Below are positions 1 to 64,000 of a DNA stretch of 64,000 nucleotides, in pieces. Made by a program: the position numbers and the translations under genes. The notes beneath the pieces are model-generated. The model made no database searches. It saw only the letters and a list, made by a program, of their open reading frames with translations, and was not told where the DNA came from. Each line of letters begins with the position of its first letter. The first letter of the stretch is position 1. The stretch lies in contig NZ_BCWW01000001.1 in the NCBI RefSeq assembly GCF_001894785.1, positions 992,001 through 1,056,000 on the forward strand. Reading direction: 5' to 3'. Source of the DNA: Rhodococcoides fascians NBRC 12155 = LMG 3623 (GTDB lineage: Bacteria > Actinomycetota > Actinomycetes > Mycobacteriales > Mycobacteriaceae).

Positions 1-2
1 AA

Positions 3-569
3 GTGGCCGACGGGTTGGTGGCCAACGACCCGAAGCCCATCGAGGATGCGTTGCGCAAGGCTCGGGCGACGCAGTCCGGAATCGATGCTCTGCGGACCGA
101 TCTCAAGGGCGGCCGGGAGATCGCGCGCATTTCTCCGATGTACTGGAATCATCGCACTCGGTTGGCGGCCCTGGCGGCGACAGCCGACCCCATCGACAAC
201 GCTGTTCGCAATATTCGGGTGCTGGCACGGCGGTCGTTGACCTTGGTGCGCGACGACGAAATTCTGGACCCGCGGGTGGTCGACGAGGTGGAGAAGCTGG
301 CGCATGCGGTGGAAGTCCTACGCCAGATGATTCTCGCCGATCCGGGGCAGAAGCCGGATGCGGCGGAGGCCGCGCGGGTGTTGCGGTCGGTTGCTGCCGG
401 AGCGAAGCCGGAACTGATCTCGAACGCCGGGTTGTCGGCGACGGTGGTGCTCGCTCAGTTGCGGTCGATCATCGTCGATCTGTTGCAGGTCGCCGGGCTC
501 AAGCGCATCTCTGCGCTGGCGACTCTGCCGCCGACGGTCAAGCATCCGCACGTCCCGCCGGAGTTGTGA
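3..569 (+). CDS. C-terminal part of a FUSC/aromatic-acid-exporter-like protein (5' partial)
   Basis: The reading frame is open from the left edge, so the GTG at position 3 is probably internal and the N-terminus lies outside the window. The visible 188 residues are mostly helical, with no membrane segment, and contain repeated Arg/Leu-rich helices and the run ISPMYWNHRTRLAALAA. This resembles the cytoplasmic C-terminal region of FUSC or aromatic acid exporter family proteins in actinobacteria. That assignment is from memory of the family and is moderate only. It ends 78 bases before the CDF transporter gene, with a palindromic operator between them, so the two are probably not co-transcribed. 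Confidence 0.5.
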   Translation: MADGLVANDPKPIEDALRKARATQSGIDALRTDLKGGREIARISPMYWNHRTRLAALAATADPIDNAVRNIRVLARRSLTLVRDDEILDPRVVDEVEKLAHAVEVLRQMILADPGQKPDAAEAARVLRSVAAGAKPELISNAGLSATVVLAQLRSIIVDLLQVAGLKRISALATLPPTVKHPHVPPEL

Positions 570-588
570 CCCGAGCACACCATTGCAT

Positions 589-608
589 ATATGCGTATGT
601 ACGCATAT
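589..608. promoter_or_regulatory. 20-bp perfect palindrome, probable metal-sensor operator
   Basis: The sequence ATATGCGTA-TG-TACGCATAT has two 9-base arms that are exact reverse complements around a 2-base centre. It ends 39 bases before the start codon of the CDF transporter. AT-rich ATATG...CATAT inverted repeats of this kind are typical of ArsR/SmtB-family metal-sensing repressors (known for the family). No ArsR gene lies in the window, so the regulator would act in trans. The palindrome is seen directly; the regulator class is inferred. Confidence 0.6.
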
Positions 609-647
609 GGTGACTGCCTGAAGTCGTTGCAGTCACGAGGGGGAGTC

Positions 648-1577
648 ATGGGCGCGGGTCACGGACACAGCCACGGCGTGGGTGGTCATTCGCCCGACGG
701 CGCGGGACCGCCCAGATCTCGGGTTCGCAAGATGATCGTGGCGTTGGCCGTTCTGGTGGTGTTCCTGGTGGTCGAACTGACCGTGGCGCTGGCCATCGGC
801 TCGCTCGGTCTGCTGGCCGATGCCGGCCACATGCTCACCGACGTACTCGGGATGTCGATGGGCTTGATCGCTCTCGTCCTTGCGCGAAAGGGAAGTGCCG
901 CAGCGGCAAGGACATTCGGTTGGCACCGTGCCGAGGTGCTCACCGCGATCGCGAATGCTGTTCTGCTGCTGGGCGTTGCGGCGTTCATCATGTACGAGGC
1001 GATATCGCGCATCGGCGATGCGCCCGAGATCCCCGGTCTTCCGTTGATTCTCACCGCTGCGGCCGGTCTTGCCGCGAACATCGTCGTCATGATGCTCATC
1101 CGCGGCGATGCGAAGGACTCCCTCGCCGTTCGCGGTGCCTACATGGAGGTGCTGGCCGACGCAGTCGGCAGCGTCGGTGTGTTGGTGGGCGGTGTGCTCA
1201 TGCTGGTGTTCGGGTGGACCTGGGTCGACATCGTCGTCGGCGTGCTCATCTCGCTGTGGGTGGTTCCGCGTGCGATCAAGCTCGCCGGGTCGGCACTGCG
1301 CATCCTCACTCAGGCGAGTCCTGCCGACGTCGACGTGGACGCGTTGACCGGAGATCTGAGCGCCCTTCCCGGAGTGACGGGAGTGCACGACTTGCATGTG
1401 TGGACCCTGACCACCGGAATGGACGTGGCCACGGTGCATCTGGAGTGCGAGGGGTCGTCGTCGATGGTGCTCGATCGAGCGCGCTCGCTGCTGTCGACCT
1501 ACGGACTCGACCATGCCACCGTGCAGGTCGAGCCGACCGCACACGGCCGAACCTGCAAGGAAGAGCTCACCTGGTGA
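648..1577 (+). CDS. Cation diffusion facilitator (CDF) metal exporter, CzcD/ZnT-like
   Basis: A 309-residue membrane protein expected to export divalent metal ions such as zinc in exchange for protons. The N-terminus is His-rich (HGHSHG), followed by about six membrane segments. The second membrane segment carries the HxxxD metal site (DAGHMLTD). The matching site in the fifth segment reads EVLAD, with Glu in place of the usual His, a variant seen in actinobacterial CDFs. A cytoplasmic C-terminal domain (GVTGVHDLHVWTLTTG) is present and the protein ends near a His/Cys tail (HGRTCKEE). I chose the ATG at 648 because it follows a GAGGGGGAG ribosome-binding site; upstream in-frame ATGs fall inside the palindrome. 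Its 3' end overlaps the convergent PPOX gene by 11 bases. Metal specificity cannot be read from sequence. Confidence 0.88.
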   Translation: MGAGHGHSHGVGGHSPDGAGPPRSRVRKMIVALAVLVVFLVVELTVALAIGSLGLLADAGHMLTDVLGMSMGLIALVLARKGSAAAARTFGWHRAEVLTAIANAVLLLGVAAFIMYEAISRIGDAPEIPGLPLILTAAAGLAANIVVMMLIRGDAKDSLAVRGAYMEVLADAVGSVGVLVGGVLMLVFGWTWVDIVVGVLISLWVVPRAIKLAGSALRILTQASPADVDVDALTGDLSALPGVTGVHDLHVWTLTTGMDVATVHLECEGSSSMVLDRARSLLSTYGLDHATVQVEPTAHGRTCKEELTW

Positions 1578-2034
1578 CGGTGCGTACCTTGGTTCCCGGA
1601 CGCCAGATGTCGATCTGCATGTGATCGTCCACCAGTGACGTCAGTACCACTTCGCCGATGTCGAGATCGAACACGTGATACGGCACGAGTTCGCCGGGAG
1701 TCGCGTCGAATATCGGTTGCAGCACAGCAGGATCGGTGATTTCTGCGGCGATTCCGCTGATCTTTGCGTCGCCGCCCTCCATGGAGTGATGGCCGGGATT
1801 GCTGTGCAGTGCGAACCGGCCGTCGCGCTGAAGATCTCGCGCTTTGGCGGCATCGAGCATCGAGCCGAGTCGCAGCACCCCGGTGTCCACGAACTCCACC
1901 TCGGTTCCGCTCACGCGCGGTGAGCCGTCCGCTCGTAGCGTCGCAAGAACATGGTGCTTGTGCGCGGTGAATCGAGCACGCACCGCGGACGCGAGTATCG
2001 GGGCCGCTGCCGAGAATTCGTTCCACGTCGTCAT
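1567..2034 (-). CDS. Pyridoxamine 5'-phosphate oxidase family protein
   Basis: A 155-residue protein of the split beta-barrel flavin/F420-binding family. The stretch KHHVLATLRADGSPRVSG is the usual first strand pair of PPOX-like proteins, and LRLGSMLDAAKARDLQRDGR matches the part that contacts the cofactor phosphate. Such proteins reduce or oxidise small molecules with FMN or F420, or bind haem; the substrate is unknown. The start is the ATG at 2034, giving MTTWNEFS; a longer in-frame extension is rejected because it is not family-like. Convergent with the CDF gene and monocistronic as far as visible. Confidence 0.75.
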   Translation of the reverse strand: MTTWNEFSAAAPILASAVRARFTAHKHHVLATLRADGSPRVSGTEVEFVDTGVLRLGSMLDAAKARDLQRDGRFALHSNPGHHSMEGGDAKISGIAAEITDPAVLQPIFDATPGELVPYHVFDLDIGEVVLTSLVDDHMQIDIWRPGTKVRTVTR

Positions 2035-2151
2035 GCGCACATTATGCGACCCGGCACCGACAGTGTTGGGAAAGAATGCACGGAACCCGCCCGAACAGAA
2101 GGAATTCCGCCGATTGCGTTCGATATCGCGCACTCTTTCCCGCTGGACCTG

Positions 2152-2925
2152 TCAGATCCAGAATCGCATCAGGTAGTTGCCGTTGCCGGCGAAGAACTCG
2201 GGGACCCCCGACAATCCGAACAAGGTGTAGATCGCACCGAAGAAGGCGGCGTTGACGGCCGGCACGAAAAGCAACGCAACGAGGACGAGGATCCCGTATC
2301 CCTTGAACTGGTTCAGTGACGCTCGGGTGGTGGGTGAGAGCGAGGGTTCGAGGGCGGCGTAGCCGTCGAGTCCGGGCACCGGGATCAGGTTGAGGATCGT
2401 GGCCATGATCTGCAGGAACGCCAGAAAGCTGAGCCCGTACCAGAAGGCGGCGTTGGTGCCGTCGGTGCCGAACAGTCTGATGACCACCAGAAGAACAACG
2501 GCGAGAACGGCATTGGCGAACGGGCCGGCCAGGGCGATGCGCCGCTGGGTCGACGCCGAGAACTGGCCGGTGCGCAGGTACACGGCACCGCCCGGCAGGC
2601 CGATCCCACCGATCGCGATGAACACCACCGGGAGAACGATGGACAGCAGCGGGTGGGTGTACTTCAGCGGGTTCAGGGTCAGGTAGCCGCGGAGCTCGAC
2701 TTCGCGATCACCGGCTCGAAACGCGGTGTAGGCGTGTCCGAATTCGTGCAGGCACACCGACGCGATCCACCCGGCGAGAACGAGTACGAACACTCCGATG
2801 CGCGCGGCGACGGACGTGACGTCTTCTGCCGTCCAGGCAAGAGCACCGCCGATTCCGGCGATGGCGAGTACCGCGACGAAGATCGGACTGGGCAGGACGG
2901 GACCGCGCCGCACCGGAACGGTCAT
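2152..2925 (-). CDS. Site-2 protease family (M50) membrane metallopeptidase
   Basis: A 257-residue polytopic membrane protein with the zinc-binding HExxH motif at residues 60-64 (HEFGH) and the second motif NLIPVPGLDG near residue 185, both within hydrophobic segments. These are the signatures of intramembrane M50 proteases. The gene overlaps the preceding 221-residue gene by 4 bases (ATGA), so the two are translationally coupled. In Mycobacterium an M50 protein (Rv0359) and a hypothetical protein (Rv0358) also sit beside purA, so this is a conserved neighbourhood. The substrate is unknown; nothing in the window looks like a cognate anti-sigma factor. Confidence 0.85.
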   Translation of the reverse strand: MTVPVRRGPVLPSPIFVAVLAIAGIGGALAWTAEDVTSVAARIGVFVLVLAGWIASVCLHEFGHAYTAFRAGDREVELRGYLTLNPLKYTHPLLSIVLPVVFIAIGGIGLPGGAVYLRTGQFSASTQRRIALAGPFANAVLAVVLLVVIRLFGTDGTNAAFWYGLSFLAFLQIMATILNLIPVPGLDGYAALEPSLSPTTRASLNQFKGYGILVLVALLFVPAVNAAFFGAIYTLFGLSGVPEFFAGNGNYLMRFWI

Positions 2926-3587
2926 CGGACCAGCAACCACTCCTGATGGTGGCGGTAGAAGGTCGACCGCTTCACTGCCTTGCCGCCGGCGATGCCGTCG
3001 CGGGTCAGTTCGGCGGCGGGGGAGCCGAGTTGCATGGCGCGGCCGCTCACCCAGCGGCGCGGCAGAAATCGGCGACGGCCGACCACGCGTGCACGGAGGC
3101 CGGGCATGTCCGGGGTGGGGGCCACCTCGACTCCGGGGACGACGCCGGAGAACAACCGGGTGTCGTCGACGTAGGCCTCGCCTTCGAGGTCGGTTCCGTC
3201 GGCACCGCCGAGCAGAGCCCTCCCGACGACGGCCTTGCCTGCATCGTCGCGGATGAGGGGTGTGCTCGACGCAGTGCCCGTCAAGGCGACCTTGGCGGCA
3301 CGTGACCCGGTGCCCAGCTTGTAGATGTGAGCGGCATCGGTTGCGTTCTCCGGCACGAACGCGACTTCGACGTGCAGCCGTTCGGTGCGCATCAGGCGCG
3401 TCAGCAGCGCGGCGAGGGACGCATCGTCGCCCAGGACGATGATGCGTGGCTCGGGGGCGGATTCGATGTCGGAGAAGATCGCGCTGCAATCGTCGTCGGT
3501 CGGTACTGCGTCGGCGTTGCGCAGTGGGACGTCGGTCAGCGTGATCGGCAGCAGCGGGTTGCCGCACTGCAGAACGAACGGTGTCAC
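2922..3587 (-). CDS. Conserved hypothetical protein, purA neighbour (Rv0358-like)
   Basis: A 221-residue soluble protein, recognised mainly by context: it is divergent from purA and overlaps the M50 protease gene by 4 bases, as Rv0358 does in M. tuberculosis. The N-terminal half contains a Rossmann-like strand (PRIIVLGDDASLAALLTRLM). The C-terminal half is basic (ARVVGRRRFLPRRWVSGR) and ends STFYRHHQEWLLVR. No catalytic motif is recognised. The coupling suggests it acts with the M50 protease. It might be mistaken for a diacylglycerol kinase fragment, but no glycine-rich GGDG loop is present. Confidence 0.7.
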   Translation of the reverse strand: MTPFVLQCGNPLLPITLTDVPLRNADAVPTDDDCSAIFSDIESAPEPRIIVLGDDASLAALLTRLMRTERLHVEVAFVPENATDAAHIYKLGTGSRAAKVALTGTASSTPLIRDDAGKAVVGRALLGGADGTDLEGEAYVDDTRLFSGVVPGVEVAPTPDMPGLRARVVGRRRFLPRRWVSGRAMQLGSPAAELTRDGIAGGKAVKRSTFYRHHQEWLLVR

Positions 3588-3727
3588 GGCGCTCCTAGAT
3601 CTTCCGATGAATCCTCGTCACGACCATAGTGCCCTCGTTCGGCGTCGACCGTAGCGGCATGCGGGCCAGCTCACCGCCTCGGCTAGACTGTTCCCCCGGC
3701 CACTGTCGCGCCTGCGACGAATGGTGA

Positions 3728-5080
<1,353 letters not shown>

Positions 5081-5095
5081 CCGAACCCGTCACCG

Positions 5096-5129
5096 AAAAG
5101 CCCCGAGGCACTCTGCTTCGGGGCTTTTT
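5096..5129 (+). terminator. Rho-independent terminator of purA
   Basis: The sequence AAAAGCCCCGAGGC is followed by a short loop and GCTTCGGGGCTTTTT. It forms an 11-bp GC-rich stem whose 3' arm runs into five T residues, 16 bases after the purA stop codon. Confidence 0.9.
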
Positions 5130-5493
5130 GCTGTCTCCGTGCGGACCGATAGACCCAGGATCGTCTGTGTCGATGAAACAGGCTGCGCTCTCGTAGACCG
5201 GCTGTAAACAACCATTCCGACGGGTATTCGCCTCAAAACGGCCGAGGTTAGGTGTCCGATTCGACCGATTCCGGATAGGGCTCCGCTTTACAGATGATTG
5301 CGACATGTAAACGCAGAGTTCGAAACGAGCGGCCGAAAAGACTCCTGGACTTTTACTCTCACTTGGGTAACAGGCCAGGTAGACGTGGCGAAACAATGAG
5401 CATCGCACCAATTGCGGAGGCCTCTTCGGATGGCCGACGATCCGATCGGATCACCCCCCTCGGCCAATGAGGCCACCGAAGAAAGTAGAACGA
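5130..5493. other. Intergenic region upstream of the SipW-type operon
   Basis: 364 bases without a convincing gene. It is less GC-rich by eye than its surroundings. It contains an inverted repeat TTTACA (5287-5292) / TGTAAA (5306-5311) with 13 bases between, and a further TGTAAA at 5203-5208, which could be sites for a regulator of the operon that begins at 5494. No clear -35/-10 pair or riboswitch is recognised. Short ORFs here lack ribosome-binding sites and family likeness. Confidence 0.4.
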
Positions 5494-6045
5494 ATGAACA
5501 AGGCAACCAAGGGTGCACTCGCCGGTGGTGCAGCGGTAGTGCTGCTGCTGGGCGGCGCGGGCTCGTATGCGCTGTGGAGTGACACCGAGACGATCGCCGG
5601 TGGCGGTGCAATTTCGACGGGCATTTTGAAGCTGGAGCCAGTGGGAGTCGGGACTTGGACCGACATTTCCCCGAGTGCCCCTGTTACTCCCGGCGATCTG
5701 GATATCGCGGCGTTCAACATGGTGCCGGGCGACGTCTTGGCCTACGACGTGACGTTTCGTGTAGACGCCGAAGGCGACAATTTGCAAGCGACTTTGATTC
5801 CGAACCAGGCATCGATCACCTACGGTGCCGGCGTCACCGCGAGTGAAATTACGGTGGCAACAGACACCCGGGACGCTGGCACTGGAGCGGCCATCCCTCC
5901 GCTCCTGACCGAAGCCAACGACGGCCAAGAGATCGACGTTCGGGTTGTGGTCACCTTCAATGCAGGCACGACTACGAACGTCGGTCAGAACTCGTCCGTC
6001 AACTTGGCCGGGTTTCAGGTCGTGCTCCAGCAAACTCGTGCATGA
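5494..6045 (+). CDS. SipW-type exported protein (TasA-like cargo 1, RER_14450-like family)
   Basis: A 183-residue secreted protein. Residues 8-23 form a hydrophobic signal segment ending GGAGSYALWSD, the alternate signal-peptide pattern cut by SipW-type signal peptidases; such actinobacterial proteins are known as alternate signal-mediated exported proteins (RER_14450 family). Right after the cut the mature protein has ISTGILKL, a strand motif repeated in the two sister proteins downstream. The rest is predicted beta-rich, like TasA/camelysin fibre subunits, without Cys. The ATG at 5494 is preferred over the upstream ATG at 5467 because it starts with the Lys-containing signal peptide. First gene of a five-gene operon that includes two signal peptidases. 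Surface fibre or matrix function is inferred. Confidence 0.8.
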   Translation: MNKATKGALAGGAAVVLLLGGAGSYALWSDTETIAGGGAISTGILKLEPVGVGTWTDISPSAPVTPGDLDIAAFNMVPGDVLAYDVTFRVDAEGDNLQATLIPNQASITYGAGVTASEITVATDTRDAGTGAAIPPLLTEANDGQEIDVRVVVTFNAGTTTNVGQNSSVNLAGFQVVLQQTRA

Positions 6046-6075
6046 TCCGGTCGTCTGCCTGACTTGACGCTGAGA

Positions 6076-6672
6076 ATGACCTCCAACCGGAAGCTTGTCG
6101 GAGCGGCTCTTGCGATCGCGGTGACTGTGCTGGCCCTCGGGTCGGTGCAGTCCACCGCGGCTTTGTGGCGCACCGATGCGACCGTGCCGGGGACGGGGCC
6201 GGTGAATACGGGCACGCTGGTGCTGACGGCGGGTTCCGGCGGGTCGACGCAGTCGACTTCTTTCCAATTCGACGAGCTGAAGCCGTCAGGCTTGATTCAA
6301 ACGGGTGACTTCGTTCAGCGGCCCTTGATCATTGCCAATGGAGGGACAATCCCCCTGAAGTTTCGCTTGGGCACAGTCGGGGTTCCGTCGTCGTCTGCGG
6401 GAATTGCCACGGTCCATGTCGACGCTCGACGAGTTGAGTCGACTGCGGACTGTCCGACGACCGGCTCGGTACCTGGCGGCGTCGCCACGCTTGCTGATGT
6501 CAGCGTACAAACCAAGGGCTCAGCCAGTGGGGTAGCGGGTTGGACCAATATCCCACGCAATACCAGCGCCACGGTGTGTATTCGCTCGACCTTGCTCGTT
6601 GCACCCGCGGCGGCTGTGGCGTATCGGCATGTGTTCACCTTCGATGCCCAGCAACTGAAGAACAACCCATGA
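6076..6672 (+). CDS. SipW-type exported protein (cargo 2)
   Basis: A 198-residue secreted protein with hydrophobic residues 7-24, then STAALWRTD, the same ALW signature as in cargo 1, and the post-cleavage strand VNTGTLVL. The mature part is beta-rich (IIANGGTIPLKFRLGTVGV) with two Cys (TADCPTT and ATVCIRS) that could form one disulfide outside the cell. The ATG at 6076 gives a Lys/Arg-starting signal peptide; a TTG at 6064 is an alternative start. Its stop overlaps the start of the signal peptidase gene (ATGA), so cargo and peptidase are translated together. Confidence 0.75.
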   Translation: MTSNRKLVGAALAIAVTVLALGSVQSTAALWRTDATVPGTGPVNTGTLVLTAGSGGSTQSTSFQFDELKPSGLIQTGDFVQRPLIIANGGTIPLKFRLGTVGVPSSSAGIATVHVDARRVESTADCPTTGSVPGGVATLADVSVQTKGSASGVAGWTNIPRNTSATVCIRSTLLVAPAAAVAYRHVFTFDAQQLKNNP

Positions 6673-7244
6673 CATCAGTAGGCGAGCACAGAGCAGCCAG
6701 TAAATCTACCGGCGTCCGTTGGTGGATAGGACATGTGCTGTCGTGGACAGCGCTGTTATTCGTCGTTGCTGTACTTTTGGCTTCGATCGTGGTTCCCAAG
6801 TTGGGTAACGCGATGCCCCTCACCGTCTTGACGTCGTCGATGGAGCCGACGTACCCGCCGGGAACGCTGATAGTCGTCCGACAGACCGATGTAGAAAATC
6901 TGGGTGTCGGCGAGGCAATTACCTATCAGATCAAATCGGGTGAACCGGGTGTGATAACCCACCGCATTGTCGGCACCACGTTCGACAAGGACGGGAAGCA
7001 GCTTTACATCACGCAGGGCGACAACAATTCTGCTCCTGATCAGGACCCGGTGAGGCCCGTCCAGGTTCGCGGAACAGTGTGGTACAGCATCCCGTACTTG
7101 GGATATGTGAACAACTGGATCACAGGTGAGCGTCGGTCGGTGTTCGTCGGCGTCGTCGTCGCTGGATTACTCGCTTTCGCTCTGTATCAATTCGTCGGAG
7201 CCGGCCTCGACAGTAAACGAGCCAGAAAGAAGACCGATCTCTGA
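6669..7244 (+). CDS. Signal peptidase I, SipW/archaeal (ER) type
   Basis: A 191-residue membrane peptidase. One membrane helix (about 20-45) precedes the catalytic Ser in LTSSMEP (Ser57). The second box is GVITHRIVG, with His98 where bacterial enzymes of the usual type have Lys, and the third is ITQGDNNSAPD with Asp118. Ser-His-Asp is the hallmark of the SipW/archaeal/ER branch of family S26. A second membrane helix lies near residues 157-178, followed by a basic tail. It overlaps the cargo-2 stop by 4 bases and the next cargo start by 1 base, so it very probably processes the neighbouring ALW-type signal peptides. Confidence 0.88.
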   Translation: MTSVGEHRAASKSTGVRWWIGHVLSWTALLFVVAVLLASIVVPKLGNAMPLTVLTSSMEPTYPPGTLIVVRQTDVENLGVGEAITYQIKSGEPGVITHRIVGTTFDKDGKQLYITQGDNNSAPDQDPVRPVQVRGTVWYSIPYLGYVNNWITGERRSVFVGVVVAGLLAFALYQFVGAGLDSKRARKKTDL

Positions 7245-7870
7245 TGGGCGCGCATGCGGTTCCCACAACGCTTTTCGCACGCGTACTGCGCCTCGTAGGA
7301 AGTGCGCGGGTTCGCGCGTTGCTGTCGCTTGGAATGGTGCTGGGGTTGGGTGCCGTCGGAACTCTCGCAGTGTGGTCGACAAGTGCCACGGCAACATCTG
7401 GTGAGTTCGCCACCGGATCGGTCGACATTCGACTCGACGGCAGTGAAGGTCCTGTGACGCAACCTTACGAATTCGCGCTCGCGCCAACGTCACTCCTGCC
7501 CGGTAATAGCACGGCGGCCGTCATAGCGGTACAAAACCGTGGAAGCCTCCCGTTCCGGTACGGCGTCTCCGTCGTCGGGTCCGGCTCGCTGTCTTCTGTG
7601 CTTACGGTGTCGGCGATGCCATCGGGATCCGTGTTCACGAACGGATCCAACAAAACGTGCACCGGCGGTACTGCACAGACTGCTGTAGTCCCCAGTGCTA
7701 GTTCAGCAGTGATGGTTCCGAATGCATCGGTTGGGCCCGTCGCCGCTACGACAGGCAACGCGAATCTTTGTATTCAGGCTACCTTGTCATCCGGCGCGGC
7801 CGCCAATCTGCAAGGTACGCAAGCGAATTTGACGCTACTGTTCACAGCGACTGGAGCGACCGGTGTCTAA
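7244..7870 (+). CDS. SipW-type exported protein (cargo 3)
   Basis: A 208-residue secreted protein. It has a longer basic N-terminus, then a hydrophobic stretch around residues 25-42 ending GTLAVWSTSATATSG, a variant of the ALW(S/R) signature, and the post-cleavage strand FATGSVDI. The mature part is Ser/Thr/Val-rich and beta-like with two Cys (NKTCTGG, NLCIQA). Start codon overlaps the stop of the peptidase gene (TGATG), and its end overlaps the next gene by 8 bases. Inferred to be a surface subunit related to cargo 1 and 2. Confidence 0.72.
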   Translation: MGAHAVPTTLFARVLRLVGSARVRALLSLGMVLGLGAVGTLAVWSTSATATSGEFATGSVDIRLDGSEGPVTQPYEFALAPTSLLPGNSTAAVIAVQNRGSLPFRYGVSVVGSGSLSSVLTVSAMPSGSVFTNGSNKTCTGGTAQTAVVPSASSAVMVPNASVGPVAATTGNANLCIQATLSSGAAANLQGTQANLTLLFTATGATGV

Positions 7871-9398
7871 CACATCGACGACACCCTTGGGGACGCTTCG
7901 CGAGCTCGCACTGTCTGTTGGGGCGGTCATGGGGCTGCTCTGTATTTCTGCCAGCATGTGCGCCGTCTTTTTCGCTGTGACTCCGCTTGTATTCAGGTCG
8001 GGTTCGATGGCACCAGCCATCGACACCGGGTCCGTCGCGCTGGCTCGAATGGTCCCAGCTGCTGAATTACAGGTCGGCGACGTCGTGAGTGTAGATCTTG
8101 CGGACGGGACGAAGATAACCCACCGCATCACCGAGATCGTTGGCCTCGTTGGCAATTCCGCAGAGCTCGTGCTCAAGGGCGACGCAAACGATGTCGTTGA
8201 TCCGGAGACCTATGTGGTCACCGAAGCGCAGCGTGTATTTGCAGACGTTCCGTACGCCGGCTATTTCGTCTCATGGCTCAGCACGCCCTTTGCGTGGGGA
8301 ATCGGTGCAGTGCTGTCGACTTCGCTGATTGCGATCGCCTGGCAGCCGAGCGAGCGCAAGAATGAGCGGCCCAGACACTCGTCCGGAAAGCACGTGGCCG
8401 TGTCTTCTGTTGCAATTGTCACGGTGGCCGCGACTGTGACCGGGGTGGGTGTCTCACGAAGTGAGATGACCCTGGCGGCTAGCACTGATGTTGCCTACGC
8501 CACGACGACACTGACAGCTGGAACTGTCGCGCTGCCCGCAAGTTTTACATGCGAGGGCGGTGGACTTTTGACTCCCGTCACCTTCAAATGGCCGAATACA
8601 AATGCCGCGTACACCTATACCCTTGACTTCGGCCCGGTCGGTGGGTCTCCCGTAGCTCAATTCGAGGTTGCGCCTTCGGCAGTGAACCCATCGACTTTCA
8701 GCTCGGCCAGCATTGGTGGCCTCTTGGCCCTTGGTACTTACCAACTGACGTTGAAAGCAAAAGTAGGAACCTTCTTGGCCACAGGCTCACGCACGCATAC
8801 GTTCTCCCGTCTCAATCTCGTGCTCGGTGTGACCAGCAGTTGCGGATCTCCATCGTCCACCACCGCGGGCGTCGCTGCCCGAAGTGCTCCCGCCCCAGCG
8901 ACGCCGACAACCGAATCCGTGCCACCGGTCACATCGACAACGGTCGCAACTGTTCCTCTGACGACGACTACGACTGTTCCTCCGACCACGACAACGACCG
9001 CACCCCCGACTACCACGACGACTGTTCCTCCGACTACAACGACCACGACCGTCCCGGTACCTCCGCCGCCGGTAACGACAACCACGACCGCACCCGTGGC
9101 GCTTGCGTCCCCGCAGACGTCCCCATCCGGCACATCGACTGCTCAGGTTGTCGACATCGACGGCTCTCCGACGCTGCAGATCGTCGACACCGCAGGCATC
9201 GTTCAGTACAGCGCTCCTGCTACCTCCAGCGAGGCGTACGGCTATGGCGTCAACTGGGCGGCCGGGGATCAGCTGTGGTTGCTCGGACCGGATCAGTTGG
9301 TTCGGCTGGACGCGTCGGGTGGAAGCTGGTCTCGAACGGTGGTCGACCCCGCAGCGACGGATGAGATCCCCGCCGAGATTCTCGCCCTTCTCCAATAG
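7863..9398 (+). CDS. Signal peptidase I (SipW type) fused to an exported cargo-like region
   Basis: A 511-residue multidomain protein. Residues 1-160 are a complete SipW-type signal peptidase: membrane helix about 16-40, catalytic Ser48 (FRSGSMAP), His87 (KITHRI), Asp107 (LKGDAND) and a C-terminal helix about 139-160. A second hydrophobic segment (178-197) is followed by SEMTLAASTDVAYATTTLTAGTVAL split here as a cargo-like start with LTAGTVAL, then a beta-sandwich-like region (about 220-330) with two Cys. Next comes a low-complexity Thr/Pro linker (about 355-415, repeats of TTTTTVPP) typical of wall-spanning or glycosylated stalks, and an acidic C-terminal domain ending PAEILALLQ. GTG start; 8-base overlap with cargo 3. 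It may tether or cleave its own cargo domain; this is inference. Confidence 0.8.
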   Translation: MSNTSTTPLGTLRELALSVGAVMGLLCISASMCAVFFAVTPLVFRSGSMAPAIDTGSVALARMVPAAELQVGDVVSVDLADGTKITHRITEIVGLVGNSAELVLKGDANDVVDPETYVVTEAQRVFADVPYAGYFVSWLSTPFAWGIGAVLSTSLIAIAWQPSERKNERPRHSSGKHVAVSSVAIVTVAATVTGVGVSRSEMTLAASTDVAYATTTLTAGTVALPASFTCEGGGLLTPVTFKWPNTNAAYTYTLDFGPVGGSPVAQFEVAPSAVNPSTFSSASIGGLLALGTYQLTLKAKVGTFLATGSRTHTFSRLNLVLGVTSSCGSPSSTTAGVAARSAPAPATPTTESVPPVTSTTVATVPLTTTTTVPPTTTTTAPPTTTTTVPPTTTTTTVPVPPPPVTTTTTAPVALASPQTSPSGTSTAQVVDIDGSPTLQIVDTAGIVQYSAPATSSEAYGYGVNWAAGDQLWLLGPDQLVRLDASGGSWSRTVVDPAATDEIPAEILALLQ

Positions 9399-9488
9399 CG
9401 CAGACGTCACATATATCTCCGAATCGAAGTGCGCGTCTACGAATCGGGTGGATAATCGAGGCCAAGTAAAGCGACGGAGGGCCGGTCG

Positions 9489-9929
9489 ATGACTGAAAAT
9501 TACAATGGCTTGGAAGTTTTCAGCTACCAATTCGATCGGTTTGCTTACGAACACTCGTGGATCGGGGCGCAGACTGGCGAATTCATGCTCGGTCCGCAAG
9601 GGGGCGGCATGTTGGAGTTCACCCACGCGATGGTGTTCGCCCTCCCCGAGGGTGGTGCGCACGAAGTACACGGACCCATCCTGGAGTGGTACCTCTCGCA
9701 CGGCGGACCCTATGGCGCACTTGGCTATCCGATCAGCAACGAGCGCCCGACGCCCACCGGTTCCGGACGCTACAACCTGTTCCAGCGCGGAGCGATCGGC
9801 TGGCTTCCGGATACGGGCGCATTCACCATCGGCGGTAGAGAAGAGGATTCTGATGTCAGTCCGGGTCCCGACGCCGCGACGGTCTCCGTTGTCGACGCCT
9901 CGATGTCTTCGGCCGGCATACCTGGCTGA
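9489..9929 (+). CDS. LGFP-repeat protein
   Basis: A 146-residue protein with LGFP-type repeats, clearest at GALGYPISNERPTPTGSGRY followed by NLFQRGAIGW and a weaker upstream copy (ILEWYLSHGG). LGFP repeats are found in mycolyltransferases and wall-associated proteins of mycolic-acid actinobacteria and are thought to bind the cell wall. No signal peptide or membrane segment is visible, which is unusual for a wall protein; it may be cytoplasmic or exported by another route. The ATG at 9489 follows GGAGGG. It lies 90 bases after the signal-peptidase fusion and could be a distal member of that operon. Confidence 0.7.
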   Translation: MTENYNGLEVFSYQFDRFAYEHSWIGAQTGEFMLGPQGGGMLEFTHAMVFALPEGGAHEVHGPILEWYLSHGGPYGALGYPISNERPTPTGSGRYNLFQRGAIGWLPDTGAFTIGGREEDSDVSPGPDAATVSVVDASMSSAGIPG

Positions 9930-10000
9930 AAAGCCAACTTCAGTCCTGTTTTTTATCGCTTTATTCGGTCGAGAAGTATCTTCAGCGATTGCCGATGAAT

Positions 10001-10525
10001 TCAGAACAGCGTCGGCTCGTCGAATCCGGCGACGCCTTCGATGCCGAGAATTCGTTGTTTCGTATTCGCCCCGCCGGGAGCGGAGAAGCCGCCTACCTCT
10101 CGGCCCGCGCCCAGCACGCGATGACACGGAACGATGATCGGTACCGGGTTTCGGCCCAGTGCCCCGCCCACCGCCTGGGCCGCGCCCGGCAGCCCGAGAC
10201 GACGCGCGATGTCTCCGTACGTCAGCGTTGCGCCCCGGGGAATCGCGCTGCACACGGTGTAGACCGAGGCGTCGAACGCCGAAACCTCGAGCACCAACGG
10301 GATCGGGCTCATGTCCACGGCGCGCCCGGCGAGGAGCGCCACGATTCGATCGATCGCGTCCTCGGCGAGAGCGTCGACCGGACCTAGGTCAGCGGCGAAG
10401 CCGGCCAGGTAATCGAGCATCGCCTCGTCCGACGGCTCGGGTAGTGCCACGGCCATCACGCCGTCCGCGCTCCAGGCAAGACCGCATCGCCCGATGGCCG
10501 TGTCGAAGAGGGTGCTGCTCGGCAT
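10001..10525 (-). CDS. ogt: Methylated-DNA--protein-cysteine methyltransferase
   Basis: A 174-residue suicide DNA-repair protein that takes the methyl group from O6-methylguanine onto its own cysteine. The active-site motif PCHRV is present (residues 133-137, IIVPCHRVLGAG), along with TLTYGDIARRLGLPGAAQAVG, the helix-turn-helix that binds DNA. Length matches Ogt. The ATG at 10525 gives the usual short N-terminus MPSSTLFDT. It is divergent from the MocR-type regulator gene, and the two share a short promoter region. Confidence 0.93.
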   Translation of the reverse strand: MPSSTLFDTAIGRCGLAWSADGVMAVALPEPSDEAMLDYLAGFAADLGPVDALAEDAIDRIVALLAGRAVDMSPIPLVLEVSAFDASVYTVCSAIPRGATLTYGDIARRLGLPGAAQAVGGALGRNPVPIIVPCHRVLGAGREVGGFSAPGGANTKQRILGIEGVAGFDEPTLF

Positions 10526-10555
10526 GGGTCGAGTATCCACCGGACGTCGACAGGC

Positions 10556-10600
10556 AGTCCAGTCGAACGCCCAATGGACTTGAAAGTTCGATGCCAGTGG
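10556..10600. promoter_or_regulatory. Repeats in the ogt/MocR divergent promoter
   Basis: The 90-base gap between the ogt and MocR starts holds an inverted repeat AGTCCA (10556-10561) / TGGACT (10575-10580) and a near-direct repeat CCAATGG (10571-10577) / CCAGTGG (10594-10600), spaced 23 bases apart. MocR-type regulators commonly bind direct repeats in their own divergent promoters, so these are candidate autoregulatory sites. The function is inferred. Confidence 0.4.
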
Positions 10601-10615
10601 GTGAATATGGGCTGT

Positions 10616-12097
10616 ATGCCCTCCAGAGTGCTCAATGCAACGTCGCTGGCACGAGATCTTGGAAGCTGGCGCGGCGACGCGTCGGCCGATGGATCCGGCA
10701 GGCGCAAGGCCTCCCGTCCCACGTACAGGGCTCTCGCGGACGGAGTTCGACTGCTCATTCACGACGGCCGCATCCCGTTGGGTGTCGGGTTGCCGAGTGA
10801 ACGCGATCTGTCTGCTGCTCTCGACCTGAGTCGCACCACGATCACCTCGTCGTATTCGGTGCTGCGCGACGAGGGCTATCTCATCAGCAAGCAGGGATCG
10901 CGCAGCACCGTGGCGTTGCCTGCTGCGCCGACCCCCAACGGCATGTTGATTCAGTCGACGTCGTCGTCGGGTCCGGTGGTGGACATGAGTCATGCGGCCA
11001 TGTCGGCGGCCGACGGAACCATGACGGCAGCGTACGAGTCTGCGCTGCAAGCGCTTCCGACGTATCTGCCGACTCACGGTATGGAGCCCATCGGACTCGC
11101 AGTGCTGCGGGAGGCCATCGCGCAGCGTTTCGTCGAACGCGGATTGCCCACCACTGCCGATCAGATCATGGTCACTTCCGGTGCGCAGCAAGCGGTTCGG
11201 TTGTTGTTGGGTACGCTGACCTCGCCCGGTGATCGCGTCCTGATCGATCACCCGACGTATCCCAATGCACTCGAAGCCATCAGGCGCGTCGGTGCCCGAC
11301 CGGTGCCGGTACCGGTTCGTCCCGTCGAAGGAGATTGGGATCTCGACGGAATCCGGAGTGCAGCAAGACAAACCGCCGCCAAGGTGGCGTACTTGATTCC
11401 GGACTTCCACAACCCCACCGGGCAAGTGCTCGACGCGGAGGGGCGCGCCGAGCTCGCACGCATCACCCGAGACACCCGAATGACGCTCATCGTCGACGAA
11501 ACCATGGTGGACCTGTGGCTCGATGCGCCACCGCCGCCACCGGTCGCATCGTTCGGACGGGTGTCCGGTTCGGATATCGTCACGATCGGTTCGGCGTCCA
11601 AGTCGTTCTGGGGCGGTCTGCGCATCGGGTGGATCAGAGCGCATCCTTCGCTCGTCTCGCAGCTCGCCGGCTCGCGAGCAGCACACGACCTCGGTACCTC
11701 GATCGTCGATCAACTGGCGTCGTCGTTCCTGCTGCAGGACGCCGAACCCGCGCTGGAGGTCCGTCGATCCCAACTGCGGGAGCGTCGAGATGTGCTCGAA
11801 GATGCTCTGGCCGAACATGTTCCGGAATGGAAATACCGACGTTCGGAGGGCGGGATGTCGCTGTGGCTTCAGCTCCCCGCACCGGTGTCGAGTGCGCTCG
11901 CCGCTACTGCGCCTGCATTCGGGGCAGTGTTGGCCGCGGGCCCACGGTTCGGAGTCGAGGGTGCGTTCGAGCGTTACCTTCGGCTGCCGTACACCCGTGA
12001 GCCGCAAGAGCTTCGGGCCGCAGTTGCGGCCACTGCCGCGGCGTATCGAGCCTTGGCCCCGAGCGTCGAATCCGAACAGCCGGCCCTGGTGTTCTGA
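10616..12097 (+). CDS. MocR-type transcriptional regulator (GntR helix-turn-helix plus aminotransferase fold)
   Basis: A 493-residue protein. Residues about 30-105 are a GntR winged helix (GVGLPSERDLSAALDLSRTT followed by YSVLRDEGYL). Residues 130-490 have the fold of a class I aminotransferase with the PLP lysine in GSASKSFWGG and the substrate motif PDFHNPTG. MocR regulators sense PLP or amino compounds and usually control vitamin B6, GABA or taurine genes. The neighbour on the other side is ogt, which gives no clear hint; CoA-transferase and purT genes follow downstream. The ATG at 10616 is chosen over 10574 because it starts just before the conserved region; the transcript may be nearly leaderless. 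Confidence 0.85.
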   Translation: MPSRVLNATSLARDLGSWRGDASADGSGRRKASRPTYRALADGVRLLIHDGRIPLGVGLPSERDLSAALDLSRTTITSSYSVLRDEGYLISKQGSRSTVALPAAPTPNGMLIQSTSSSGPVVDMSHAAMSAADGTMTAAYESALQALPTYLPTHGMEPIGLAVLREAIAQRFVERGLPTTADQIMVTSGAQQAVRLLLGTLTSPGDRVLIDHPTYPNALEAIRRVGARPVPVPVRPVEGDWDLDGIRSAARQTAAKVAYLIPDFHNPTGQVLDAEGRAELARITRDTRMTLIVDETMVDLWLDAPPPPPVASFGRVSGSDIVTIGSASKSFWGGLRIGWIRAHPSLVSQLAGSRAAHDLGTSIVDQLASSFLLQDAEPALEVRRSQLRERRDVLEDALAEHVPEWKYRRSEGGMSLWLQLPAPVSSALAATAPAFGAVLAAGPRFGVEGAFERYLRLPYTREPQELRAAVAATAAAYRALAPSVESEQPALVF

Positions 12098-12166
12098 CCG
12101 CGAGCTCGACGTTATGGACGAGAATCAGCCGAAAGGCGTCCATAACCTCGAGTTCGGCGCAAAGAA

Positions 12167-13243
12167 TTACGCCCAGACGGATGCGATGTCGGTCGCCGTG
12201 GACGGCGGTGGCGTCGGGACTCCGTTTTCGGTGCGGGAGAACCGCGGTGCCGGACGGTGCTGCGTCACGCCGCCGATGTCGATGAGCGAGTCTCGGTCCT
12301 TCATATGTGGGTGGTTCGGGGCCTCGGCGAAGGTGAGGACGGGGGAGACGCAGGCGTCGGTGCCGTCGAAGATCGCCGCCCATTCGTCGCGGGTCTTGGT
12401 CAGGAATGTCGCGGTGAACTTCTCGCGCAGCTCCGGCCAGCGCGGCTTGTCCATCTGTGACGGTAGGTCTGCATCGGCGAGGCCGAGACCGGTCACGAGC
12501 TGAGCGTAGAACTGTGGTTCGAGGGACCCGACCGCCATGTACTTGCCGTCCGACGTCTCGTACGTGTCGTAGAACGGTGCGCCGGTATCGAGCAGGTTGA
12601 CGCCGCGGTCGTCGCTCCATGCTCCGACGCCTCGCCAGGCCCAGATCATGTGCGACAGTGCTGCGGTGCCGTCGACCATGGCTGCGTCGACGACCTGTCC
12701 CTGTCCCGAATTCTGTCGTTCGTAGAGCGCCGCCATGATGCCGAAGACGAGGAACATCGATCCGCCGCCGAAGTCGCCGACCATGTTCATCGGTGGCACC
12801 GGTCGTTCGCCGTCGCGGCCGATGGCGTTGAGGACGCCGGTGACGGAGATGTAGTTGATGTCGTGGCCGGCGGTCTGTGCCCAGGGGCCTTCCTGCCCCC
12901 AGCCCGTCATGCGGCCGTAGACCAGGCGCGGGTTTCGGGCGAGGGCGTCGTCGGGCCCGAGTCCGAGTCGTTCGGTGACGCCGGGGCGGAAGCCCTCGAT
13001 GAGGACGTCGGCGCGTTCGATCAGGCCGAGGACCTTCTCGATGTCGGCGGGATCCTTGAGGTTCGCTTCGACGATGGTGCGGCTGCGCAGCTGGTGGTCG
13101 TGTGGAGAGACCTGTCCGGCGCGCTGGACGCGGACGACGTCTGCGCCGAGGTCGGCGAGCAGTAGCGCTGCGTGCGGACCGGGCCCGATCCCGGCGAGTT
13201 CGACGACGCGGAGCCCTGCGAGCGGTCCACCAGTGTTAGCCAC
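12167..13243 (-). CDS. CaiB/BaiF CoA-transferase family protein, alpha-methylacyl-CoA racemase-like
   Basis: A 358-residue enzyme of family III CoA transferases. The N-terminus [21 protein letters not shown] and the motif [13 protein letters not shown], with the His-Asp pair of the racemase active site, together with [10 protein letters not shown], match mycobacterial alpha-methylacyl-CoA racemase (Mcr), which inverts 2-methylacyl-CoA during branched fatty-acid and sterol side-chain breakdown. Length matches Mcr. The GTG at 13243 is preferred because CGAGG lies just upstream and the longer upstream extension has no family likeness. Other family members are true CoA transferases, so specificity is moderate. 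Confidence 0.82.
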
Positions 13244-13338
13244 GTTTGTTGCCTCGTTCCGACTCGTCAGCTGCGATTGTGAATGGAGACTAACTTGTAC
13301 TAGGGCGTCCAAGTGATGTGGGTGTGGATAATAGGGCT

Positions 13339-14535
13339 GTGACTGCCCCAGAACCCGTCCGCATCGGTACTCCACTCACGCCCGGTGCCACCCGGGTCAT
13401 GCTCCTCGGGGCAGGTGAGCTGGGCAAAGAGGTCATCATCGCGTTCCAGCGCCTCGGTGTCGAGGTGATTGCCGTCGACCGTTACGACAATGCCCCGGGC
13501 CATCAAGTGGCGCATCACGCGTACACGATCGACATGAGCAACCCCGAAGAGCTGCTGGCCCTGATCGACGCTCAGCAACCGGACTTCGTCGTCCCGGAGA
13601 TCGAGGCCATTGCCACCGATGCGCTCGCCGAGGTGGAGGCCAAAGGACGCTCCGTGGTCATTCCGACCGCGCGCGCAACACAATTGACGATGAATCGCGA
13701 AGGAATCAGGCGGCTCGCGGCCGAGGAGCTCGGTCTGCCGACCTCGCCGTACGCGTTCGCCGATTCGTTGGACGAGGTGCGACAAGCGTTGTCCCACATC
13801 GGCTTCCCCGCTGTCATCAAGCCGGTGATGTCCTCGTCCGGCAAGGGGCAGTCGGTGGTACGGACCGAAGCCGACGCCGAGACGGCGTGGGACTACGCGT
13901 TGAAGGGCGGTCGAGTCGACCTGGGCCGCGTCATCGTCGAGGGATTCGTCGATTTCGATTACGAGATAACACTTCTCACCGTGCGCGCCACCGACGGGAC
14001 GTCGTTCTGCGAGCCGATCGGCCATCTGCAGGAGTCGGGCGACTACATCGAATCCTGGCAGCCGCAACCGATGTCCGACGCGGCACTCGCGTCGGCACGC
14101 GAAGTGGCCGAGAGAATCACGACGGCGCTCGGTGGTCGGGGACTGTTCGGCGTGGAGCTGTTCGTGCAGGGCGACAACGTGTACTTCTCCGAGGTCAGCC
14201 CCCGGCCGCACGACACCGGCCTGGTAACGCTTCGTACGCAACGGTTCTCGGAGTTCGAGCTGCATGCCCGCGCCGTTCTCGGGCTACCCATCGACACGAC
14301 ACTGCTCTCGCCGGGAGCGTCGGCGGTCATCTACGGCGGTGTCGATGCGGACGGCATCGCATTCGAAGGCGTCGCCGATGCCCTCGCGGTTCCCGAAACC
14401 GATCTCCGGCTGTTCGGCAAGCCCGCCAGCTTCGTCCGGCGGCGAATGGGTGTTGCGGTGTCTACGGCGTCGGACATCGAGACTGCGCGGGCTCGGGCCC
14501 GCGAGGCAGCAGGCAAGGTTCGACCGACCGTCTAG
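13339..14535 (+). CDS. purT: Formate-dependent phosphoribosylglycinamide formyltransferase
   Basis: A 398-residue ATP-grasp enzyme that makes formyl-GAR from GAR, formate and ATP in purine synthesis. The N-terminal binding motif [12 protein letters not shown], the ATP-grasp loop [14 protein letters not shown], and [14 protein letters not shown] are intact. Length is typical. The GTG at 13339 giving [15 protein letters not shown] is preferred; an upstream GTG at 13318 has no ribosome-binding site. The order purT, then rhodanese-metZ is kept in M. tuberculosis (Rv0389-0391), but here about 6 kb separates them. Its stop overlaps the convergent CPBP protease gene by 4 bases. Confidence 0.95.
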
Positions 14536-15260
14536 ATTGCGGCCACCACCGCTGCGGTAGCAACGGCGTTGTTCATCGTGTGCAGTGCGATGCCCGGAAT
14601 CAACGATCGGTGCAGTCGAACCAGCAGGGCCGCAGCAGAGCCTATGCAGACCATGATCAGCGCGATGGCGGGCAGCACGTGGACGGCCCCGAAGCACACC
14701 GCGGATCCGAGAACCGCGATCTGCCATCGTGTTCGGGTGTCGAACCACCCGAAGATCACCCGACGGAAGAGAATTTCCTCAAGTATCGGTGCGATCAGCA
14801 CAGTGCAGACGATGGTGAGGGTTCCGGCGACCACACCCACGTCGAGTGCATCGAGTGTCGACGCGCTTCCGCCGGCATCGGAGGCGGGAGCTATGTCGAC
14901 AGCGCCGGCGAGTGCAATACCGACGCCCATGGCGGCGATCCACGCGACGGGCACTTCCCACAGCAGGTGCCACAGTGAGCGTGGACCCGACGTGAGCTGC
15001 AGATCCTTCCACGTCCAGCCGCGGCGACTCAGCGACTGCCACAAGGCAACTGCGAACACCGCCGTCGCCAGCGGAATGGCGTAGCCGAGTACCCAATTCA
15101 GGTCGAACACACCGACGAGAAGCACGACCGCGGCCACCACAGCGATGGCACCGATGAGCAGGCTGCCGATGGACAGCAGGGCGTCGCCGCCGGAAACAGG
15201 ACGTTCGAAAGTCGCGGTTCGGGGCACAGGCGTCAACTTACCGGCGATCGGCGTGCACAC
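14532..15260 (-). CDS. CPBP family intramembrane glutamic endopeptidase
   Basis: A 242-residue membrane protein with about seven helices. The EExxxR motif (ILEEILFRR) followed by the FxxxH-type motif (FGAVHVLP) and the last motif [10 protein letters not shown] define the CPBP/ABI (Rce1-like) family, which cleaves proteins within the membrane. The role of most bacterial members is unknown; some process bacteriocins or surface proteins. The first codon is uncertain: GTG at 15260 or TTG/GTG codons about 8-12 residues later. Divergent from the DUF456 gene, with only 9 bases between start codons. Confidence 0.85.
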
Positions 15261-15269
15261 TTGACCACC

Positions 15270-15752
15270 ATGAGCGCTCTCGGAGAAATACTGGTCGGCC
15301 TGGTGATTCTGGTCGGACTCGTCGGCATCGTCGTGCCCGTTCTGCCGGGCACCATCTTGATCTTCGCTGCTGTTGCGGTGTGGGCGTGGGTTACCGGCGG
15401 CACGGCCGCGTGGACGGTGTTCGGCATCGCGGCGGTGCTACTGGTTCTGAGCGGCGTCGTGAAATACACCTGGCCGGGCCGCCGGATGCGGGAGGCCGGA
15501 GTGCCGATGCGGTCGCTGATCGTCGGCGGCCTGCTCGGCATCGTCGGCTTCTTCGTCATCCCGGTCGTCGGGCTCTTCATCGGCTTCATCGCCGGCGTCT
15601 ACGTGGCCGAACTACCCAGGCACCGCAACCATTCCGAGGCCTGGCGATCGACCGTGCACGCCACCAAGGCGGCCGGGCTGTCCATCCTGGTGGAGCTGTT
15701 CGGCGCGTTGCTCGCCTCGGCCGTGTGGCTCGGGGGAGCGGTACTGATCTAA
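15270..15752 (+). CDS. DUF456 domain membrane protein
   Basis: A 160-residue hydrophobic protein with Gly-rich helices (GLVGIVVPVLPGTILIFAAV, and GGLLGIVGFFVIPVVGLFIG), the pattern of the DUF456 family. No biochemical role is known. The ATG at 15270 is chosen; a TTG at 15261 in the same frame is less likely. Its last codons overlap the convergent amidohydrolase gene by 4 bases. Confidence 0.8.
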   Translation: MSALGEILVGLVILVGLVGIVVPVLPGTILIFAAVAVWAWVTGGTAAWTVFGIAAVLLVLSGVVKYTWPGRRMREAGVPMRSLIVGGLLGIVGFFVIPVVGLFIGFIAGVYVAELPRHRNHSEAWRSTVHATKAAGLSILVELFGALLASAVWLGGAVLI

Positions 15753-16495
15753 GGCACCCGATACCAAGTCCGGGCATTACCGTCGAGCACAGCGGGGAGG
15801 TCGCCGCCGACGGCCCCGGAGATGATGTCGATGTCGGTCTCGGAGAACGGCCGTGGGGCTCGCGTACCGGGCAGGTCGGTGCCGAACAGCAGTGCCTCCG
15901 GGTTCACGCGGTGGATCTGCTGCAGGGTATCGACGATGTCGAGGTCCACGCGGCCGAATCCCGTTGCCTTGACGCGTACTCCGCGGTCGACGAGGTTCAA
16001 CAGATAGGGAAGTCCCTGCGTCGACAGTCCCAGATGGTCGATGCTCACCGCCGGTAGTTTCGCGAGGATCGGCTCGAGCGAGAGCAGCAACGACGCGTCG
16101 ACGTACAGCTCGGCGTGCCAGCCCACCAGTTCGTGCACGCGTCGGGCCTGCGTGGTGAGCATCTCGACGTCGGTTTCACCGCGTTTGAGGTTGAATCGCA
16201 TCGCCCGCACGCCTGCCTCGTCGAGGGCGACGATCTCCTCGTCCGTGCACTCCGGATCGAGCTGAGCCACCCCCACCCAGCCGCGTCCGAGCGTCTCCAG
16301 TGCGGCCAACAGATAGCTCTGATCGGTGCCTTGGAACGATGCGGTGACCACGGCACCGCCGGTGATCCCGAGCCCGTCGACGTCGTAGAGATAGTTCGAG
16401 ACGGTGTACGGATCCGGCGTGTATCCCTGGTTCTCGATCAGCGGAAATCTGGGGTCGATGATGTGTAGGTGGGCGTCGAACACGGGTCCCAGCAT
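15749..16495 (-). CDS. Amidohydrolase-family (TIM-barrel) metal-dependent hydrolase
   Basis: A 248-residue protein resembling 2-pyrone-4,6-dicarboxylate lactonase-type amidohydrolases. The metal motif HLH (FDAHLHIID) is at the N-terminus, a conserved His (VSIDHLGLST) lies mid-protein, and FGTDLPGTR near the C-terminus carries the catalytic Asp. Usual members open lactone rings or decarboxylate aromatic breakdown intermediates. The ATG at 16495 places the HLH motif near residue 10, as in relatives. It lies back to back with an SMP-30 lactonase gene, with 55 bases between the start codons, suggesting both act on lactones in one carbon-source pathway; that link is inferred. Confidence 0.8.
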   Translation of the reverse strand: MLGPVFDAHLHIIDPRFPLIENQGYTPDPYTVSNYLYDVDGLGITGGAVVTASFQGTDQSYLLAALETLGRGWVGVAQLDPECTDEEIVALDEAGVRAMRFNLKRGETDVEMLTTQARRVHELVGWHAELYVDASLLLSLEPILAKLPAVSIDHLGLSTQGLPYLLNLVDRGVRVKATGFGRVDLDIVDTLQQIHRVNPEALLFGTDLPGTRAPRPFSETDIDIISGAVGGDLPAVLDGNARTWYRVP

Positions 16496-16550
16496 GCCAG
16501 CTCGCCGATTCGCCGTCGCGGCGACCTGGCTCGGTGTTTGAATGCGAAAT

Positions 16551-17420
16551 ATGAAACCGGAGACCACCGTCGTTCTCGACGGATACACGTATTTCGAATG
16601 TCCACGCTGGCACGACGGGAGGATCTGGGTATCGGACTTCTACAGTCATCGCGTCGTATCCGCCCTCGAGGACGGTTCCGATGTGCGAGTCGAGGCCGAG
16701 GTGCCCAATCAGCCGTCGGGCCTGGGCTGGTTACCCGACGGCCGGCTGTTGATCGTCTCGATGCGCGATTACAAACTGCTACTACGCGAGCACGATGGTT
16801 CGCTGACCGTCCATGCCGATCTGTCGACGTACGTGAAGGCGAACCTCAACGACATGCTCGTCGACGCGCAGGGGCGCGCGTACATCGGCAATTTCGGGTT
16901 CGATCTGATGAACTTCGCGCCCGTCGAGACGGCAGATCTGATTCGCGTCGACCCGGACGGGTCCGCGCACGTCGTGGCCTCGGACCTGTACTTCCCCAAC
17001 GGAATGGCGTTCACCGATTCCGGTGAACTGCTCGTCGACGAGACGGTCGGGAACCGGGTCAGTGCCTTCGACATCGCCGAGGACGGATCACTGGGGGAGC
17101 GGCGTGATTGGGCGACGTTCGGTGAACTGCCGTCGTCGACGGACATGGCAACGGCCATGAGTGAGGTGAAGGTGGCTGCCGACGGCTGCTGCATCGACAC
17201 CGACGGCACGATGTGGATCGCCGACGCACTCGGTCAGCGCGTGTTGCACGTCGCGCCGGGCGGAGAGGTTCTCGAGCAGCTCGACTTCGATCTCGGAGTG
17301 TTCGCGTGCGGACTCGGCGGATCCGACGGCCGCACGCTGTTCGTGTGCGCTGCACCCGATTTCAACGAGCATCAACGCAAGATCGAAACCGAGGGAAAGC
17401 TGCTGGCGGTTCGGGTGTAG
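16551..17420 (+). CDS. SMP-30/gluconolactonase/LRE family protein
   Basis: A 289-residue six-bladed beta-propeller of the SMP-30 family, which hydrolyses sugar lactones using a divalent metal. FECPRWHDGRIWVSDFYSHR holds the first metal-ligand Glu, followed by PSGLGWLPDGRLLIVSM, NLNDMLVDAQGRAYIGNFGF, FPNGMAFTDSGELLVDET and CCIDTDGTMWIADA, the Asn/Asp ligand strands. The start is ATG 16551 or the ATG three codons earlier. Divergent from an amidohydrolase. A long hairpin lies directly after the stop. Confidence 0.88.
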   Translation: MKPETTVVLDGYTYFECPRWHDGRIWVSDFYSHRVVSALEDGSDVRVEAEVPNQPSGLGWLPDGRLLIVSMRDYKLLLREHDGSLTVHADLSTYVKANLNDMLVDAQGRAYIGNFGFDLMNFAPVETADLIRVDPDGSAHVVASDLYFPNGMAFTDSGELLVDETVGNRVSAFDIAEDGSLGERRDWATFGELPSSTDMATAMSEVKVAADGCCIDTDGTMWIADALGQRVLHVAPGGEVLEQLDFDLGVFACGLGGSDGRTLFVCAAPDFNEHQRKIETEGKLLAVRV

Positions 17421-17429
17421 AGCGCTTCG

Positions 17430-17479
17430 CGCATGTGAGTGGAAACTCGTAGCCTGCTACGCGTTTCCACTCACATGCG
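17430..17479. repeat. Long interrupted hairpin between convergent genes
   Basis: The 17-base arm from 17430 (CGCATGTGAGTGGAAAC) is matched perfectly by GTTTCCACTCACATGCG ending at 17479, with an inner CGTAG/CTACG stem around a CCTG loop and one T/C mismatch. It lies between the SMP-30 and fprA stop codons and could serve both strands as a terminator, although neither side has a long T run. Its length and symmetry also fit a dispersed palindromic repeat. No second copy was noticed in this window. Confidence 0.7.
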
Positions 17480-17491
17480 GCGCCAGCCGCT

Positions 17492-18877
17492 CTAGGCCTT
17501 GTCAGGCTCGGAGGCCTTCAGCATGTCCTCACGCTCGACGACCTTGACGCGCTCGCGGCCTTCTTCTTCGCCGAGGGAGCGTTCGTGGGCGTCGAGGCGG
17601 TACCAGCCGTCCCAGGTGGTGAACGGAACCTGCTTGCCTTCGAGGAACGAGGTGACGGCCTCGAGGTCCGGCTCGGCCGCACCGGCGAAGCTCGGCGCAT
17701 CCTCGAGCAGGTTCGCGACTGTTTCGTTGGCGTCGCCCTTGGTGTGACCGATGAGGCCGACGGGTCCGCGCTTGATCCAGCCGGTGACGTACGTGGCGGG
17801 AACGGGCGTGGTGGAGTGCGGCGATTCGACGACGCGTCCGGCCTCGTTGGGGATGGTGCCTGCCTGCTCGTCGAACGGGAGCTGGCTGATGTTCTGGCTG
17901 AGGTAGCCCACGGCGCGGTAGACGGCCTGGACGTCCCAGTCGTTGTACTTTCCGGTGCCGCGGACGTTGCCGGTGCCGTCGAGTTCGGTGCGTTCGGTAC
18001 GCAGACCGACGACCTTGCCGTCCTCGCCGAGTACCTCGTGCGGGGACTCGAAGAAGTGCAGGAACAGCTTGTGCGGGCGAGCGCCGACGTCGCGAATGGC
18101 CCAGTCCTGCAGGGTGTTGGCGACCATGTCGATCTGCTTGGAGCTGCGGCGAGCCTGCTCGGAGCCTTCGTCGTAGTCGATGTCCTCGGGGGCGACGATG
18201 ACCTCGATGTTGGGCGAGTGGTCGAGCTCGCGCAGTTCGAGCGGGGTGAACTTGGCCTGAGCCGGGCCGCGACGTCCGAAGACGTGCACCTCGAGTGCCT
18301 TGTTGGCCTTGAGGCCTTCGTAGACGTTGGCGGGGATTTCGGTGGGGAGCAGTTCGTCGCCGGTCTTGGCGAGAACGCGTGCGACGTCGAGGGCGACGTT
18401 GCCGACGCCGAGGACGGCGACCTTCTCGGCCTCGAGGGGCCAGGTGCGGGGGACGTCGGGGTGGCCGTCGTACCAGGAGACGAAGTCGGCGGCACCGTAG
18501 CTGCCGTCGAGGTCGATGCCGGGGATGTTCAGTGCGCGGTCCGCGTTGGCTCCGGTGGAGAAGATGACGGCGTCGTAGAAGCGACGCAGGTCGTCGAGGT
18601 TGATGTCGGTGCCGTAGTCGATGTTGCCGAGCAGGCGAACCTGAGGCTTGTCGAGCACCTTGTGCAGGGCGGTGATGATGCCCTTGATGCGTGGGTGGTC
18701 AGGGGCAACGCCGTAGCGAATGAGCCCGAACGGGGCCGGCATCCGCTCGAAGAGGTCGATGCTCACGCCCGGTCCGCTGACATTGTGGTCGGACTTCATG
18801 AGCGCGTCGGCGGCGTAGATGCCTGCCGGTCCGGCACCGACGATGGCGACGCGGAGTGGACGAGTCTGATCAGTCAT
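17492..18877 (-). CDS. fprA: FAD-dependent ferredoxin/adrenodoxin--NADP+ reductase (FprA type)
   Basis: A 461-residue flavoprotein that passes electrons from NADPH to ferredoxin, serving cytochrome P450s and iron-sulfur enzymes. FAD motif VAIVGAGPAGIYAADALMKS at residues 9-28, then FGLIRYGVAPDHPRIKGI, the NADP motif VAVLGVGNVALDVARVL and FGRRGPAQAKFTPLELREL, all typical of mitochondrial adrenodoxin reductase and mycobacterial FprA. The ATG at 18877 gives the family-like start MTDQTRPLRV; a much longer in-frame extension is rejected. It is divergent from the sulfur leader peptide and TauD-like gene. Confidence 0.92.
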   Translation of the reverse strand: MTDQTRPLRVAIVGAGPAGIYAADALMKSDHNVSGPGVSIDLFERMPAPFGLIRYGVAPDHPRIKGIITALHKVLDKPQVRLLGNIDYGTDINLDDLRRFYDAVIFSTGANADRALNIPGIDLDGSYGAADFVSWYDGHPDVPRTWPLEAEKVAVLGVGNVALDVARVLAKTGDELLPTEIPANVYEGLKANKALEVHVFGRRGPAQAKFTPLELRELDHSPNIEVIVAPEDIDYDEGSEQARRSSKQIDMVANTLQDWAIRDVGARPHKLFLHFFESPHEVLGEDGKVVGLRTERTELDGTGNVRGTGKYNDWDVQAVYRAVGYLSQNISQLPFDEQAGTIPNEAGRVVESPHSTTPVPATYVTGWIKRGPVGLIGHTKGDANETVANLLEDAPSFAGAAEPDLEAVTSFLEGKQVPFTTWDGWYRLDAHERSLGEEEGRERVKVVEREDMLKASEPDKA

Positions 18878-18995
18878 GTGCAGCGAGCTACCTTCTTCGA
18901 GGGAAGTGCGGACACCCCAGCATAAATTAAGGACAACCTGAGCTGGGGCAGTGGGCAACTTGCCGTATTCCCCGGGTTCCGGTAGGAATTGACCC

Positions 18996-19070
18996 GTGCA
19001 GACGACATACCTGGTCCGACGGTTCACCGTCGACTTCTGTCGCACCTGCACCAACATGTGTTGTCGGTGA
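18996..19070 (+). CDS. Cysteine-rich leader peptide upstream of the TauD-like gene
   Basis: GTG-started ORF of 24 residues ending FCRTCTNMCCR, with four Cys in its last ten residues. AGGA lies nine bases before the GTG. Cys-rich upstream ORFs are known in mycobacteria to sense charged tRNA-Cys and attenuate sulfur operons; this one precedes a sulfonate-type dioxygenase. It shares the pattern RR-x-x-VD-(F/L)-CR with the leader at 32365. Ribosome stalling at the Cys codons would alter the hairpin that follows. Too short for standard gene calling. Confidence 0.75.
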   Translation: MQTTYLVRRFTVDFCRTCTNMCCR

Positions 19071-19086
19071 CCTGACCCGACGCCCA

Positions 19087-19117
19087 ATCCCTGTTCCCCG
19101 ACGTCGTCGGGACGGGA
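19087..19117 (+). promoter_or_regulatory. Candidate attenuator hairpin after the Cys leader
   Basis: ATCCC, then CCCGAC (19097-19102), a GTC loop, GTCGGG (19106-19111) and GGGAT form a two-tier GC-rich stem starting about 17 bases after the leader stop codon. No U-run follows, so Rho-dependent or translational attenuation is more likely than intrinsic termination. The pairing is visible; the role is inferred. Confidence 0.45.
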
Positions 19118-19181
19118 TCCCTCCCTCGACGGCCGTGCCGCGACCAGTAGGCGCACCGCTGTCTCTCGGATTCGAGGACAC

Positions 19182-20045
19182 ATGACCACTCTGGAACAGA
19201 CAGTTTCGCTCACTCTCGACAAGCTCGGCCCGTCGTTCGGTGCCGAAGTCATCGGTCTCGATGTCGCGTCGGCCTCCGATGCGCAGATCCACGCCGTCCG
19301 CCGAGCTCTCGTCGAGCACAAGGTTCTCGTGCTCCGAGGTCAGTCGATCGACGACGCAGGCCACATCGAGTTCGGCCGCCGACTCGGTGACCTCACCGCC
19401 GGGCACCCCGTGCACGACAGTGGTCACGTCGCCCCCGAGGTCTATGCCCTCGACAGCCAGGACAACGGTTTCGCCGACGTGTGGCACACCGACGTGACAT
19501 TCATGGAGCGCCCACCGATGGGGTCTATCCTGCGGCCCGTCGTACTGCCTCCGCACGGCGGCGACACCAACTGGGCCGACAGTCAACTCGCCTACGAGTC
19601 CCTGTCCGCGCCGGTTCGCCCAATGATCGACGGGCTCACCGCAATTCACGACGGTAACCGTGAGTTCGGCTACTACCTCGCGCAGAAGCGCGGCGGTAAG
19701 GGCAACGTGTGGGACGGCAAGGAAGTGACCGCGCTGGTCCCCGTCGAACATCCCGTCGTGCGGGTGCATCCGGAAACCGGCCGCAAGGGGCTGTTCGTCA
19801 ATCCGGGTTTCACCGCCCACATCGTGGGCGTCTCGGAGGCGGAGAGCCGCGGAATCCTGGATCTGCTGTACGCGCACCTCACCAAGCCCGAGCACATCGT
19901 GCGCCACCGTTGGCGTCTGGGTGATCTGGTGCTGTGGGACAACCGCAGCACCTCGCACTACGCCAACCGCGATTACGGCACCGAGCACCGCAAGATGCAC
20001 CGCATCACGTTGAAGGGCGACATCCCCGTCGGGCCCACTCGCTGA
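19182..20045 (+). CDS. TauD/TfdA-family 2-oxoglutarate-dependent dioxygenase
   Basis: A 287-residue Fe(II)/2-oxoglutarate enzyme. The iron ligands are His102 and Asp104 (WHTDVTF) and His259 (STSHYANRDY), with the 2-oxoglutarate Arg in KMHRITLKGD (Arg274). TauD itself releases sulfite from taurine; other members act on alkyl sulfates, 2,4-D or carnitine precursors. The upstream Cys-rich leader argues for a sulfur substrate such as a sulfonate or sulfate ester. The ATG at 19182 follows GAGGA. No transporter is adjacent, so substrate uptake must come from elsewhere. Confidence 0.87.
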   Translation: MTTLEQTVSLTLDKLGPSFGAEVIGLDVASASDAQIHAVRRALVEHKVLVLRGQSIDDAGHIEFGRRLGDLTAGHPVHDSGHVAPEVYALDSQDNGFADVWHTDVTFMERPPMGSILRPVVLPPHGGDTNWADSQLAYESLSAPVRPMIDGLTAIHDGNREFGYYLAQKRGGKGNVWDGKEVTALVPVEHPVVRVHPETGRKGLFVNPGFTAHIVGVSEAESRGILDLLYAHLTKPEHIVRHRWRLGDLVLWDNRSTSHYANRDYGTEHRKMHRITLKGDIPVGPTR

Positions 20046-20125
20046 AGGACCCACTCACTACGAGGACCCACACACTCCAGGACCCAGCTGAACGCAGACC
20101 CGTCGGATCGAGGAAGATTGCCTAC

Positions 20126-20653
20126 ATGGCGTCGTGGAGTGAACGTAGGCAGCAGTGGGTCGACAGTCGTGAGGAAGCGCGCAACAACGCATCCAAAGCG
20201 GCCGCCGACTCCGGTGAGCAGCGTCCGCCCACCGCGTGGCCGTTCATCATCGCTGCGGGCATCGTCGTCGTGCTGCTCGTCGGCATCTTCGCGGCGTCCA
20301 AGTTCGCCCCCGCGGAGGACAACGTGACACAGGCGCAGTTGCTCACCGACGCCGTCGACGGTTTCCTCGAAGCACAGAACACCGGTGACGCGGATCTGCT
20401 GCGTGCGAACACGTGCGCCGATCAGGTCGAGCGCCTGATTCCCGGCGACGACGCCCAGTACCGCACCGACCGCGCAGGCGACGTGGAACGCAACGGCGAG
20501 ACGTCGATCGACGGAGTGCCCACGGGGTACGAGGTCAACGGCGACCGCGGCGTCGTCACGGTACCGCTGAAGGAAGAGAAATCCGGAGCGCAGACCGACG
20601 ACAAATGGAAGTTCGTGCGGGTGAACGACACCTGGTTGGTGTGCAATGTCTGA
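20126..20653 (+). CDS. Hypothetical single-pass membrane protein
   Basis: A 175-residue protein not assigned to a named family. Residues about 1-35 are charged and cytoplasmic (SWSERRQQWVDSREEARNNA), residues 38-59 form one membrane helix, and the remainder is an extracytoplasmic domain beginning with TQAQLLTDAVDGFLEAQNTG, a pattern like NTF2/DUF4878-type domains of actinobacterial anchored proteins, ending KWKFVRVNDTWLVCNV. Two Cys (NTCADQ, LVCNV) could pair. The ATG at 20126 follows AGGAAG. It lies between the TauD-like gene and the rhodanese-metZ pair. Confidence 0.65.
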   Translation: MASWSERRQQWVDSREEARNNASKAAADSGEQRPPTAWPFIIAAGIVVVLLVGIFAASKFAPAEDNVTQAQLLTDAVDGFLEAQNTGDADLLRANTCADQVERLIPGDDAQYRTDRAGDVERNGETSIDGVPTGYEVNGDRGVVTVPLKEEKSGAQTDDKWKFVRVNDTWLVCNV

Positions 20654-20698
20654 TCTCGGTATGTGTGTCGTAACAGCAAGTGACGGAAGGCTGATCCA

Positions 20699-21112
20699 GT
20701 GACCTACGCAGGTGACATAACCCCGCAGGCGGCGTGGGAGTTGTTGCAGAGCAACCCCGATGCCGTTCTCGTCGACGTCCGCACGCACGCCGAGTGGCAG
20801 TACGTCGGCGTACCCGACACCTCCGGCATCGATCGCCCGACCCACCTGATCGAGTGGGTGAGCTACCCCGACGGCGCTCGCAACACCGGCTTCGTCGACG
20901 AGCTGAAAGCCGCAGGCGTGGACGGCGATCGGCCGGTGGTGTTCCTGTGCCGCTCCGGTCAGCGATCCATCGGTGCGGCCGAGGCCGCCACGGCTGCGGG
21001 AATCGGCCCGTCCTACAACGTGCTCGACGGTTTCGAAGGTGCCACCGATGCTGACGGCCACCGCGGTGCCGTGGGGTGGCGTGCGGTCGGGTTGCCCTGG
21101 AGGCAGTCGTGA
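20699..21112 (+). CDS. Rhodanese-like domain protein
   Basis: A 137-residue single rhodanese domain with the active-site Cys84 in the loop CRSGQRS and the upstream motif LVDVRTHAEW. Such proteins carry sulfane sulfur as a persulfide. GTG start at 20699 after GGAAGG; its stop overlaps the metZ start (GTGA). The same rhodanese-metZ pair exists in M. tuberculosis (Rv0390-Rv0391), suggesting that this protein delivers or removes sulfide for homocysteine synthesis. A 13-codon ORF (20661-20702) ends on its start codon and might couple translation. Confidence 0.9.
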   Translation: MTYAGDITPQAAWELLQSNPDAVLVDVRTHAEWQYVGVPDTSGIDRPTHLIEWVSYPDGARNTGFVDELKAAGVDGDRPVVFLCRSGQRSIGAAEAATAAGIGPSYNVLDGFEGATDADGHRGAVGWRAVGLPWRQS

Positions 21113-22332
21113 CGAACATTCCCAGAGGCGGGGGTTTTCAGAAGCCGCTACCCGACGGTGTGGGTCAGGGAACGCTGGGAGTTCGCGGCGGTCTGATGCG
21201 ATCGGGCTTCGATGAAAACGCCGAAGCGCTGTATCTCACCTCGGGTTTCGTCTACGAGAGTGCCGGTGCCGCCGAGCGGGCGTTCACCGGTGACATCGAT
21301 CATTTCGTGTACTCGCGCTACGGCAACCCGACGGTCAAGATGTTCGAGGAGCGGTTGCGGCTGATCGAGGGTGCCGAGGCGTGCTTCGGCACGTCGAGTG
21401 GAATGTCGGCAGTGTTCACCGCGCTCGGCGCACTGTTGAAGGCCGGCGATCGATTGGTCGCTGCGCGTAGCCTTTTCGGTTCCTGCTTCGTGGTGTGCAA
21501 CGAGATTCTGCCGCGCTGGGGCGTCGAGACCGTCTTCGTCGACGGCGAGGACCTCGAGCAGTGGGAGCAGGCGCTGTCGGTGCCGACGACCGCGGTGTTC
21601 TTCGAGACCCCGTCCAATCCGATGCAGTCGCTCGTCGATGTCAGGCGGGTGTCCGAGATGGCGCACGCCGCCGGCGCAACGGTGGTGTTGGACAACGTGT
21701 TCGCGACGCCTCTGCTGCAGCGCAGTCTCGAACTCGGTGCCGACGTGGTGGTGTATTCCGGTACCAAGCACATCGACGGTCAGGGCCGGGTGCTCGGCGG
21801 CGCGATCCTGGGATCGAAGGAGTACATCGACGGTCCGGTACAGACGTTGATGCGGCACACCGGACCTGCCCTGAGCCCGTTCAACGCCTGGACCTTGCTC
21901 AAGGGGCTCGAGACAATGCCGGTGCGTGTGCGGCATTCGGTGAACTCCGCGCTGCAGATCGCCGAATTCCTCGAAGGGCATTCGGCGGTGCGGTGGGTCA
22001 AATACCCGTTCCTGCCATCACATCCGCAGTACGAGCTGGCGACGTCGCAGATGTCGGGCGGCGGCACGGTCGTCACGTTCGAGCTCGATGCCCCCGAGGG
22101 CGCAGGCAAGCAGCGTGCTTTCGAGTTGCTCGACGGCCTGAAGATCGTGGACATCTCGAACAACCTCGGCGATTCCAAGACGCTCATCACCCACCCGGCC
22201 ACCACCACACACCGCGCGATGGGGCCGGAAGGTCGTGCCGCAGTGGGCATCACCGATGGCGTCGTGCGGATCTCCATCGGTCTCGAAGACACCGAGGACC
22301 TGATCGGGGATCTGGACCAGGCGTTGAAGTAG
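21109..22332 (+). CDS. metZ: O-succinylhomoserine sulfhydrylase
   Basis: A 407-residue PLP enzyme of the Cys/Met metabolism family, which makes homocysteine from O-succinylhomoserine (or a close relative) and sulfide. YSRYGNPTVKMFEERLRLIE, FGTSSGMSAVFTALGALLKA and the PLP-lysine motif YSGTKHIDGQGR are intact. Assignment to MetZ rather than MetB or MetY rests on close likeness to Rv0391 and the rhodanese partner. GTG start overlaps the rhodanese stop by 4 bases. Convergent with the isochorismate synthase gene only 5 bases later. Confidence 0.92.
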   Translation: MTNIPRGGGFQKPLPDGVGQGTLGVRGGLMRSGFDENAEALYLTSGFVYESAGAAERAFTGDIDHFVYSRYGNPTVKMFEERLRLIEGAEACFGTSSGMSAVFTALGALLKAGDRLVAARSLFGSCFVVCNEILPRWGVETVFVDGEDLEQWEQALSVPTTAVFFETPSNPMQSLVDVRRVSEMAHAAGATVVLDNVFATPLLQRSLELGADVVVYSGTKHIDGQGRVLGGAILGSKEYIDGPVQTLMRHTGPALSPFNAWTLLKGLETMPVRVRHSVNSALQIAEFLEGHSAVRWVKYPFLPSHPQYELATSQMSGGGTVVTFELDAPEGAGKQRAFELLDGLKIVDISNNLGDSKTLITHPATTTHRAMGPEGRAAVGITDGVVRISIGLEDTEDLIGDLDQALK

Positions 22333-22337
22333 CTGGG

Positions 22338-23411
22338 TCAGTTCTCGAAGACGCTGAGTACCGTTCTGAACTTTGCCGTGGTTTCGTCCAGCTCGGCGTC
22401 GGGGTCCGAGTCGGCGACGATGCCGCCGCCGGCTGTGGCGGTACCGGACAGGCCGTCCGCGGTGAGTTCGATGCACCGGATCGCGACCATCCATTCACCG
22501 TCCCCGCTGCCGTCGGTCCATCCGAGCGCCCCGGCATAGAAGCCGCGGGATCCCTCGATCTCGGTGATCGCTCGCATGGCGGCGGCGCGGGGAACACCGG
22601 CGACGGCAGCGGTGGGATGCAGCGCCAGTGCGAGGTCGAGGGCCGACGTCGACGGGTCGGCCAACGTACCGACGATCGGCGTGGACAGGTGCCACAGCTG
22701 CGGAGTGCTGCTCAGCTGAGGTGTCGCGGGTACGTCCAGTGTTTCGCAGAACGGTGCCAGTGCTGCCTTGATCTCGTCGACGACGAAGCGATGCTCGGCC
22801 TGGTCTTTCGCGCTGGCCGCCAGTGCCGCCGAGATACGCGCGTCCTCGTCGGGGTCGGTGGATCGCGCGGCCGTCCCGGCGAAGGGATGGCAGCTGACGA
22901 CGTTGCCGCGTTTGCGCACCAGCAGTTCGGGGCTTGCGCCGACGAGATGTCTACCGGGCACGTCTGTGGGCGAGAGGTCCGCGAGAAATCCGTTTCCCAT
23001 CGGATCGCGAGTCACCAACGCGCTCAACACCGCTGACGGATCGATGGGCGACTCGGCGGCCAGTTCGATCGCTCGTGCGAGCACGATCTTCTCGGCGACA
23101 CCGGCTTTCACACGCCGCACGACCTCGCGTACCCGTTCGACGTGCACGTCCGGCTCGGGGATCTGGCGTTCGACGGTGACGGACGGAAGTGGCGGCTGTG
23201 CGTCCGGTACCGCCCACGCACCGGCGCGTCGGTAGAACTCCGCCGGCTCGATCAGCGCGGTGGCGTCGGACATGTCGAAAGGCAATACCCCGACGACGTT
23301 TCGGCCTTGCTGTACCGCCGCGACTGCGTCGGCGACGTCCGGAAACTGTTGCTGCACTCCCAAGCCGACGACGTGATGATCCTGCCGAGACAGAACGAAT
23401 CGGAGCTTCAT
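22338..23411 (-). CDS. Isochorismate synthase
   Basis: A 357-residue chorismate-utilising enzyme that converts chorismate to isochorismate for menaquinone or catechol siderophores. VAEKIVLARAIEL, the active-site region VGASPELLVRKRGNVVSCHPFAGT, KDQAEHRFVVDEI, and LHPTAAVAGVPRAAAM are family motifs. It could be MenF or EntC/DhbC; with no other siderophore or men genes nearby, I leave the symbol blank. Its start overlaps the stop of the HAD phosphatase gene by one base (ATGA), so the two are co-transcribed. Confidence 0.88.
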   Translation of the reverse strand: MKLRFVLSRQDHHVVGLGVQQQFPDVADAVAAVQQGRNVVGVLPFDMSDATALIEPAEFYRRAGAWAVPDAQPPLPSVTVERQIPEPDVHVERVREVVRRVKAGVAEKIVLARAIELAAESPIDPSAVLSALVTRDPMGNGFLADLSPTDVPGRHLVGASPELLVRKRGNVVSCHPFAGTAARSTDPDEDARISAALAASAKDQAEHRFVVDEIKAALAPFCETLDVPATPQLSSTPQLWHLSTPIVGTLADPSTSALDLALALHPTAAVAGVPRAAAMRAITEIEGSRGFYAGALGWTDGSGDGEWMVAIRCIELTADGLSGTATAGGGIVADSDPDAELDETTAKFRTVLSVFEN

Positions 23412-24226
23412 CAGAACGGGTTCTGTGTGCGGCCCACCAGGTCTGCGACGGAATCGAGCACTTTCGTCGGACGGTACGGGTACTGCTCGACGGACTGTAC
23501 GGTCGAAATACCGGTCAACACCAGAATGGTCTGCAATCCCGCTTCCAGGCCGGACAGCACGTCGGTGTCCATCCTGTCGCCGATCATCAGAGTGTTCTCG
23601 GAGTGCCCGCCGATGGCGCGTAGAGCCGAACGCATCATCAACGCGTTGGGCTTGCCCACGTAGTACGGCTCTTTGCCGGTGGCCTTGGTGATGAGTGCGG
23701 CGACCGAACCGGTCGCGGGCAGCGAACCCTCGCGCGACGGACCGGTCGCGTCGGGGTTGGTGGCGATGAAGCGCGAACCCTTCTCGACGAGACGAATGGC
23801 GGTGGTGATGGCCTCGAACGAGTACGTTCGGGTCTCCCCGAGCACCACGTAGTCGGGGCTGGAGTCGGTGAGGGTGTAACCGATGTCGTGCAGCGCGGTG
23901 GTCAGACCGGACTCGCCGACGACATACGCACTGCCGCCGGGCCGCTGATTGCCGAGGAAGGTGGCGGTGGCGAGAGCCGAGGTCCAGATCGACTTCTCCG
24001 GAATGTCCAAGCCGGTGAATGCGAGACGTGCGCGCAGGTCACGTGGGGTGCGGATCGAGTTGTTCGTCAACACGATGAACGGGATCTCGTTGGCCTGCAG
24101 CTCGGCGAGGAACGTGTCGGCACCGGGGATCAGGTGATCCTCGTGGACCAGAACTCCGTCCATGTCCATCAGGTACGTCCACGGCAGGGGCTTCTCGATA
24201 TCGGTCACCCCTCCATTGTGGACCAT
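23411..24226 (-). CDS. HAD-IIA family hydrolase (NagD-like phosphatase)
   Basis: A 271-residue phosphatase of the HAD superfamily. The nucleophile motif DMDGVLVHED follows WTYLM, then FIVLTNNSIRTPRDL (motif II Thr), the C2-type cap, VGKPNALMMRSAL (motif III Lys) and MIGDRMDTDVLSG (motif IV). Members dephosphorylate nucleotides or sugar phosphates such as UMP, phosphoglycolate or PNP. The start is either ATG 24226 or GTG 24208; the latter gives the family-like VTDIEKPLPWTYL but sits too close to GGAGG. Upstream partner of isochorismate synthase. Confidence 0.87.
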   Translation of the reverse strand: MVHNGGVTDIEKPLPWTYLMDMDGVLVHEDHLIPGADTFLAELQANEIPFIVLTNNSIRTPRDLRARLAFTGLDIPEKSIWTSALATATFLGNQRPGGSAYVVGESGLTTALHDIGYTLTDSSPDYVVLGETRTYSFEAITTAIRLVEKGSRFIATNPDATGPSREGSLPATGSVAALITKATGKEPYYVGKPNALMMRSALRAIGGHSENTLMIGDRMDTDVLSGLEAGLQTILVLTGISTVQSVEQYPYRPTKVLDSVADLVGRTQNPF

Positions 24227-24259
24227 CCGGCGACCTGCGGACCATCTTCTGGTCGCGGC

Positions 24260-24601
24260 CTAACTTGCCCGCCGCTCGTGGTCGCGTCGCGAGTTGGCCC
24301 GATGCACCAGCCGTTCGCGGGCCGTCATGCCGCCCCACACTCCGAACGGTTCGTTGGCCGCCAACGCGAACCGCTTGCAGGCGTCGAGCACTCCGCAGCC
24401 TGCGCACACCTGCTTGGCGCGATCCTCGCGTTGGCGACGCGCCGTTCGCCCCTCACCCGAGGGGGAGAAGAAGATCTCCGAGTCCTGACCCCGGCACAGT
24501 GCGTCGAGCTGCCAGTCCCAGGATTCGGCGGCAGACGAGGAAATCCTGCGTTCGATCATTGCAATTGCGGTGTTCTTCGGTGGGGCAGATTCGTTCGGCA
24601 T
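24260..24601 (-). CDS. WhiB-family iron-sulfur transcription factor, WhiB3-like
   Basis: A 113-residue Wbl protein. Four Cys ligands for a [4Fe-4S] cluster are present (ALCRG, KQVCAGCGVLDAC), followed by the turn FGVWGGM and a basic C-terminus (RERLVHRANSRRDHERR) for DNA contact. WDWQLDALCRGQDSEIFF, FFSPSGEGR and TARRQREDRAKQVC match M. tuberculosis WhiB3, which senses redox state and nitric oxide and controls lipid metabolism. The AT-hook of WhiB7 is absent. The ATG at 24601 lies downstream of AAAGGA. Single-gene unit between the HAD gene and a small membrane protein gene. Confidence 0.87.
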   Translation of the reverse strand: MPNESAPPKNTAIAMIERRISSSAAESWDWQLDALCRGQDSEIFFSPSGEGRTARRQREDRAKQVCAGCGVLDACKRFALAANEPFGVWGGMTARERLVHRANSRRDHERRAS

Positions 24602-24768
24602 CGTGGCGACCCATTCCTTTCGTCGACGCTGCGCGAGACTGCTCCCGCACAAGGCCATTCGCCAGGAACTCTCGCCGCGTCGCGGGCGCGAGGCAAGGGT
24701 TGGAATCAGGGTGATTCGAGGTCGCGGGTTCAGGACACGTCGGGGGTGTACCGATAGAGGGCGTTCAC

Positions 24769-25131
24769 TCAGTCGTCCAGCATGAACAGCGGAAGGATCA
24801 CAGCCTGGATCGCGGCGATCACAGCAGGGAGATAGTCGCCTGCGACGACACACACGAGACTGCCGAGACCGAACAGAATCAGCGTCGTACGGGGAAGGAG
24901 CCACGTCGGCTTTCGGTCAGTTCGCCTGAGCGCGTAAAGAATTGCGGCTGCGATCGCCACTTGGATGGCGCTGTGAGTGGCCAGACGTATCGAATCGGAC
25001 GTGTCGACTGCCTGGAATGTGCCGATCACGACCAGCGAACCGAGAAAGACGACACTCGCTGCGTTCAGCTGCCGATAGCGCGGCGTCCTTCGAAAGCCAT
25101 CGTCACCGATCCTGGCTTTCCACACGTGCAT
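24769..25131 (-). CDS. Hypothetical small membrane protein
   Basis: A 120-residue protein with a basic N-terminus and about four hydrophobic segments (ASVVFLGSLVVIGTF, THSAIQVAIAAAILYAL, TTLILFGLGSLVCVV, PAVIAAIQAVILPLFML). No family recognised. ATG start at 25131. It is divergent from the riboswitch-controlled operon, and its likely promoter faces that of the S-box leader. Confidence 0.6.
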   Translation of the reverse strand: MHVWKARIGDDGFRRTPRYRQLNAASVVFLGSLVVIGTFQAVDTSDSIRLATHSAIQVAIAAAILYALRRTDRKPTWLLPRTTLILFGLGSLVCVVAGDYLPAVIAAIQAVILPLFMLDD

Positions 25132-25253
25132 GGGTCGAATTCTCGCACGAGGGTGGTGGAGTTCGTCGACCCTCTACAGATCCAACCCGGGGGCGGTTGC
25201 GCCGGTGGCAAGGGTTGAAATCATCGTGATTGTAACCGAATGCGCACGTGCAC

Positions 25254-25283
25254 TTGACGCTTCGATAGATTGTTCTGTACGTT
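25254..25283 (+). promoter_or_regulatory. Probable promoter of the first S-box operon
   Basis: TTGACG (25254-25259) and TACGTT (25278-25283), 18 bases apart, match the actinobacterial sigma-A pattern. Transcription would begin within about eight bases, at the base of the riboswitch P1 stem (25291), which supports both assignments. Confidence 0.6.
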
Positions 25284-25290
25284 CCTGTCA

Positions 25291-25378
25291 CCATCCAGAG
25301 CGACCGAGAGACCTTGGCTCGATGACGTCGCAGCAACCCCGCCTTACGGCGTGTGGGTGCTACCGCCAGGACCGATGG
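25291..25378 (+). promoter_or_regulatory. SAM riboswitch (S-box/SAM-I class)
   Basis: CCATC (25291-25295) pairs with GATGG (25374-25378) as P1. Inside lie CAGAGCGACCGAGAGACC, TTGGCTCGATGACGTCGCAG, CAACCC, and GGTGCTACCGCCAGG, the conserved S-box core (kink-turn, J3/4 and P4 elements). S-box RNAs bind S-adenosylmethionine and shut down sulfur genes. A nearly identical copy occurs at 32267. It could be classed as a SAM-I/IV variant; the compact size is typical of actinobacteria. A Cys leader peptide begins 11 bases after P1. Confidence 0.9.
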
Positions 25379-25389
25379 AGGCACGACCG

Positions 25390-25419
25390 ATGAACATCTG
25401 CATCTGTACGCACGCTTGA
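25390..25419 (+). CDS. Nine-residue leader peptide MNICICTHA
   Basis: ATG ORF of nine codons with two Cys, placed directly after the SAM riboswitch. GGAGG at 25376-25380 is its ribosome-binding site and overlaps the P1 3' arm (25374-25378), so SAM binding could hide it. A Cys-codon attenuator is the likely role, as in polycysteine leaders of mycobacteria. A second mini-ORF (25465-25500) ends on the GTG start of the permease and may couple translation. Confidence 0.7.
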   Translation: MNICICTHA

Positions 25420-25497
25420 CCATCGGCGTACTCACAGCACGAAATCTTCGAAAGGCAACCCAGCGATGATCGCTGCCCATCCGGCCCGGCGGTTCCG

Positions 25498-26454
25498 GTG
25501 ACTCAACTCGACTCTCGTCCGGTTGTGGATACGACGGACGACATTCCCGACGAACAGCTCGTCGTTGCACGCACGTGGCACCCGTGGCGCTGGGTGATCG
25601 CGGTCGCAACGCTGATAGTGGTCGGTCAGTTCCTGCACGGCTTCGTCACCAACCCCGGCTGGGATTGGGGCACCTTCGCGCAGTACTTCACTGCAGCATC
25701 GGTGATGTCGGCGCTGTGGTTGACCATCCAGCTCACCTTCTGGGGAACGCTGATCGGTTTCGCCATCGGTATCGGCCTGGCGGTGGCCCGGCTGTCCGAC
25801 AATCCTGTGCTGCAGGTTATTTCCTGGTTCTACATCTGGGCCTTCCGTTCCATCCCGTTGATCGTGCAGCTTCTGTTCTGGTTCAATATTGCGTACCTGT
25901 ACCAGACTCTGTCTTTGGGAATTCCGTTCGGTCCCAGCTTCTTTCAATTCGACGTCAACAGCGTCATCAGTGGATCGACGGCGGCCATCATCGGCCTGGC
26001 CCTGCACCAAGCGGCCTACTCCGCCGAGATCGTTCGGGCCGGCATCATCTCCGTGGACCAGGGGCAACTCGAAGCTGCAGCAGCGCTGGGTATTCCGAAA
26101 AGGCGGGAGTTCTTCAAGATCGTTCTGCCGCAGGCGATGCGAGGGATTCTCCCCAACGCGGCCAACGAGGTGATCAGTCTGTTCAAAGGCACGTCGATCG
26201 TGTCGGTGATGGCCATTGCCGAATTGTTCTATCAGGTGCAAGTCATATACGGACGCAACGGGCGCGTGGTTCCGCTGCTCATGGTCGCGACCGTCTGGTA
26301 CATCATTCTGACGTCGGTACTGTCGATCGTGCAGTTCTACGTCGAGCGGCACTACGCCAAGGGCGCGGTACGCAACATTCCGCTGACGCCGATCCAGCAG
26401 ATTCGCCACAAGCTCTCCAACGTCACCTTCGCGCCGAGAGGGGCAACCCGATGA
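25498..26454 (+). CDS. Amino-acid ABC transporter permease (polar amino acid family)
   Basis: A 318-residue inner-membrane subunit of a polar amino-acid (His/Glu/cystine-type) importer. About five to six helices follow a 30-residue cytoplasmic tail. The EAA loop that contacts the ATPase reads EAAAALGIPKRREFFKIVLPQA, split as QLEAAAALGIPKRREFF and KIVLPQAMRGILPN. GTG start at 25498 overlapping the stop of a mini-ORF. Controlled by the S-box and Cys leader upstream, so a sulfur amino acid such as cystine, methionine or an S-substituted cysteine is the likely cargo. Overlaps the ATPase gene by 4 bases. Confidence 0.9.
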   Translation: MTQLDSRPVVDTTDDIPDEQLVVARTWHPWRWVIAVATLIVVGQFLHGFVTNPGWDWGTFAQYFTAASVMSALWLTIQLTFWGTLIGFAIGIGLAVARLSDNPVLQVISWFYIWAFRSIPLIVQLLFWFNIAYLYQTLSLGIPFGPSFFQFDVNSVISGSTAAIIGLALHQAAYSAEIVRAGIISVDQGQLEAAAALGIPKRREFFKIVLPQAMRGILPNAANEVISLFKGTSIVSVMAIAELFYQVQVIYGRNGRVVPLLMVATVWYIILTSVLSIVQFYVERHYAKGAVRNIPLTPIQQIRHKLSNVTFAPRGATR

Positions 26455-27248
26455 CCACTCTCGATGCCTCCACATCCACTGCCGCAACGAGATACGCGGT
26501 CGAGGTGCGCGGCGTCCACAAGTCCTACGGCGGGCTCGAGGTGCTCAAAGGCGTCGACCTCCTCGTACGTCCCGGTGAGGTGACCGCGATTATCGGCCCC
26601 TCGGGTTCGGGCAAGTCGACCCTGCTGCGCGCTCTGAACCATCTGGAGAAGGTGGATCAGGGCACCGTCCGGATCGACGGTGATCTGGTGGGATATCGGC
26701 GCAAAGGCAACAAACTGCACGAACTCAGCAACAAGGAGATTCTGCGGCAGCGTTCCCAGATCGGTTTCGTGTTTCAGAACTTCAATCTGTTTCCTCACCT
26801 GACGGTCCTCAAGAATGTCATCGAAGCCCCGATCTCTGCGCAGAAGCGCACGCGTTCCGACGTCGAACCCGAGGCGCTGGCTCTCCTCGAACGAGTCGGG
26901 GTGCACGCGAAAGCCCATGATTATCCGCGACGACTCTCCGGCGGACAACAGCAGCGGGTCGCCATCGCGCGTGCACTTGCCCTGCGTCCCACAGTCATTC
27001 TGTTCGACGAGCCGACGTCAGCGCTCGACCCCGAATTGGTGGGAGAGGTTCTCGAGGTCATCCGCGGCCTGGCACGCGATGGTGCCACCCTGGTGATCGT
27101 CACGCACGAGGTCGGGTTCGCCCGCGAGATCGCCGACACCGTCGTCTTCATGGATGGCGGCGTCATCGTCGAACAAGGCTCTCCTGCAGAGCTTCTCGAT
27201 TCACCCCAGGAGGAACGCACCAAGTCGTTCCTCGCTCACGTTCTCTAG
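26451..27248 (+). CDS. Amino-acid ABC transporter ATP-binding protein
   Basis: A 265-residue ATPase. Walker [18 protein letters not shown]-loop FVFQNFNLFPHLTVLKN, signature [15 protein letters not shown], Walker [14 protein letters not shown] and switch His VTHEVGFA are all present and match the polar amino acid subgroup (GlnQ/TcyN/YxeO). It pairs with the permease (4-base overlap) and the binding protein that follows. It energises uptake on the cytoplasmic side. Confidence 0.94.
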   Translation: MTTLDASTSTAATRYAVEVRGVHKSYGGLEVLKGVDLLVRPGEVTAIIGPSGSGKSTLLRALNHLEKVDQGTVRIDGDLVGYRRKGNKLHELSNKEILRQRSQIGFVFQNFNLFPHLTVLKNVIEAPISAQKRTRSDVEPEALALLERVGVHAKAHDYPRRLSGGQQQRVAIARALALRPTVILFDEPTSALDPELVGEVLEVIRGLARDGATLVIVTHEVGFAREIADTVVFMDGGVIVEQGSPAELLDSPQEERTKSFLAHVL

Positions 27249-27290
27249 TTCTCACTCATGCTTCACCTGCACCCACGAACGGGGAAAGTC

Positions 27291-28265
27291 ATGTCCGGAT
27301 CATCTCGTAGGCTCGCGGTAGTAGCGTCGGCATTCGCTGTCCTGGCACTCACTGCGACAGCATGCAGCGAGCCCACTGCCGAATCTCGGGTCGTCACCGA
27401 GGACGGCGGATCGTTCGATCTTTCACCCGAGCAGGCCGACCGCGTTCGCGCCGAGAAGGTCGACGACATCGCAGCCGAAGTGCCGCAAGCGATTCGTGAT
27501 CGCGGCACGCTGATCGTCACCGGGGCGGGCGGTACCGCGCCACCGCTGCGTTTCTACGCGACCGACGACACCACCATCGTGGGGTCCGAGGTGGACTTCT
27601 CGTACCTGATCGCCGACATTCTCGGTCTCGACGTCGATCTTCAGGTCGCAGATTGGTCGCAGAACTTCGTGAAGATCGACTCCGGCGAGAACGACGTGTT
27701 CATCTCCAATGTCACCGTCACCGAGGAGCGCAAGGACAAGTACGACTTCGCGACCTATCGACTGGACAACCTCGCTTTCGAGGCGCAGAAGGACACCGAT
27801 TGGACAGTCGAGAAGCGTCAGGACATCGCAGGCAAGAAGATCGGTGTCGGCTCCGGTACCAACCAAGAGCAGTTGCTGGTCGACTGGAACGAGCAGAACG
27901 TAGCCGAGGGTCTGGCTCCAGCCGAGATCGCTTATTACCAGAACACCTCCGATTACTACCTGGCGCTCGGGTCAGGCCGTATCGACGGGTACCTGGGACC
28001 CAATCCGTCCGCGGTTTATCACGCGGCAACCGGTGGTGAAACCAAGATCATCGGCACGTTCTCGGGTGCCGGAGATGCGCTGCAGGGTGAAATAGCAGTA
28101 CTGACCAAGAAGGACAATGGGCTCATCGACGCCGTGCAGGACGCAGTGAACCACGCCATCGAGGACGGCAGCTATCAGAAGGTGATCGATCGTTGGGGCC
28201 TGCAGTCCGAGGCAGTGACCGAGTCCGTCATCAACCCGCCCGGGCTACCCCGCAAGGAAGGTTAG
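27291..28265 (+). CDS. Amino-acid ABC transporter substrate-binding lipoprotein
   Basis: A 324-residue family 3 solute-binding protein. The N-terminus is a lipoprotein signal with lipobox LTATAC. The mature domain begins DRGTLIVTGAGGTAPPLRFY, with GSEVDFSYLIADILG and later SGTNQEQLLVDWNEQNVAEG as hinge and ligand-binding segments. The ATG at 27291 follows GGGGAAAG; the upstream ATG at 27258 is rejected. With the permease and ATPase it completes an importer. Ligand inferred to be a cysteine-related compound from the riboswitch and from likeness in gene order to Bacillus yxeMNO. Confidence 0.9.
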   Translation: MSGSSRRLAVVASAFAVLALTATACSEPTAESRVVTEDGGSFDLSPEQADRVRAEKVDDIAAEVPQAIRDRGTLIVTGAGGTAPPLRFYATDDTTIVGSEVDFSYLIADILGLDVDLQVADWSQNFVKIDSGENDVFISNVTVTEERKDKYDFATYRLDNLAFEAQKDTDWTVEKRQDIAGKKIGVGSGTNQEQLLVDWNEQNVAEGLAPAEIAYYQNTSDYYLALGSGRIDGYLGPNPSAVYHAATGGETKIIGTFSGAGDALQGEIAVLTKKDNGLIDAVQDAVNHAIEDGSYQKVIDRWGLQSEAVTESVINPPGLPRKEG

Positions 28266-28333
28266 ACAACTGAGCAGAGTTGACGTCGGCCGGGAAGCTG
28301 ATCTGGTCGACAGTTAATCGAGACAGGAAGCAC

Positions 28334-28858
28334 ATGAGCGCGACGTTCGATGTCAACATTCGCACTGGTGACACGGGTCCAGGACGCGTGGACTTCGTCG
28401 AGGTCGATCAGCACGATCGGCTGGCGATGCCCCTGCTGCAAGAACTGGCGATCGAATATTCGTCCCGATACGGCCGGAGCCCCGGTGTCCAATACGAGGA
28501 ACTGAAGTCCTATCCCGCCCGGGAGTTCGCACCGCCGGGTGGTGTGTTGGTAATTGCCTTGGCCGATGGCGTTCCTGTTGCCGGAGGTGCGTACCGGAAA
28601 TACGACTCGGAAACCGCAGAGCTGAAACGTATTTGGACATCGAAAGAGCACCGCGGCAGGGGATTCGGCAGACTCGTCGTGGCCGAGCTGGAACGCAGCG
28701 CACGTGATCGCGGATATCGCAGGGTCTACCTGACGACTGGCTGGAATCAGCCCGAGGCCGTTGCGCTGTACCTGGCAGCTGGATACACCCCGCTCTACGA
28801 CCGAAGTCTGCCGTCCAGAACAGTCGGATCGCACCCCTTCGAGAAGAGTCTCGAATGA
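28334..28858 (+). CDS. GNAT family N-acetyltransferase in a sulfur amino-acid operon
   Basis: A 174-residue acetyl-CoA-dependent acetyltransferase. The acetyl-CoA loop is SKEHRGRGFGRLVVAELERS, followed by YRRVYLTTGWNQPEAVALYL and AAGYTPLYD. The ATG at 28334 follows AGGAAG. It is the last gene of the S-box operon. In Bacillus, GNATs next to such importers (SnaA, YxeL) acetylate S-substituted cysteines before a flavin monooxygenase cleaves them, which fits the monooxygenases nearby. A second member of the same subfamily lies at 51716. The substrate is inference. Confidence 0.82.
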   Translation: MSATFDVNIRTGDTGPGRVDFVEVDQHDRLAMPLLQELAIEYSSRYGRSPGVQYEELKSYPAREFAPPGGVLVIALADGVPVAGGAYRKYDSETAELKRIWTSKEHRGRGFGRLVVAELERSARDRGYRRVYLTTGWNQPEAVALYLAAGYTPLYDRSLPSRTVGSHPFEKSLE

Positions 28859-28926
28859 GCCCGGTTCAGTGATGCCCGACTACGGCCCGGGTGGGGTGCG
28901 GTATCGCCGAGCAATGTTTGTCAGCC

Positions 28927-29259
28927 CTACGTGTCGGCGTGGTGTTCCAGAGCTGCACCGACCCAGAACTGCAGTGCCTGTTCGCTTGTCAGCGCTTCTG
29001 CATCGACGGTAATCCAGCCTTCACCCATCGACCGCCCCTTGCCCATGGCGGCATGGTGGGCCCCATCGAGCTGGAGGTATTCGGGTTCGCGTACCCCGTC
29101 CACACGAACAAGCAAGGCACGGTTTTCGGTGCCGACACACACCACCATTCTGTCTCGCACCATGAACGCCAGACCGCCGAACATCTTCTGCTCACGCAGA
29201 CTCTCCTGGCCCGAGAGAGCGTCGCGGATGCGGTCCGCAAGAAGCTCGTCGTACGCTAT
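28927..29259 (-). CDS. TfoX/Sxy N-terminal domain protein, apparent AUA start
   Basis: A 110-residue protein with the TfoX N-terminal pattern: AYDELLADRIRDALSG, QKMFGGLAFMVRDRMVVCVG, LLVRVDGVREPEYLQ, then a C-terminal region ending FWVGAALEHHADT. Relatives usually begin MAYDE, and here the matching codon is ATA at 29259-29257, 11 bases after AGGAGG. No ATG, GTG or TTG lies in frame nearby; the next candidates are far upstream inside the HNH gene. Either AUA is used, or the start codon is mutated and the gene is silent. Function of single TfoX-N proteins in actinobacteria is unknown. Confidence 0.65.
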   Translation of the reverse strand: MAYDELLADRIRDALSGQESLREQKMFGGLAFMVRDRMVVCVGTENRALLVRVDGVREPEYLQLDGAHHAAMGKGRSMGEGWITVDAEALTSEQALQFWVGAALEHHADT

Positions 29260-29438
29260 GCGCTCGTACTCCTCCTGTGATGGTTGTATCGATGGAACCC
29301 CCTGGTCGTGTCGAGCGCAACTGTGGGTCGACGCAATGGGGATTCGGTATCTGCGTTGCAGTCCTGCCGGAGGCAGGGCTGTGTCGATGGCCGGGTGGTG
29401 CGACAGGCAGAGCTGTGCCGTGGTGGTGGTGTGGGTCG

Positions 29439-31283
29439 TCAGGCGGGTTGTCGTGGTTCTTCGTCGCCGGTGTCGCGGGTGTTGTCGTTGTGGTGGTCGG
29501 GTGGGTAGAGGACTTCTTCTGGGTGGTGTGCGTGGTTGATCAGCCCACGGCGTGTGGGGTCCATCCCGGTGGGTGGGTGCCACAGGGTGCGGCCCGGATA
29601 GCGGTGTCCTGCTGTGGTTTTGGTGGTGGCCCACTTTCCGGGTCCGGTGCCGACGTGTGCGTGGTGCATGTCGCAGGCGAAGGTGAGGGAGTCGATGTCG
29701 GTGGGTCCGCCCTCGACCCAGTCGTCGAGGTGGTGGGCTTGGCACCAGGTTGCGGGGCGGGTGCAGGAGGGGAAGCTGCAGCCGCGGTCGCGGGCGATGA
29801 GGACGATGCGTTGGTCGGCGGAGGCGATGCGTTTGGATCGGCCGAGGTAGAGGGCTCTGCCGTTGTCGTCGAAGATGGTGAGGTAGTGGTGGGCGTGCGA
29901 GGCCATGCGGATGGCGTCGCGGATCGAGACTCGGGATCCGGTGGCGGTCATGGCGTATCCGCAGCCGGCGTCGAGGTCTTTCAAACTCATGGTGACGATG
30001 GCGGTGACGGGTAGGCCGCGGTGGGTGCCGAGGGTGCCGGAGGCGAGGGTGTGCCGGAGCGCCATTTTCAGGGCGTCGTGGCGGCGTTCGTTCTGGGTGC
30101 GTCGATCCCGTGCGGCGGCAGCGTCGCGAGCAGCGGTGTCCGATGCGTCGGCGTCGGCTTGGCCGCCGGGTTCAGCAGCGCTGTCGGAGCCGGCACCGTC
30201 GTTGGTGTCGTTGGGTGCCGCTGCGTCCTTGGCTGCAGCTGTGCCGTTGGACCCTGTGCCGCAACCACAGTCGTCACCGTCGCACTCGCCGCAGTCGCCT
30301 TCGCAGCAGTCCTCGTCACCGCAGTCGTCGTCACTGCAGTCACTGTCCCCGTTGCGGGTCGTCCCATCCCACAGGCCTGCATCGCTCGACCCGGCATCAC
30401 CGGACGACGGCTCGGACGTCGGCTCGGGCTGCTCTGCAGTGGACTTGCTGTCAGCTTCATCGTCGTGGACGACCGACGTCGGGTCGGCAGGATTGTTGAC
30501 TCCTGGTTTCGCGGCTTTCGAGAACAGGGCTTCGAGGTAGGCCCGCAGTTCGGAGTCGACGCAGAACTTCCCTTCGGACATTCCGTCGGACCCCTGCTCA
30601 CCGAGGTAGAAGAACGCATCCCGTTTCCGTGGCCTCGGCTTCGCGTTCTTGTCTTCGTCTTCGTTCTCGTCGAAGTCGCCGTCGGGGCTGAGGATCGAGT
30701 CCAGGTGCGCCACCAACGGAGCGAAGTCGTCGGGCCGCCTCGTCGAGGCGAGACCCACCAACTGCTGCTCGGCGCGATCGCGTGTCTGCGGATCCACAGT
30801 CGCCGGCAGATGCTTGAAGAATTCGCGGATCATCTGCACGTGCTTGGCATCGAGCAACCCTGCCCGCACCGCTGCAGCGGTGTGCGGCAACAAAGGCGGT
30901 AGCGGTTCGCCGGACAGTGCGGTGCGGTCACCCAACTCCGCGGCCAGACGTACCCGCGCACCGGCCGCTCGTGGGGTGATTCGCAGCATCCATGCCACCG
31001 AGCACGGCACCGAACCCGGATACACATCGAGGCCTTGTTGTGCGATCAGCTCGTTGAGCCAGGTGTGCGAGTACGCCGTCACGGACCGCGACACAGTTTC
31101 CATGCGTTGGATCACCGCACGTCGGTCGGCGTTCGACCATGCCACCGATGCCTGCCCCGCCAACTCGGCGACCGCCGACTCCACCGCGTCGACCAACCCA
31201 GCCAAGTCGGGGTCGGACACGTCAGGGGCTGGCGGCACCGTGTCGATGCCGTCCACCCCTGATCCGCCGTCCCCCGAAAGCAT
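29439..31283 (-). CDS. DUF222/HNH endonuclease (13E12 repeat family)
   Basis: A 614-residue protein. Residues about 20-260 and 395-480 form the DUF222 region, and 500-545 the HNH nuclease (CSFPSCTRPATWCQAHHLDDW, then FACDMHH) with zinc Cys and catalytic His. The two DUF222 parts are separated by a long low-complexity acidic insert, with a Cys/Asp-rich core at residues 314-342 (eight Cys). 13E12 proteins are multicopy in Mycobacterium and Rhodococcus and often LexA-controlled; a matching SOS box lies 34 bases upstream. Probably a selfish or repair-linked nuclease; function not established. Confidence 0.88.
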   Translation of the reverse strand: MLSGDGGSGVDGIDTVPPAPDVSDPDLAGLVDAVESAVAELAGQASVAWSNADRRAVIQRMETVSRSVTAYSHTWLNELIAQQGLDVYPGSVPCSVAWMLRITPRAAGARVRLAAELGDRTALSGEPLPPLLPHTAAAVRAGLLDAKHVQMIREFFKHLPATVDPQTRDRAEQQLVGLASTRRPDDFAPLVAHLDSILSPDGDFDENEDEDKNAKPRPRKRDAFFYLGEQGSDGMSEGKFCVDSELRAYLEALFSKAAKPGVNNPADPTSVVHDDEADSKSTAEQPEPTSEPSSGDAGSSDAGLWDGTTRNGDSDCSDDDCGDEDCCEGDCGECDGDDCGCGTGSNGTAAAKDAAAPNDTNDGAGSDSAAEPGGQADADASDTAARDAAAARDRRTQNERRHDALKMALRHTLASGTLGTHRGLPVTAIVTMSLKDLDAGCGYAMTATGSRVSIRDAIRMASHAHHYLTIFDDNGRALYLGRSKRIASADQRIVLIARDRGCSFPSCTRPATWCQAHHLDDWVEGGPTDIDSLTFACDMHHAHVGTGPGKWATTKTTAGHRYPGRTLWHPPTGMDPTRRGLINHAHHPEEVLYPPDHHNDNTRDTGDEEPRQPA

Positions 31284-31316
31284 GAACAGAATCTACCGCG
31301 ACCCACCGACAAGTAT

Positions 31317-31332
31317 TCGAACGTACGTTCCC
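31317..31332 (-). promoter_or_regulatory. LexA (SOS) box of the DUF222/HNH gene
   Basis: TCGAAC-GTAC-GTTCCC matches the actinobacterial SOS box TCGAAC-N4-GTTCGA at ten of twelve fixed positions. It lies 34 bases upstream of the HNH start codon, in promoter position. 13E12-family genes in M. tuberculosis are among known LexA targets. Confidence 0.7.
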
Positions 31333-31572
31333 GCATCATTTGGCTGTCGCTGCGGCCCAGCTGGAGTCGGAGCACGGCACTATGCGGCCAATTACATATG
31401 GACCAAAAGTGTGACGTTGTCGGTTTTGTACAACCACGAGTCGCGAAGATGCTGGTGGCGGCGTTCAATATCCCCCAAGGCGGACGTAACGACCACAGCA
31501 GCGTTGCTTGCATCGGTGACGAAAGCCACTGCTCGACGGTATCTCCGAATGCGACTGTCGAGCCGGTGACCA

Positions 31573-32160
31573 ATGTTGTGTGTTGACCCAGTGGGGATGA
31601 TCGACATGAACGACTCGTGTGGCTCCGCGCTTTCGTGCAGTTCGCCCAAGGACATGATCACCCGTCTCCAGTTCGGCACCGCCGACCTGTGGCCAGAGGA
31701 CGCGGCGCTTCCTGCCCGCTGGCGCTACATGGCCGATCTGGTCGACTCCGATCGCGGCATTCTCGCTGAGCTCCACGGTTCGGTGTCGGCGCCGGTGGCG
31801 GATGCTCTCGCTGCGGCTGCGGAACTGTGCAGACAATCGGCCGATGAGCCTGTGACCGCCGGAGACTGGGCGCTACTCGGACGAGCACTGGCGTGGCTCG
31901 GCCCCGGCGGTTCCGATATCGATCGCGCGTTGCTTGCTGTGGGAGAAGAATTGACACTGATCGGTCTCGACGGTGCGGAACAGGACTTCTCGGTCGCGAC
32001 TTGGCTCTGCATGGACGTCCTCGTCCGATTCGCTCATGCCGGCGAAGCGATCGACTACTGGGTGCACCGCGTGAATGCGCCAGAGTTGAACAAATTTGCG
32101 TCGCATGATGATTCGAGATCTTGCGCGAGTGGGAGCGCTGGACTGGCGCTGGCCGTCTGA
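31573..32160 (+). CDS. Hypothetical protein
   Basis: A reading frame of up to 195 residues with start uncertain between ATG 31573 and ATG 31606 (the latter after GGGG). Codon use looks coding from about residue 30: RWRYMADLVDSDRGILAELH, then an Ala/Leu-rich helical region and FSVATWLCMDVLVRFAHAGE. No family, signal peptide or membrane segment recognised. It sits between the HNH nuclease and the second S-box operon and has no obvious partner. The 290 bases before it hold only the SOS box and no other gene I can support. Confidence 0.5.
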   Translation: MLCVDPVGMIDMNDSCGSALSCSSPKDMITRLQFGTADLWPEDAALPARWRYMADLVDSDRGILAELHGSVSAPVADALAAAAELCRQSADEPVTAGDWALLGRALAWLGPGGSDIDRALLAVGEELTLIGLDGAEQDFSVATWLCMDVLVRFAHAGEAIDYWVHRVNAPELNKFASHDDSRSCASGSAGLALAV

Positions 32161-32216
32161 ACGGTAGGCGTCGGTCCGACCGCGCTTCTCGCGTCTGTTT
32201 TCGGCGGGTTTTCCTA

Positions 32217-32235
32217 CCCCGGTTGGCAACCGGGG
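32217..32235. terminator. Perfect hairpin between hypothetical gene and second S-box
   Basis: CCCCGGTT-GGC-AACCGGGG forms a perfect 8-bp GC-rich stem 57 bases after the hypothetical gene stop. It has no T-run, so it is a weak terminator candidate, and it overlaps the possible -35 element (TTGGCA, 32223-32228) of the riboswitch promoter. Confidence 0.4.
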
Positions 32236-32252
32236 CGATGCTCTCGTAGTAT
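32223..32252 (+). promoter_or_regulatory. Possible promoter of the second S-box operon
   Basis: TTGGCA (32223-32228) and TAGTAT (32247-32252) are 18 bases apart, with transcription expected near 32259, just before the riboswitch P1 stem at 32267. The -35 element lies in the hairpin, which makes this less certain than the promoter at 25254. Confidence 0.4.
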
Positions 32253-32266
32253 CGGAAACTGTAGGA

Positions 32267-32354
32267 CCATCCAGAGCGACCGAGAGACCTGGCTCTATGA
32301 CGTCGCAGCAACCCCCCGCTCGTCGGGTGAGGGTGCTACCGCCGGGACCGATGG
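32267..32354 (+). promoter_or_regulatory. SAM riboswitch (S-box/SAM-I class), second copy
   Basis: P1 is CCATC (32267-32271) with GATGG (32350-32354). The core CAGAGCGACCGAGAGACCTG, GCTCTATGACGTCGCAGCAA, CCC and GGTGCTACCGCCGGG is almost base for base the same as in the copy at 25291; differences cluster in one stem (CCCGCTCGTCGGGTGAGG against CCCGCCTTACGGCGTGTGG), where pairing is kept. That covariation supports a working RNA. It controls the peptide-type importer and monooxygenase operon. Confidence 0.9.
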
Positions 32355-32364
32355 AGGATTGCAC

Positions 32365-32457
32365 GTGAACACCCGAGTTGCCGCAGGCTTCGTCAACGGT
32401 TGCCGCCGTCTCCATGTCGATCTGTGCCGCCTCAACGGTTCGACCTGTCGCAGCTGA
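32365..32457 (+). CDS. Cysteine-containing leader peptide of the second S-box operon
   Basis: GTG ORF of 30 residues with three Cys spaced at residues 13, 21 and 28 (NGCRRLHVDLCRLNGSTCRS at the C-terminus). GGAGGA at 32353-32358 is its ribosome-binding site and overlaps the end of riboswitch P1. The core CRRLHVDLCR parallels RRFTVDFCR in the leader at 18996, and similar R-x-H-V-D-L motifs occur in leader peptides before sulfur genes in other actinobacteria. Probable Cys-tRNA-responsive attenuator acting after the SAM switch. Confidence 0.78.
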   Translation: MNTRVAAGFVNGCRRLHVDLCRLNGSTCRS

Positions 32458-32577
32458 CATTTCGTCACAACTCGTACTTCACACCTCACCTCATCATCTG
32501 CGCGCACTCCTTCCTGGGCACACCCAGCTCGGATGCGGGATCGTGCGCGCGATCGACCAGATATCGGAGACACCTAC

Positions 32578-34188
32578 GTGTCCACTCGTCCTGCATTCCT
32601 GGTGGCCGGCCTGATCGCCACTACGGCCACAGTCCTCGCCGGATGCGCCGGTGGTGCCGCCACCACGGCCGCCGACGCCGGTCCGGCCCAGCCCGGCGGA
32701 ACTCTGCGTTACGGCTTGTCCGGGGCCCCGACCTGCTCGGATCCTGCCCAGTCCGGCACCAACCAGACCATCTACGTCACCCGTCAGGTCGTCGATTCAC
32801 TCACCGATCAGAACCCCGAAACCGGTGAGATCGAACCGTGGCTGGCCGAGCGGTGGGACGTGGGTCCCGATGCGAAATCCTTCACATTCACGCTGAAGGA
32901 CGGCGTCACCTTCAGTGACGGCACGGTGCTCGACGCGGCGGCGGTGAAGGCGAATTTCGACGCGATCATCGGCCTCGGCGCAGCGAAGGCACCGTTGGCG
33001 GCGAGCTATCTGACCGGTTATCAGAGCGCCACGGTGGTCGACCCCTCGACGGTGCGCATCGACTTCGCAGCACCGAATGCGCAGTTCCTGCAGGCGAGTT
33101 CGACACCTCAGCTCGGAATTCAATCCATCGCGACCTCGGCGCAGTCGGCCGAGTCGCGGTGCTTGGGTACCAATATCGGATCGGGACCGTTCACCTACGC
33201 GGATTACCAGCAGGACCGTTCAGTGACTCTGGCCAAGCGAAGCGGATACAACTGGGGTTCAGCGGTATTCGGTCATACCGGCGAGGCCTATCTCGATCGC
33301 ATCGATTTCACCATCGTGCCCGAGTCGGGCGTTCGTACAGGAAGCTTGTCCTCCGATCAGCTCGACGCCGTCAGCGACGCGTTGCCGCAGGACGCTCCGC
33401 AGATCGAAGCGACCGGCGGCCGAATTCTGACCACCTCGAACCCGGGAGTCCCGTTCGGCATTCAGCCCAACGTCACTCGCGGTGCGCTACAAGACCCCGC
33501 CGTCCGGAAGGCCCTGGTACCGGCGATTAACCGTCAGGAACTCGTCGATACCGTCCTCGGACCCGACTTCCGCACGGCGACAAGCACGTTGGCCAGCGCC
33601 ACCCCAGGATACGTCGAACTCGCCGATGTCACCTACGATCCCGAGAAGTCGAAATCGCTGCTCGACGACGCCGGCTGGGTTCCCGGTGCCGACGGGATCC
33701 GTGAAAAGGACGGGCAGAGGCTGAGTTTCGAGGTCATGTACTCCGCAGTGTTCGCTGGCAACCAGGCGATCCTGGAGTTGACGCAGCAGCAGCTACGTGC
33801 GGTGGGCGTCGACCTGCAGCTCGAGTTGGTCTCGACGTCCGAGGCGACAGCACGTCAGGGCACCAAGGACTACGACTCCACGTACTACAACAGCACCCGC
33901 GCCGACGGCGACATTCTGCGCACCACGTTCGCCGTCGACGGACGTAACCTGAACGCGCGCAACCTGATTCCCGATCTGGATGCATCGCTGACCGATCAGC
34001 TCTCGACCACCGATGCAACGGCGCGCAACGACATCCTCGCCACCGCGCAGCAGCAGGTGCTCGACAACGGACTGTGGATCCCCACCATCGAGCTGTCGCA
34101 GGCCGTCGGCGCGGCGTCGAAAGTGCAGGACCTGAAGTTCGAGGCCTCCGCTCGACTGCAGTTCTTCGATACCTGGCTGAGCGCATGA
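32578..34188 (+). CDS. Peptide/nickel-type ABC transporter substrate-binding lipoprotein
   Basis: A 536-residue family 5 solute-binding protein. Lipobox VLAGCAGG follows a short signal. The mature start GGTLRYGLSGAPTCSDPAQS, NPETGEIEPWLAERWDVGPD and FTLKDGVTFSDGTVLDAAAV are the classic family 5 motifs. GTG start at 32578 after CGGAGA; the upstream ATG at 32533 is rejected because it would put charged residues before the signal. Members bind peptides, glutathione, opines or metal chelates; the S-box and Cys leader point to a sulfur compound. ATGA overlap with the first permease. Confidence 0.92.
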   Translation: MSTRPAFLVAGLIATTATVLAGCAGGAATTAADAGPAQPGGTLRYGLSGAPTCSDPAQSGTNQTIYVTRQVVDSLTDQNPETGEIEPWLAERWDVGPDAKSFTFTLKDGVTFSDGTVLDAAAVKANFDAIIGLGAAKAPLAASYLTGYQSATVVDPSTVRIDFAAPNAQFLQASSTPQLGIQSIATSAQSAESRCLGTNIGSGPFTYADYQQDRSVTLAKRSGYNWGSAVFGHTGEAYLDRIDFTIVPESGVRTGSLSSDQLDAVSDALPQDAPQIEATGGRILTTSNPGVPFGIQPNVTRGALQDPAVRKALVPAINRQELVDTVLGPDFRTATSTLASATPGYVELADVTYDPEKSKSLLDDAGWVPGADGIREKDGQRLSFEVMYSAVFAGNQAILELTQQQLRAVGVDLQLELVSTSEATARQGTKDYDSTYYNSTRADGDILRTTFAVDGRNLNARNLIPDLDASLTDQLSTTDATARNDILATAQQQVLDNGLWIPTIELSQAVGAASKVQDLKFEASARLQFFDTWLSA

Positions 34189-35165
34189 TCCGGTACCTCG
34201 GGCAGCGCGTACTGCAGGCAGTGGCAGTGCTGTGGGCCGCGTTCACCATCTCGTTCGGCGTGCTGTTCCTGCTGCCCTCGGACCCGGTCAGTCTCGCTGT
34301 CGACTCTGCCGGTTCGGGCACACCGGTCGACGCGGCGGCCGTCGCAGAATTGCAGGCCCGCTACGGTTTGGACCAGCCGGTGTGGGTGCAGTACTGGCAT
34401 TCGCTGTCTGGGGCTGTGCAGGGCGATTTCGGATTGTCCATCGCCACCGGACAGCCGGTGACGACGGCGATCCTCGATGCCGTGCCGAGCACGCTCGGCC
34501 TCGCAGGCACCGCACTGGTATTGGCAGTCGTGTTCGGGTCGGCACTGGCGTACGCCGCGACGTACACCCGAACGCCGTGGCTCAAGAATCTGTTGTTCGC
34601 ACTCCCGCCGCTCGGGGTGGCTGTACCGACCTTCTGGGTGGGACTGCTGTTGTTGCAACTGTTCTCGTTCCAGTTGAGGTGGTTCCCGGCCTTCGGTGAC
34701 GCCGGAGCGGCTGCACTGGTGTTGCCTGCGGTCACGTTGGCATTGCCGACCGGTGCGGTCATCGCTCAGGTGTTGGCCACCAGCATGTCGACTACCTGGA
34801 AGCAGCCGTTCGTCGATGTCGCTCGCGCCAAGGGCGTTTCGCGGCTACGGGTGCAGACGCGGCATATAGCGCGGCTGTCGTCCATCCCGGCTTTCACGAT
34901 CGCGGGTGTGTTGGTGGGGACGCTGCTCGCCGGATCGGTCGTCGTCGAGACGGTGTTTTCGAGGGCTGGAGTGGGACGGCTGACCCAGACCTCGGTATTG
35001 GCCCAGGACATTCCGGTGGTACAGGGCATCGTGGTGCTGACCTCGCTGGTGTTCGTTGTGGTGAACCTGGCCGTGGACCTGCTGTATCCGCTGATAGACC
35101 CGCGCATCGTGCGCGAGTACAAGCCTGCGCGCGCAGTCGCGGAACCGGAGAAAGCTCATGTCTGA
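34185..35165 (+). CDS. Peptide-type ABC transporter permease (DppB-like)
   Basis: A 326-residue membrane subunit with six helices. It starts MIRYLGQRVLQAVAVLWAAF, the usual DppB opening, with the periplasmic region LQARYGLDQPVWVQYWHSLSG and the cytoplasmic EAA-type loop DVARAKGVSRLRVQTRHIAR. It overlaps both neighbours (4 and 8 bases), so the importer subunits are made together. Confidence 0.92.
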   Translation: MIRYLGQRVLQAVAVLWAAFTISFGVLFLLPSDPVSLAVDSAGSGTPVDAAAVAELQARYGLDQPVWVQYWHSLSGAVQGDFGLSIATGQPVTTAILDAVPSTLGLAGTALVLAVVFGSALAYAATYTRTPWLKNLLFALPPLGVAVPTFWVGLLLLQLFSFQLRWFPAFGDAGAAALVLPAVTLALPTGAVIAQVLATSMSTTWKQPFVDVARAKGVSRLRVQTRHIARLSSIPAFTIAGVLVGTLLAGSVVVETVFSRAGVGRLTQTSVLAQDIPVVQGIVVLTSLVFVVVNLAVDLLYPLIDPRIVREYKPARAVAEPEKAHV

Positions 35166-36054
35166 CATTCTGATTCGTGACCGCGAGGTTCGGGCAGAGG
35201 CGTTGCTCGAGGCAGAGCCGGTGCCGTCGACAGCTCGGCGTCGCCGGGTTCTGACGGACGCCCTGAAGCACGTGTGGCTTGCCTTGTCCGCGCTCGTGCT
35301 GCTGCTCGCGCTGGGATTCGCACTCTTCCCCTCCGTGTTCGCGAGCGGAGACCCGTTGGTGGGCATGCCCGCCGACAAGCTCCAGGCCCCCAGTACGGCA
35401 CATTGGTTCGGCACCGACAACATCGGCCGTGACGTCTTCACCCGCGTGGTGCACGGCTCCGGTCTGTCGTTGACCGCGACACTGCTCGCCGTCGGGATCG
35501 CACTGGTCGTCGGATCGCTCGTCGGCCTGATCTCCGGGGCAGTCGGGGGCCTCGTCGACGCCGTGCTGATGCGCATCGTCGATGTGCTGCTCTCGATTCC
35601 GACGCTGTTGCTGTCGCTGGCACTGGTCACAGCGCTCGGCTTCGGAACCGTCAACGTCGCCATCGCCGTGGGGGTCACCCTCATCGCCAACTTCGCCCGG
35701 GTCATGCGGTCGGAGGTGTTGCGTGTGCGTCGATCGCTGTATGTCGAGGCGGCGTACGCCTCGGGTGTGCGATGGTTCGACGTCTTTCGCCGACACATCC
35801 TCCGCAACTCGTACGGTCCCGTGATTGCCCTCGCAGCAGTCGAATTCGGTATGGCGGTCCTGGCGGTCTCGGCGTTGAGCTTCCTGGGATTCGGCGCTGT
35901 TCCGCCTACACCGGAGTGGGGATCGCTGATCTCCGAGGGTCGGAACTTCCTCGCCACCGCGTGGTGGATGGCCACCTTACCGGGCCTGGTGATCGTGGCA
36001 GTCGTGCTGTCCGCGCACCGTCTCGGGCACGCACTCGAGAGGCGATCCGAATGA
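35158..36054 (+). CDS. Peptide-type ABC transporter permease (DppC-like)
   Basis: A 298-residue second permease. The typical DppC signature [20 protein letters not shown] follows the first helix. The EAA loop [20 protein letters not shown] and the region [20 protein letters not shown] are conserved. The 40-residue N-terminal tail is cytoplasmic and charged. Forms the membrane channel with the DppB-like subunit. Confidence 0.92.
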
Positions 36055-37649
36055 GCCCCATCCTCGAAGTCGACAACCTCTCGGTCGGCTACGGCACGAC
36101 GACGGCCGTGCGCGGAATTTCGTTCACCGTCGAACGCGGCGAGGTACTGGCCGTCGTAGGCGAATCCGGTTCGGGAAAATCCACCACGGCCCACGCGGTC
36201 ATCGGCTTGCTGGCCGGCAACGGTCGGATCCGAAGTGGCTCGGTGACCTTCGACGGCCGGCGCCTGGACACCGCGTCGGACAACACACTGAATCGCTTGC
36301 GCGGTCGGCATATCGGGCTCGTCCCGCAGGATCCGACCACCTCACTGAACCCCGTCGTACGCGTCGGAGACCAGGTGGCCGAGGTGCTGCGTGTGCACGG
36401 GTTGGCAGATCGGCGTACCGCGAAGCTCGAGGCGATCCGCATTCTCACCGACGCGGGCCTCGACAACCCCGAGGTGCGGGCACGCCAGTACCCGCAGGAC
36501 CTGTCCGGTGGGCAGCGGCAGCGGGTACTGATCGGTATCGCTCTCGCGTGCCGCCCCGAACTGGTGATCGCCGACGAACCGACCAGCGCCCTGGACGTCA
36601 CCGTGCAACGACGCATCCTCGACCATCTGGACGCCCGAATTACCGAGACGGGTGCCGCAGTTCTGTTGATCACGCACGATCTGGGCGTTGCGGCCGATCG
36701 CGCCGACCGGCTGGTCGTCATGAGTGGTGGTGAGATCGTCGAAACCGGTCCGACTGCAGAGGTGTTGGCGAACCCCACCCATCCCTACACACAGAAGCTG
36801 CTCGCGGCCGCGCCGTCTCTGAACTCGACGCTCCGTCCGGCCAGGACGGGTGCGGGCGATCCAATTCTGTCCGTCTCGTCGGTGTCGAAGCGTTTCGCCA
36901 TCGGACGAGGCGTTCACCTGGATGCGGTGCGAGACGCCACGATCACGGTCGAGCGGGGTCGAACCGTCTCTGTCGTCGGCGAATCCGGTTCGGGGAAGTC
37001 CACCCTGGCGCGTATCGCGATCGGCCTGGAAACACCCTCCGCGGGCACGGTCACGTTCGACGGAATCGATGTCACCGGCCTTCGTGGCACGGCGAGGCGG
37101 GAGCTGCGGCGTCGAGTCCAGATCGTCTATCAGAACCCGTACGCATCACTGAACCCGAAGTTGCGCGTCGGCGAGATCGTGCGAGAACCGCTGGACGCGT
37201 TCAAGATCGGGACGTCCCGAGAACGCTCGGCGCGTGCCGCGGAATTGCTCGACCAAGTGGCTCTGAGCAGTGACCACCTGGCGCGTCGCCCGGCCGAGTT
37301 GTCCGGCGGTCAGCGTCAACGCGTCGCAATCGCTCGGGCACTGGCGTTGGCACCGGAGGTGGTGGTGCTCGACGAGCCCGTATCGGCCCTGGACGTCTCG
37401 GTGCAAGCGCAAATTCTCTCGCTGCTCGGCGACCTGCAATCCGAGTTCGGTCTGAGCTATCTGTTCATCTCGCACGACCTGGCCGTGGTGCGCCAGATCA
37501 GCGACACCGTGGCTGTGATGCAGTCGGGTGTGATCGTCGAATACGGCAGCGCAGCTTCGATATTCGACAACCCCCAGCAGGAGTACACCCGCGAGTTGCT
37601 CGCGGCCATCCCAGGAACAGCGACACAGAGAGTGGGTACCGGTGTCTGA
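36051..37649 (+). CDS. Fused dual ATP-binding protein of a peptide-type ABC importer (DppD-DppF fusion)
   Basis: A 532-residue protein with two complete ABC ATPase domains. First: [49 protein letters not shown]. Second: [49 protein letters not shown]. The oligopeptide C-terminal extension ([16 protein letters not shown]) follows the first domain. Single-chain versions of DppDF are common in actinobacteria. Overlaps neighbours by 4 and 8 bases. Confidence 0.95.
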
Positions 37650-38721
37650 CAAGCTTTTCGTCACCGCAATCGAACCGAGGGGAACCGGCGCACATCCACA
37701 GGCGTGGCGGCGACAGGATTCTCGCGCCGAGGAAGTGTTCACCGCGGCATTCTGGATCGATCAGTTCCGCGCGGCCGACCGGGCCGGGATCGATCTGGTA
37801 TTCCTCGCAGACTCCTTCGCTTCCCGGACCCTCGAGGCGGTTGCCGTGGCAGCCCGGGCTGCTGCGCTCACCGAACGTATCGGTTTGATCCCGACGGTCA
37901 CCGTCACCCACACCGAGCCGTTCCACATCTCCAAGCAGATCGCGAGTCTGGACTTCGCCTCACACGGTCGCGCAGGTTGGCAGGTCGAGGTGTCCGGCGG
38001 CGCGGAGCAGGCAGCACTGTTCGGGCGTAAGGGCGAGCAGGACGAAGAGAGCCTGTGGCAGGAGGCCGACGAGGCCATCGAGGTCGTCGCTCGGCTGTGG
38101 GACAGCTGGGAGGACGACGCCGAGATTCGAGACGCTGCGACGGGTCGGTTCGTCGACCGAGACAAGTTGCACTACATCGACTTTCAGGGTGAGCACTTCT
38201 CGGTGAAAGGGCCGTCCATCACGCCGAGGTCACCTCAAGGACAGCCACTGGTAGCAGTGCGCGCCCACTCCGCCGAATCCACCGCGGTAGCGGCCGCCAG
38301 AGCGGACATCGTGCGGATTGCTGCAGACTCGATCGAGGGCGCAGCTGCCCTCGCGGCGCGTGTTCGACGGGCCGTCGTGGCCGAGGGCCGCGACCCGGTG
38401 GACGTGTTCGTACTACTCGACGTCGAGACCTTGGTGTCGGAGACCGCGGCCGAAGAATTGGCGCAGCTCGACAACTGGGCAGGTCGGGTACGTACGCCGC
38501 AATCGCTGCAGTACGTGGGCGACGTCGCCGGGCTCAACTTGCTTCTCGGAGCGGCCGAATCCGCGGGACTGGACGGGGTCACTCTCGTGCCGCTCGCGCT
38601 TCCGTCGGGAGTGAAGACACTCCCGGCCACGGACAGCAGAACCGGAGCGACGGTGCGTGAGCGCCTCGGCCTGGCTCGTCCGACAAATCGTTTTGCAGCA
38701 CCCGAAAGGAACAGTCGGTGA
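37642..38721 (+). CDS. LLM-class flavin-dependent oxidoreductase in the S-box operon
   Basis: A 359-residue luciferase-like flavin enzyme of the NtaA/SnaA-related group. [40 protein letters not shown] and the flavin region [20 protein letters not shown] are visible; [10 protein letters not shown] is shared with the paralogue at 48210. GTG start overlapping the ATPase gene by 8 bases. These enzymes use FMNH2 and O2 to cleave C-S, C-N or C-C bonds. Regulation by SAM and Cys signals suggests C-S cleavage. Partner of the next gene. Confidence 0.87.
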
Positions 38722-40088
38722 CGATCTCGAAGCGGACCAAGAAGCAGATCCACCTAGGCGCGCATTTCCCTGGCGTCAACAACACCACCGTCTGGACCGA
38801 CCCGGCGTCGAAGAGCCAGATCGAATTCGATTCGTTCGTCCACCTGGCCGAGTCCGCAGAGCGTGGGCTGTTCGACTTCTTCTTCCTCGCCGAAGGTCTC
38901 CGATTACGCGAGCATCGCAACAAGATTCACGATCTCGACGTCGTCGGCCGCCCGGACACGCTCACGGTGTTGAACGCGTTGGCATCGGTGACGACGAAGC
39001 TCGGACTCGCCGGGACGATCAACACCACGTTCAACGAGCCCTTCGAGCTCGCCAAGCAGTTCTCTTCGCTGGACCACCTGTCCGACGGGCGCGCGGCGTG
39101 GAACATGGTGACCTCGTCCGACGCGTTCACCGGAGAGAACTTCCGACGCGGTGGCTACCTCGACCGGGCCGACCGCTACGTGCGAGCGAACGAGATCATC
39201 GACGTCGCCCGAGAGTTCTGGGATTCGTGGCAGTCCGATGCGTTCGTCGTCGATCGGGATCGAGGTGTCTTCGGCCGAGAATCCGAGATCCGCACGGTCT
39301 CGCATTCGGGTCCGCAATTCGATGTGACGGGCCGCTTCACGCTGCCGCGCAGCCCGCAGGGACACCCGGTGTTGTTGCAGGCCGGCGATTCCGATGAAGG
39401 TCGTGAGTTCGGTGCGGCCAAGGCGGATGCGATCTTCACCATCCACGGAACGCTGGAGGACGGGCAGAAGTTCTACGCCGACGTCAAGGGAAGGTTGGCC
39501 AAGTACGGCCGCGAGCACGCAGACCTGAAGGTGCTGCCCGCCGCGACGTTCGTCCTCGGGGACTCGGCCCAGGATGCAGCCGAGAAGGCCGACCATATTC
39601 GGCACCAGCAGGTCAGCGGCAAGACTGCCATCTCGTTTCTGGAGCAGGTGTGGGGACGAGACCTGTCCGAGTACGACCCGGACGGACCGCTGCCCGACGT
39701 CGAGCCGAGCGGTGACGTGAGCATCACCCGTGGTCGCGCTCGCCACGGTGACCCGAGAACCCTTGCGCAGCAGTACCGTGAGCGTGCCGAGGCCGAGAAT
39801 CTGAGCATTCGGGAGCTCATCATCGCGGTGACGACCCGGCAGCAGTTCGTCGGAACGCCGGCACAGGTAGCCGAGGACATCGACAGCTACGTCCAGAACG
39901 ATGCGTGCGACGGGTTCATTCTCGTCCCGCACATCACACCGGCCGGGCTCGACGAGTTCGTCGACAAAGTCGTCCCACAACTGCAGGATCGCGGTAGTTT
40001 CCGTACCGAGTACACCGGGAACACGCTGCGTGATCACCTCGGTCTGCGTCACCCGTACCAACAGCGTGAAGGAGTACGAGCATCGTGA
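38718..40088 (+). CDS. NtaA/DmoA/SnaA-family FMN-dependent monooxygenase (CmoJ/YxeK-like)
   Basis: A 456-residue luciferase-fold monooxygenase. Motifs GAHFPGVNNTTVWTDP, RGLFDFFFLAEGLRLRE, SDGRAAWNMVTSSDAFTGEN, FRRGGYLDRADRY and GHPVLLQAGDSDEGREFGA are the standard NtaA/SnaA/DmoA family signature. Members include dimethyl sulfide monooxygenase and the Bacillus enzymes (CmoJ, YxeK) that split N-acetyl S-substituted cysteines. A reduced FMN supply is needed; no reductase is next to it. ATGA overlaps on both sides. The paralogue at 49095 is about as long. Confidence 0.9.
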   Translation: MTISKRTKKQIHLGAHFPGVNNTTVWTDPASKSQIEFDSFVHLAESAERGLFDFFFLAEGLRLREHRNKIHDLDVVGRPDTLTVLNALASVTTKLGLAGTINTTFNEPFELAKQFSSLDHLSDGRAAWNMVTSSDAFTGENFRRGGYLDRADRYVRANEIIDVAREFWDSWQSDAFVVDRDRGVFGRESEIRTVSHSGPQFDVTGRFTLPRSPQGHPVLLQAGDSDEGREFGAAKADAIFTIHGTLEDGQKFYADVKGRLAKYGREHADLKVLPAATFVLGDSAQDAAEKADHIRHQQVSGKTAISFLEQVWGRDLSEYDPDGPLPDVEPSGDVSITRGRARHGDPRTLAQQYRERAEAENLSIRELIIAVTTRQQFVGTPAQVAEDIDSYVQNDACDGFILVPHITPAGLDEFVDKVVPQLQDRGSFRTEYTGNTLRDHLGLRHPYQQREGVRAS

Positions 40089-40825
40089 GTGAATTCGAGC
40101 AGGACTGGAAGCAGTGGCACGCGGACCGGGAAGCGTCCTACGGCGATCCATTGGGATGGTTATCGCTGACCGGATTGTATTGGCTCACCGACGAGTTCGA
40201 GATCGTTGCCGATCTGCCCGGCCGATGGCGGGCCGATGCGGACTCGGTGACCGTCGAGGGAGTGGACGGGGTGACGACTCTGAATCCGGTGGAGGGTGCG
40301 CCCGGGATCCTCGTCGACGACGGTGAACGCCGTATCGAGGTCATCCGCCGCACCGGCGCGGTGGCGTTGCGGGTCCACGATCCGAAAGCCTCGACCCTGC
40401 AGTCCTACAACGGAATACCGGCCTACGAACCCAGCGAGGAGTTCGTGGCCCGCGCCACGTTCACGCCCTACGACGCCCCGGTCACCGTGACGACAGGTGC
40501 CGTGGTCGAGGGTCTCGAACACCACCACACTGCGGTGGGCACCCTCGATTTCGAGCTGGCCGGTACAGCCCAGCAGTTGGTTGCGTTCGGCGGCAACGAC
40601 ACTGGTCTGAAGGTTCTGTTCACCGATGCCACGAGCGGGGTCACCACGTACCCGGCAGCGCGGATCCTTGCTGTGGCGGAACCCGAGGGTGGCTCCGTGG
40701 CACTCGATTTCAACCGAGCGGCGAACCTGCCGTGCGCGTTCACCGACTACGCGACGTGCCCGGTCGCGCCGGCGGAGAACCGGCTGACGGTGGCTGTCGA
40801 AGCAGGGGAGAAGACGCCCGGATGA
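40085..40825 (+). CDS. DUF1684 domain protein
   Basis: A 246-residue soluble protein beginning FEQDWKQWHADREASYGDPL, then GWLSLTGLYWL, the opening motif of DUF1684. The C-terminal part has FNRAANLPCAFTDYATCPVA and a conserved Pro-Asn/Cys pattern seen in the family. No enzyme activity is known for DUF1684. GTG start inside the monooxygenase gene end (4-base overlap), which ties it to organosulfur breakdown here. Confidence 0.82.
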   Translation: MSEFEQDWKQWHADREASYGDPLGWLSLTGLYWLTDEFEIVADLPGRWRADADSVTVEGVDGVTTLNPVEGAPGILVDDGERRIEVIRRTGAVALRVHDPKASTLQSYNGIPAYEPSEEFVARATFTPYDAPVTVTTGAVVEGLEHHHTAVGTLDFELAGTAQQLVAFGGNDTGLKVLFTDATSGVTTYPAARILAVAEPEGGSVALDFNRAANLPCAFTDYATCPVAPAENRLTVAVEAGEKTPG

Positions 40826-41946
40826 CGCGCGTGCCGCTGTCCGTTCTCGACCTGGCACCGATCAGCGCTGGGTCGAGCACTGCTCAGGCGCTCCGAAATT
40901 CGCTCGATCTGGCACGACAGGCCGAAGAGTGGGGCTACGAGCGCTACTGGGTTGCCGAGCATCACTTCGTCGCTGCGGCCAGTTCTGCGCCTGCCGTACT
41001 GGTGGGTTTGATTGCGGCTGCCACCAACCGCATTCGTGTCGGATCGGCTGCGGTCCAGCTCGGTTTCACGACAGCTGCTGCCGTAGTGGAGTCCTTCGGA
41101 ACGGTGGACGCGCTGTATCCGGGTCGTATCGATCTTGGTGTGGGTCGATCCGGACAGCGCAGAGCAGCAGCCCTGACCGGTGCACAGCAGGCTGCGCCCG
41201 AGCACGCGGTGTCATCGGAACACGGTGGACTGTTCCCAGTGGCGCCCGCTGCGGCGACCCCGCGAACGACCCCGCTGCTGGCTGCGTCTCTGGCTGCGCT
41301 GCAGCAGCCGCACGCTGAGGTCCCGGAATTCGTCGATCAACTCGACGACCTTGTTGCGCTGCTTGCCGGTAGCTACGAGCGCGACGGGGTGCCGTTGACG
41401 GCACGCCCGGGTGTCGGGGCCGATGTGGCGCTGTGGCTGTTCGGCAGCAGCGCTGGGCCGACGGCCCGTGAGGCCGGTGCCCGCGGTCTGCCGTTCGCGG
41501 CGAGCTATCACTTCAGCCCGGGGACGACTCTCGAGGCGATCGACGAGTATCGCCGTGCTTTTCTGCCGTCGGCCCGGCTGTCCTCGCCGTACGTGGCGGT
41601 GTCGGCCGATGTGGTTGTTGCAGAAACGGATTCGCAGGCCCGTGAGCTGGCAGAGTCTTTTCCGCAATGGGTGCACAGCATTCGCAGCGGTCGAGGTGCG
41701 ATCGAGTACCCGGATCCGAAGAACGTGGCACCGCTGACCGGCGAGCAATACGAGCTCGTCGCTGATCGAGTGGACACTCAGATCGTCGGATCTGCGGCGA
41801 CGGTCGCGGTGAAGCTCGACGCCCTGCAGGAAGCGACCGATGCGGACGAACTCGTGCTCACCTCGGTCACATACGACCATGCGGACCGGCTGCGCTCGTA
41901 CGAATTGCTCGGTAGGGAATGGGGACTGCCGCGCCTGCGGATCTGA
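40822..41946 (+). CDS. LLM-class flavin-dependent oxidoreductase (third monooxygenase of the operon)
   Basis: A 374-residue luciferase-like protein of a different subgroup: PLSVLDLAPISAGSSTAQAL, RYWVAEHHFVAAASSAPAV, IRVGSAAVQLGFTTAAAVVE and GRIDLGVGRSGQRRAAAL match the YwcH/CmoO-type MsnO8 family. In Bacillus, CmoO works beside CmoJ in S-alkyl-cysteine salvage. ATG at 40822 overlaps the DUF1684 stop (ATGA). Last gene of the ten-kilobase S-box operon. Confidence 0.86.
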   Translation: MTRVPLSVLDLAPISAGSSTAQALRNSLDLARQAEEWGYERYWVAEHHFVAAASSAPAVLVGLIAAATNRIRVGSAAVQLGFTTAAAVVESFGTVDALYPGRIDLGVGRSGQRRAAALTGAQQAAPEHAVSSEHGGLFPVAPAAATPRTTPLLAASLAALQQPHAEVPEFVDQLDDLVALLAGSYERDGVPLTARPGVGADVALWLFGSSAGPTAREAGARGLPFAASYHFSPGTTLEAIDEYRRAFLPSARLSSPYVAVSADVVVAETDSQARELAESFPQWVHSIRSGRGAIEYPDPKNVAPLTGEQYELVADRVDTQIVGSAATVAVKLDALQEATDADELVLTSVTYDHADRLRSYELLGREWGLPRLRI

Positions 41947-41983
41947 GCGGAACATTTGCGTCGTGGTGACCGTTGTACCGCGC

Positions 41984-42919
41984 ATGACACGAGTTGCAGT
42001 TGCAGCGTCCTACGGTGGACCGGACGTCATCGAGATCGTCGAACGAGAGCTGCCTGAACCGTCCGAGGGCCAGGTTCTGGTCGAGGTCAAGGCGATCGGC
42101 GTCAACCCCTTCGACTACAAGAGCTACAGCGGCGCCTTCGGTACCGACGGGTCGAAGCTTCCGATTGCGTTGGGCAGCGAGGCGTCGGGCATCGTGGTGG
42201 CGGTCGGAGGAACCGTCGAGGGCCCGGTCGGTCCTGTCGCCGTCGGCGACGCGGTGGTTGTCTCCGGCCAGAACGGTACGTACGCCGAGCGAATTCTGGT
42301 TCCCGCGCGGTTCGTGTTTCCGAAGCCTGAAGCCCTGGACTGGAACGTTGCTGCGGGTGTACTCGCCGTGGCTGGAACGGCCTACGACGCACTGGAATCC
42401 GTCGGTGTCGAGAGCGGAGACACCGTTCTCGTGCACGGGGCGGCGGGCGGCGTCGGGTCCGTGGTGGCTCAGCTCGCTCTGGAGCGCGGGGCCACCGTCA
42501 TCGGGACTGCGCGCCACCAGAACCACGATGCACTCCGGGCCTACGGTGTCGAGCCCGTCGAATACGGCGACGGACTGATCGACCGGGTACGAGCAGCCGC
42601 ACCGAATGGGGTGGATGCGGCAATCGACACGGTGGGCACCGACGAGGCCGTCGACGTCTCTCTCGAATTACTGACGGACAGAGCGAGATTGGTCAGCACG
42701 GCCGCCTTCGGACGAGCTTTGGCAGACGGGTTCCTCACCGTCGGTGGGCCGGTCAGTATGGAGCGTCGACGCCTCGCATCCCCGGTGCTGCTGGAGCAGG
42801 CGGGTGCAGGCGTATTCGAGGTCACGGTTGCCAAGACCTTCCCGCTCGAGGACGTCGCGAAGGCGCATGCCGAACTGCAGTCGACGCACCCGCGTGGAAA
42901 GTTCGTTCTGGTTCCGTGA
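41984..42919 (+). CDS. NADPH:quinone reductase-like zinc-free medium-chain dehydrogenase
   Basis: A 311-residue MDR enzyme of the quinone oxidoreductase type. The N-terminal half has EVKAIGVNPFDYKSYSGAFG and ALGSEASGIVVAVGG; the Rossmann half has DTVLVHGAAGGVGSVVAQLA. The structural zinc Cys cluster is absent. It likely reduces quinones or enones with NADPH. It starts 37 bases after the S-box operon and could be read through. The upstream in-frame region is not protein-like, so the ATG at 41984 is chosen. Confidence 0.87.
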   Translation: MTRVAVAASYGGPDVIEIVERELPEPSEGQVLVEVKAIGVNPFDYKSYSGAFGTDGSKLPIALGSEASGIVVAVGGTVEGPVGPVAVGDAVVVSGQNGTYAERILVPARFVFPKPEALDWNVAAGVLAVAGTAYDALESVGVESGDTVLVHGAAGGVGSVVAQLALERGATVIGTARHQNHDALRAYGVEPVEYGDGLIDRVRAAAPNGVDAAIDTVGTDEAVDVSLELLTDRARLVSTAAFGRALADGFLTVGGPVSMERRRLASPVLLEQAGAGVFEVTVAKTFPLEDVAKAHAELQSTHPRGKFVLVP

Positions 42920-42943
42920 GGACAAGGCCCGGCGCACGGGTTC

Positions 42944-43800
42944 TTACGAGCGACCGATGAACTCCTCGGTCACTCTCTGCGCGATGCCGTCGGGATAGGG
43001 GCCGGGGAGGATGAGAACGACATGATCGAATCCGGCGGCCACCGCGTCGCCGATGTCGTTTCTCGTTCTCTCGGGTTCTTCGAACGACACCCCGAGAGCG
43101 ATCGATCGGGTGATCGCCCCTGGATCGCGCCCGATCTCGGCGCGGTACCGGTCGAGTAGTCTGCCTCTGTCCAGTGCGTCGGCCAGGTCCCCACCGGGAA
43201 TGTTCCATACGTCGGCGTGTTCGGCGACGAGGCGCAGCACTCCTGCTGCCCGGCCGCCGATCACGATCGGCGGGCCCGGTCGCTGAATCGGTTTCGGATT
43301 CTGGAACGCCCCGACGAGGTCGACGTGGCTGCCGTGAAAGTCGAAGGGTTCGCTCTCGGTCCAGAGCCTACGAATCACCGTGAGCGATTCACCCAGTCGC
43401 GCAACAGCGTTCGCAGCGTCGCTGTAGGGCAGCCCGCTCCCGTCGCACTCCCGTCTCGCCATCGGCACGCTCGGCCGTGATCCGGCACCGATGCCGAAGT
43501 CCAGCCGCCCGTCCGAGACCGTGTCGACCGTGACGGCGATCTTCGCGAGAATCGCGGGCGGACGGATCCGATTGCTGGTGACCATGATTCCCAATCGCAA
43601 CCGCTCGGTACGAGCGGCCAATGCGGACAGCATGGTCCAGCCTTCGAGATCGGGCCGTCGAGGTCACCGCCGATGGGCATGAGGTGATCGAACAGCCACG
43701 CGTGCTCGATTTCCGGAATGCCGTCTGCCTCGCGCCACACCCGGAGCAGGTCGGCGTAGGAGACGTTCTGGGGAGGAGTCATGATCCCGTAGCTGACCAT
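42944..43800 (-). pseudogene. LLM-class flavin-dependent oxidoreductase, single-base frameshift
   Basis: Two frames together make one luciferase-like F420/FMN protein. The N-terminal part (MVSYGIMTPPQNVSYADLLR to GGDLDGPIS) runs from 43800, and the C-terminal 229 residues (MLSALAARTERLRLGIMVTS onward) are in another frame ending at 42944. The join is near 43647: the gene strand reads ATCTCGAAGGCTGGACC where ATCTTCGAAGGCTGGACC would restore the expected IFEGWT, so one T is missing. Everything else is intact, so this is either a recent mutation or a sequencing error. It begins one base after the aldo-keto reductase stop, in the same operon. Confidence 0.8.
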
Positions 43801-43801
43801 G

Positions 43802-44821
43802 TCAGCGTCTCCGCAGGGAGGCGTCGAGCAGTGCCGGCGGAGTGTCGAACTTGTCGTCCGGCGCGAGATCGACTCCTGGAGCCACGATCTCGTCGATTCT
43901 GTCGAGGACATCGGCCGGGAGGACGGTGTCGGCGGCAGCGAGCTGCGAGTGTAGGTGCTCGACGGTACGCGGCCCGACGATCGCGCTGGTGACTCCCGGA
44001 TGAGCCGTCACGAAACCGAGTGCGAGTTGGATCAGTGTCAGTCCGGCTTCGTCGGCAACGCCGACCAGTTTCTCGACGGCGTCGAGTTTGGCCCGTCCCG
44101 TGGGAGTGTCCGTGCCGAATCGCTCGGGCATCATCGCCGCGCGGTTGGTGGTGGTCTCTCGCCCGGCCCGGATGGCTCCGGAGAGGAAGCCGCCCGCCAG
44201 GGGACTCCACGCGAGAACGCCCATTCCGTACTCCTGCGCGACCGGAAGGACGTGGGATTCGATGCCGCGCTGCAGGATCGAGTACGGCGGCTGCTCGGTG
44301 ACGAACCGCCCGAGACGGTGCTCCCGTGCGGTCCACTGCGATTGCACGATTCGGTAAGCCGGGTAGGTGGAGGAGCCGAAGTATCGAATCTTCCCGGCAC
44401 GCTGCAGATCTGTCAGCGCCGAGAGGGTTTCCTCGTCGCTCGTGGTGGGGTCCCAGCGGTGTATCTGGTAGAGGTCGACGTGATCGGTACCGAGTCGGCG
44501 CAGACTGTTCTCCAGTTCGGTGACGATCCAGCGGCGGGAGCTGCCCTGATGATTGCGTTCGTCGCCCATGGGGTTGAACACTTTGGTGGCCAGCACGATG
44601 TTCTCGCGCCGACCTTGGATCGCCTTGCCGACCATTTCCTCGGATTGTCCCTGGCTGTACATGTCCGCGGTGTCGATGAGGTTGATACCGCCCTCGAGTG
44701 CGGCGTCGACGATCGCGGTTGCCTCGTCTTGCGTGGTGCGTCCGATGGCACCGAAGTTCATCGCGCCGAGCGAGAGAGTGCTGACCTGGACGCCGGTGCG
44801 TCCCAGTGTGCGGTACTGCAT
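43802..44821 (-). CDS. Aldo/keto reductase
   Basis: A 339-residue NADPH-dependent reductase. The catalytic tetrad fits Asp50 and Tyr55 (NLIDTADMYSQGQ), Lys80 (LATKVF) and His121 (DLYQIHRWD). The C-terminal NADPH-binding region is LGFVTAHPGVTSAIVGPRTV. ATG at 44821 follows AGGAGAT. Divergent from a TetR gene over two palindromic operators, so it is probably induced by an aldehyde, ketone or toxic compound sensed by that regulator. Operon partner: the frameshifted LLM gene. Confidence 0.92.
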   Translation of the reverse strand: MQYRTLGRTGVQVSTLSLGAMNFGAIGRTTQDEATAIVDAALEGGINLIDTADMYSQGQSEEMVGKAIQGRRENIVLATKVFNPMGDERNHQGSSRRWIVTELENSLRRLGTDHVDLYQIHRWDPTTSDEETLSALTDLQRAGKIRYFGSSTYPAYRIVQSQWTAREHRLGRFVTEQPPYSILQRGIESHVLPVAQEYGMGVLAWSPLAGGFLSGAIRAGRETTTNRAAMMPERFGTDTPTGRAKLDAVEKLVGVADEAGLTLIQLALGFVTAHPGVTSAIVGPRTVEHLHSQLAAADTVLPADVLDRIDEIVAPGVDLAPDDKFDTPPALLDASLRRR

Positions 44822-44865
44822 GGGGATCTCCTTGTGGCCTCTGGAGGGGTTACTCTGCGAGTAAG

Positions 44866-44907
44866 CGGAACAACGTTCCGTAAACAAACATACGGAACGT
44901 TGTTCCG
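44866..44907. promoter_or_regulatory. Two TetR operator palindromes between AKR and tetR
   Basis: CGGAACAACGTTCCG (44866-44880) and CGGAACGTTGTTCCG (44893-44907) are each near-perfect palindromes and exact reverse complements of each other, with centres 27 bases apart. They lie in the 108-base divergent promoter, so the TetR protein very probably controls both directions. Confidence 0.85.
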
Positions 44908-44929
44908 TTTGTCGATGGCTGGAGGAACA

Positions 44930-45505
44930 GTGACCGAGGCCGAAGCCGAGCAGCCCAGAAAGCGGGCGGATGCGAGGCGCAACGAAGCGACCCTGCTCGA
45001 CGCGGCGGCGGCTGCGTTCGTCGAGTCGGGAGTAGAAGTGCCGGTGCGCGATATCGCCAGGCGGGCCGGCGTCGGCGTGGGAACCATCTACCGGCACTTC
45101 CCGACGCGGGGCGACCTCGTCGTCGCCGTCTTCCGGCATCAGGTGGAGGCCTGCGCCGTCGCCGGTCAGGAGCTTCTCGCCGGCCGCGAATCACCGCACG
45201 CGGCGTTGGTGCTCTGGATCGATCGGTTCGTCGACTTCCTGGTCACCAAACACGGTCTGGCCGAGGCCATGCAGTCGGACAGCGCCGGATTCGAGACCTT
45301 GCACAGCTACTTCCTGAACCGGCTGGTTCCGGTGTGCGAGTCGTTGCTCGACGCCGCTGCGGACTCGGGGGAGATCGCCCCGGGGCAGACCGCATTGGAG
45401 TTGATGCGGGCGGTCGGCAACCTGTGCATCGGTGCCACGGACAGCCGCTACGACCCGCGCAAGATGGCGCGGGTGCTGATCGCCGGACTGCGCATCGCGC
45501 CGTGA
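44930..45505 (+). CDS. TetR-family transcriptional repressor
   Basis: A 191-residue regulator. The helix-turn-helix is VPVRDIARRAGVGVGTIYRH, followed by FPTRGDLVVAVFRHQVEA. The C-terminal ligand domain is of the kind seen in actinobacterial SbtR-type proteins. The GTG at 44930 has GGAGG five bases upstream and is preferred over ATG 44915, which lacks a site. It likely represses itself and the divergent aldo/keto reductase operon through the palindromes at 44866-44907. Confidence 0.9.
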   Translation: MTEAEAEQPRKRADARRNEATLLDAAAAAFVESGVEVPVRDIARRAGVGVGTIYRHFPTRGDLVVAVFRHQVEACAVAGQELLAGRESPHAALVLWIDRFVDFLVTKHGLAEAMQSDSAGFETLHSYFLNRLVPVCESLLDAAADSGEIAPGQTALELMRAVGNLCIGATDSRYDPRKMARVLIAGLRIAP

Positions 45506-45534
45506 TCCGGTCCGTTGTTCGGCCGACCGACGGT

Positions 45535-47348
45535 TCAGCGGCTGTGCCGCAGTAGTTCTGCCGCGAGCTGGTCGTTGTGTCGGAAGAACCCGGCGTTGGT
45601 CCTCGGCCGCGGAAAGGCGCTCGACCACGTGTGTCCGGCGACCCACGGACCCACCGCGTAGCGGTTCTCGGCCGCCTCTCCCGACGCGGTGATCAATCGA
45701 GAGCGCCCGTCGACTGCTACTTTCGCTGCGCTGTGCTCGGTGGCGCGGATGTCGGTGATGTCGCCGCGCGTATGCAGGGTGCGTAGCAATTCGTCTCCGG
45801 CGGCGGCGATCGATGCGACGGGTAAGCGCGCGTCGATCAGAGTGTCGGCGTGCACCACCACATCGTGTGCAGAGCTACGGGCGAGGAACGACCCGTTCTC
45901 CGGGGAGAAGGTGACATCGGGGCCGAGGAAGTGAACGATGTTCGCCCGGCTGAGGGCCAGGAGTTGTTCGAGTCGTTCCGGTGGCGGACCGCTCGCGATG
46001 AAACTGAAGAACGAGTGCAGCCACCCTTCCACATCGCCTGCGACCGACTGCGCCGGAATGCGCCCGCGTCGCAACAACTCTCCGATGGTCATGTACACCG
46101 AGAGCAGCGCCGAGAAGACGGCGGCATCCGAGCTGTAGTAGGGATCTGCTCGACGACGAAGGTCGGTCTCGATGTAGGTCTGCAGCTCGGTACGTACCTC
46201 GTCGAGTCCATCGAAACGCCGTCCGGCAAGGGGTTTGTCGAGCCGTGCCAGATCGATGCGGTCCTCGTCCTTCGGAACGAATTGCTCCACGAAGGCGGTG
46301 AGTTCCTGCGATCCCCAGGTGATCTCGCTCAATCCGATCTCGAACTCCGGCCAGGAGCCGACTGTTCGCTCGGGGTGGGCCGTGAACAACTCGTAGTAAT
46401 GAGCCCAGGCCAGTTCTTTGGATGCGAGCGGCCAGATTTCGTCGCGGAAGTGCAGGGGGCCGTGGCCGGGGAAGGCGTCGGCGGTGAAGAACTTCGGGAG
46501 GGGCGGGCGCGCCGCGGCGATGTCGTAGGAGATCTTCGCGTGGTACGGAACTCCGCGCCGCGAACCCGCATAGAGAATCGGTTCGCGGCCGGAGGCGGTG
46601 TACTCGAGCACGCCGTCCGCGTTGCGGGCGAACGATCCACCGCGAGTTTCCGCGAGCAACACCATCCAGTCGATGAATGCCAATCCGAGCCCGGCAATCA
46701 GCACCGGTTCTCCCGCAGGCACTCGGCTGGGATCGAGATCTGCGGTGTATCCGGGGCCGATGTACGTCAGCCCATGGGTTCGGGAGAACTCATCGAGCTG
46801 TGATTCACGGTGCGATGCAAGCGCATCCGGATGTCCCTGGGCCAAGAGCACGGCATCGGTGCGGATGGTCGATCCGTCGTCGAGTAGCAGTACCTGGTCG
46901 GCGGTCAGGTCCGTCACCCGTGCTCGATGAACGTGAACGTGCGTGTCGGTGTCGGCAACGGCGTGCTCGAACACCCAGCTGAGGTAGCGACTCTGTAGAG
47001 TCCGCGACGCGAAGGAATGCGGACCGAAATCGCGCAGTTCGTCGCGCAATTCGGGTCCTGGCGCAGGGTGTGGGCATGTTCCAGAACCCACTGCGCCAGC
47101 GTCGGACCGGGGCGGATCGGACCGTCGACGACGGTGGTGTCGTCGGTGAACATGGTGACGTCGGCGGCCACCGAATTCATCCACAGCAGCGGTGGTTGAC
47201 TGCTACGCCAGATGCGACCGGCCCCCGGAGGGAACGGATCGACGACGTGGATGTGCAGCTCCGCATCGGACCGGCGCGCCAGCAGTCGTTCGAGTACGCC
47301 GGTGCCGCGCGGACCCGCACCCACAATGGCGATAGTGAACGATTTCAC
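45535..47348 (-). pseudogene. FAD/NAD(P)-binding protein, single-base frameshift
   Basis: Two frames combine to one long flavoprotein of the NAD_binding_9 type. The first part starts at GTG 47348 (GGAGGG upstream): TIAIVGAGPRGTGVLERLLA, then WMNSVAADVTMFTDDTTVVD to HTLRQDPN. The rest continues in another frame from LRDELRDFGPHSFASRTLQS to the stop at 45535. The join lies near 47053, where the gene strand reads GACCCGAATTGCGC; one added G (GACCCGGAATTGCGC) would give DPELRDELR. Both halves are otherwise open. Recent inactivation or a sequencing error. The role of the family is not established. Confidence 0.78.
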
Positions 47349-47474
47349 CGGCGGCCCTCCATCTGACACTGTCCCACTACGAGAAGTATGCACACGCCGA
47401 AAGTCGTTGCTGCAGGGGCAAAAAATCACGGTGAGCGAATGTCTTGCGTCCTGGCGGTCGGCTACTCTTGCTTC

Positions 47475-47885
47475 ATGAACTCGTCCGCGGACCACTTGGT
47501 CGAGCAGTACCTCGATGCACTTCGACGGGCCGACGTCGATGCGGTCCTGACTCTGTTCGCACCCGGTGCGGTTGTGCACTCGCCGCTGTACGGACCGACG
47601 CCCGCATCCGACTTCTATCGCGCGCTTTTCGCGGACACCTCGGGTGCGACGCTGACCTCGAAGGGCGTCGCCGAAGGTCGTACGTCCGAAGGCGCTCGAC
47701 TCGTCACGTTCTGGTTTCATTTCGACTGGAGACTGCCCTCGGGTGTGGCGGCCCCGTTCGACGTGGTCGACGTCGCCGAACTCGACGAGGACGGACGCAT
47801 TTCTGCACTGTCCATCGTCTATGACACCGTGGATGTGCGGCCGGTCTTCGAGCGTGAAACCGGGTCCTCGTGGAGGTCGACGTAG
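47475..47885 (+). CDS. NTF2/SnoaL-like protein
   Basis: A 136-residue cone-shaped fold protein: ADHLVEQYLDALRRADVDAV, LTLFAPGAVVHSPLYGPTPA, and the terminal strand region FDVVDVAELDEDGRISALSI. These small proteins are isomerases, hydrolases or binding domains; no catalytic Asp/His pair is certain. The ATG at 47475 is used. Divergent from the frameshifted flavoprotein. Confidence 0.78.
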   Translation: MNSSADHLVEQYLDALRRADVDAVLTLFAPGAVVHSPLYGPTPASDFYRALFADTSGATLTSKGVAEGRTSEGARLVTFWFHFDWRLPSGVAAPFDVVDVAELDEDGRISALSIVYDTVDVRPVFERETGSSWRST

Positions 47886-48209
47886 GTCGCACGACCTGAT
47901 CGGTGACAGTAGAGAGGTGGTCCGGGCCCGCGAGAGCGGTGACCTCGTGCTGACACTGCGCGTCTACGTACCGGCATCTACGTCCTTCGAATCAGCGTGA
48001 TCGCAACGGGTGTGCTCTACAGCTGATGAACCTAGGGTCCACGTATGACCTGGCTGAAAGCACTGGCAGCGGCGTTGATCGATCGACTCGGAGCTCACCC
48101 TGCCTGCACCGCCGCGGCGCTGGACTTCGGAACTCGTGGTTGAGCCGTCCGGTGAAGATCGTCGGTACAGGAAGCAGTAACACGATGAGCGCGAAGGGCT
48201 GAACCGAGG
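47886..48209. other. Intergenic region before the second monooxygenase pair
   Basis: 324 bases without a supported gene. It holds a 32-residue ORF (48045-48143, MTWLKALAAALIDRLGAHPA then CTAAALDFGTRG) with only one Cys and no good ribosome-binding site, and a five-residue ORF just before the monooxygenase gene. No S-box core or Cys-rich leader is seen, unlike the related operon at 32 kb. Control of the genes that follow is therefore unclear. Confidence 0.4.
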
Positions 48210-49082
48210 ATGACCGAGACGTTGTACTTCGCCGTCGAACTCGACGGGTTCGACGAGACACCCGCGCTCCTGAAGCAGAACGTCGCCGACGCCGAACGCG
48301 CCGGCTTCACCCTCGTCACCTTCGGTGATTCGCTGGTCTCCTCACGCGAGCGCCTCGATGCAGGTACTCGTGCGGCATTCGTCGCCTCCACCACGTCCAC
48401 CCTCGGCCTGGCTCCCACGGTCCACACTCTGACGACCGAACCGTTCTTTCTCGCAACACAACTCGCGAGTGTGGACCACGCATCGCACGGCCGCGGGGCC
48501 TGGGTGGTCGGCACCGACAACAGCGCGGACACTCACGCGGCTGTCGGATCCGAGGTCCGCTCCGAGACCACCGCCGAAGTGCGTGACGTCATCGACGTGG
48601 CTCGGCGGCTGTGGGATTCGTGGGAAGACGACGCCGTCGTTCGAGACGCGGAGTCCGGCCGGTATCTCGATCCCGCTCGAGTGCATCACGTGCGCTTCGA
48701 GGGCGAATTCTTCGACGTCGTAGGGCCACTGATCACTCCTCGTCCGCCGCAGGGGCAGGTGGTCGTCATCGGCGACGCCGACCTGGGAGTCACCGATCTG
48801 CTCGATGTCGCACTCGTACGCGGGGACGGCATCGGCGAGCAGGCCGACACCGCTCGCCGCGACGGGGCCGCGCTGGTGTTCGCCGATATCGACCACCTGT
48901 CGAAGGCCGAGGCCCTCGCCGGTGTCGTCGACGGCGTCCGGCTGCACCTCGGTGGTGCGGCGTTGAAAGAGCTTGCCGTTCCGGCACATCTGATTCGTCG
49001 ACCGACGCCGGGACTGTCGCTGCGGGAGAACCTGGGGTTGCCGCGTCCGGTCAGCCGCTACGCCGCGGCTGCGCACGAGTAG
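48210..49082 (+). CDS. LLM-class flavin-dependent oxidoreductase (paralogue of the 37.6 kb gene)
   Basis: A 290-residue luciferase-like protein, about 70 residues shorter than its paralogue at 37642. Shared segments include TRAAFVASTTSTLGLAPTVH, ASVDHASHGRGAWVVGTDNS and [20 protein letters not shown]. It lacks part of the C-terminal region between the flavin domain and the closing PTPGLSLRENLGLPRPVSRY. ATG follows CGAGG. Followed after 12 bases by an NtaA-type partner, so this is a second copy of the two-gene module. Confidence 0.83.
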   Translation: MTETLYFAVELDGFDETPALLKQNVADAERAGFTLVTFGDSLVSSRERLDAGTRAAFVASTTSTLGLAPTVHTLTTEPFFLATQLASVDHASHGRGAWVVGTDNSADTHAAVGSEVRSETTAEVRDVIDVARRLWDSWEDDAVVRDAESGRYLDPARVHHVRFEGEFFDVVGPLITPRPPQGQVVVIGDADLGVTDLLDVALVRGDGIGEQADTARRDGAALVFADIDHLSKAEALAGVVDGVRLHLGGAALKELAVPAHLIRRPTPGLSLRENLGLPRPVSRYAAAAHE

Positions 49083-49094
49083 AGAAGAGCTGTC

Positions 49095-50441
49095 ATGGGC
49101 ATCATCGACCATCACCCGGACACCGGCGCACCGTTCGACCCGAACGCGCAGATTCATCTGGGCGTGTTCTATCCAGGGATCGGCGCGCAGACGGTCTGGG
49201 AGGATTCGCACGCCCCCGATCAAGTGGCCACCGACACGTTCGTCGAGGTCGCCGTCACACTCGAACGCGGTTTGTTCGACGCGTTCTTTCTCGGGGACGG
49301 TCAACGTATCCGAGAGAACCGTGGCGACATTCTCTCCACCGACATCGCCGGCAGGCCCGACGCCATCACGCAACTGGCGGCTCTGGCGTCGGTGACCGAG
49401 CGCATCGGACTTGTCGCGACCCAGAACACCACGTACAGCATCCCGGTGGAGTTGGCTCGTCGTTTGGCCAGCCTGGACGCGCTGTCGGACGGGCGCGCCG
49501 GATGGAACATCGTCACCACCGACAACGCCTGGACGGGTGAAAATTTCAGGCGCGGAGGGTGGTTGGAGCACGAACGCCGTTACGAGCGCGCCACCCAGGT
49601 GGTCGAACTGGCGAAGCAGTATTGGGCAGGTTCTCCTGTGGAGTTCCACACCGATCTGCTCGAAGCGGTTGCGGCACCCAACGTTCGGTCCAGTGTGCAA
49701 GGTGGGCCGGTGCTGTTCCAGGCCGGCGATTCGCCGGGAGGACGGGACCTCGCAGCCCGGCACGCCGACGTCGTCTTCTCGGCCAACAACGCCTACGACG
49801 CAGCGGTGGCCTATGCCAAAGATCTTCGTGCCCGGACGGTCGCCTACGGCCGACCCGCCGATGCAGTGAAGATCTTGCCCGGGGTGACCGTCGTACTCGG
49901 TGATACCGAAGCCGAGGCCGAAGAAAAGGTTCGGTGGCTTCGATCCAACGCGCACAACGGTGTTCGAGCCATCGCCTTTCTCGAGCACTACTGGGGCAAG
50001 GACCTCTCGGCGTACGACCCGGAGGGCCCACTACCCGACATCGATCCGGTGGACGCCGAGCTGGATCCTTCACGCGGCACGCTGTCCATCGACGCTCGGA
50101 CCGGCAAACTGACTCAGATCGCGCAATGGCGAGCCCTCTCGGAAGAGAAAGGGCTGTCCATCCGAGAGTTGGTGCTCGAAGTGTCGCCGGCGTCGCGCTT
50201 ACACTCGGGAACCCCTGCGGCAGTGGCAGACCACTGGGCAGCCCTCGTGCGTCACCGTGTGGTCGACGGCTTCAACATCAACCCGTACCACTTGCGCGAC
50301 GCCATCGGCGATCTGGTCGACAAATTGGTCCCGGCATTGCAGGAGCGAGGGGTGTTCCGTACCGAATACACCTCGACGACGTTGCGGGGACACCTGGGCC
50401 TCGACGGTGACGATGCTTCGGAGCGTGCACGGGCGTCGTAG
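49095..50441 (+). CDS. NtaA/DmoA/SnaA-family FMN-dependent monooxygenase (paralogue of the 38.7 kb gene)
   Basis: A 448-residue luciferase-fold monooxygenase. LGVFYPGIGAQTVWEDSHAP, RGLFDAFFLGDGQRIRENRG, SDGRAGWNIVTTDNAWTGEN and GGPVLLQAGDSPGGRDLAAR-like GGPVLFQAGDSPGGRDLAAR mark the family. It is related to but clearly diverged from the gene at 38718, suggesting a different substrate. No transporter is linked. Proposed to cleave an organosulfur compound with FMNH2 and O2. Confidence 0.88.
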   Translation: MGIIDHHPDTGAPFDPNAQIHLGVFYPGIGAQTVWEDSHAPDQVATDTFVEVAVTLERGLFDAFFLGDGQRIRENRGDILSTDIAGRPDAITQLAALASVTERIGLVATQNTTYSIPVELARRLASLDALSDGRAGWNIVTTDNAWTGENFRRGGWLEHERRYERATQVVELAKQYWAGSPVEFHTDLLEAVAAPNVRSSVQGGPVLFQAGDSPGGRDLAARHADVVFSANNAYDAAVAYAKDLRARTVAYGRPADAVKILPGVTVVLGDTEAEAEEKVRWLRSNAHNGVRAIAFLEHYWGKDLSAYDPEGPLPDIDPVDAELDPSRGTLSIDARTGKLTQIAQWRALSEEKGLSIRELVLEVSPASRLHSGTPAAVADHWAALVRHRVVDGFNINPYHLRDAIGDLVDKLVPALQERGVFRTEYTSTTLRGHLGLDGDDASERARAS

Positions 50442-50519
50442 CGGGCTGGGCACATCCCCATCTAACGATCAGGTCTCGGGTGAGGTCGTACGAGGTGTTC
50501 GACGCTCTACCATGGGCCT

Positions 50520-51044
50520 ATGACTGCTGACCCGACCACGCCTGCACCGTCGACCAGCTCGGCGAATTGGAAGCGGCGCGGCATCCTGCTCGGTGCCGGC
50601 GTCGTTCTTCTGTTGATCGCCTACTTCGTCCTGGCGGCGTTCCTGCCCCGGTGGTGGAGCCTGCGCGTCGAGAGCCTGGCTGATCGCACGTTCACCAAGG
50701 GAATTCTGTGGGGCCTGCTGTTCGGAATCGTGTGCACGTTCGCGCCACTGATGTTCTTCTGGAGTGCGTGGTCGGTCCGAAAGAGTAGGGCGGGAAAGCA
50801 GTTGGCGATCGGATCGGTGATTCTCGCAGTCGTCACCGCCATCCCGAACCTGCTGACTCTGACCATCGTTCTGGGTACCAGCAATGCCGCCCACGCCGGC
50901 GAACGCACCCTCGATACCAGCGCACCCGGCTTCCGCGGCGCGACGGCACTGGGCGCGATCATCGCGGTGGTTCTGGTCGCGTTGCTCGTGTTCGTGGTGG
51001 TACGTCGGAACCGTCGACGTCGAACAGCAGCACTGACGCGATAG
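50520..51044 (+). CDS. Hypothetical four-helix membrane protein
   Basis: A 174-residue protein with a short Pro/Thr/Ser-rich N-terminus, then helices at about 21-42 (GILLGAGVVLLLIAYFVLAA), 62-85 (GILWGLLFGIVCTFAPLMFF), 97-120 and 143-165, and a strongly basic C-terminus (RRNRRRRTAAL). WWSLRVESLADRTFTKGILW resembles permease-associated proteins of actinobacteria, but no family is certain. Convergent with the winged-helix gene. Confidence 0.65.
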   Translation: MTADPTTPAPSTSSANWKRRGILLGAGVVLLLIAYFVLAAFLPRWWSLRVESLADRTFTKGILWGLLFGIVCTFAPLMFFWSAWSVRKSRAGKQLAIGSVILAVVTAIPNLLTLTIVLGTSNAAHAGERTLDTSAPGFRGATALGAIIAVVLVALLVFVVVRRNRRRRTAALTR

Positions 51045-51058
51045 TCGTGTAACTGATC

Positions 51059-51538
51059 TCAGGCGCTGCGCAGCACCGACGGCTCGGTGATGACGCGAAT
51101 CCCGGGCTCGGGGTCGAATCGGTAGCCGGTGCCGCGGACCGTCGTGATCAGTCGGCCGTACTGCCCGAGTTTGGTTCGCACCCTGGAGAGATGGACGTCG
51201 ACACTGCGGCCGCCGTTCGAGTCACTCAGCTCGGATCTGTTCACCACGACACGAGGATGCTGGGCGAGATAGGCGAAGATCTCGAACTCGGTGTGGCTGA
51301 ACCGAACGCTCTTGCCGGCGAGAACCACATCGCGCGCGGGTAGGTCGATGACGAGGGGAGCGTTGAGTTCGTTCACCCGGACGTCGAAACGCGTCAGGAT
51401 CTTGGCATGTGGTGCATAGCTTTTGGCGGCGACGCGGAGAGCATCGGCGAGGGCGTGCAATTGCGGTCGGGTCAATCCCTGCAAGGATGACGTCCCGGAA
51501 TCGGAGATGCGAAGAACGACGGTCGCTTCGGTGCTCAT
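51059..51538 (-). CDS. OmpR-type winged-helix DNA-binding protein without receiver domain
   Basis: A 159-residue regulator. The C-terminal 95 residues are an OmpR/PhoB winged helix (FSHTEFEIFAYLAQHPRVVV, then SVDVHLSRVRTKLGQYGR and TTVRGTGYRFDPE). The N-terminal 60 residues (GLTRPQLHALADALRVAAKS) do not look like a response-regulator receiver and lack the phosphorylated Asp. It may act as a stand-alone regulator. ATG at 51538 with GGAG upstream. Divergent from the GNAT at 51716. Confidence 0.8.
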   Translation of the reverse strand: MSTEATVVLRISDSGTSSLQGLTRPQLHALADALRVAAKSYAPHAKILTRFDVRVNELNAPLVIDLPARDVVLAGKSVRFSHTEFEIFAYLAQHPRVVVNRSELSDSNGGRSVDVHLSRVRTKLGQYGRLITTVRGTGYRFDPEPGIRVITEPSVLRSA

Positions 51539-51715
51539 GGCTGTGGCTCCTGTGACAAGTGTCGACTGTGACAAGTGCTGTCGACGGTGGGGAGGTCGGA
51601 TGGTCAGCGTGGGCAGCGACAGTTCGTGTTCACGCTGTCACAGTGCACGACGACGACTGGCCGCACCAGCGATAAACTCACCGTGATTGCAGCGGTTGAC
51701 GGCGGCCCGTAACGC

Positions 51716-52231
51716 GTGGTCCGATCGAGCGTGACCGATGTAGCGCAGTCCCGAACAGACCTCGTCACCCGCGCCGTCGACTGGAACCACCCCGACGCCG
51801 AATCGCTCCGTGCCGCAATGGCATCGGAGGTGGGTCCCCGATACGCGGACCGAGCGGCCTTGATGGCGAAGACGCAGGCCAATGCCGTGAACGAAGGCGA
51901 CGTGCATCGCACGTTCGTCGTCTATCGGTGCGATGCGCAGAACGTCGAGCAGGCCGTCGGGCATGCCGCTCTGCGGTGGAACGGCCCCGACCTCGAACTG
52001 AAGAGAATGTTCGTTCATCCTGATCACCGTGGGTCGGGAGTCTCCACCGCGCTGCTGCAGGCGTCCGAGAATGCGGCCCGCGACCAGGGATTGCGGCGTT
52101 TGATTCTGCAGACCGGTGATCGTCAGCCCGACGCGGTGCGGCTGTACGAGAAGAGCGGCTACACCCGCATCCCGGTGTTTTCGCCGTACGAACTGCTGCC
52201 GTTCTCCAACACTTTCGAGAAGCGTTTGTGA
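51716..52231 (+). CDS. GNAT family N-acetyltransferase (paralogue of the 28.3 kb gene)
   Basis: A 171-residue acetyltransferase. The acetyl-CoA loop is HPDHRGSGVSTALLQASENA, then GLRRLILQTGDRQPDAVRLY and EKSGYTRIPVF. The LELKRMF strand and the C-terminal (N/H)xFEK ending also occur in the GNAT of the S-box operon, so both belong to one subgroup. Start is GTG 51716 or GTG 51731. Divergent from the winged-helix regulator and convergent with map. Confidence 0.8.
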   Translation: MVRSSVTDVAQSRTDLVTRAVDWNHPDAESLRAAMASEVGPRYADRAALMAKTQANAVNEGDVHRTFVVYRCDAQNVEQAVGHAALRWNGPDLELKRMFVHPDHRGSGVSTALLQASENAARDQGLRRLILQTGDRQPDAVRLYEKSGYTRIPVFSPYELLPFSNTFEKRL

Positions 52232-52249
52232 CTCCTTACCGACGCAGAA

Positions 52250-53020
52250 TCACGAACGTAGGGTCATGATTTCGGCCCCGCTGTCGGTGATGACGACGGT
52301 GTGCTCGCTGTGCGCGGTGCGGCAACCGGTGGTGCTACGCAACGTCCACCCGTCGGGGTCGGTGACCAGCTCATCGGTATCCGCCATCACCCAGGGCTCG
52401 AGTGCCAACATCAGGCCGGGGCGAAGGCCGTAGCCGCGACCGGGCCTGCCGGTATTGGATACGTGCGGATCCTGATGCATCGTCGATCCGATTCCGTGAC
52501 CACCGAACTGAACGTTGATGGGATAGCCGGCTTCACGAAGAACCGTCCCGATGGCGTGGGAGATATCGCCGATCTTGTTGCCCGGACGTGCCGCGGCGAT
52601 ACCCGCGGCCAACGCTCGTTCGGTGGCATCGATCATCGCCAGGCTCTCTGCCGGCTTGTTCTCGCCGACGACGAAACTGATGGCCGAGTCCGATGCCACG
52701 CCGCCGAGGATCACGGCAAGATCGAGGGTCAGCAGATCGCCGTCGGCCAGGTTGTAGTCGTGCGGCAAACCGTGCAGCACAGCGTCGTTGACCGACGTGC
52801 AGATGTAGTGGCCGAAGGGTCCGCGCCCGAAGGACGGCGCGTAATCGACGTAGCACGACGTCGCCCCCGCCCCGAGGATGATGTCCTTGGACCATTCGTC
52901 GATCTCGAGCAGATTGGTGCCGACGGTCGCGCGTTCGCGGACGGTCTCGAGAATTTCGGCGACGAGTGCACCGGTTTCACGGGCAAGGGGAAGCTTGCTC
53001 GGGGGCAGGATTTCGATCAC
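52250..53020 (-). CDS. map: Type I methionine aminopeptidase
   Basis: A 256-residue enzyme that removes the initiator Met from new proteins. The metal ligands fit two Asp (LLTLDLAVILGGVASDSAIS), His (QFGGHGIGSTMHQDP), Glu (MLALEPWVM) and Glu (TAHSEHTVVI). The substrate His is in GPFGHYICTSVNDAVLHGLP. Actinobacteria usually carry two copies (mapA, mapB); this one lacks the SH3-binding extension. ATG at 53020. A TATACCGGTATA palindrome lies 30 bases upstream. Confidence 0.93.
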   Translation of the reverse strand: MIEILPPSKLPLARETGALVAEILETVRERATVGTNLLEIDEWSKDIILGAGATSCYVDYAPSFGRGPFGHYICTSVNDAVLHGLPHDYNLADGDLLTLDLAVILGGVASDSAISFVVGENKPAESLAMIDATERALAAGIAAARPGNKIGDISHAIGTVLREAGYPINVQFGGHGIGSTMHQDPHVSNTGRPGRGYGLRPGLMLALEPWVMADTDELVTDPDGWTLRSTTGCRTAHSEHTVVITDSGAEIMTLRS

Positions 53021-53049
53021 GGAATGCCTTTCGGTTCGATGCGAATAAC

Positions 53050-53061
53050 TATACCGGTATA
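53050..53061. promoter_or_regulatory. Palindrome in the map/GNAT divergent promoter
   Basis: TATACCGGTATA is a perfect 12-base palindrome in the 103-base gap between the divergent start codons of map and a GNAT gene. It is close enough to both starts to be an operator, or it may simply form part of a -10 element. No regulator gene is adjacent. Confidence 0.4.
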
Positions 53062-53123
53062 AGTATTGGTGACGGAGTGGGTCGTGAGCAACTGACCGAG
53101 CCCGACATGGGACGCTGACCGAC

Positions 53124-53819
53124 GTGTCTGTTCACCCTCTCGACGATCCCATTCGTACCTCCCTCGGGGGTCCGCTGTCGCGGTTTGCGATCACGCGCGG
53201 CCGAGTGATTCGCGCTGATCCCCAGGTCTCGCCTTTTCTGGCGCATCCCGACGTTCTGCAGCCACGGGACTGGGACGACATCGCAGTGCTGTTCGGGCCG
53301 CGAAGCATCGTGGGATTGCGGGGGCCGGTGCTGGATGTGCCCGAGGGGTGGTCCGTGGTCGACAGCTTCGGAATCGTTCAACTCGTGGGCACCGAACTCG
53401 AGACTCGGCCGTTGGCCGAGGCGGTAGAACTGACAGCCGACGACGTGCCCGAGATGCTCGATCTCGTGCGACGCACCGAGCCGGGCCCGTTCCTTCCTCG
53501 CACCCGCGAACTCGGCACGTATCTCGGTATCCGACGGGGCGGCGCACTGATCGCGATGGCAGGGGAGCGCATGCGTCCGCCGGGGTGGACCGAGATCAGC
53601 GCAGTGTGTACCGACCCGGCTCATCGCGGACAGGGCTTGGCCACCGAGCTGGTCCGCGCGGTCGGTCACGGCATCAGGGCCCGAGGCGACGAGCCGTTCC
53701 TGCATGCCGCCGCGACGAACATCCGCGCTATCGAGCTGTACCTCTCCATCGGATTCGCGCTGCGCCAGACGTCGCAGCTGACGCTGGTGAGAACACCGGA
53801 ACGAGCGGCCGACGTCTGA
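53124..53819 (+). CDS. GNAT family N-acetyltransferase (FR47-like)
   Basis: A 231-residue acetyltransferase of the FR47-like type: an N-terminal domain with LFGPRSIVGLRGPVLDVPEG, then the C-terminal GNAT fold with ISAVCTDPAHRGQGLATELV, the acetyl-CoA loop, and NIRAIELYLSIGFALRQTSQ. The N-terminal domain often binds the substrate; the substrate is unknown. GTG start. It ends two bases before the convergent HNH pseudogene. Confidence 0.85.
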   Translation: MSVHPLDDPIRTSLGGPLSRFAITRGRVIRADPQVSPFLAHPDVLQPRDWDDIAVLFGPRSIVGLRGPVLDVPEGWSVVDSFGIVQLVGTELETRPLAEAVELTADDVPEMLDLVRRTEPGPFLPRTRELGTYLGIRRGGALIAMAGERMRPPGWTEISAVCTDPAHRGQGLATELVRAVGHGIRARGDEPFLHAAATNIRAIELYLSIGFALRQTSQLTLVRTPERAADV

Positions 53820-53821
53820 GG

Positions 53822-54576
53822 TCAGAAGGGCGGCTCCTCGTCTTCTTCGTTGGTCGATTCTGGTTCGGGGGTCGGGTTGTCTGGTGGGTCGGGGTAGGCG
53901 ATGACGCCGGATCGTCTGGGTTGGGTGGGGATGTGTGGCCGGAGGTCGTTGCCGATGATGGGTACGGCTGTTCCGTTGGCGGGCAGGGTGATTCGGGAGG
54001 TCTTCGAGGTGGAGGTCCACAGGATGGCACCGCCTGGGAGCATGACGGCGGTCCAGTAGCCTGCGGTTTTGACGCTGTGGTGGTATTCGCAGAGGCATTG
54101 GAGGTTGTTGACTGTCGTCCAGCCGCCGCCGAGGGGATTGGCGTGATCGAAGGCGATGATGTGGTCGAGTTGGCAGCGTTCGGCGGGTCGGTGGCAGCCG
54201 GGAAAGCGGCAGTGGCGGTCGCGTAGTCGTACGGCGGCGGTGGTGAGGGCGTCGGGTCTGTAGATCAGGGCTCGGTCGGTCAGGGGGTTACGCGGGGGAG
54301 GTCGATGTCGCCGGCCTCGAATGCGGTTTTCAGCAAAGGAAGCCGGGTGTGCAGTGCCACGCCGACGGACACGTACGCCTCCGCGACGGTGGCGGAGCAG
54401 CTCAACGCGAGTGCCATCTCGGTGCGTCCGTACCGGCTGTACTGCCGATGATTCGCATCCTGCGCGATGCAGGTGAGGTGGAAGTCGTAGCAGGCAGCGA
54501 TCTTTCGGGCCGCATGCCGATTCTCTTCCCGCGCGGCAGTGATCAACGCATCCAACGACACCACTGGTGCAGCCAT
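53822..54576 (-). pseudogene. DUF222/HNH (13E12) gene with internal deletion and frame change
   Basis: The N-terminal DUF222 part (MAAPVVSLDALITAAREENR to FEAGDIDLPRVTP) starts at 54576 and stops at 54280. The HNH part (DRALIYRPDALTTAAVRLRD, HCRFPGCHRPAERCQLDHII, CLCEYHH) continues in another frame to 53822. The roughly 150-200 residues of DUF222 that normally lie between are missing, and the junction near 54285 shifts frame, so this is a deletion remnant rather than a sequencing slip. An SOS box still lies upstream. Confidence 0.85.
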
Positions 54577-54602
54577 TTTTCACCCCCCGGTGACCCCCAG
54601 TT

Positions 54603-54618
54603 CAGAACATGCGTTCGA
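54603..54618 (-). promoter_or_regulatory. LexA (SOS) box upstream of the HNH remnant
   Basis: CAGAAC-ATGC-GTTCGA matches TCGAAC-N4-GTTCGA at ten of twelve positions, with one perfect half site. It is 27 bases upstream of the remnant start codon, similar to the arrangement of the intact copy at 31283. It could also affect the divergent gene at 54701. Confidence 0.65.
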
Positions 54619-54700
54619 ACTGAAGGAAGAGTATGTCGACCCACCGACAGGTTTCGAGATCACGGTTGCGAGAGCGTGCAGAGCAGGCCTACCGTTAACT

Positions 54701-55039
54701 ATGCGAACAACATCCACGGTCCACTACGACGACGGTCTCGTGCGCGTGGACGACAGCGGGGTCACTTTGCGGCACTACTACTTTCCGTTCGCGATCGAGA
54801 AGTTCGTTCCCTACTGCGACATTCGCGCCGTCGACACCGCCGTGCTGGGCAACTGGAACGGACGCTGGCGACTGTGGGGAGCATCGTGGATCGACCAGTG
54901 GCTCCCGCTGGACGTCATGCGTCCGAAGAAGGACACTGCAGTGGTGCTCACCATCCGCCGCGTCTCGCCGGTCTTCACCCCCGACGATCCTGAACTCGTT
55001 GCCCGACTCATCCGCGAACGCATCACCGCTCCAGCGTGA
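54701..55039 (+). CDS. Hypothetical PH-like domain protein
   Basis: A 112-residue protein that resembles bacterial PH-domain proteins: STVHYDDGLVRVDDSGVTLR, then the strand-turn region FPFAIEKFVPYCDIRAVDTA and a C-terminal helix DDPELVARLIRERIT. Trp-rich middle (NWNGRWRLWGASWIDQW). ATG at 54701. It overlaps the DUF202 gene by 4 bases, so the pair may act together at the membrane. Confidence 0.65.
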   Translation: MRTTSTVHYDDGLVRVDDSGVTLRHYYFPFAIEKFVPYCDIRAVDTAVLGNWNGRWRLWGASWIDQWLPLDVMRPKKDTAVVLTIRRVSPVFTPDDPELVARLIRERITAPA

Positions 55040-55368
55040 CGCGCCCCGACGAACGGTTCACCCTCGCCAGTGAACGCACCTTTCTTGCCTGGCTGAGAAC
55101 CTCGCTCGGGTTGCTCGCCGGCGGGATCGCAATCGTTCACCTGGTTCCTGGGTTCAGCACCGGCTGGGTTCGCACTGCACTCGGCCTGATTCTCATCGGC
55201 CTCGCGGCCGCCGCACCCGTCATCGGACTGCGAAGGTGGATGCGAGTGCGCGCCGCCCTCGAGAGCGGAGCGCCCATGCCCGAGTCCCGGGACCTGTGGA
55301 TCTTCGCGGTCGGCATCGGCGCAGTAGCAGTATTGGCTGCGGTGGTCACTGTTCTGGGGATCCAGTAG
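55036..55368 (+). CDS. DUF202 (YidH-like) membrane protein
   Basis: A 110-residue protein. RFTLASERTFLAWLRTSLGL is the typical opening of DUF202, followed by three helices (GLLAGGIAIVHLVPG, TALGLILIGLAAAAPVIGL, WIFAVGIGAVAVLAAVVTVL). The family also occurs as the membrane part of yeast VTC; its bacterial role is unknown. GTG start overlaps the PH-like gene stop. Confidence 0.85.
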   Translation: MTRPDERFTLASERTFLAWLRTSLGLLAGGIAIVHLVPGFSTGWVRTALGLILIGLAAAAPVIGLRRWMRVRAALESGAPMPESRDLWIFAVGIGAVAVLAAVVTVLGIQ

Positions 55369-55431
55369 CACACCGCCAATCGCCGCAGGTGCACAATCGA
55401 AGTACTAGACGACCAACGACAGGAGTTCGGC

Positions 55432-56445
55432 GTGGCGCAGGGTCTCAAGCTCGGGTACAAAGCATCGGCGGAGCAGTTCGGGCCGCGGGAGCTCGTCGAA
55501 CTCGGTGTTCTCGCCGAGCAACACGGTATGGACTCCGCGACTGTCAGTGACCACTTTCAACCGTGGCGTCACGAGGGCGGTCACGCCCCGTTCTCGCTGG
55601 CCTGGATGACGGCCGTCGGCGAGCGCACGAAGACGATCCAGCTCGGGACGTCCGTTCTGACGCCGACGTTCCGCTACAACCCGTCGGTCATCGCGCAGGC
55701 GTTCGCCACGATGGGCTGCCTCTACCCCGGGCGCATCATGCTCGGAGTGGGAACCGGTGAGGCGCTCAACGAGATCGCCACCGGGTTCACCGGCGAATGG
55801 CCGGAGTTCAAGGAGCGTTTCGCACGACTGCGGGAGTCGGTTCGCTTGATGCGCGAGCTGTGGCTGGGAGATCGCGTCGATTTCGAGGGTGAGTACTACA
55901 CGACCAAGGGCGCGTCGATCTACGACGTCCCGGAGGGCGGCATCCCCGTCTACATCGCGGCCGGCGGACCCGTCGTCGCGCGATATGCGGGACGCGCGGG
56001 CGACGGTTTCATCTGCACGTCGGGCAAGGGCATGGAGCTCTACACCGACAAGCTCCTCCCGGCCGTCGAAGAGGGCGCAGGCAAGGCAGAGCGTGACGCC
56101 GGCGAGATCGACAAGATGATCGAGATCAAGATCAGTTACGACACCGATCCCGAACTGGCACTGGAGAATTGCCGTTTCTGGGCTCCGCTGTCTCTGACGC
56201 CGGAGCAGAAGCACTCCATCGACGACCCGATGGAGATGGAGAAGGCCGCCGACGAGCTGCCGATCGAGCAGGTCGCCAAGCGTTGGATCGTGGCTTCGGA
56301 CCCGGACGAGGCCGTCGAGAAGGTCAAGCAGTACACCGACGCCGGCCTGAACCACCTGGTGTTCCACGCGCCCGGACACGACCAGAAGCGCTTCCTCGAG
56401 CTGTTCGAGAAGGATCTGGCACCGCGCCTGCGCAAGCTCGGCTAG
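55432..56445 (+). CDS. fgd: F420-dependent glucose-6-phosphate dehydrogenase
   Basis: A 337-residue luciferase-fold enzyme that oxidises glucose-6-phosphate and reduces cofactor F420, supplying F420H2. [46 protein letters not shown]-like [20 protein letters not shown] and [20 protein letters not shown] match mycobacterial Fgd1, including the phosphate-binding Lys/Arg region. GGAG lies before the ATG. It stands next to an F420-dependent reductase and upstream of pta-ackA, as in M. tuberculosis Rv0407-0409. Confidence 0.96.
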
Positions 56446-56970
56446 TTACGTCGAAGTGCGGGGATCGGCCGAGAGTGCGAACAATCGCATGTCTCGGTCG
56501 GTCCTTGTTTCGTACTCGCCGTAGACCTCCACCATCGCGTCGAACTGTCGGTAGATGCGGGCCTTCTCGTCGCCGGTGATTCGGGTAGCTGTGACCGGTA
56601 TCTTCCTGCCGCCGATAGTGACGACGGCCTTCGGATCGGCCAGAAGATTCGACGTCCATGCCGGATGGTGTCGTTGGCCGAAATTGGATCCGACGACGAA
56701 AATCCGATCACCCTCCCGGTAGTACAACAGCGGACTCGTCCTCGGCTTACCGGATTTGCGTCCGGTGGTGGTCAACAACACCACCGGAGCAGCGATCGGT
56801 CCGAGGACGGTGAATCGGCCGTTCGACTTGGTCAACAACCAGCGGTCGACGCCTGCGAGGTTCCTGATCACCCACGAACCGGGCTTGGTCGACGCGAACT
56901 TGACGGCGGGCTTGCGGATGAACGATGTCTCGCTGCCCCAACGAACATCCGGAAACGGTGATTCGGCCAT
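56446..56970 (-). CDS. F420-dependent (Ddn-like) nitroreductase family protein
   Basis: A 174-residue split-barrel protein of the deazaflavin-dependent nitroreductase family. VVLLTTTGRKSGKPRTSPLL is the diagnostic motif, followed by VVGSNFGQRHHPAWTSNLLA and VTIGGRKIPVTATRI. Such enzymes reduce quinones or nitro compounds with F420H2, so its placement beside fgd is functional: one makes F420H2, the other uses it. Convergent with fgd with no gap. Confidence 0.9.
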   Translation of the reverse strand: MAESPFPDVRWGSETSFIRKPAVKFASTKPGSWVIRNLAGVDRWLLTKSNGRFTVLGPIAAPVVLLTTTGRKSGKPRTSPLLYYREGDRIFVVGSNFGQRHHPAWTSNLLADPKAVVTIGGRKIPVTATRITGDEKARIYRQFDAMVEVYGEYETRTDRDMRLFALSADPRTST

Positions 56971-57030
56971 GGCTCATGGGACAACCCGACTGTGCTCGGT
57001 GTCAACACCCCAACCATTAAGCTGGCGGGC

Positions 57031-59148
57031 ATGGCTGAGTCCACCGGTGCCGAGACGGCTGACATGTATCCCTCGAGTATTTATGTCGCGTCACCGGAAG
57101 GCGACTCCGGCAAGTCCACGATTGCGTTGGGTGTGCTGCAGATGCTCGCCGCGACGACGGCCCGGGTGGGTGTGTTTCGGCCCATCGCCCGCTCGACGGA
57201 CGAGCCGGATTACATTCTCGAACTTCTCGTCGAGCACACGACCGCCGATCTGAGTTACGAGCAGTCTCTCGGAGTCACCTACGAGCAGGTGCATTCCGAT
57301 CAGGATGCGGCGCTGAGCGAGATCGTCAGTCGGTATCACGAGGTGGCTGCTCAGTGCGACGCCGTGGTGATCGTGGGTAGCGATTACACCGACGTCGGCA
57401 GTCCCAGCGAACTCGGGTTCAATGCGCGCATCGCGGTCAATCTCGGTGCCCCCGTGCTCCTCGCGCTGCGTGGCTCCGATCGAACTCCCGACGAGATCGC
57501 TCAATTGGCAGCGTTGTGCCAGGCCGAACTGCGGCAGCATCACGCCCATCTCGCCGCGATCGTGGCGAACCGGTGCGATCCGGATCAGCTGGACGCCGTC
57601 ACCGACGCGTTGGCGTCGGTGGACGTTCCGGCGTGGAGCCTGCCGGAGATTCCCTTGCTCGTCGCTCCGACCATGGCGGAGTTGCTCGACGCGGTGGACG
57701 GAACGCTCTACAGCGGCGACTCGTCGTTGCTGCAGCGAGAAGCGATGCGGGTGATGGTCGGCGGTATGACGGCCGAGCACATTCTGGAGCGGCTCACCGA
57801 AGGCGTCGTCGTCATCGCGCCGGCAGACCGGTCCGACGTACTGCTCGCACTCGTCAATGCCCATGAGGCGAACGGTTTTCCGTCTCTCGCCGGCATCATC
57901 ATGAACGGCGGAATCGAGCCGCACCCGGCGATCGCACGTCTTGTCGCAGGTCTCGGACCGAGACTGCCGATTCTGACGACCGAGCTCGGAACCTTCGACA
58001 CCGCTTCGGCTGCGGCGCAGACGCGCGGCCGCGTTGCCGTCGGTTCTCAGCGCAAGGTCGACACCGCGCTGGGCCTGATGGAGCAGCGGGTGGACGCCAA
58101 AACCCTTCTGGGGCGGCTCGATATCGCCATCCCGACCATCACGACGCCGCAGATGTTCGAATACCAGCTCATTCATCGAGCGCGTGCCGATCGCAAGCAC
58201 ATCGTGCTCCCCGAGGGCGGCGACGACCGGATTCTGCGGGCCGCAGGGAGGCTGCTGCAACGTCAGGTCGCGGACCTGACGATCCTCGGCGAAGAAGGCC
58301 CCATTCGACGTCGTGCATCGGAACTGGGAGTGGATCTGGACTCGGCGACCATCCTCGACCCCAAGAACTGCGACTACACCGAGGAATTCGCGCAGGAGTA
58401 CACCGAACTGCGCAAGCACAAGGGGATGACGATAGAGCGTGCCCGCGAGACCATGGCCGACATCTCTTACTTCGGAACCATGATGGTGCACAAGGGCATT
58501 GCCGACGGCATGGTGTCGGGCGCAGCGCACACGACCGCGCACACCATCAAGCCGTCGTTCGAGATCATCAAGACCACCGAGGGCGTGTCGACGGTATCGT
58601 CGATCTTCCTGATGTGTCTGTCCGATCGCGTACTGGCCTACGGCGACTGCGCCGTCGTGCCGGACCCGACGGCCGAGCAACTTGCCGACATTGCCATCTC
58701 CTCGGCGCAGACCTCGGCTCAGTTCGGTATAGAACCGCGGGTGGCGATGCTGTCGTACTCCACCGGCGAATCCGGCTCGGGAGCCGACGTCGACAAGGTG
58801 CGGCAAGCGACGGCCATCGTGCGCGAACGAAACCCGGAACTGTTGGTGGAGGGTCCGATTCAGTACGACGCGGCCATCGAACCGTCGGTCGCGAAATCGA
58901 AGCTGCCGGATTCCGACGTCGCAGGCCGCGCAACGGTATTCATCTTCCCCGACCTCAACACCGGCAACAACACCTACAAGGCCGTCCAGCGCAGCGCCGG
59001 TGCCGTCGCGGTCGGGCCGGTACTGCAGGGCCTTCGCAAGCCCGTCAACGACCTCTCGCGTGGGGCATTGGTCGAGGACATCGTCAACACCGTCGCCATC
59101 ACCGCGATTCAGGCGCAGGGTATCTCCCAGCAGGAGGCACAGGCGTGA
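57031..59148 (+). CDS. pta: Phosphate acetyltransferase
   Basis: A 705-residue enzyme that interconverts acetyl-CoA and acetyl phosphate. The N-terminal P-loop-like domain ([20 protein letters not shown]) is the DethioB-synthetase-like regulatory part, a DRTGG domain lies in the middle, and the C-terminal catalytic domain has [40 protein letters not shown] and [20 protein letters not shown]. Start taken at ATG 57031; ATG 57064 is also possible. Its stop overlaps the ackA start (GTGA). Confidence 0.95.
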
Positions 59149-60329
59149 GCATCCTCGTCGTCAACTCGGGTTCGTCCTCCGTCAAGTTTCAACTGGTCGA
59201 TCCCGATTCGGGCGAATCGCTGGCCAGTGGCCTCGTCGAGCGCATCGGAGAATCCGACGGGCGCGTCGAGCTGGACTACCGCGGCGAGAGCGCCGAGCGA
59301 ACCCAGCACATCGATGACCACGGGGACGGGTTGGCTCTCGCGTTCGAGATGCTGTCCGACGCCGGCATCGAACTGGGGTCCGACGTGACCGCCGTCGGGC
59401 ATCGCGTCGTACACGGTGGCACGGTGTTCTATCGCCCCACGATCATCGACGACACTGTCGTGCAGCAGATTTCGGACCTGAGCAATCTGGCACCGCTGCA
59501 CAATCCGCCCAACGTCCTCGGTATCGAAGTGGCGCGGAAGCAACTGCCGAACGTGCCGCACGTGGCCGTGTTCGACACGGCGTTCTTCCATTCGCTGCCC
59601 GACGCTGCTGCGACGTACGCGATCGACGCCGCCGTCGCAGCCGAACACGACATCAGGCGCTACGGCTTTCACGGCACCTCGCACCGCTACGTGTCCGAAC
59701 AGGTTGCCCGGTTCCTGGAACGCGATCTCGCGGAACTCAAGCAGATCGTGCTGCATCTGGGCAACGGTGCGTCGGCATCGGCGGTCGACGGGGGGCGCGC
59801 GGTCGATACGTCGATGGGTCTGACCCCGCTCGAGGGACTGGTGATGGGCACCCGCAGTGGGGATATCGACCCCGGTGTGATCATGCATCTGCGTCGTAGC
59901 GCCGGGATGAGTGTCGACGACATCGACACTCTCCTCAACCGCCGGTCGGGTCTGATCGGACTGTCCGGGGTCAACGACTTCCGGGAACTGCAACAACGCA
60001 TCGACGACGGCGACGCGTCGGCCCGGTTGGCCTACGACGTGTACATCCACCGGCTCCGTAAGTACATCGGCGCGTACATGATCGGGCTCGGGCGGCTCGA
60101 TGTCATCACGTTCACCGCGGGCGTCGGCGAGAACGCTGCTGCCGTGCGCACCGACGCGCTGGCGAACCTGGAGCACTTCGGCATTCGGATCGACCCCGAA
60201 CGTAATGCTGTGCGCAGCAAGCAGGCTCGCGTGATCTCCGCCGAATCCTCGGCCGTCACGGTGCTGGTGGTGCCGACGAACGAGGAGCTGGCGATCGCCC
60301 GGGCGACGGACGATCTGGTTCGCTCCTGA
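59145..60329 (+). CDS. ackA: Acetate kinase
   Basis: A 394-residue enzyme that makes ATP from acetyl phosphate or the reverse. [84 protein letters not shown] and [14 protein letters not shown] motifs are all present (quoted in parts). GTG start inside pta. Ends six bases before the convergent pknG gene. Confidence 0.96.
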
Positions 60330-60336
60330 CGTACCG

Positions 60337-63799
<3,463 letters not shown>

Positions 63800-63803
<4 letters not shown>

Positions 63804-64000
63804 AGGTACTCACGCAACCTCGGGAACAGGCCGACACCGAACGCCACCGACGCCACGACCGTCAGCACGTACGCGCCGTTCGACAAACCCGACAGGACCC
63901 AGACCGATCGGTCGATGTTGGAGCGCAGTTCGCTTCTTGCACTGTCGATCCCGTCGACCAGCACACTGTCGAGAGCATTGAACGCGGCCGCCGAATCCGA
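63800..64000 (-). CDS. glnX: Membrane partner of GlnH/PknG, C-terminal end only
   Basis: The last 66 codons of a gene that continues past the right edge. Visible sequence is a helical region (AAAFNALDSVLVDGIDSARS, ELRSNIDRSVWVLSG) and a final membrane helix (YVLTVVASVAFGVGLFPRLR). Stop codon TGA overlaps the GTG of glnH. Position and the helix pattern match Rv0412c/GlnX, which links GlnH to PknG. Confidence 0.8.

Follow-up and report, generated by a model that had tools for sequence, protein, structure and literature searches.

Operons that encode a SipW-type signal peptidase together with cargo proteins are known from Bacillus, namely, tapA-sipW-tasA of B. subtilis and sipW-calY1-bc_1280-calY2 of B. 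cereus, both associated with biofilm fibres. According to an excerpt of the published work (PMC10269814), TasA, which SipW cleaves, carries Phe at P2', whereas an aromatic residue at P2' occurs in 0 of 143 LepB substrates. The starter protein of the Bacillus fibre, TapA, combines an Ig domain with a TasA-like N-terminus. In NCBIfam, the signals and one cargo type are named by two models, TIGR04088 and TIGR04089, the latter being the model of the RER_14450 family.

In the window, i.e., the whole stretch of 64,000 nucleotides analysed, five forward-strand genes at positions 5494-9398 overlap or nearly touch in the order C1, C2, P1, C3, P2 (C, cargo; P, peptidase), exactly where an earlier note on this DNA had placed them. 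C1 (5494..6045) encodes an RER_14450-type exported protein of 183 aa; C2 (6064..6672), a protein of 202 aa when read from TTG 6064, with the ATG at 6076 as a possible alternative start; and C3 (7244..7870), a protein of 208 aa with a putative TasA/AbpX-like beta sandwich. P1 (6669..7244) encodes a SipW/SEC11-type signal peptidase, and P2 (7863..9398), a peptidase fusion of 511 aa. The overlaps measure 4 bases (C2/P1), 1 base (P1/C3), and 8 bases (C3/P2). Scanning 5000-10600 for the sigma-70 consensus gave no promoter-like site, and nothing but a SAM riboswitch (25288-25381) was returned by Rfam for window positions 1-30000. Compared with the Bacillus operons, there are two peptidases and three cargos here, and one of the peptidases is fused to a fibronectin type III (FnIII) domain, a stalk, and a C-terminal domain.

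Both peptidases exceeded the TIGR02228 cut-off of 51.85 bits (NCBIfam; P1, 93.8 bits; P2, 55.5 bits) and were the sole S26B peptidases above it in the genome, while the Bacillus SipW model NF046067 (cut-off 190 bits) was reached by neither (75.3 and 49.4 bits, respectively). The residues Ser57, His98, and Asp118 of P1 were kept in 46 of 46 distinct homologues, with Asp124 likewise invariant; in the peptidase part of P2 (7863..8372), Ser48, His87, and Asp107 were kept in all 58 distinct P2-type peptidases, and Asp113 was again invariant. P1 and P2 can accordingly be classed, by sequence, as SipW/ER-type (S26B) peptidases with Ser-His, not Ser-Lys, catalytic residues and an Asp, as had been claimed. 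SEC11 of the ER signal peptidase complex shares the Ser-His pair, and its representative SEC11A was matched by the P1 profile (E 8e-13); unlike SEC11, however, P1 and P2 lie in an operon with few cargos, and P2 bears an ectodomain.

The signal ends of the cargos read SYA-LW (C1), TAA-LW (C2), and TLA-VW (C3) and are followed by the strand motifs ISTGIL, VNTGTL, and FATGSV, respectively. Alignment with TasA (TWA|AFND) predicts a cut before LW/VW, namely, after Ala26 in C1 (5569-5571), Ala33 in C2, and Ala42 in C3, so that Trp would occupy P2' of the mature protein, just as the cut in TasA leaves an aromatic residue there (excerpt of PMC10269814). Since the Ala at P1 and the Trp at P2' are invariant in the distinct homologues of all three cargos (44/44 for C1, 44/44 for C2, and 52/52 for C3; 140/140 in total), the motif is not a product of chance. 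The shared signal end and first-strand motif were therefore present as the earlier note described them; its reading of the motif as the end of the signal held for the residues but not for the position, since LW/VW would start the mature protein. In the proposed search with models of the SipW signal and of the RER_14450 type, C1 exceeded both TIGR04089 (143.8 bits, cut-off 60) and TIGR04088 (22.3 bits, cut-off 19), C3 exceeded TIGR04088 (21.8 bits vs. 19), and C2 matched TIGR04089 below the cut-off only (24 bits vs. 60); at E <= 1, TIGR04088 was matched genome-wide by C1 and C3 only. The suggestion that such a system had not been described thus applies in part: the signal families are already in NCBIfam, but C2, the P2 ectodomain, and the exchange considered below fall outside these models. 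Taken together, the sequence data support three putative cargos of the SipW type and a dedicated pair of Ser-His-Asp peptidases. C1, C2, and C3 would be exported via Sec, and P1 and P2 would cleave each of them before its Leu/Val-Trp start, which an ordinary signal peptidase would be expected to handle poorly.

C2 and C3 are homologous over their full length (hhalign probability 99.2%), and each contains a conserved Cys pair, whereas C1 showed little alignment with C2 or C3 beyond the signal and first strand (alignments of 36 sequences for C1 and 33 homologues for C2). Against 177,635 PDB sequences, the best four matches of the C3 profile were AbpX, AbpX, TasA, and TasA, each weak (E 0.049-0.44); AbpX forms archaeal bundling pili in Pyrobaculum, a member of a different domain of life, and its similarity is weak only. 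The TasA model was matched at E <= 0.1 by 11 of 35 C3 homologues (best 1.1e-4). The Pfam camelysin model PF12389 gave 13.1 bits for C3, below its cut-off of 22.5, which distinguishes C3 from the Bacillus proteins; neither C1 nor C2 was among the matches listed at E <= 1, and no protein genome-wide reached the cut-off. Structure prediction covered C1 and C3, and in Foldseek searches of 350,542 chains the TasA fibre ranked first for both C3 (E 1e-4, prob 1.00) and C1 (E 4.4e-3, prob 0.99). A second structure aligner was less decisive for both models, jelly-roll matches being common at such Z, and 8aur (TasA) was absent among the 50 VIA matches listed for C1. The profile and structure matches hint that C3 and, less strongly, C1 adopt a TasA-like fold.

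The operon probably represents a self-contained apparatus for the export and assembly of TasA/camelysin-like beta-sandwich subunits at the cell surface. Alternatively, its SipW-processed beta-sandwich products may act individually, at the surface or secreted, without polymerising, and the operon would be a variable set of adhesins or decoys. The frequency of jelly-roll matches, the limited alignment of C1 with the other cargos, and the adhesin-like variability of the FnIII domain speak for this explanation, which is nevertheless rather unlikely, as the invariant Trp after the cut and the ensuing strand motif in all cargos suit a common strand donation, and Foldseek ranked the fibre form of TasA first for both C1 and C3. 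In most gene pairs, dN/dS was below 0.5.

Beyond its peptidase part, P2 consists of features absent from the earlier note: a further hydrophobic helix followed by an internal cargo-like site (Ala205) and a donor-like segment (8397..8522; helices in P1 and P2 were read by eye), an FnIII ectodomain (8523..8864) with an invariant Cys pair, hypervariable between relatives, a Thr/Pro-rich stalk recognised from sequence and alignment (8865..9122), and a C-terminal domain (9123..9398). The ectodomain profile (30 rows) matched FnIII of tenascin-R (E 8.5e-8) and FN3con (E 4.6e-6), and on this profile evidence the domain is assigned to fibronectin type III; Pfam FnIII matches of single P2 members were few and weak. 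The further helix could be a plain membrane anchor rather than a signal, with P2 acting as a peptidase on a fixed FnIII stalk that is held in the wall or binds substrate. This is quite conceivable, though short of probable, because an aromatic P2' occurs in just 9 of the 33 aligned P2 fusions, compared with Trp in every cargo homologue, and the C3 profile matched the P2 segment only briefly and weakly (20 columns, probability 43%). On the other hand, Ala205 is present in 33/33 of these fusions (44 of the 58 P2-type peptidases, with a gap in the remaining 14), Asp stands at P4' in 24/33, the segment has the C3 layout A|AWxDxxxATSGTFTT in loci L034, L056, and L076, and it is 100% identical in L069 and L071, although the domain behind it is swapped. 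On its Thr/Pro stalk, the FnIII domain has a cargo-like start behind a membrane helix, much as TapA combines its Ig domain with a TasA-like N-terminus, and it is likely a membrane-held base, starter, or exposed tip.

A P1 search of genome contigs yielded 22 loci, all of which (22/22) contained the five parts in the same order, in agreement with the expected conservation of the gene set in relatives. Individual loci departed in detail: a single open frame spans C2 and P1 in L050, P2 is short in L039, and extra copies occur in L034 and L043. Among carriers with a name, the full set occurs in Rhodococcus/Rhodococcoides, Williamsia, Gordonia, Nocardia, and Prescottella and so fits mycolate genera. 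The lone apparent exception, a record titled Kitasatospora arboriphila (L044), was rejected as a non-mycolate carrier: over 4.3 and 4.2 kb its flanks share 91-95% identity with Williamsia muralis, its rRNA-region DNA showed 98.8% identity over 2.7 kb, and the record is almost certainly a Williamsia under the wrong label. Ten loci outside the family contain parts only, C1 with a P1-type and C3 mostly with a P2-type peptidase. The suggested link to the crossing of a mycolate layer was not supported. The earlier interpretation therefore stands for the cargos and peptidases, the fold hints, and the conservation, but not for the mycolate link. The operon probably combines two cargo-peptidase modules, C1/P1-type and C3/P2-type, and would offer a simple case of peptidase-cargo pairing. 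An extra gene of relatives (about 165 aa, in the P1-C3 gap) was rejected as a further subunit (15 of 19 copies used; hhalign 1.9% to C2 and 22% to C3), and NCBIfam gave only stray weak matches for it.

The DNA identity of the window to relatives was 83-86% in the flanks and 46-62% in the operon, and the tree rejected a single origin of the window operon with the resident alleles (p-AU 6e-5). In one pair of loci, the flanks were 99% identical but the FnIII domains only 63%. Operon versions thus seem to have been swapped among relatives at one chromosomal site, a further difference from the Bacillus operons. The tree gives no direction of exchange, and the window row forms a long branch, as it might if the window operon, instead of having newly arrived at the purA site, were an old allele or paralogue that persisted while the relatives had theirs replaced. 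This is improbable: 20 of the 21 purA-site rows cluster together, and the P2 C-terminal domain is of the resident type (<=87% identity to purA-site relatives), which makes replacement in the window lineage the simpler explanation. Carriage by mobile elements was rejected, as the P1-like proteins encoded on 18 plasmids all stayed below 60% identity and below 80% coverage of the query; the operon DNA had no match in the plasmid collection, nor did C3 in the phage collection.

More tentatively, P2 might be a self-processing peptidase-adhesin whose FnIII tip is released or held by its own peptidase or by P1 and whose cargo-like start plugs the TasA-like filament in the manner of Bacillus TapA; with the tip and C1 swapped by recombination, filament types would differ by strain at one site, giving a variable actinobacterial surface organelle that would serve in recognition, adhesion, or the evasion of phages or predators. 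If the assembly reading is true, TasA-type donor-strand filaments would also occur in Rhodococcus, Gordonia, Williamsia, and Nocardia, in a two-peptidase form whose tip varies, which would provide a testable adhesion or biofilm system for these genera and account for a strongly exchanged surface locus.

The operon at 5494–9398 (forward strand) had the order C1-C2-P1-C3-P2, in which C1, C2 and C3 are cargo proteins with SipW-type signals, P1 is a SipW/SEC11-type peptidase and P2 is a peptidase fusion; this five-gene layout is the one described in the earlier note, and its coordinates matched. The operon lay downstream of a terminator-like site following purA (5111–5123) and was succeeded by an LGFP-repeat gene, the end of which was overlapped by a second terminator-like site (9924–9945). 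Seven such sites were observed versus 3.8 expected in the same scan, which contained no promoter-like site. Elsewhere in the window, a SAM riboswitch was detected (25288–25381; Rfam RF00162, 54.8 bits). Family models confirmed C1, C3, P1 and P2; C2 was below the cut-off, and its profile showed full-length homology to that of C3 (hhalign 99.2%, 163 columns). C1 had little in common with C2 and C3 beyond the signal and the first strand. In the whole genome (5.77 Mb, 36 contigs), the cut-off for S26B, the SipW/ER-type signal peptidases, was passed by P1 and P2 only (a third match elsewhere was weak, 26.4 bits), and the SipW-dependent signal family TIGR04088 gave just two matches at E ≤ 1, namely, C1 and C3.

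The alignments retained 36 of 44 rows for C1, 33 of 42 for C2, 35 of 52 for C3, 27 of 45 for peptidase P1 and 33 of 43 for the P2 fusion, near-duplicates and second copies having been removed by hand. Ala at position P1 of the predicted cut and Trp at P2′ were invariant across the aligned cargo rows, and also in all distinct locus proteins (C1, 44/44; C2, 44/44; C3, 52/52). SipW processes TasA, the P2′ residue of which is Phe, and an aromatic residue at P2′ is absent from 143 verified LepB substrates (PMC10269814, in part). The donor strand of TasA comprises residues 28–38 (PMC9674648, in part), and the start of mature TapA, AFHDI, is nearly equal to that of TasA, AFNDI (PMC10151520, in part). 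The fusion P2 consisted of a peptidase part, a further hydrophobic helix (read by eye), a segment resembling a cargo start and an FnIII domain, with a Thr/Pro stalk leading to the C-terminal domain. The cargo-like segment carried Ala205 in all 33 fusions, Asp at P4′ in 24 and an aromatic residue at P2′ in 9. Ala205 was present in 44 of the 58 distinct P2-type peptidases, the other 14 having a gap there, and the FnIII domain contained two invariant Cys (30 rows).

The five parts were found in order in all 22 loci returned by the P1 search, with exceptions in detail: C2 and P1 formed one open frame in L050, P2 was short in L039, and L034 and L043 had extra copies (L-numbers denote loci from other genomes). 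A full or nearly full set was present in 29 of the 37 genus genomes examined, 21 of these at the purA site, a count including L062 (contig cut before C1, placed by its right flank), L080 (rearranged) and L076 (C2 found only partly). Nineteen relatives' purA-site operons (L053, 6619–7125, and 18 other Rhodococcus loci) had a sixth gene between P1 and C3, absent from the window's operon; its product of about 165 aa, with IRWVPGD and FHVFNDT motifs and no clear SipW signal, is possibly a chaperone or starter. Downstream of the LGFP gene, L034, L076 and L089 carried a second pair of C3-like gene and P2-type peptidase, and L084, L086 and L087 a P2-type peptidase alone. L083 (8373–8719) had purA, LGFP and MocR genes in that order, the operon being absent apart from a 27-residue trace of the end of P2; therefore, the set can be lost.

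Homologues of C3 occurred in 126 of 301 family genomes (19/31 genera) and 33 of 249 order genomes, and those of C1 in 7 of 396 phylum genomes. The five-gene set was found in none of ten stretches fetched outside the family, eight from the same order chosen for C3 and two from the same class only chosen for C1. A P2-type peptidase was present at seven of the eight C3 loci, the peptidase type at the remaining one (L156) being undecided, and FnIII was also seen at four of the eight; both C1 loci had P1-type peptidases, one (L147) also with a weak C3-like gene, and the L148 contig, of 4.1 kb, may have parts missing. Since C3 loci outside the family mostly had the P2 type and C1 loci the P1 type, the set is read as two modules. 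Among the literature matches listed, which left subscription journals mostly uncovered, no title or abstract beginning described such a system in actinobacteria.

Among the 48 loci possessing every part, 47 candidate pairs had similar flanks, and in 36 of these, which were kept, flank identity averaged at least 85% and below 99.7%; the pairs are non-independent, as one genome occurs twice (L042/L071), L043/L044 is a mislabelled pair and many share a member. The L044 record, titled Kitasatospora arboriphila NRRL B-24581, is apparently a mislabelled Williamsia. Relative to flanks, mean DNA identity in the 36 pairs changed by −18.9 points in C1, −13.3 in C2, −9.3 in P1 and −15.7 in C3, and within P2, cut at fixed residue numbers, by −12.4 in the peptidase, −21.3 in the internal signal, −22.1 in FnIII and −5.2 in the C-terminal part. 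The least identical part was the internal signal in 14 pairs, FnIII in 12, C1 in 7, C3 in 2 and the P2 peptidase in 1. The drop was not universal: L072/L073 had 92–99% throughout, and FnIII was kept at 90% or more in L058/L060 and some other pairs. One P2 of L038/L039 lacked most of the ectodomain. In L069/L071, the flanks were 99% and the FnIII domains 63% identical, with the 20 codons preceding FnIII identical; this step points to recombination. L068 and L071 shared 89–99% in 300-base windows from C1 to the P2 peptidase part, and 68–91% in most flank windows, suggesting that most of the operon was transferred between lineages. In eleven chosen close pairs, dN/dS was mostly 0.05–0.4, with higher values in L069/L071 (C2, 0.78; P2, 0.51), L075/L077 (C1, 0.77) and L034/L076 (C2, partial there, 0.55).

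The window's PurA, MocR and LGFP proteins were 99%, 97% and 88% identical to those of purA-site relatives, and the C-terminal part of P2 up to 87%. The best matches of C1, C2, P1, C3 and the P2 peptidase were at 42–61%, in operons of Leaf247-type strains, R. kyotonense and R. trifolii, the fetched stretches of which lacked purA. At the DNA level, identity to seven purA-site relatives was 83–86% in the flanks, 46–62% in the operon up to FnIII and 73–80% in the C-terminal part. A 45-row tree of P1 placed the window together with 16 rows from outside the purA site (98/98) and united the remaining 20 purA-site rows in one group (99/98). For four joined proteins (42 rows, leaving out L043, L080 and duplicates), a single purA-site group was rejected (p-AU 6e-5) in a test chosen after the identities were seen, the window row being a long branch. 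The best reading of these comparisons is that the resident operon was replaced by a foreign one in the window, which left P2 chimeric.
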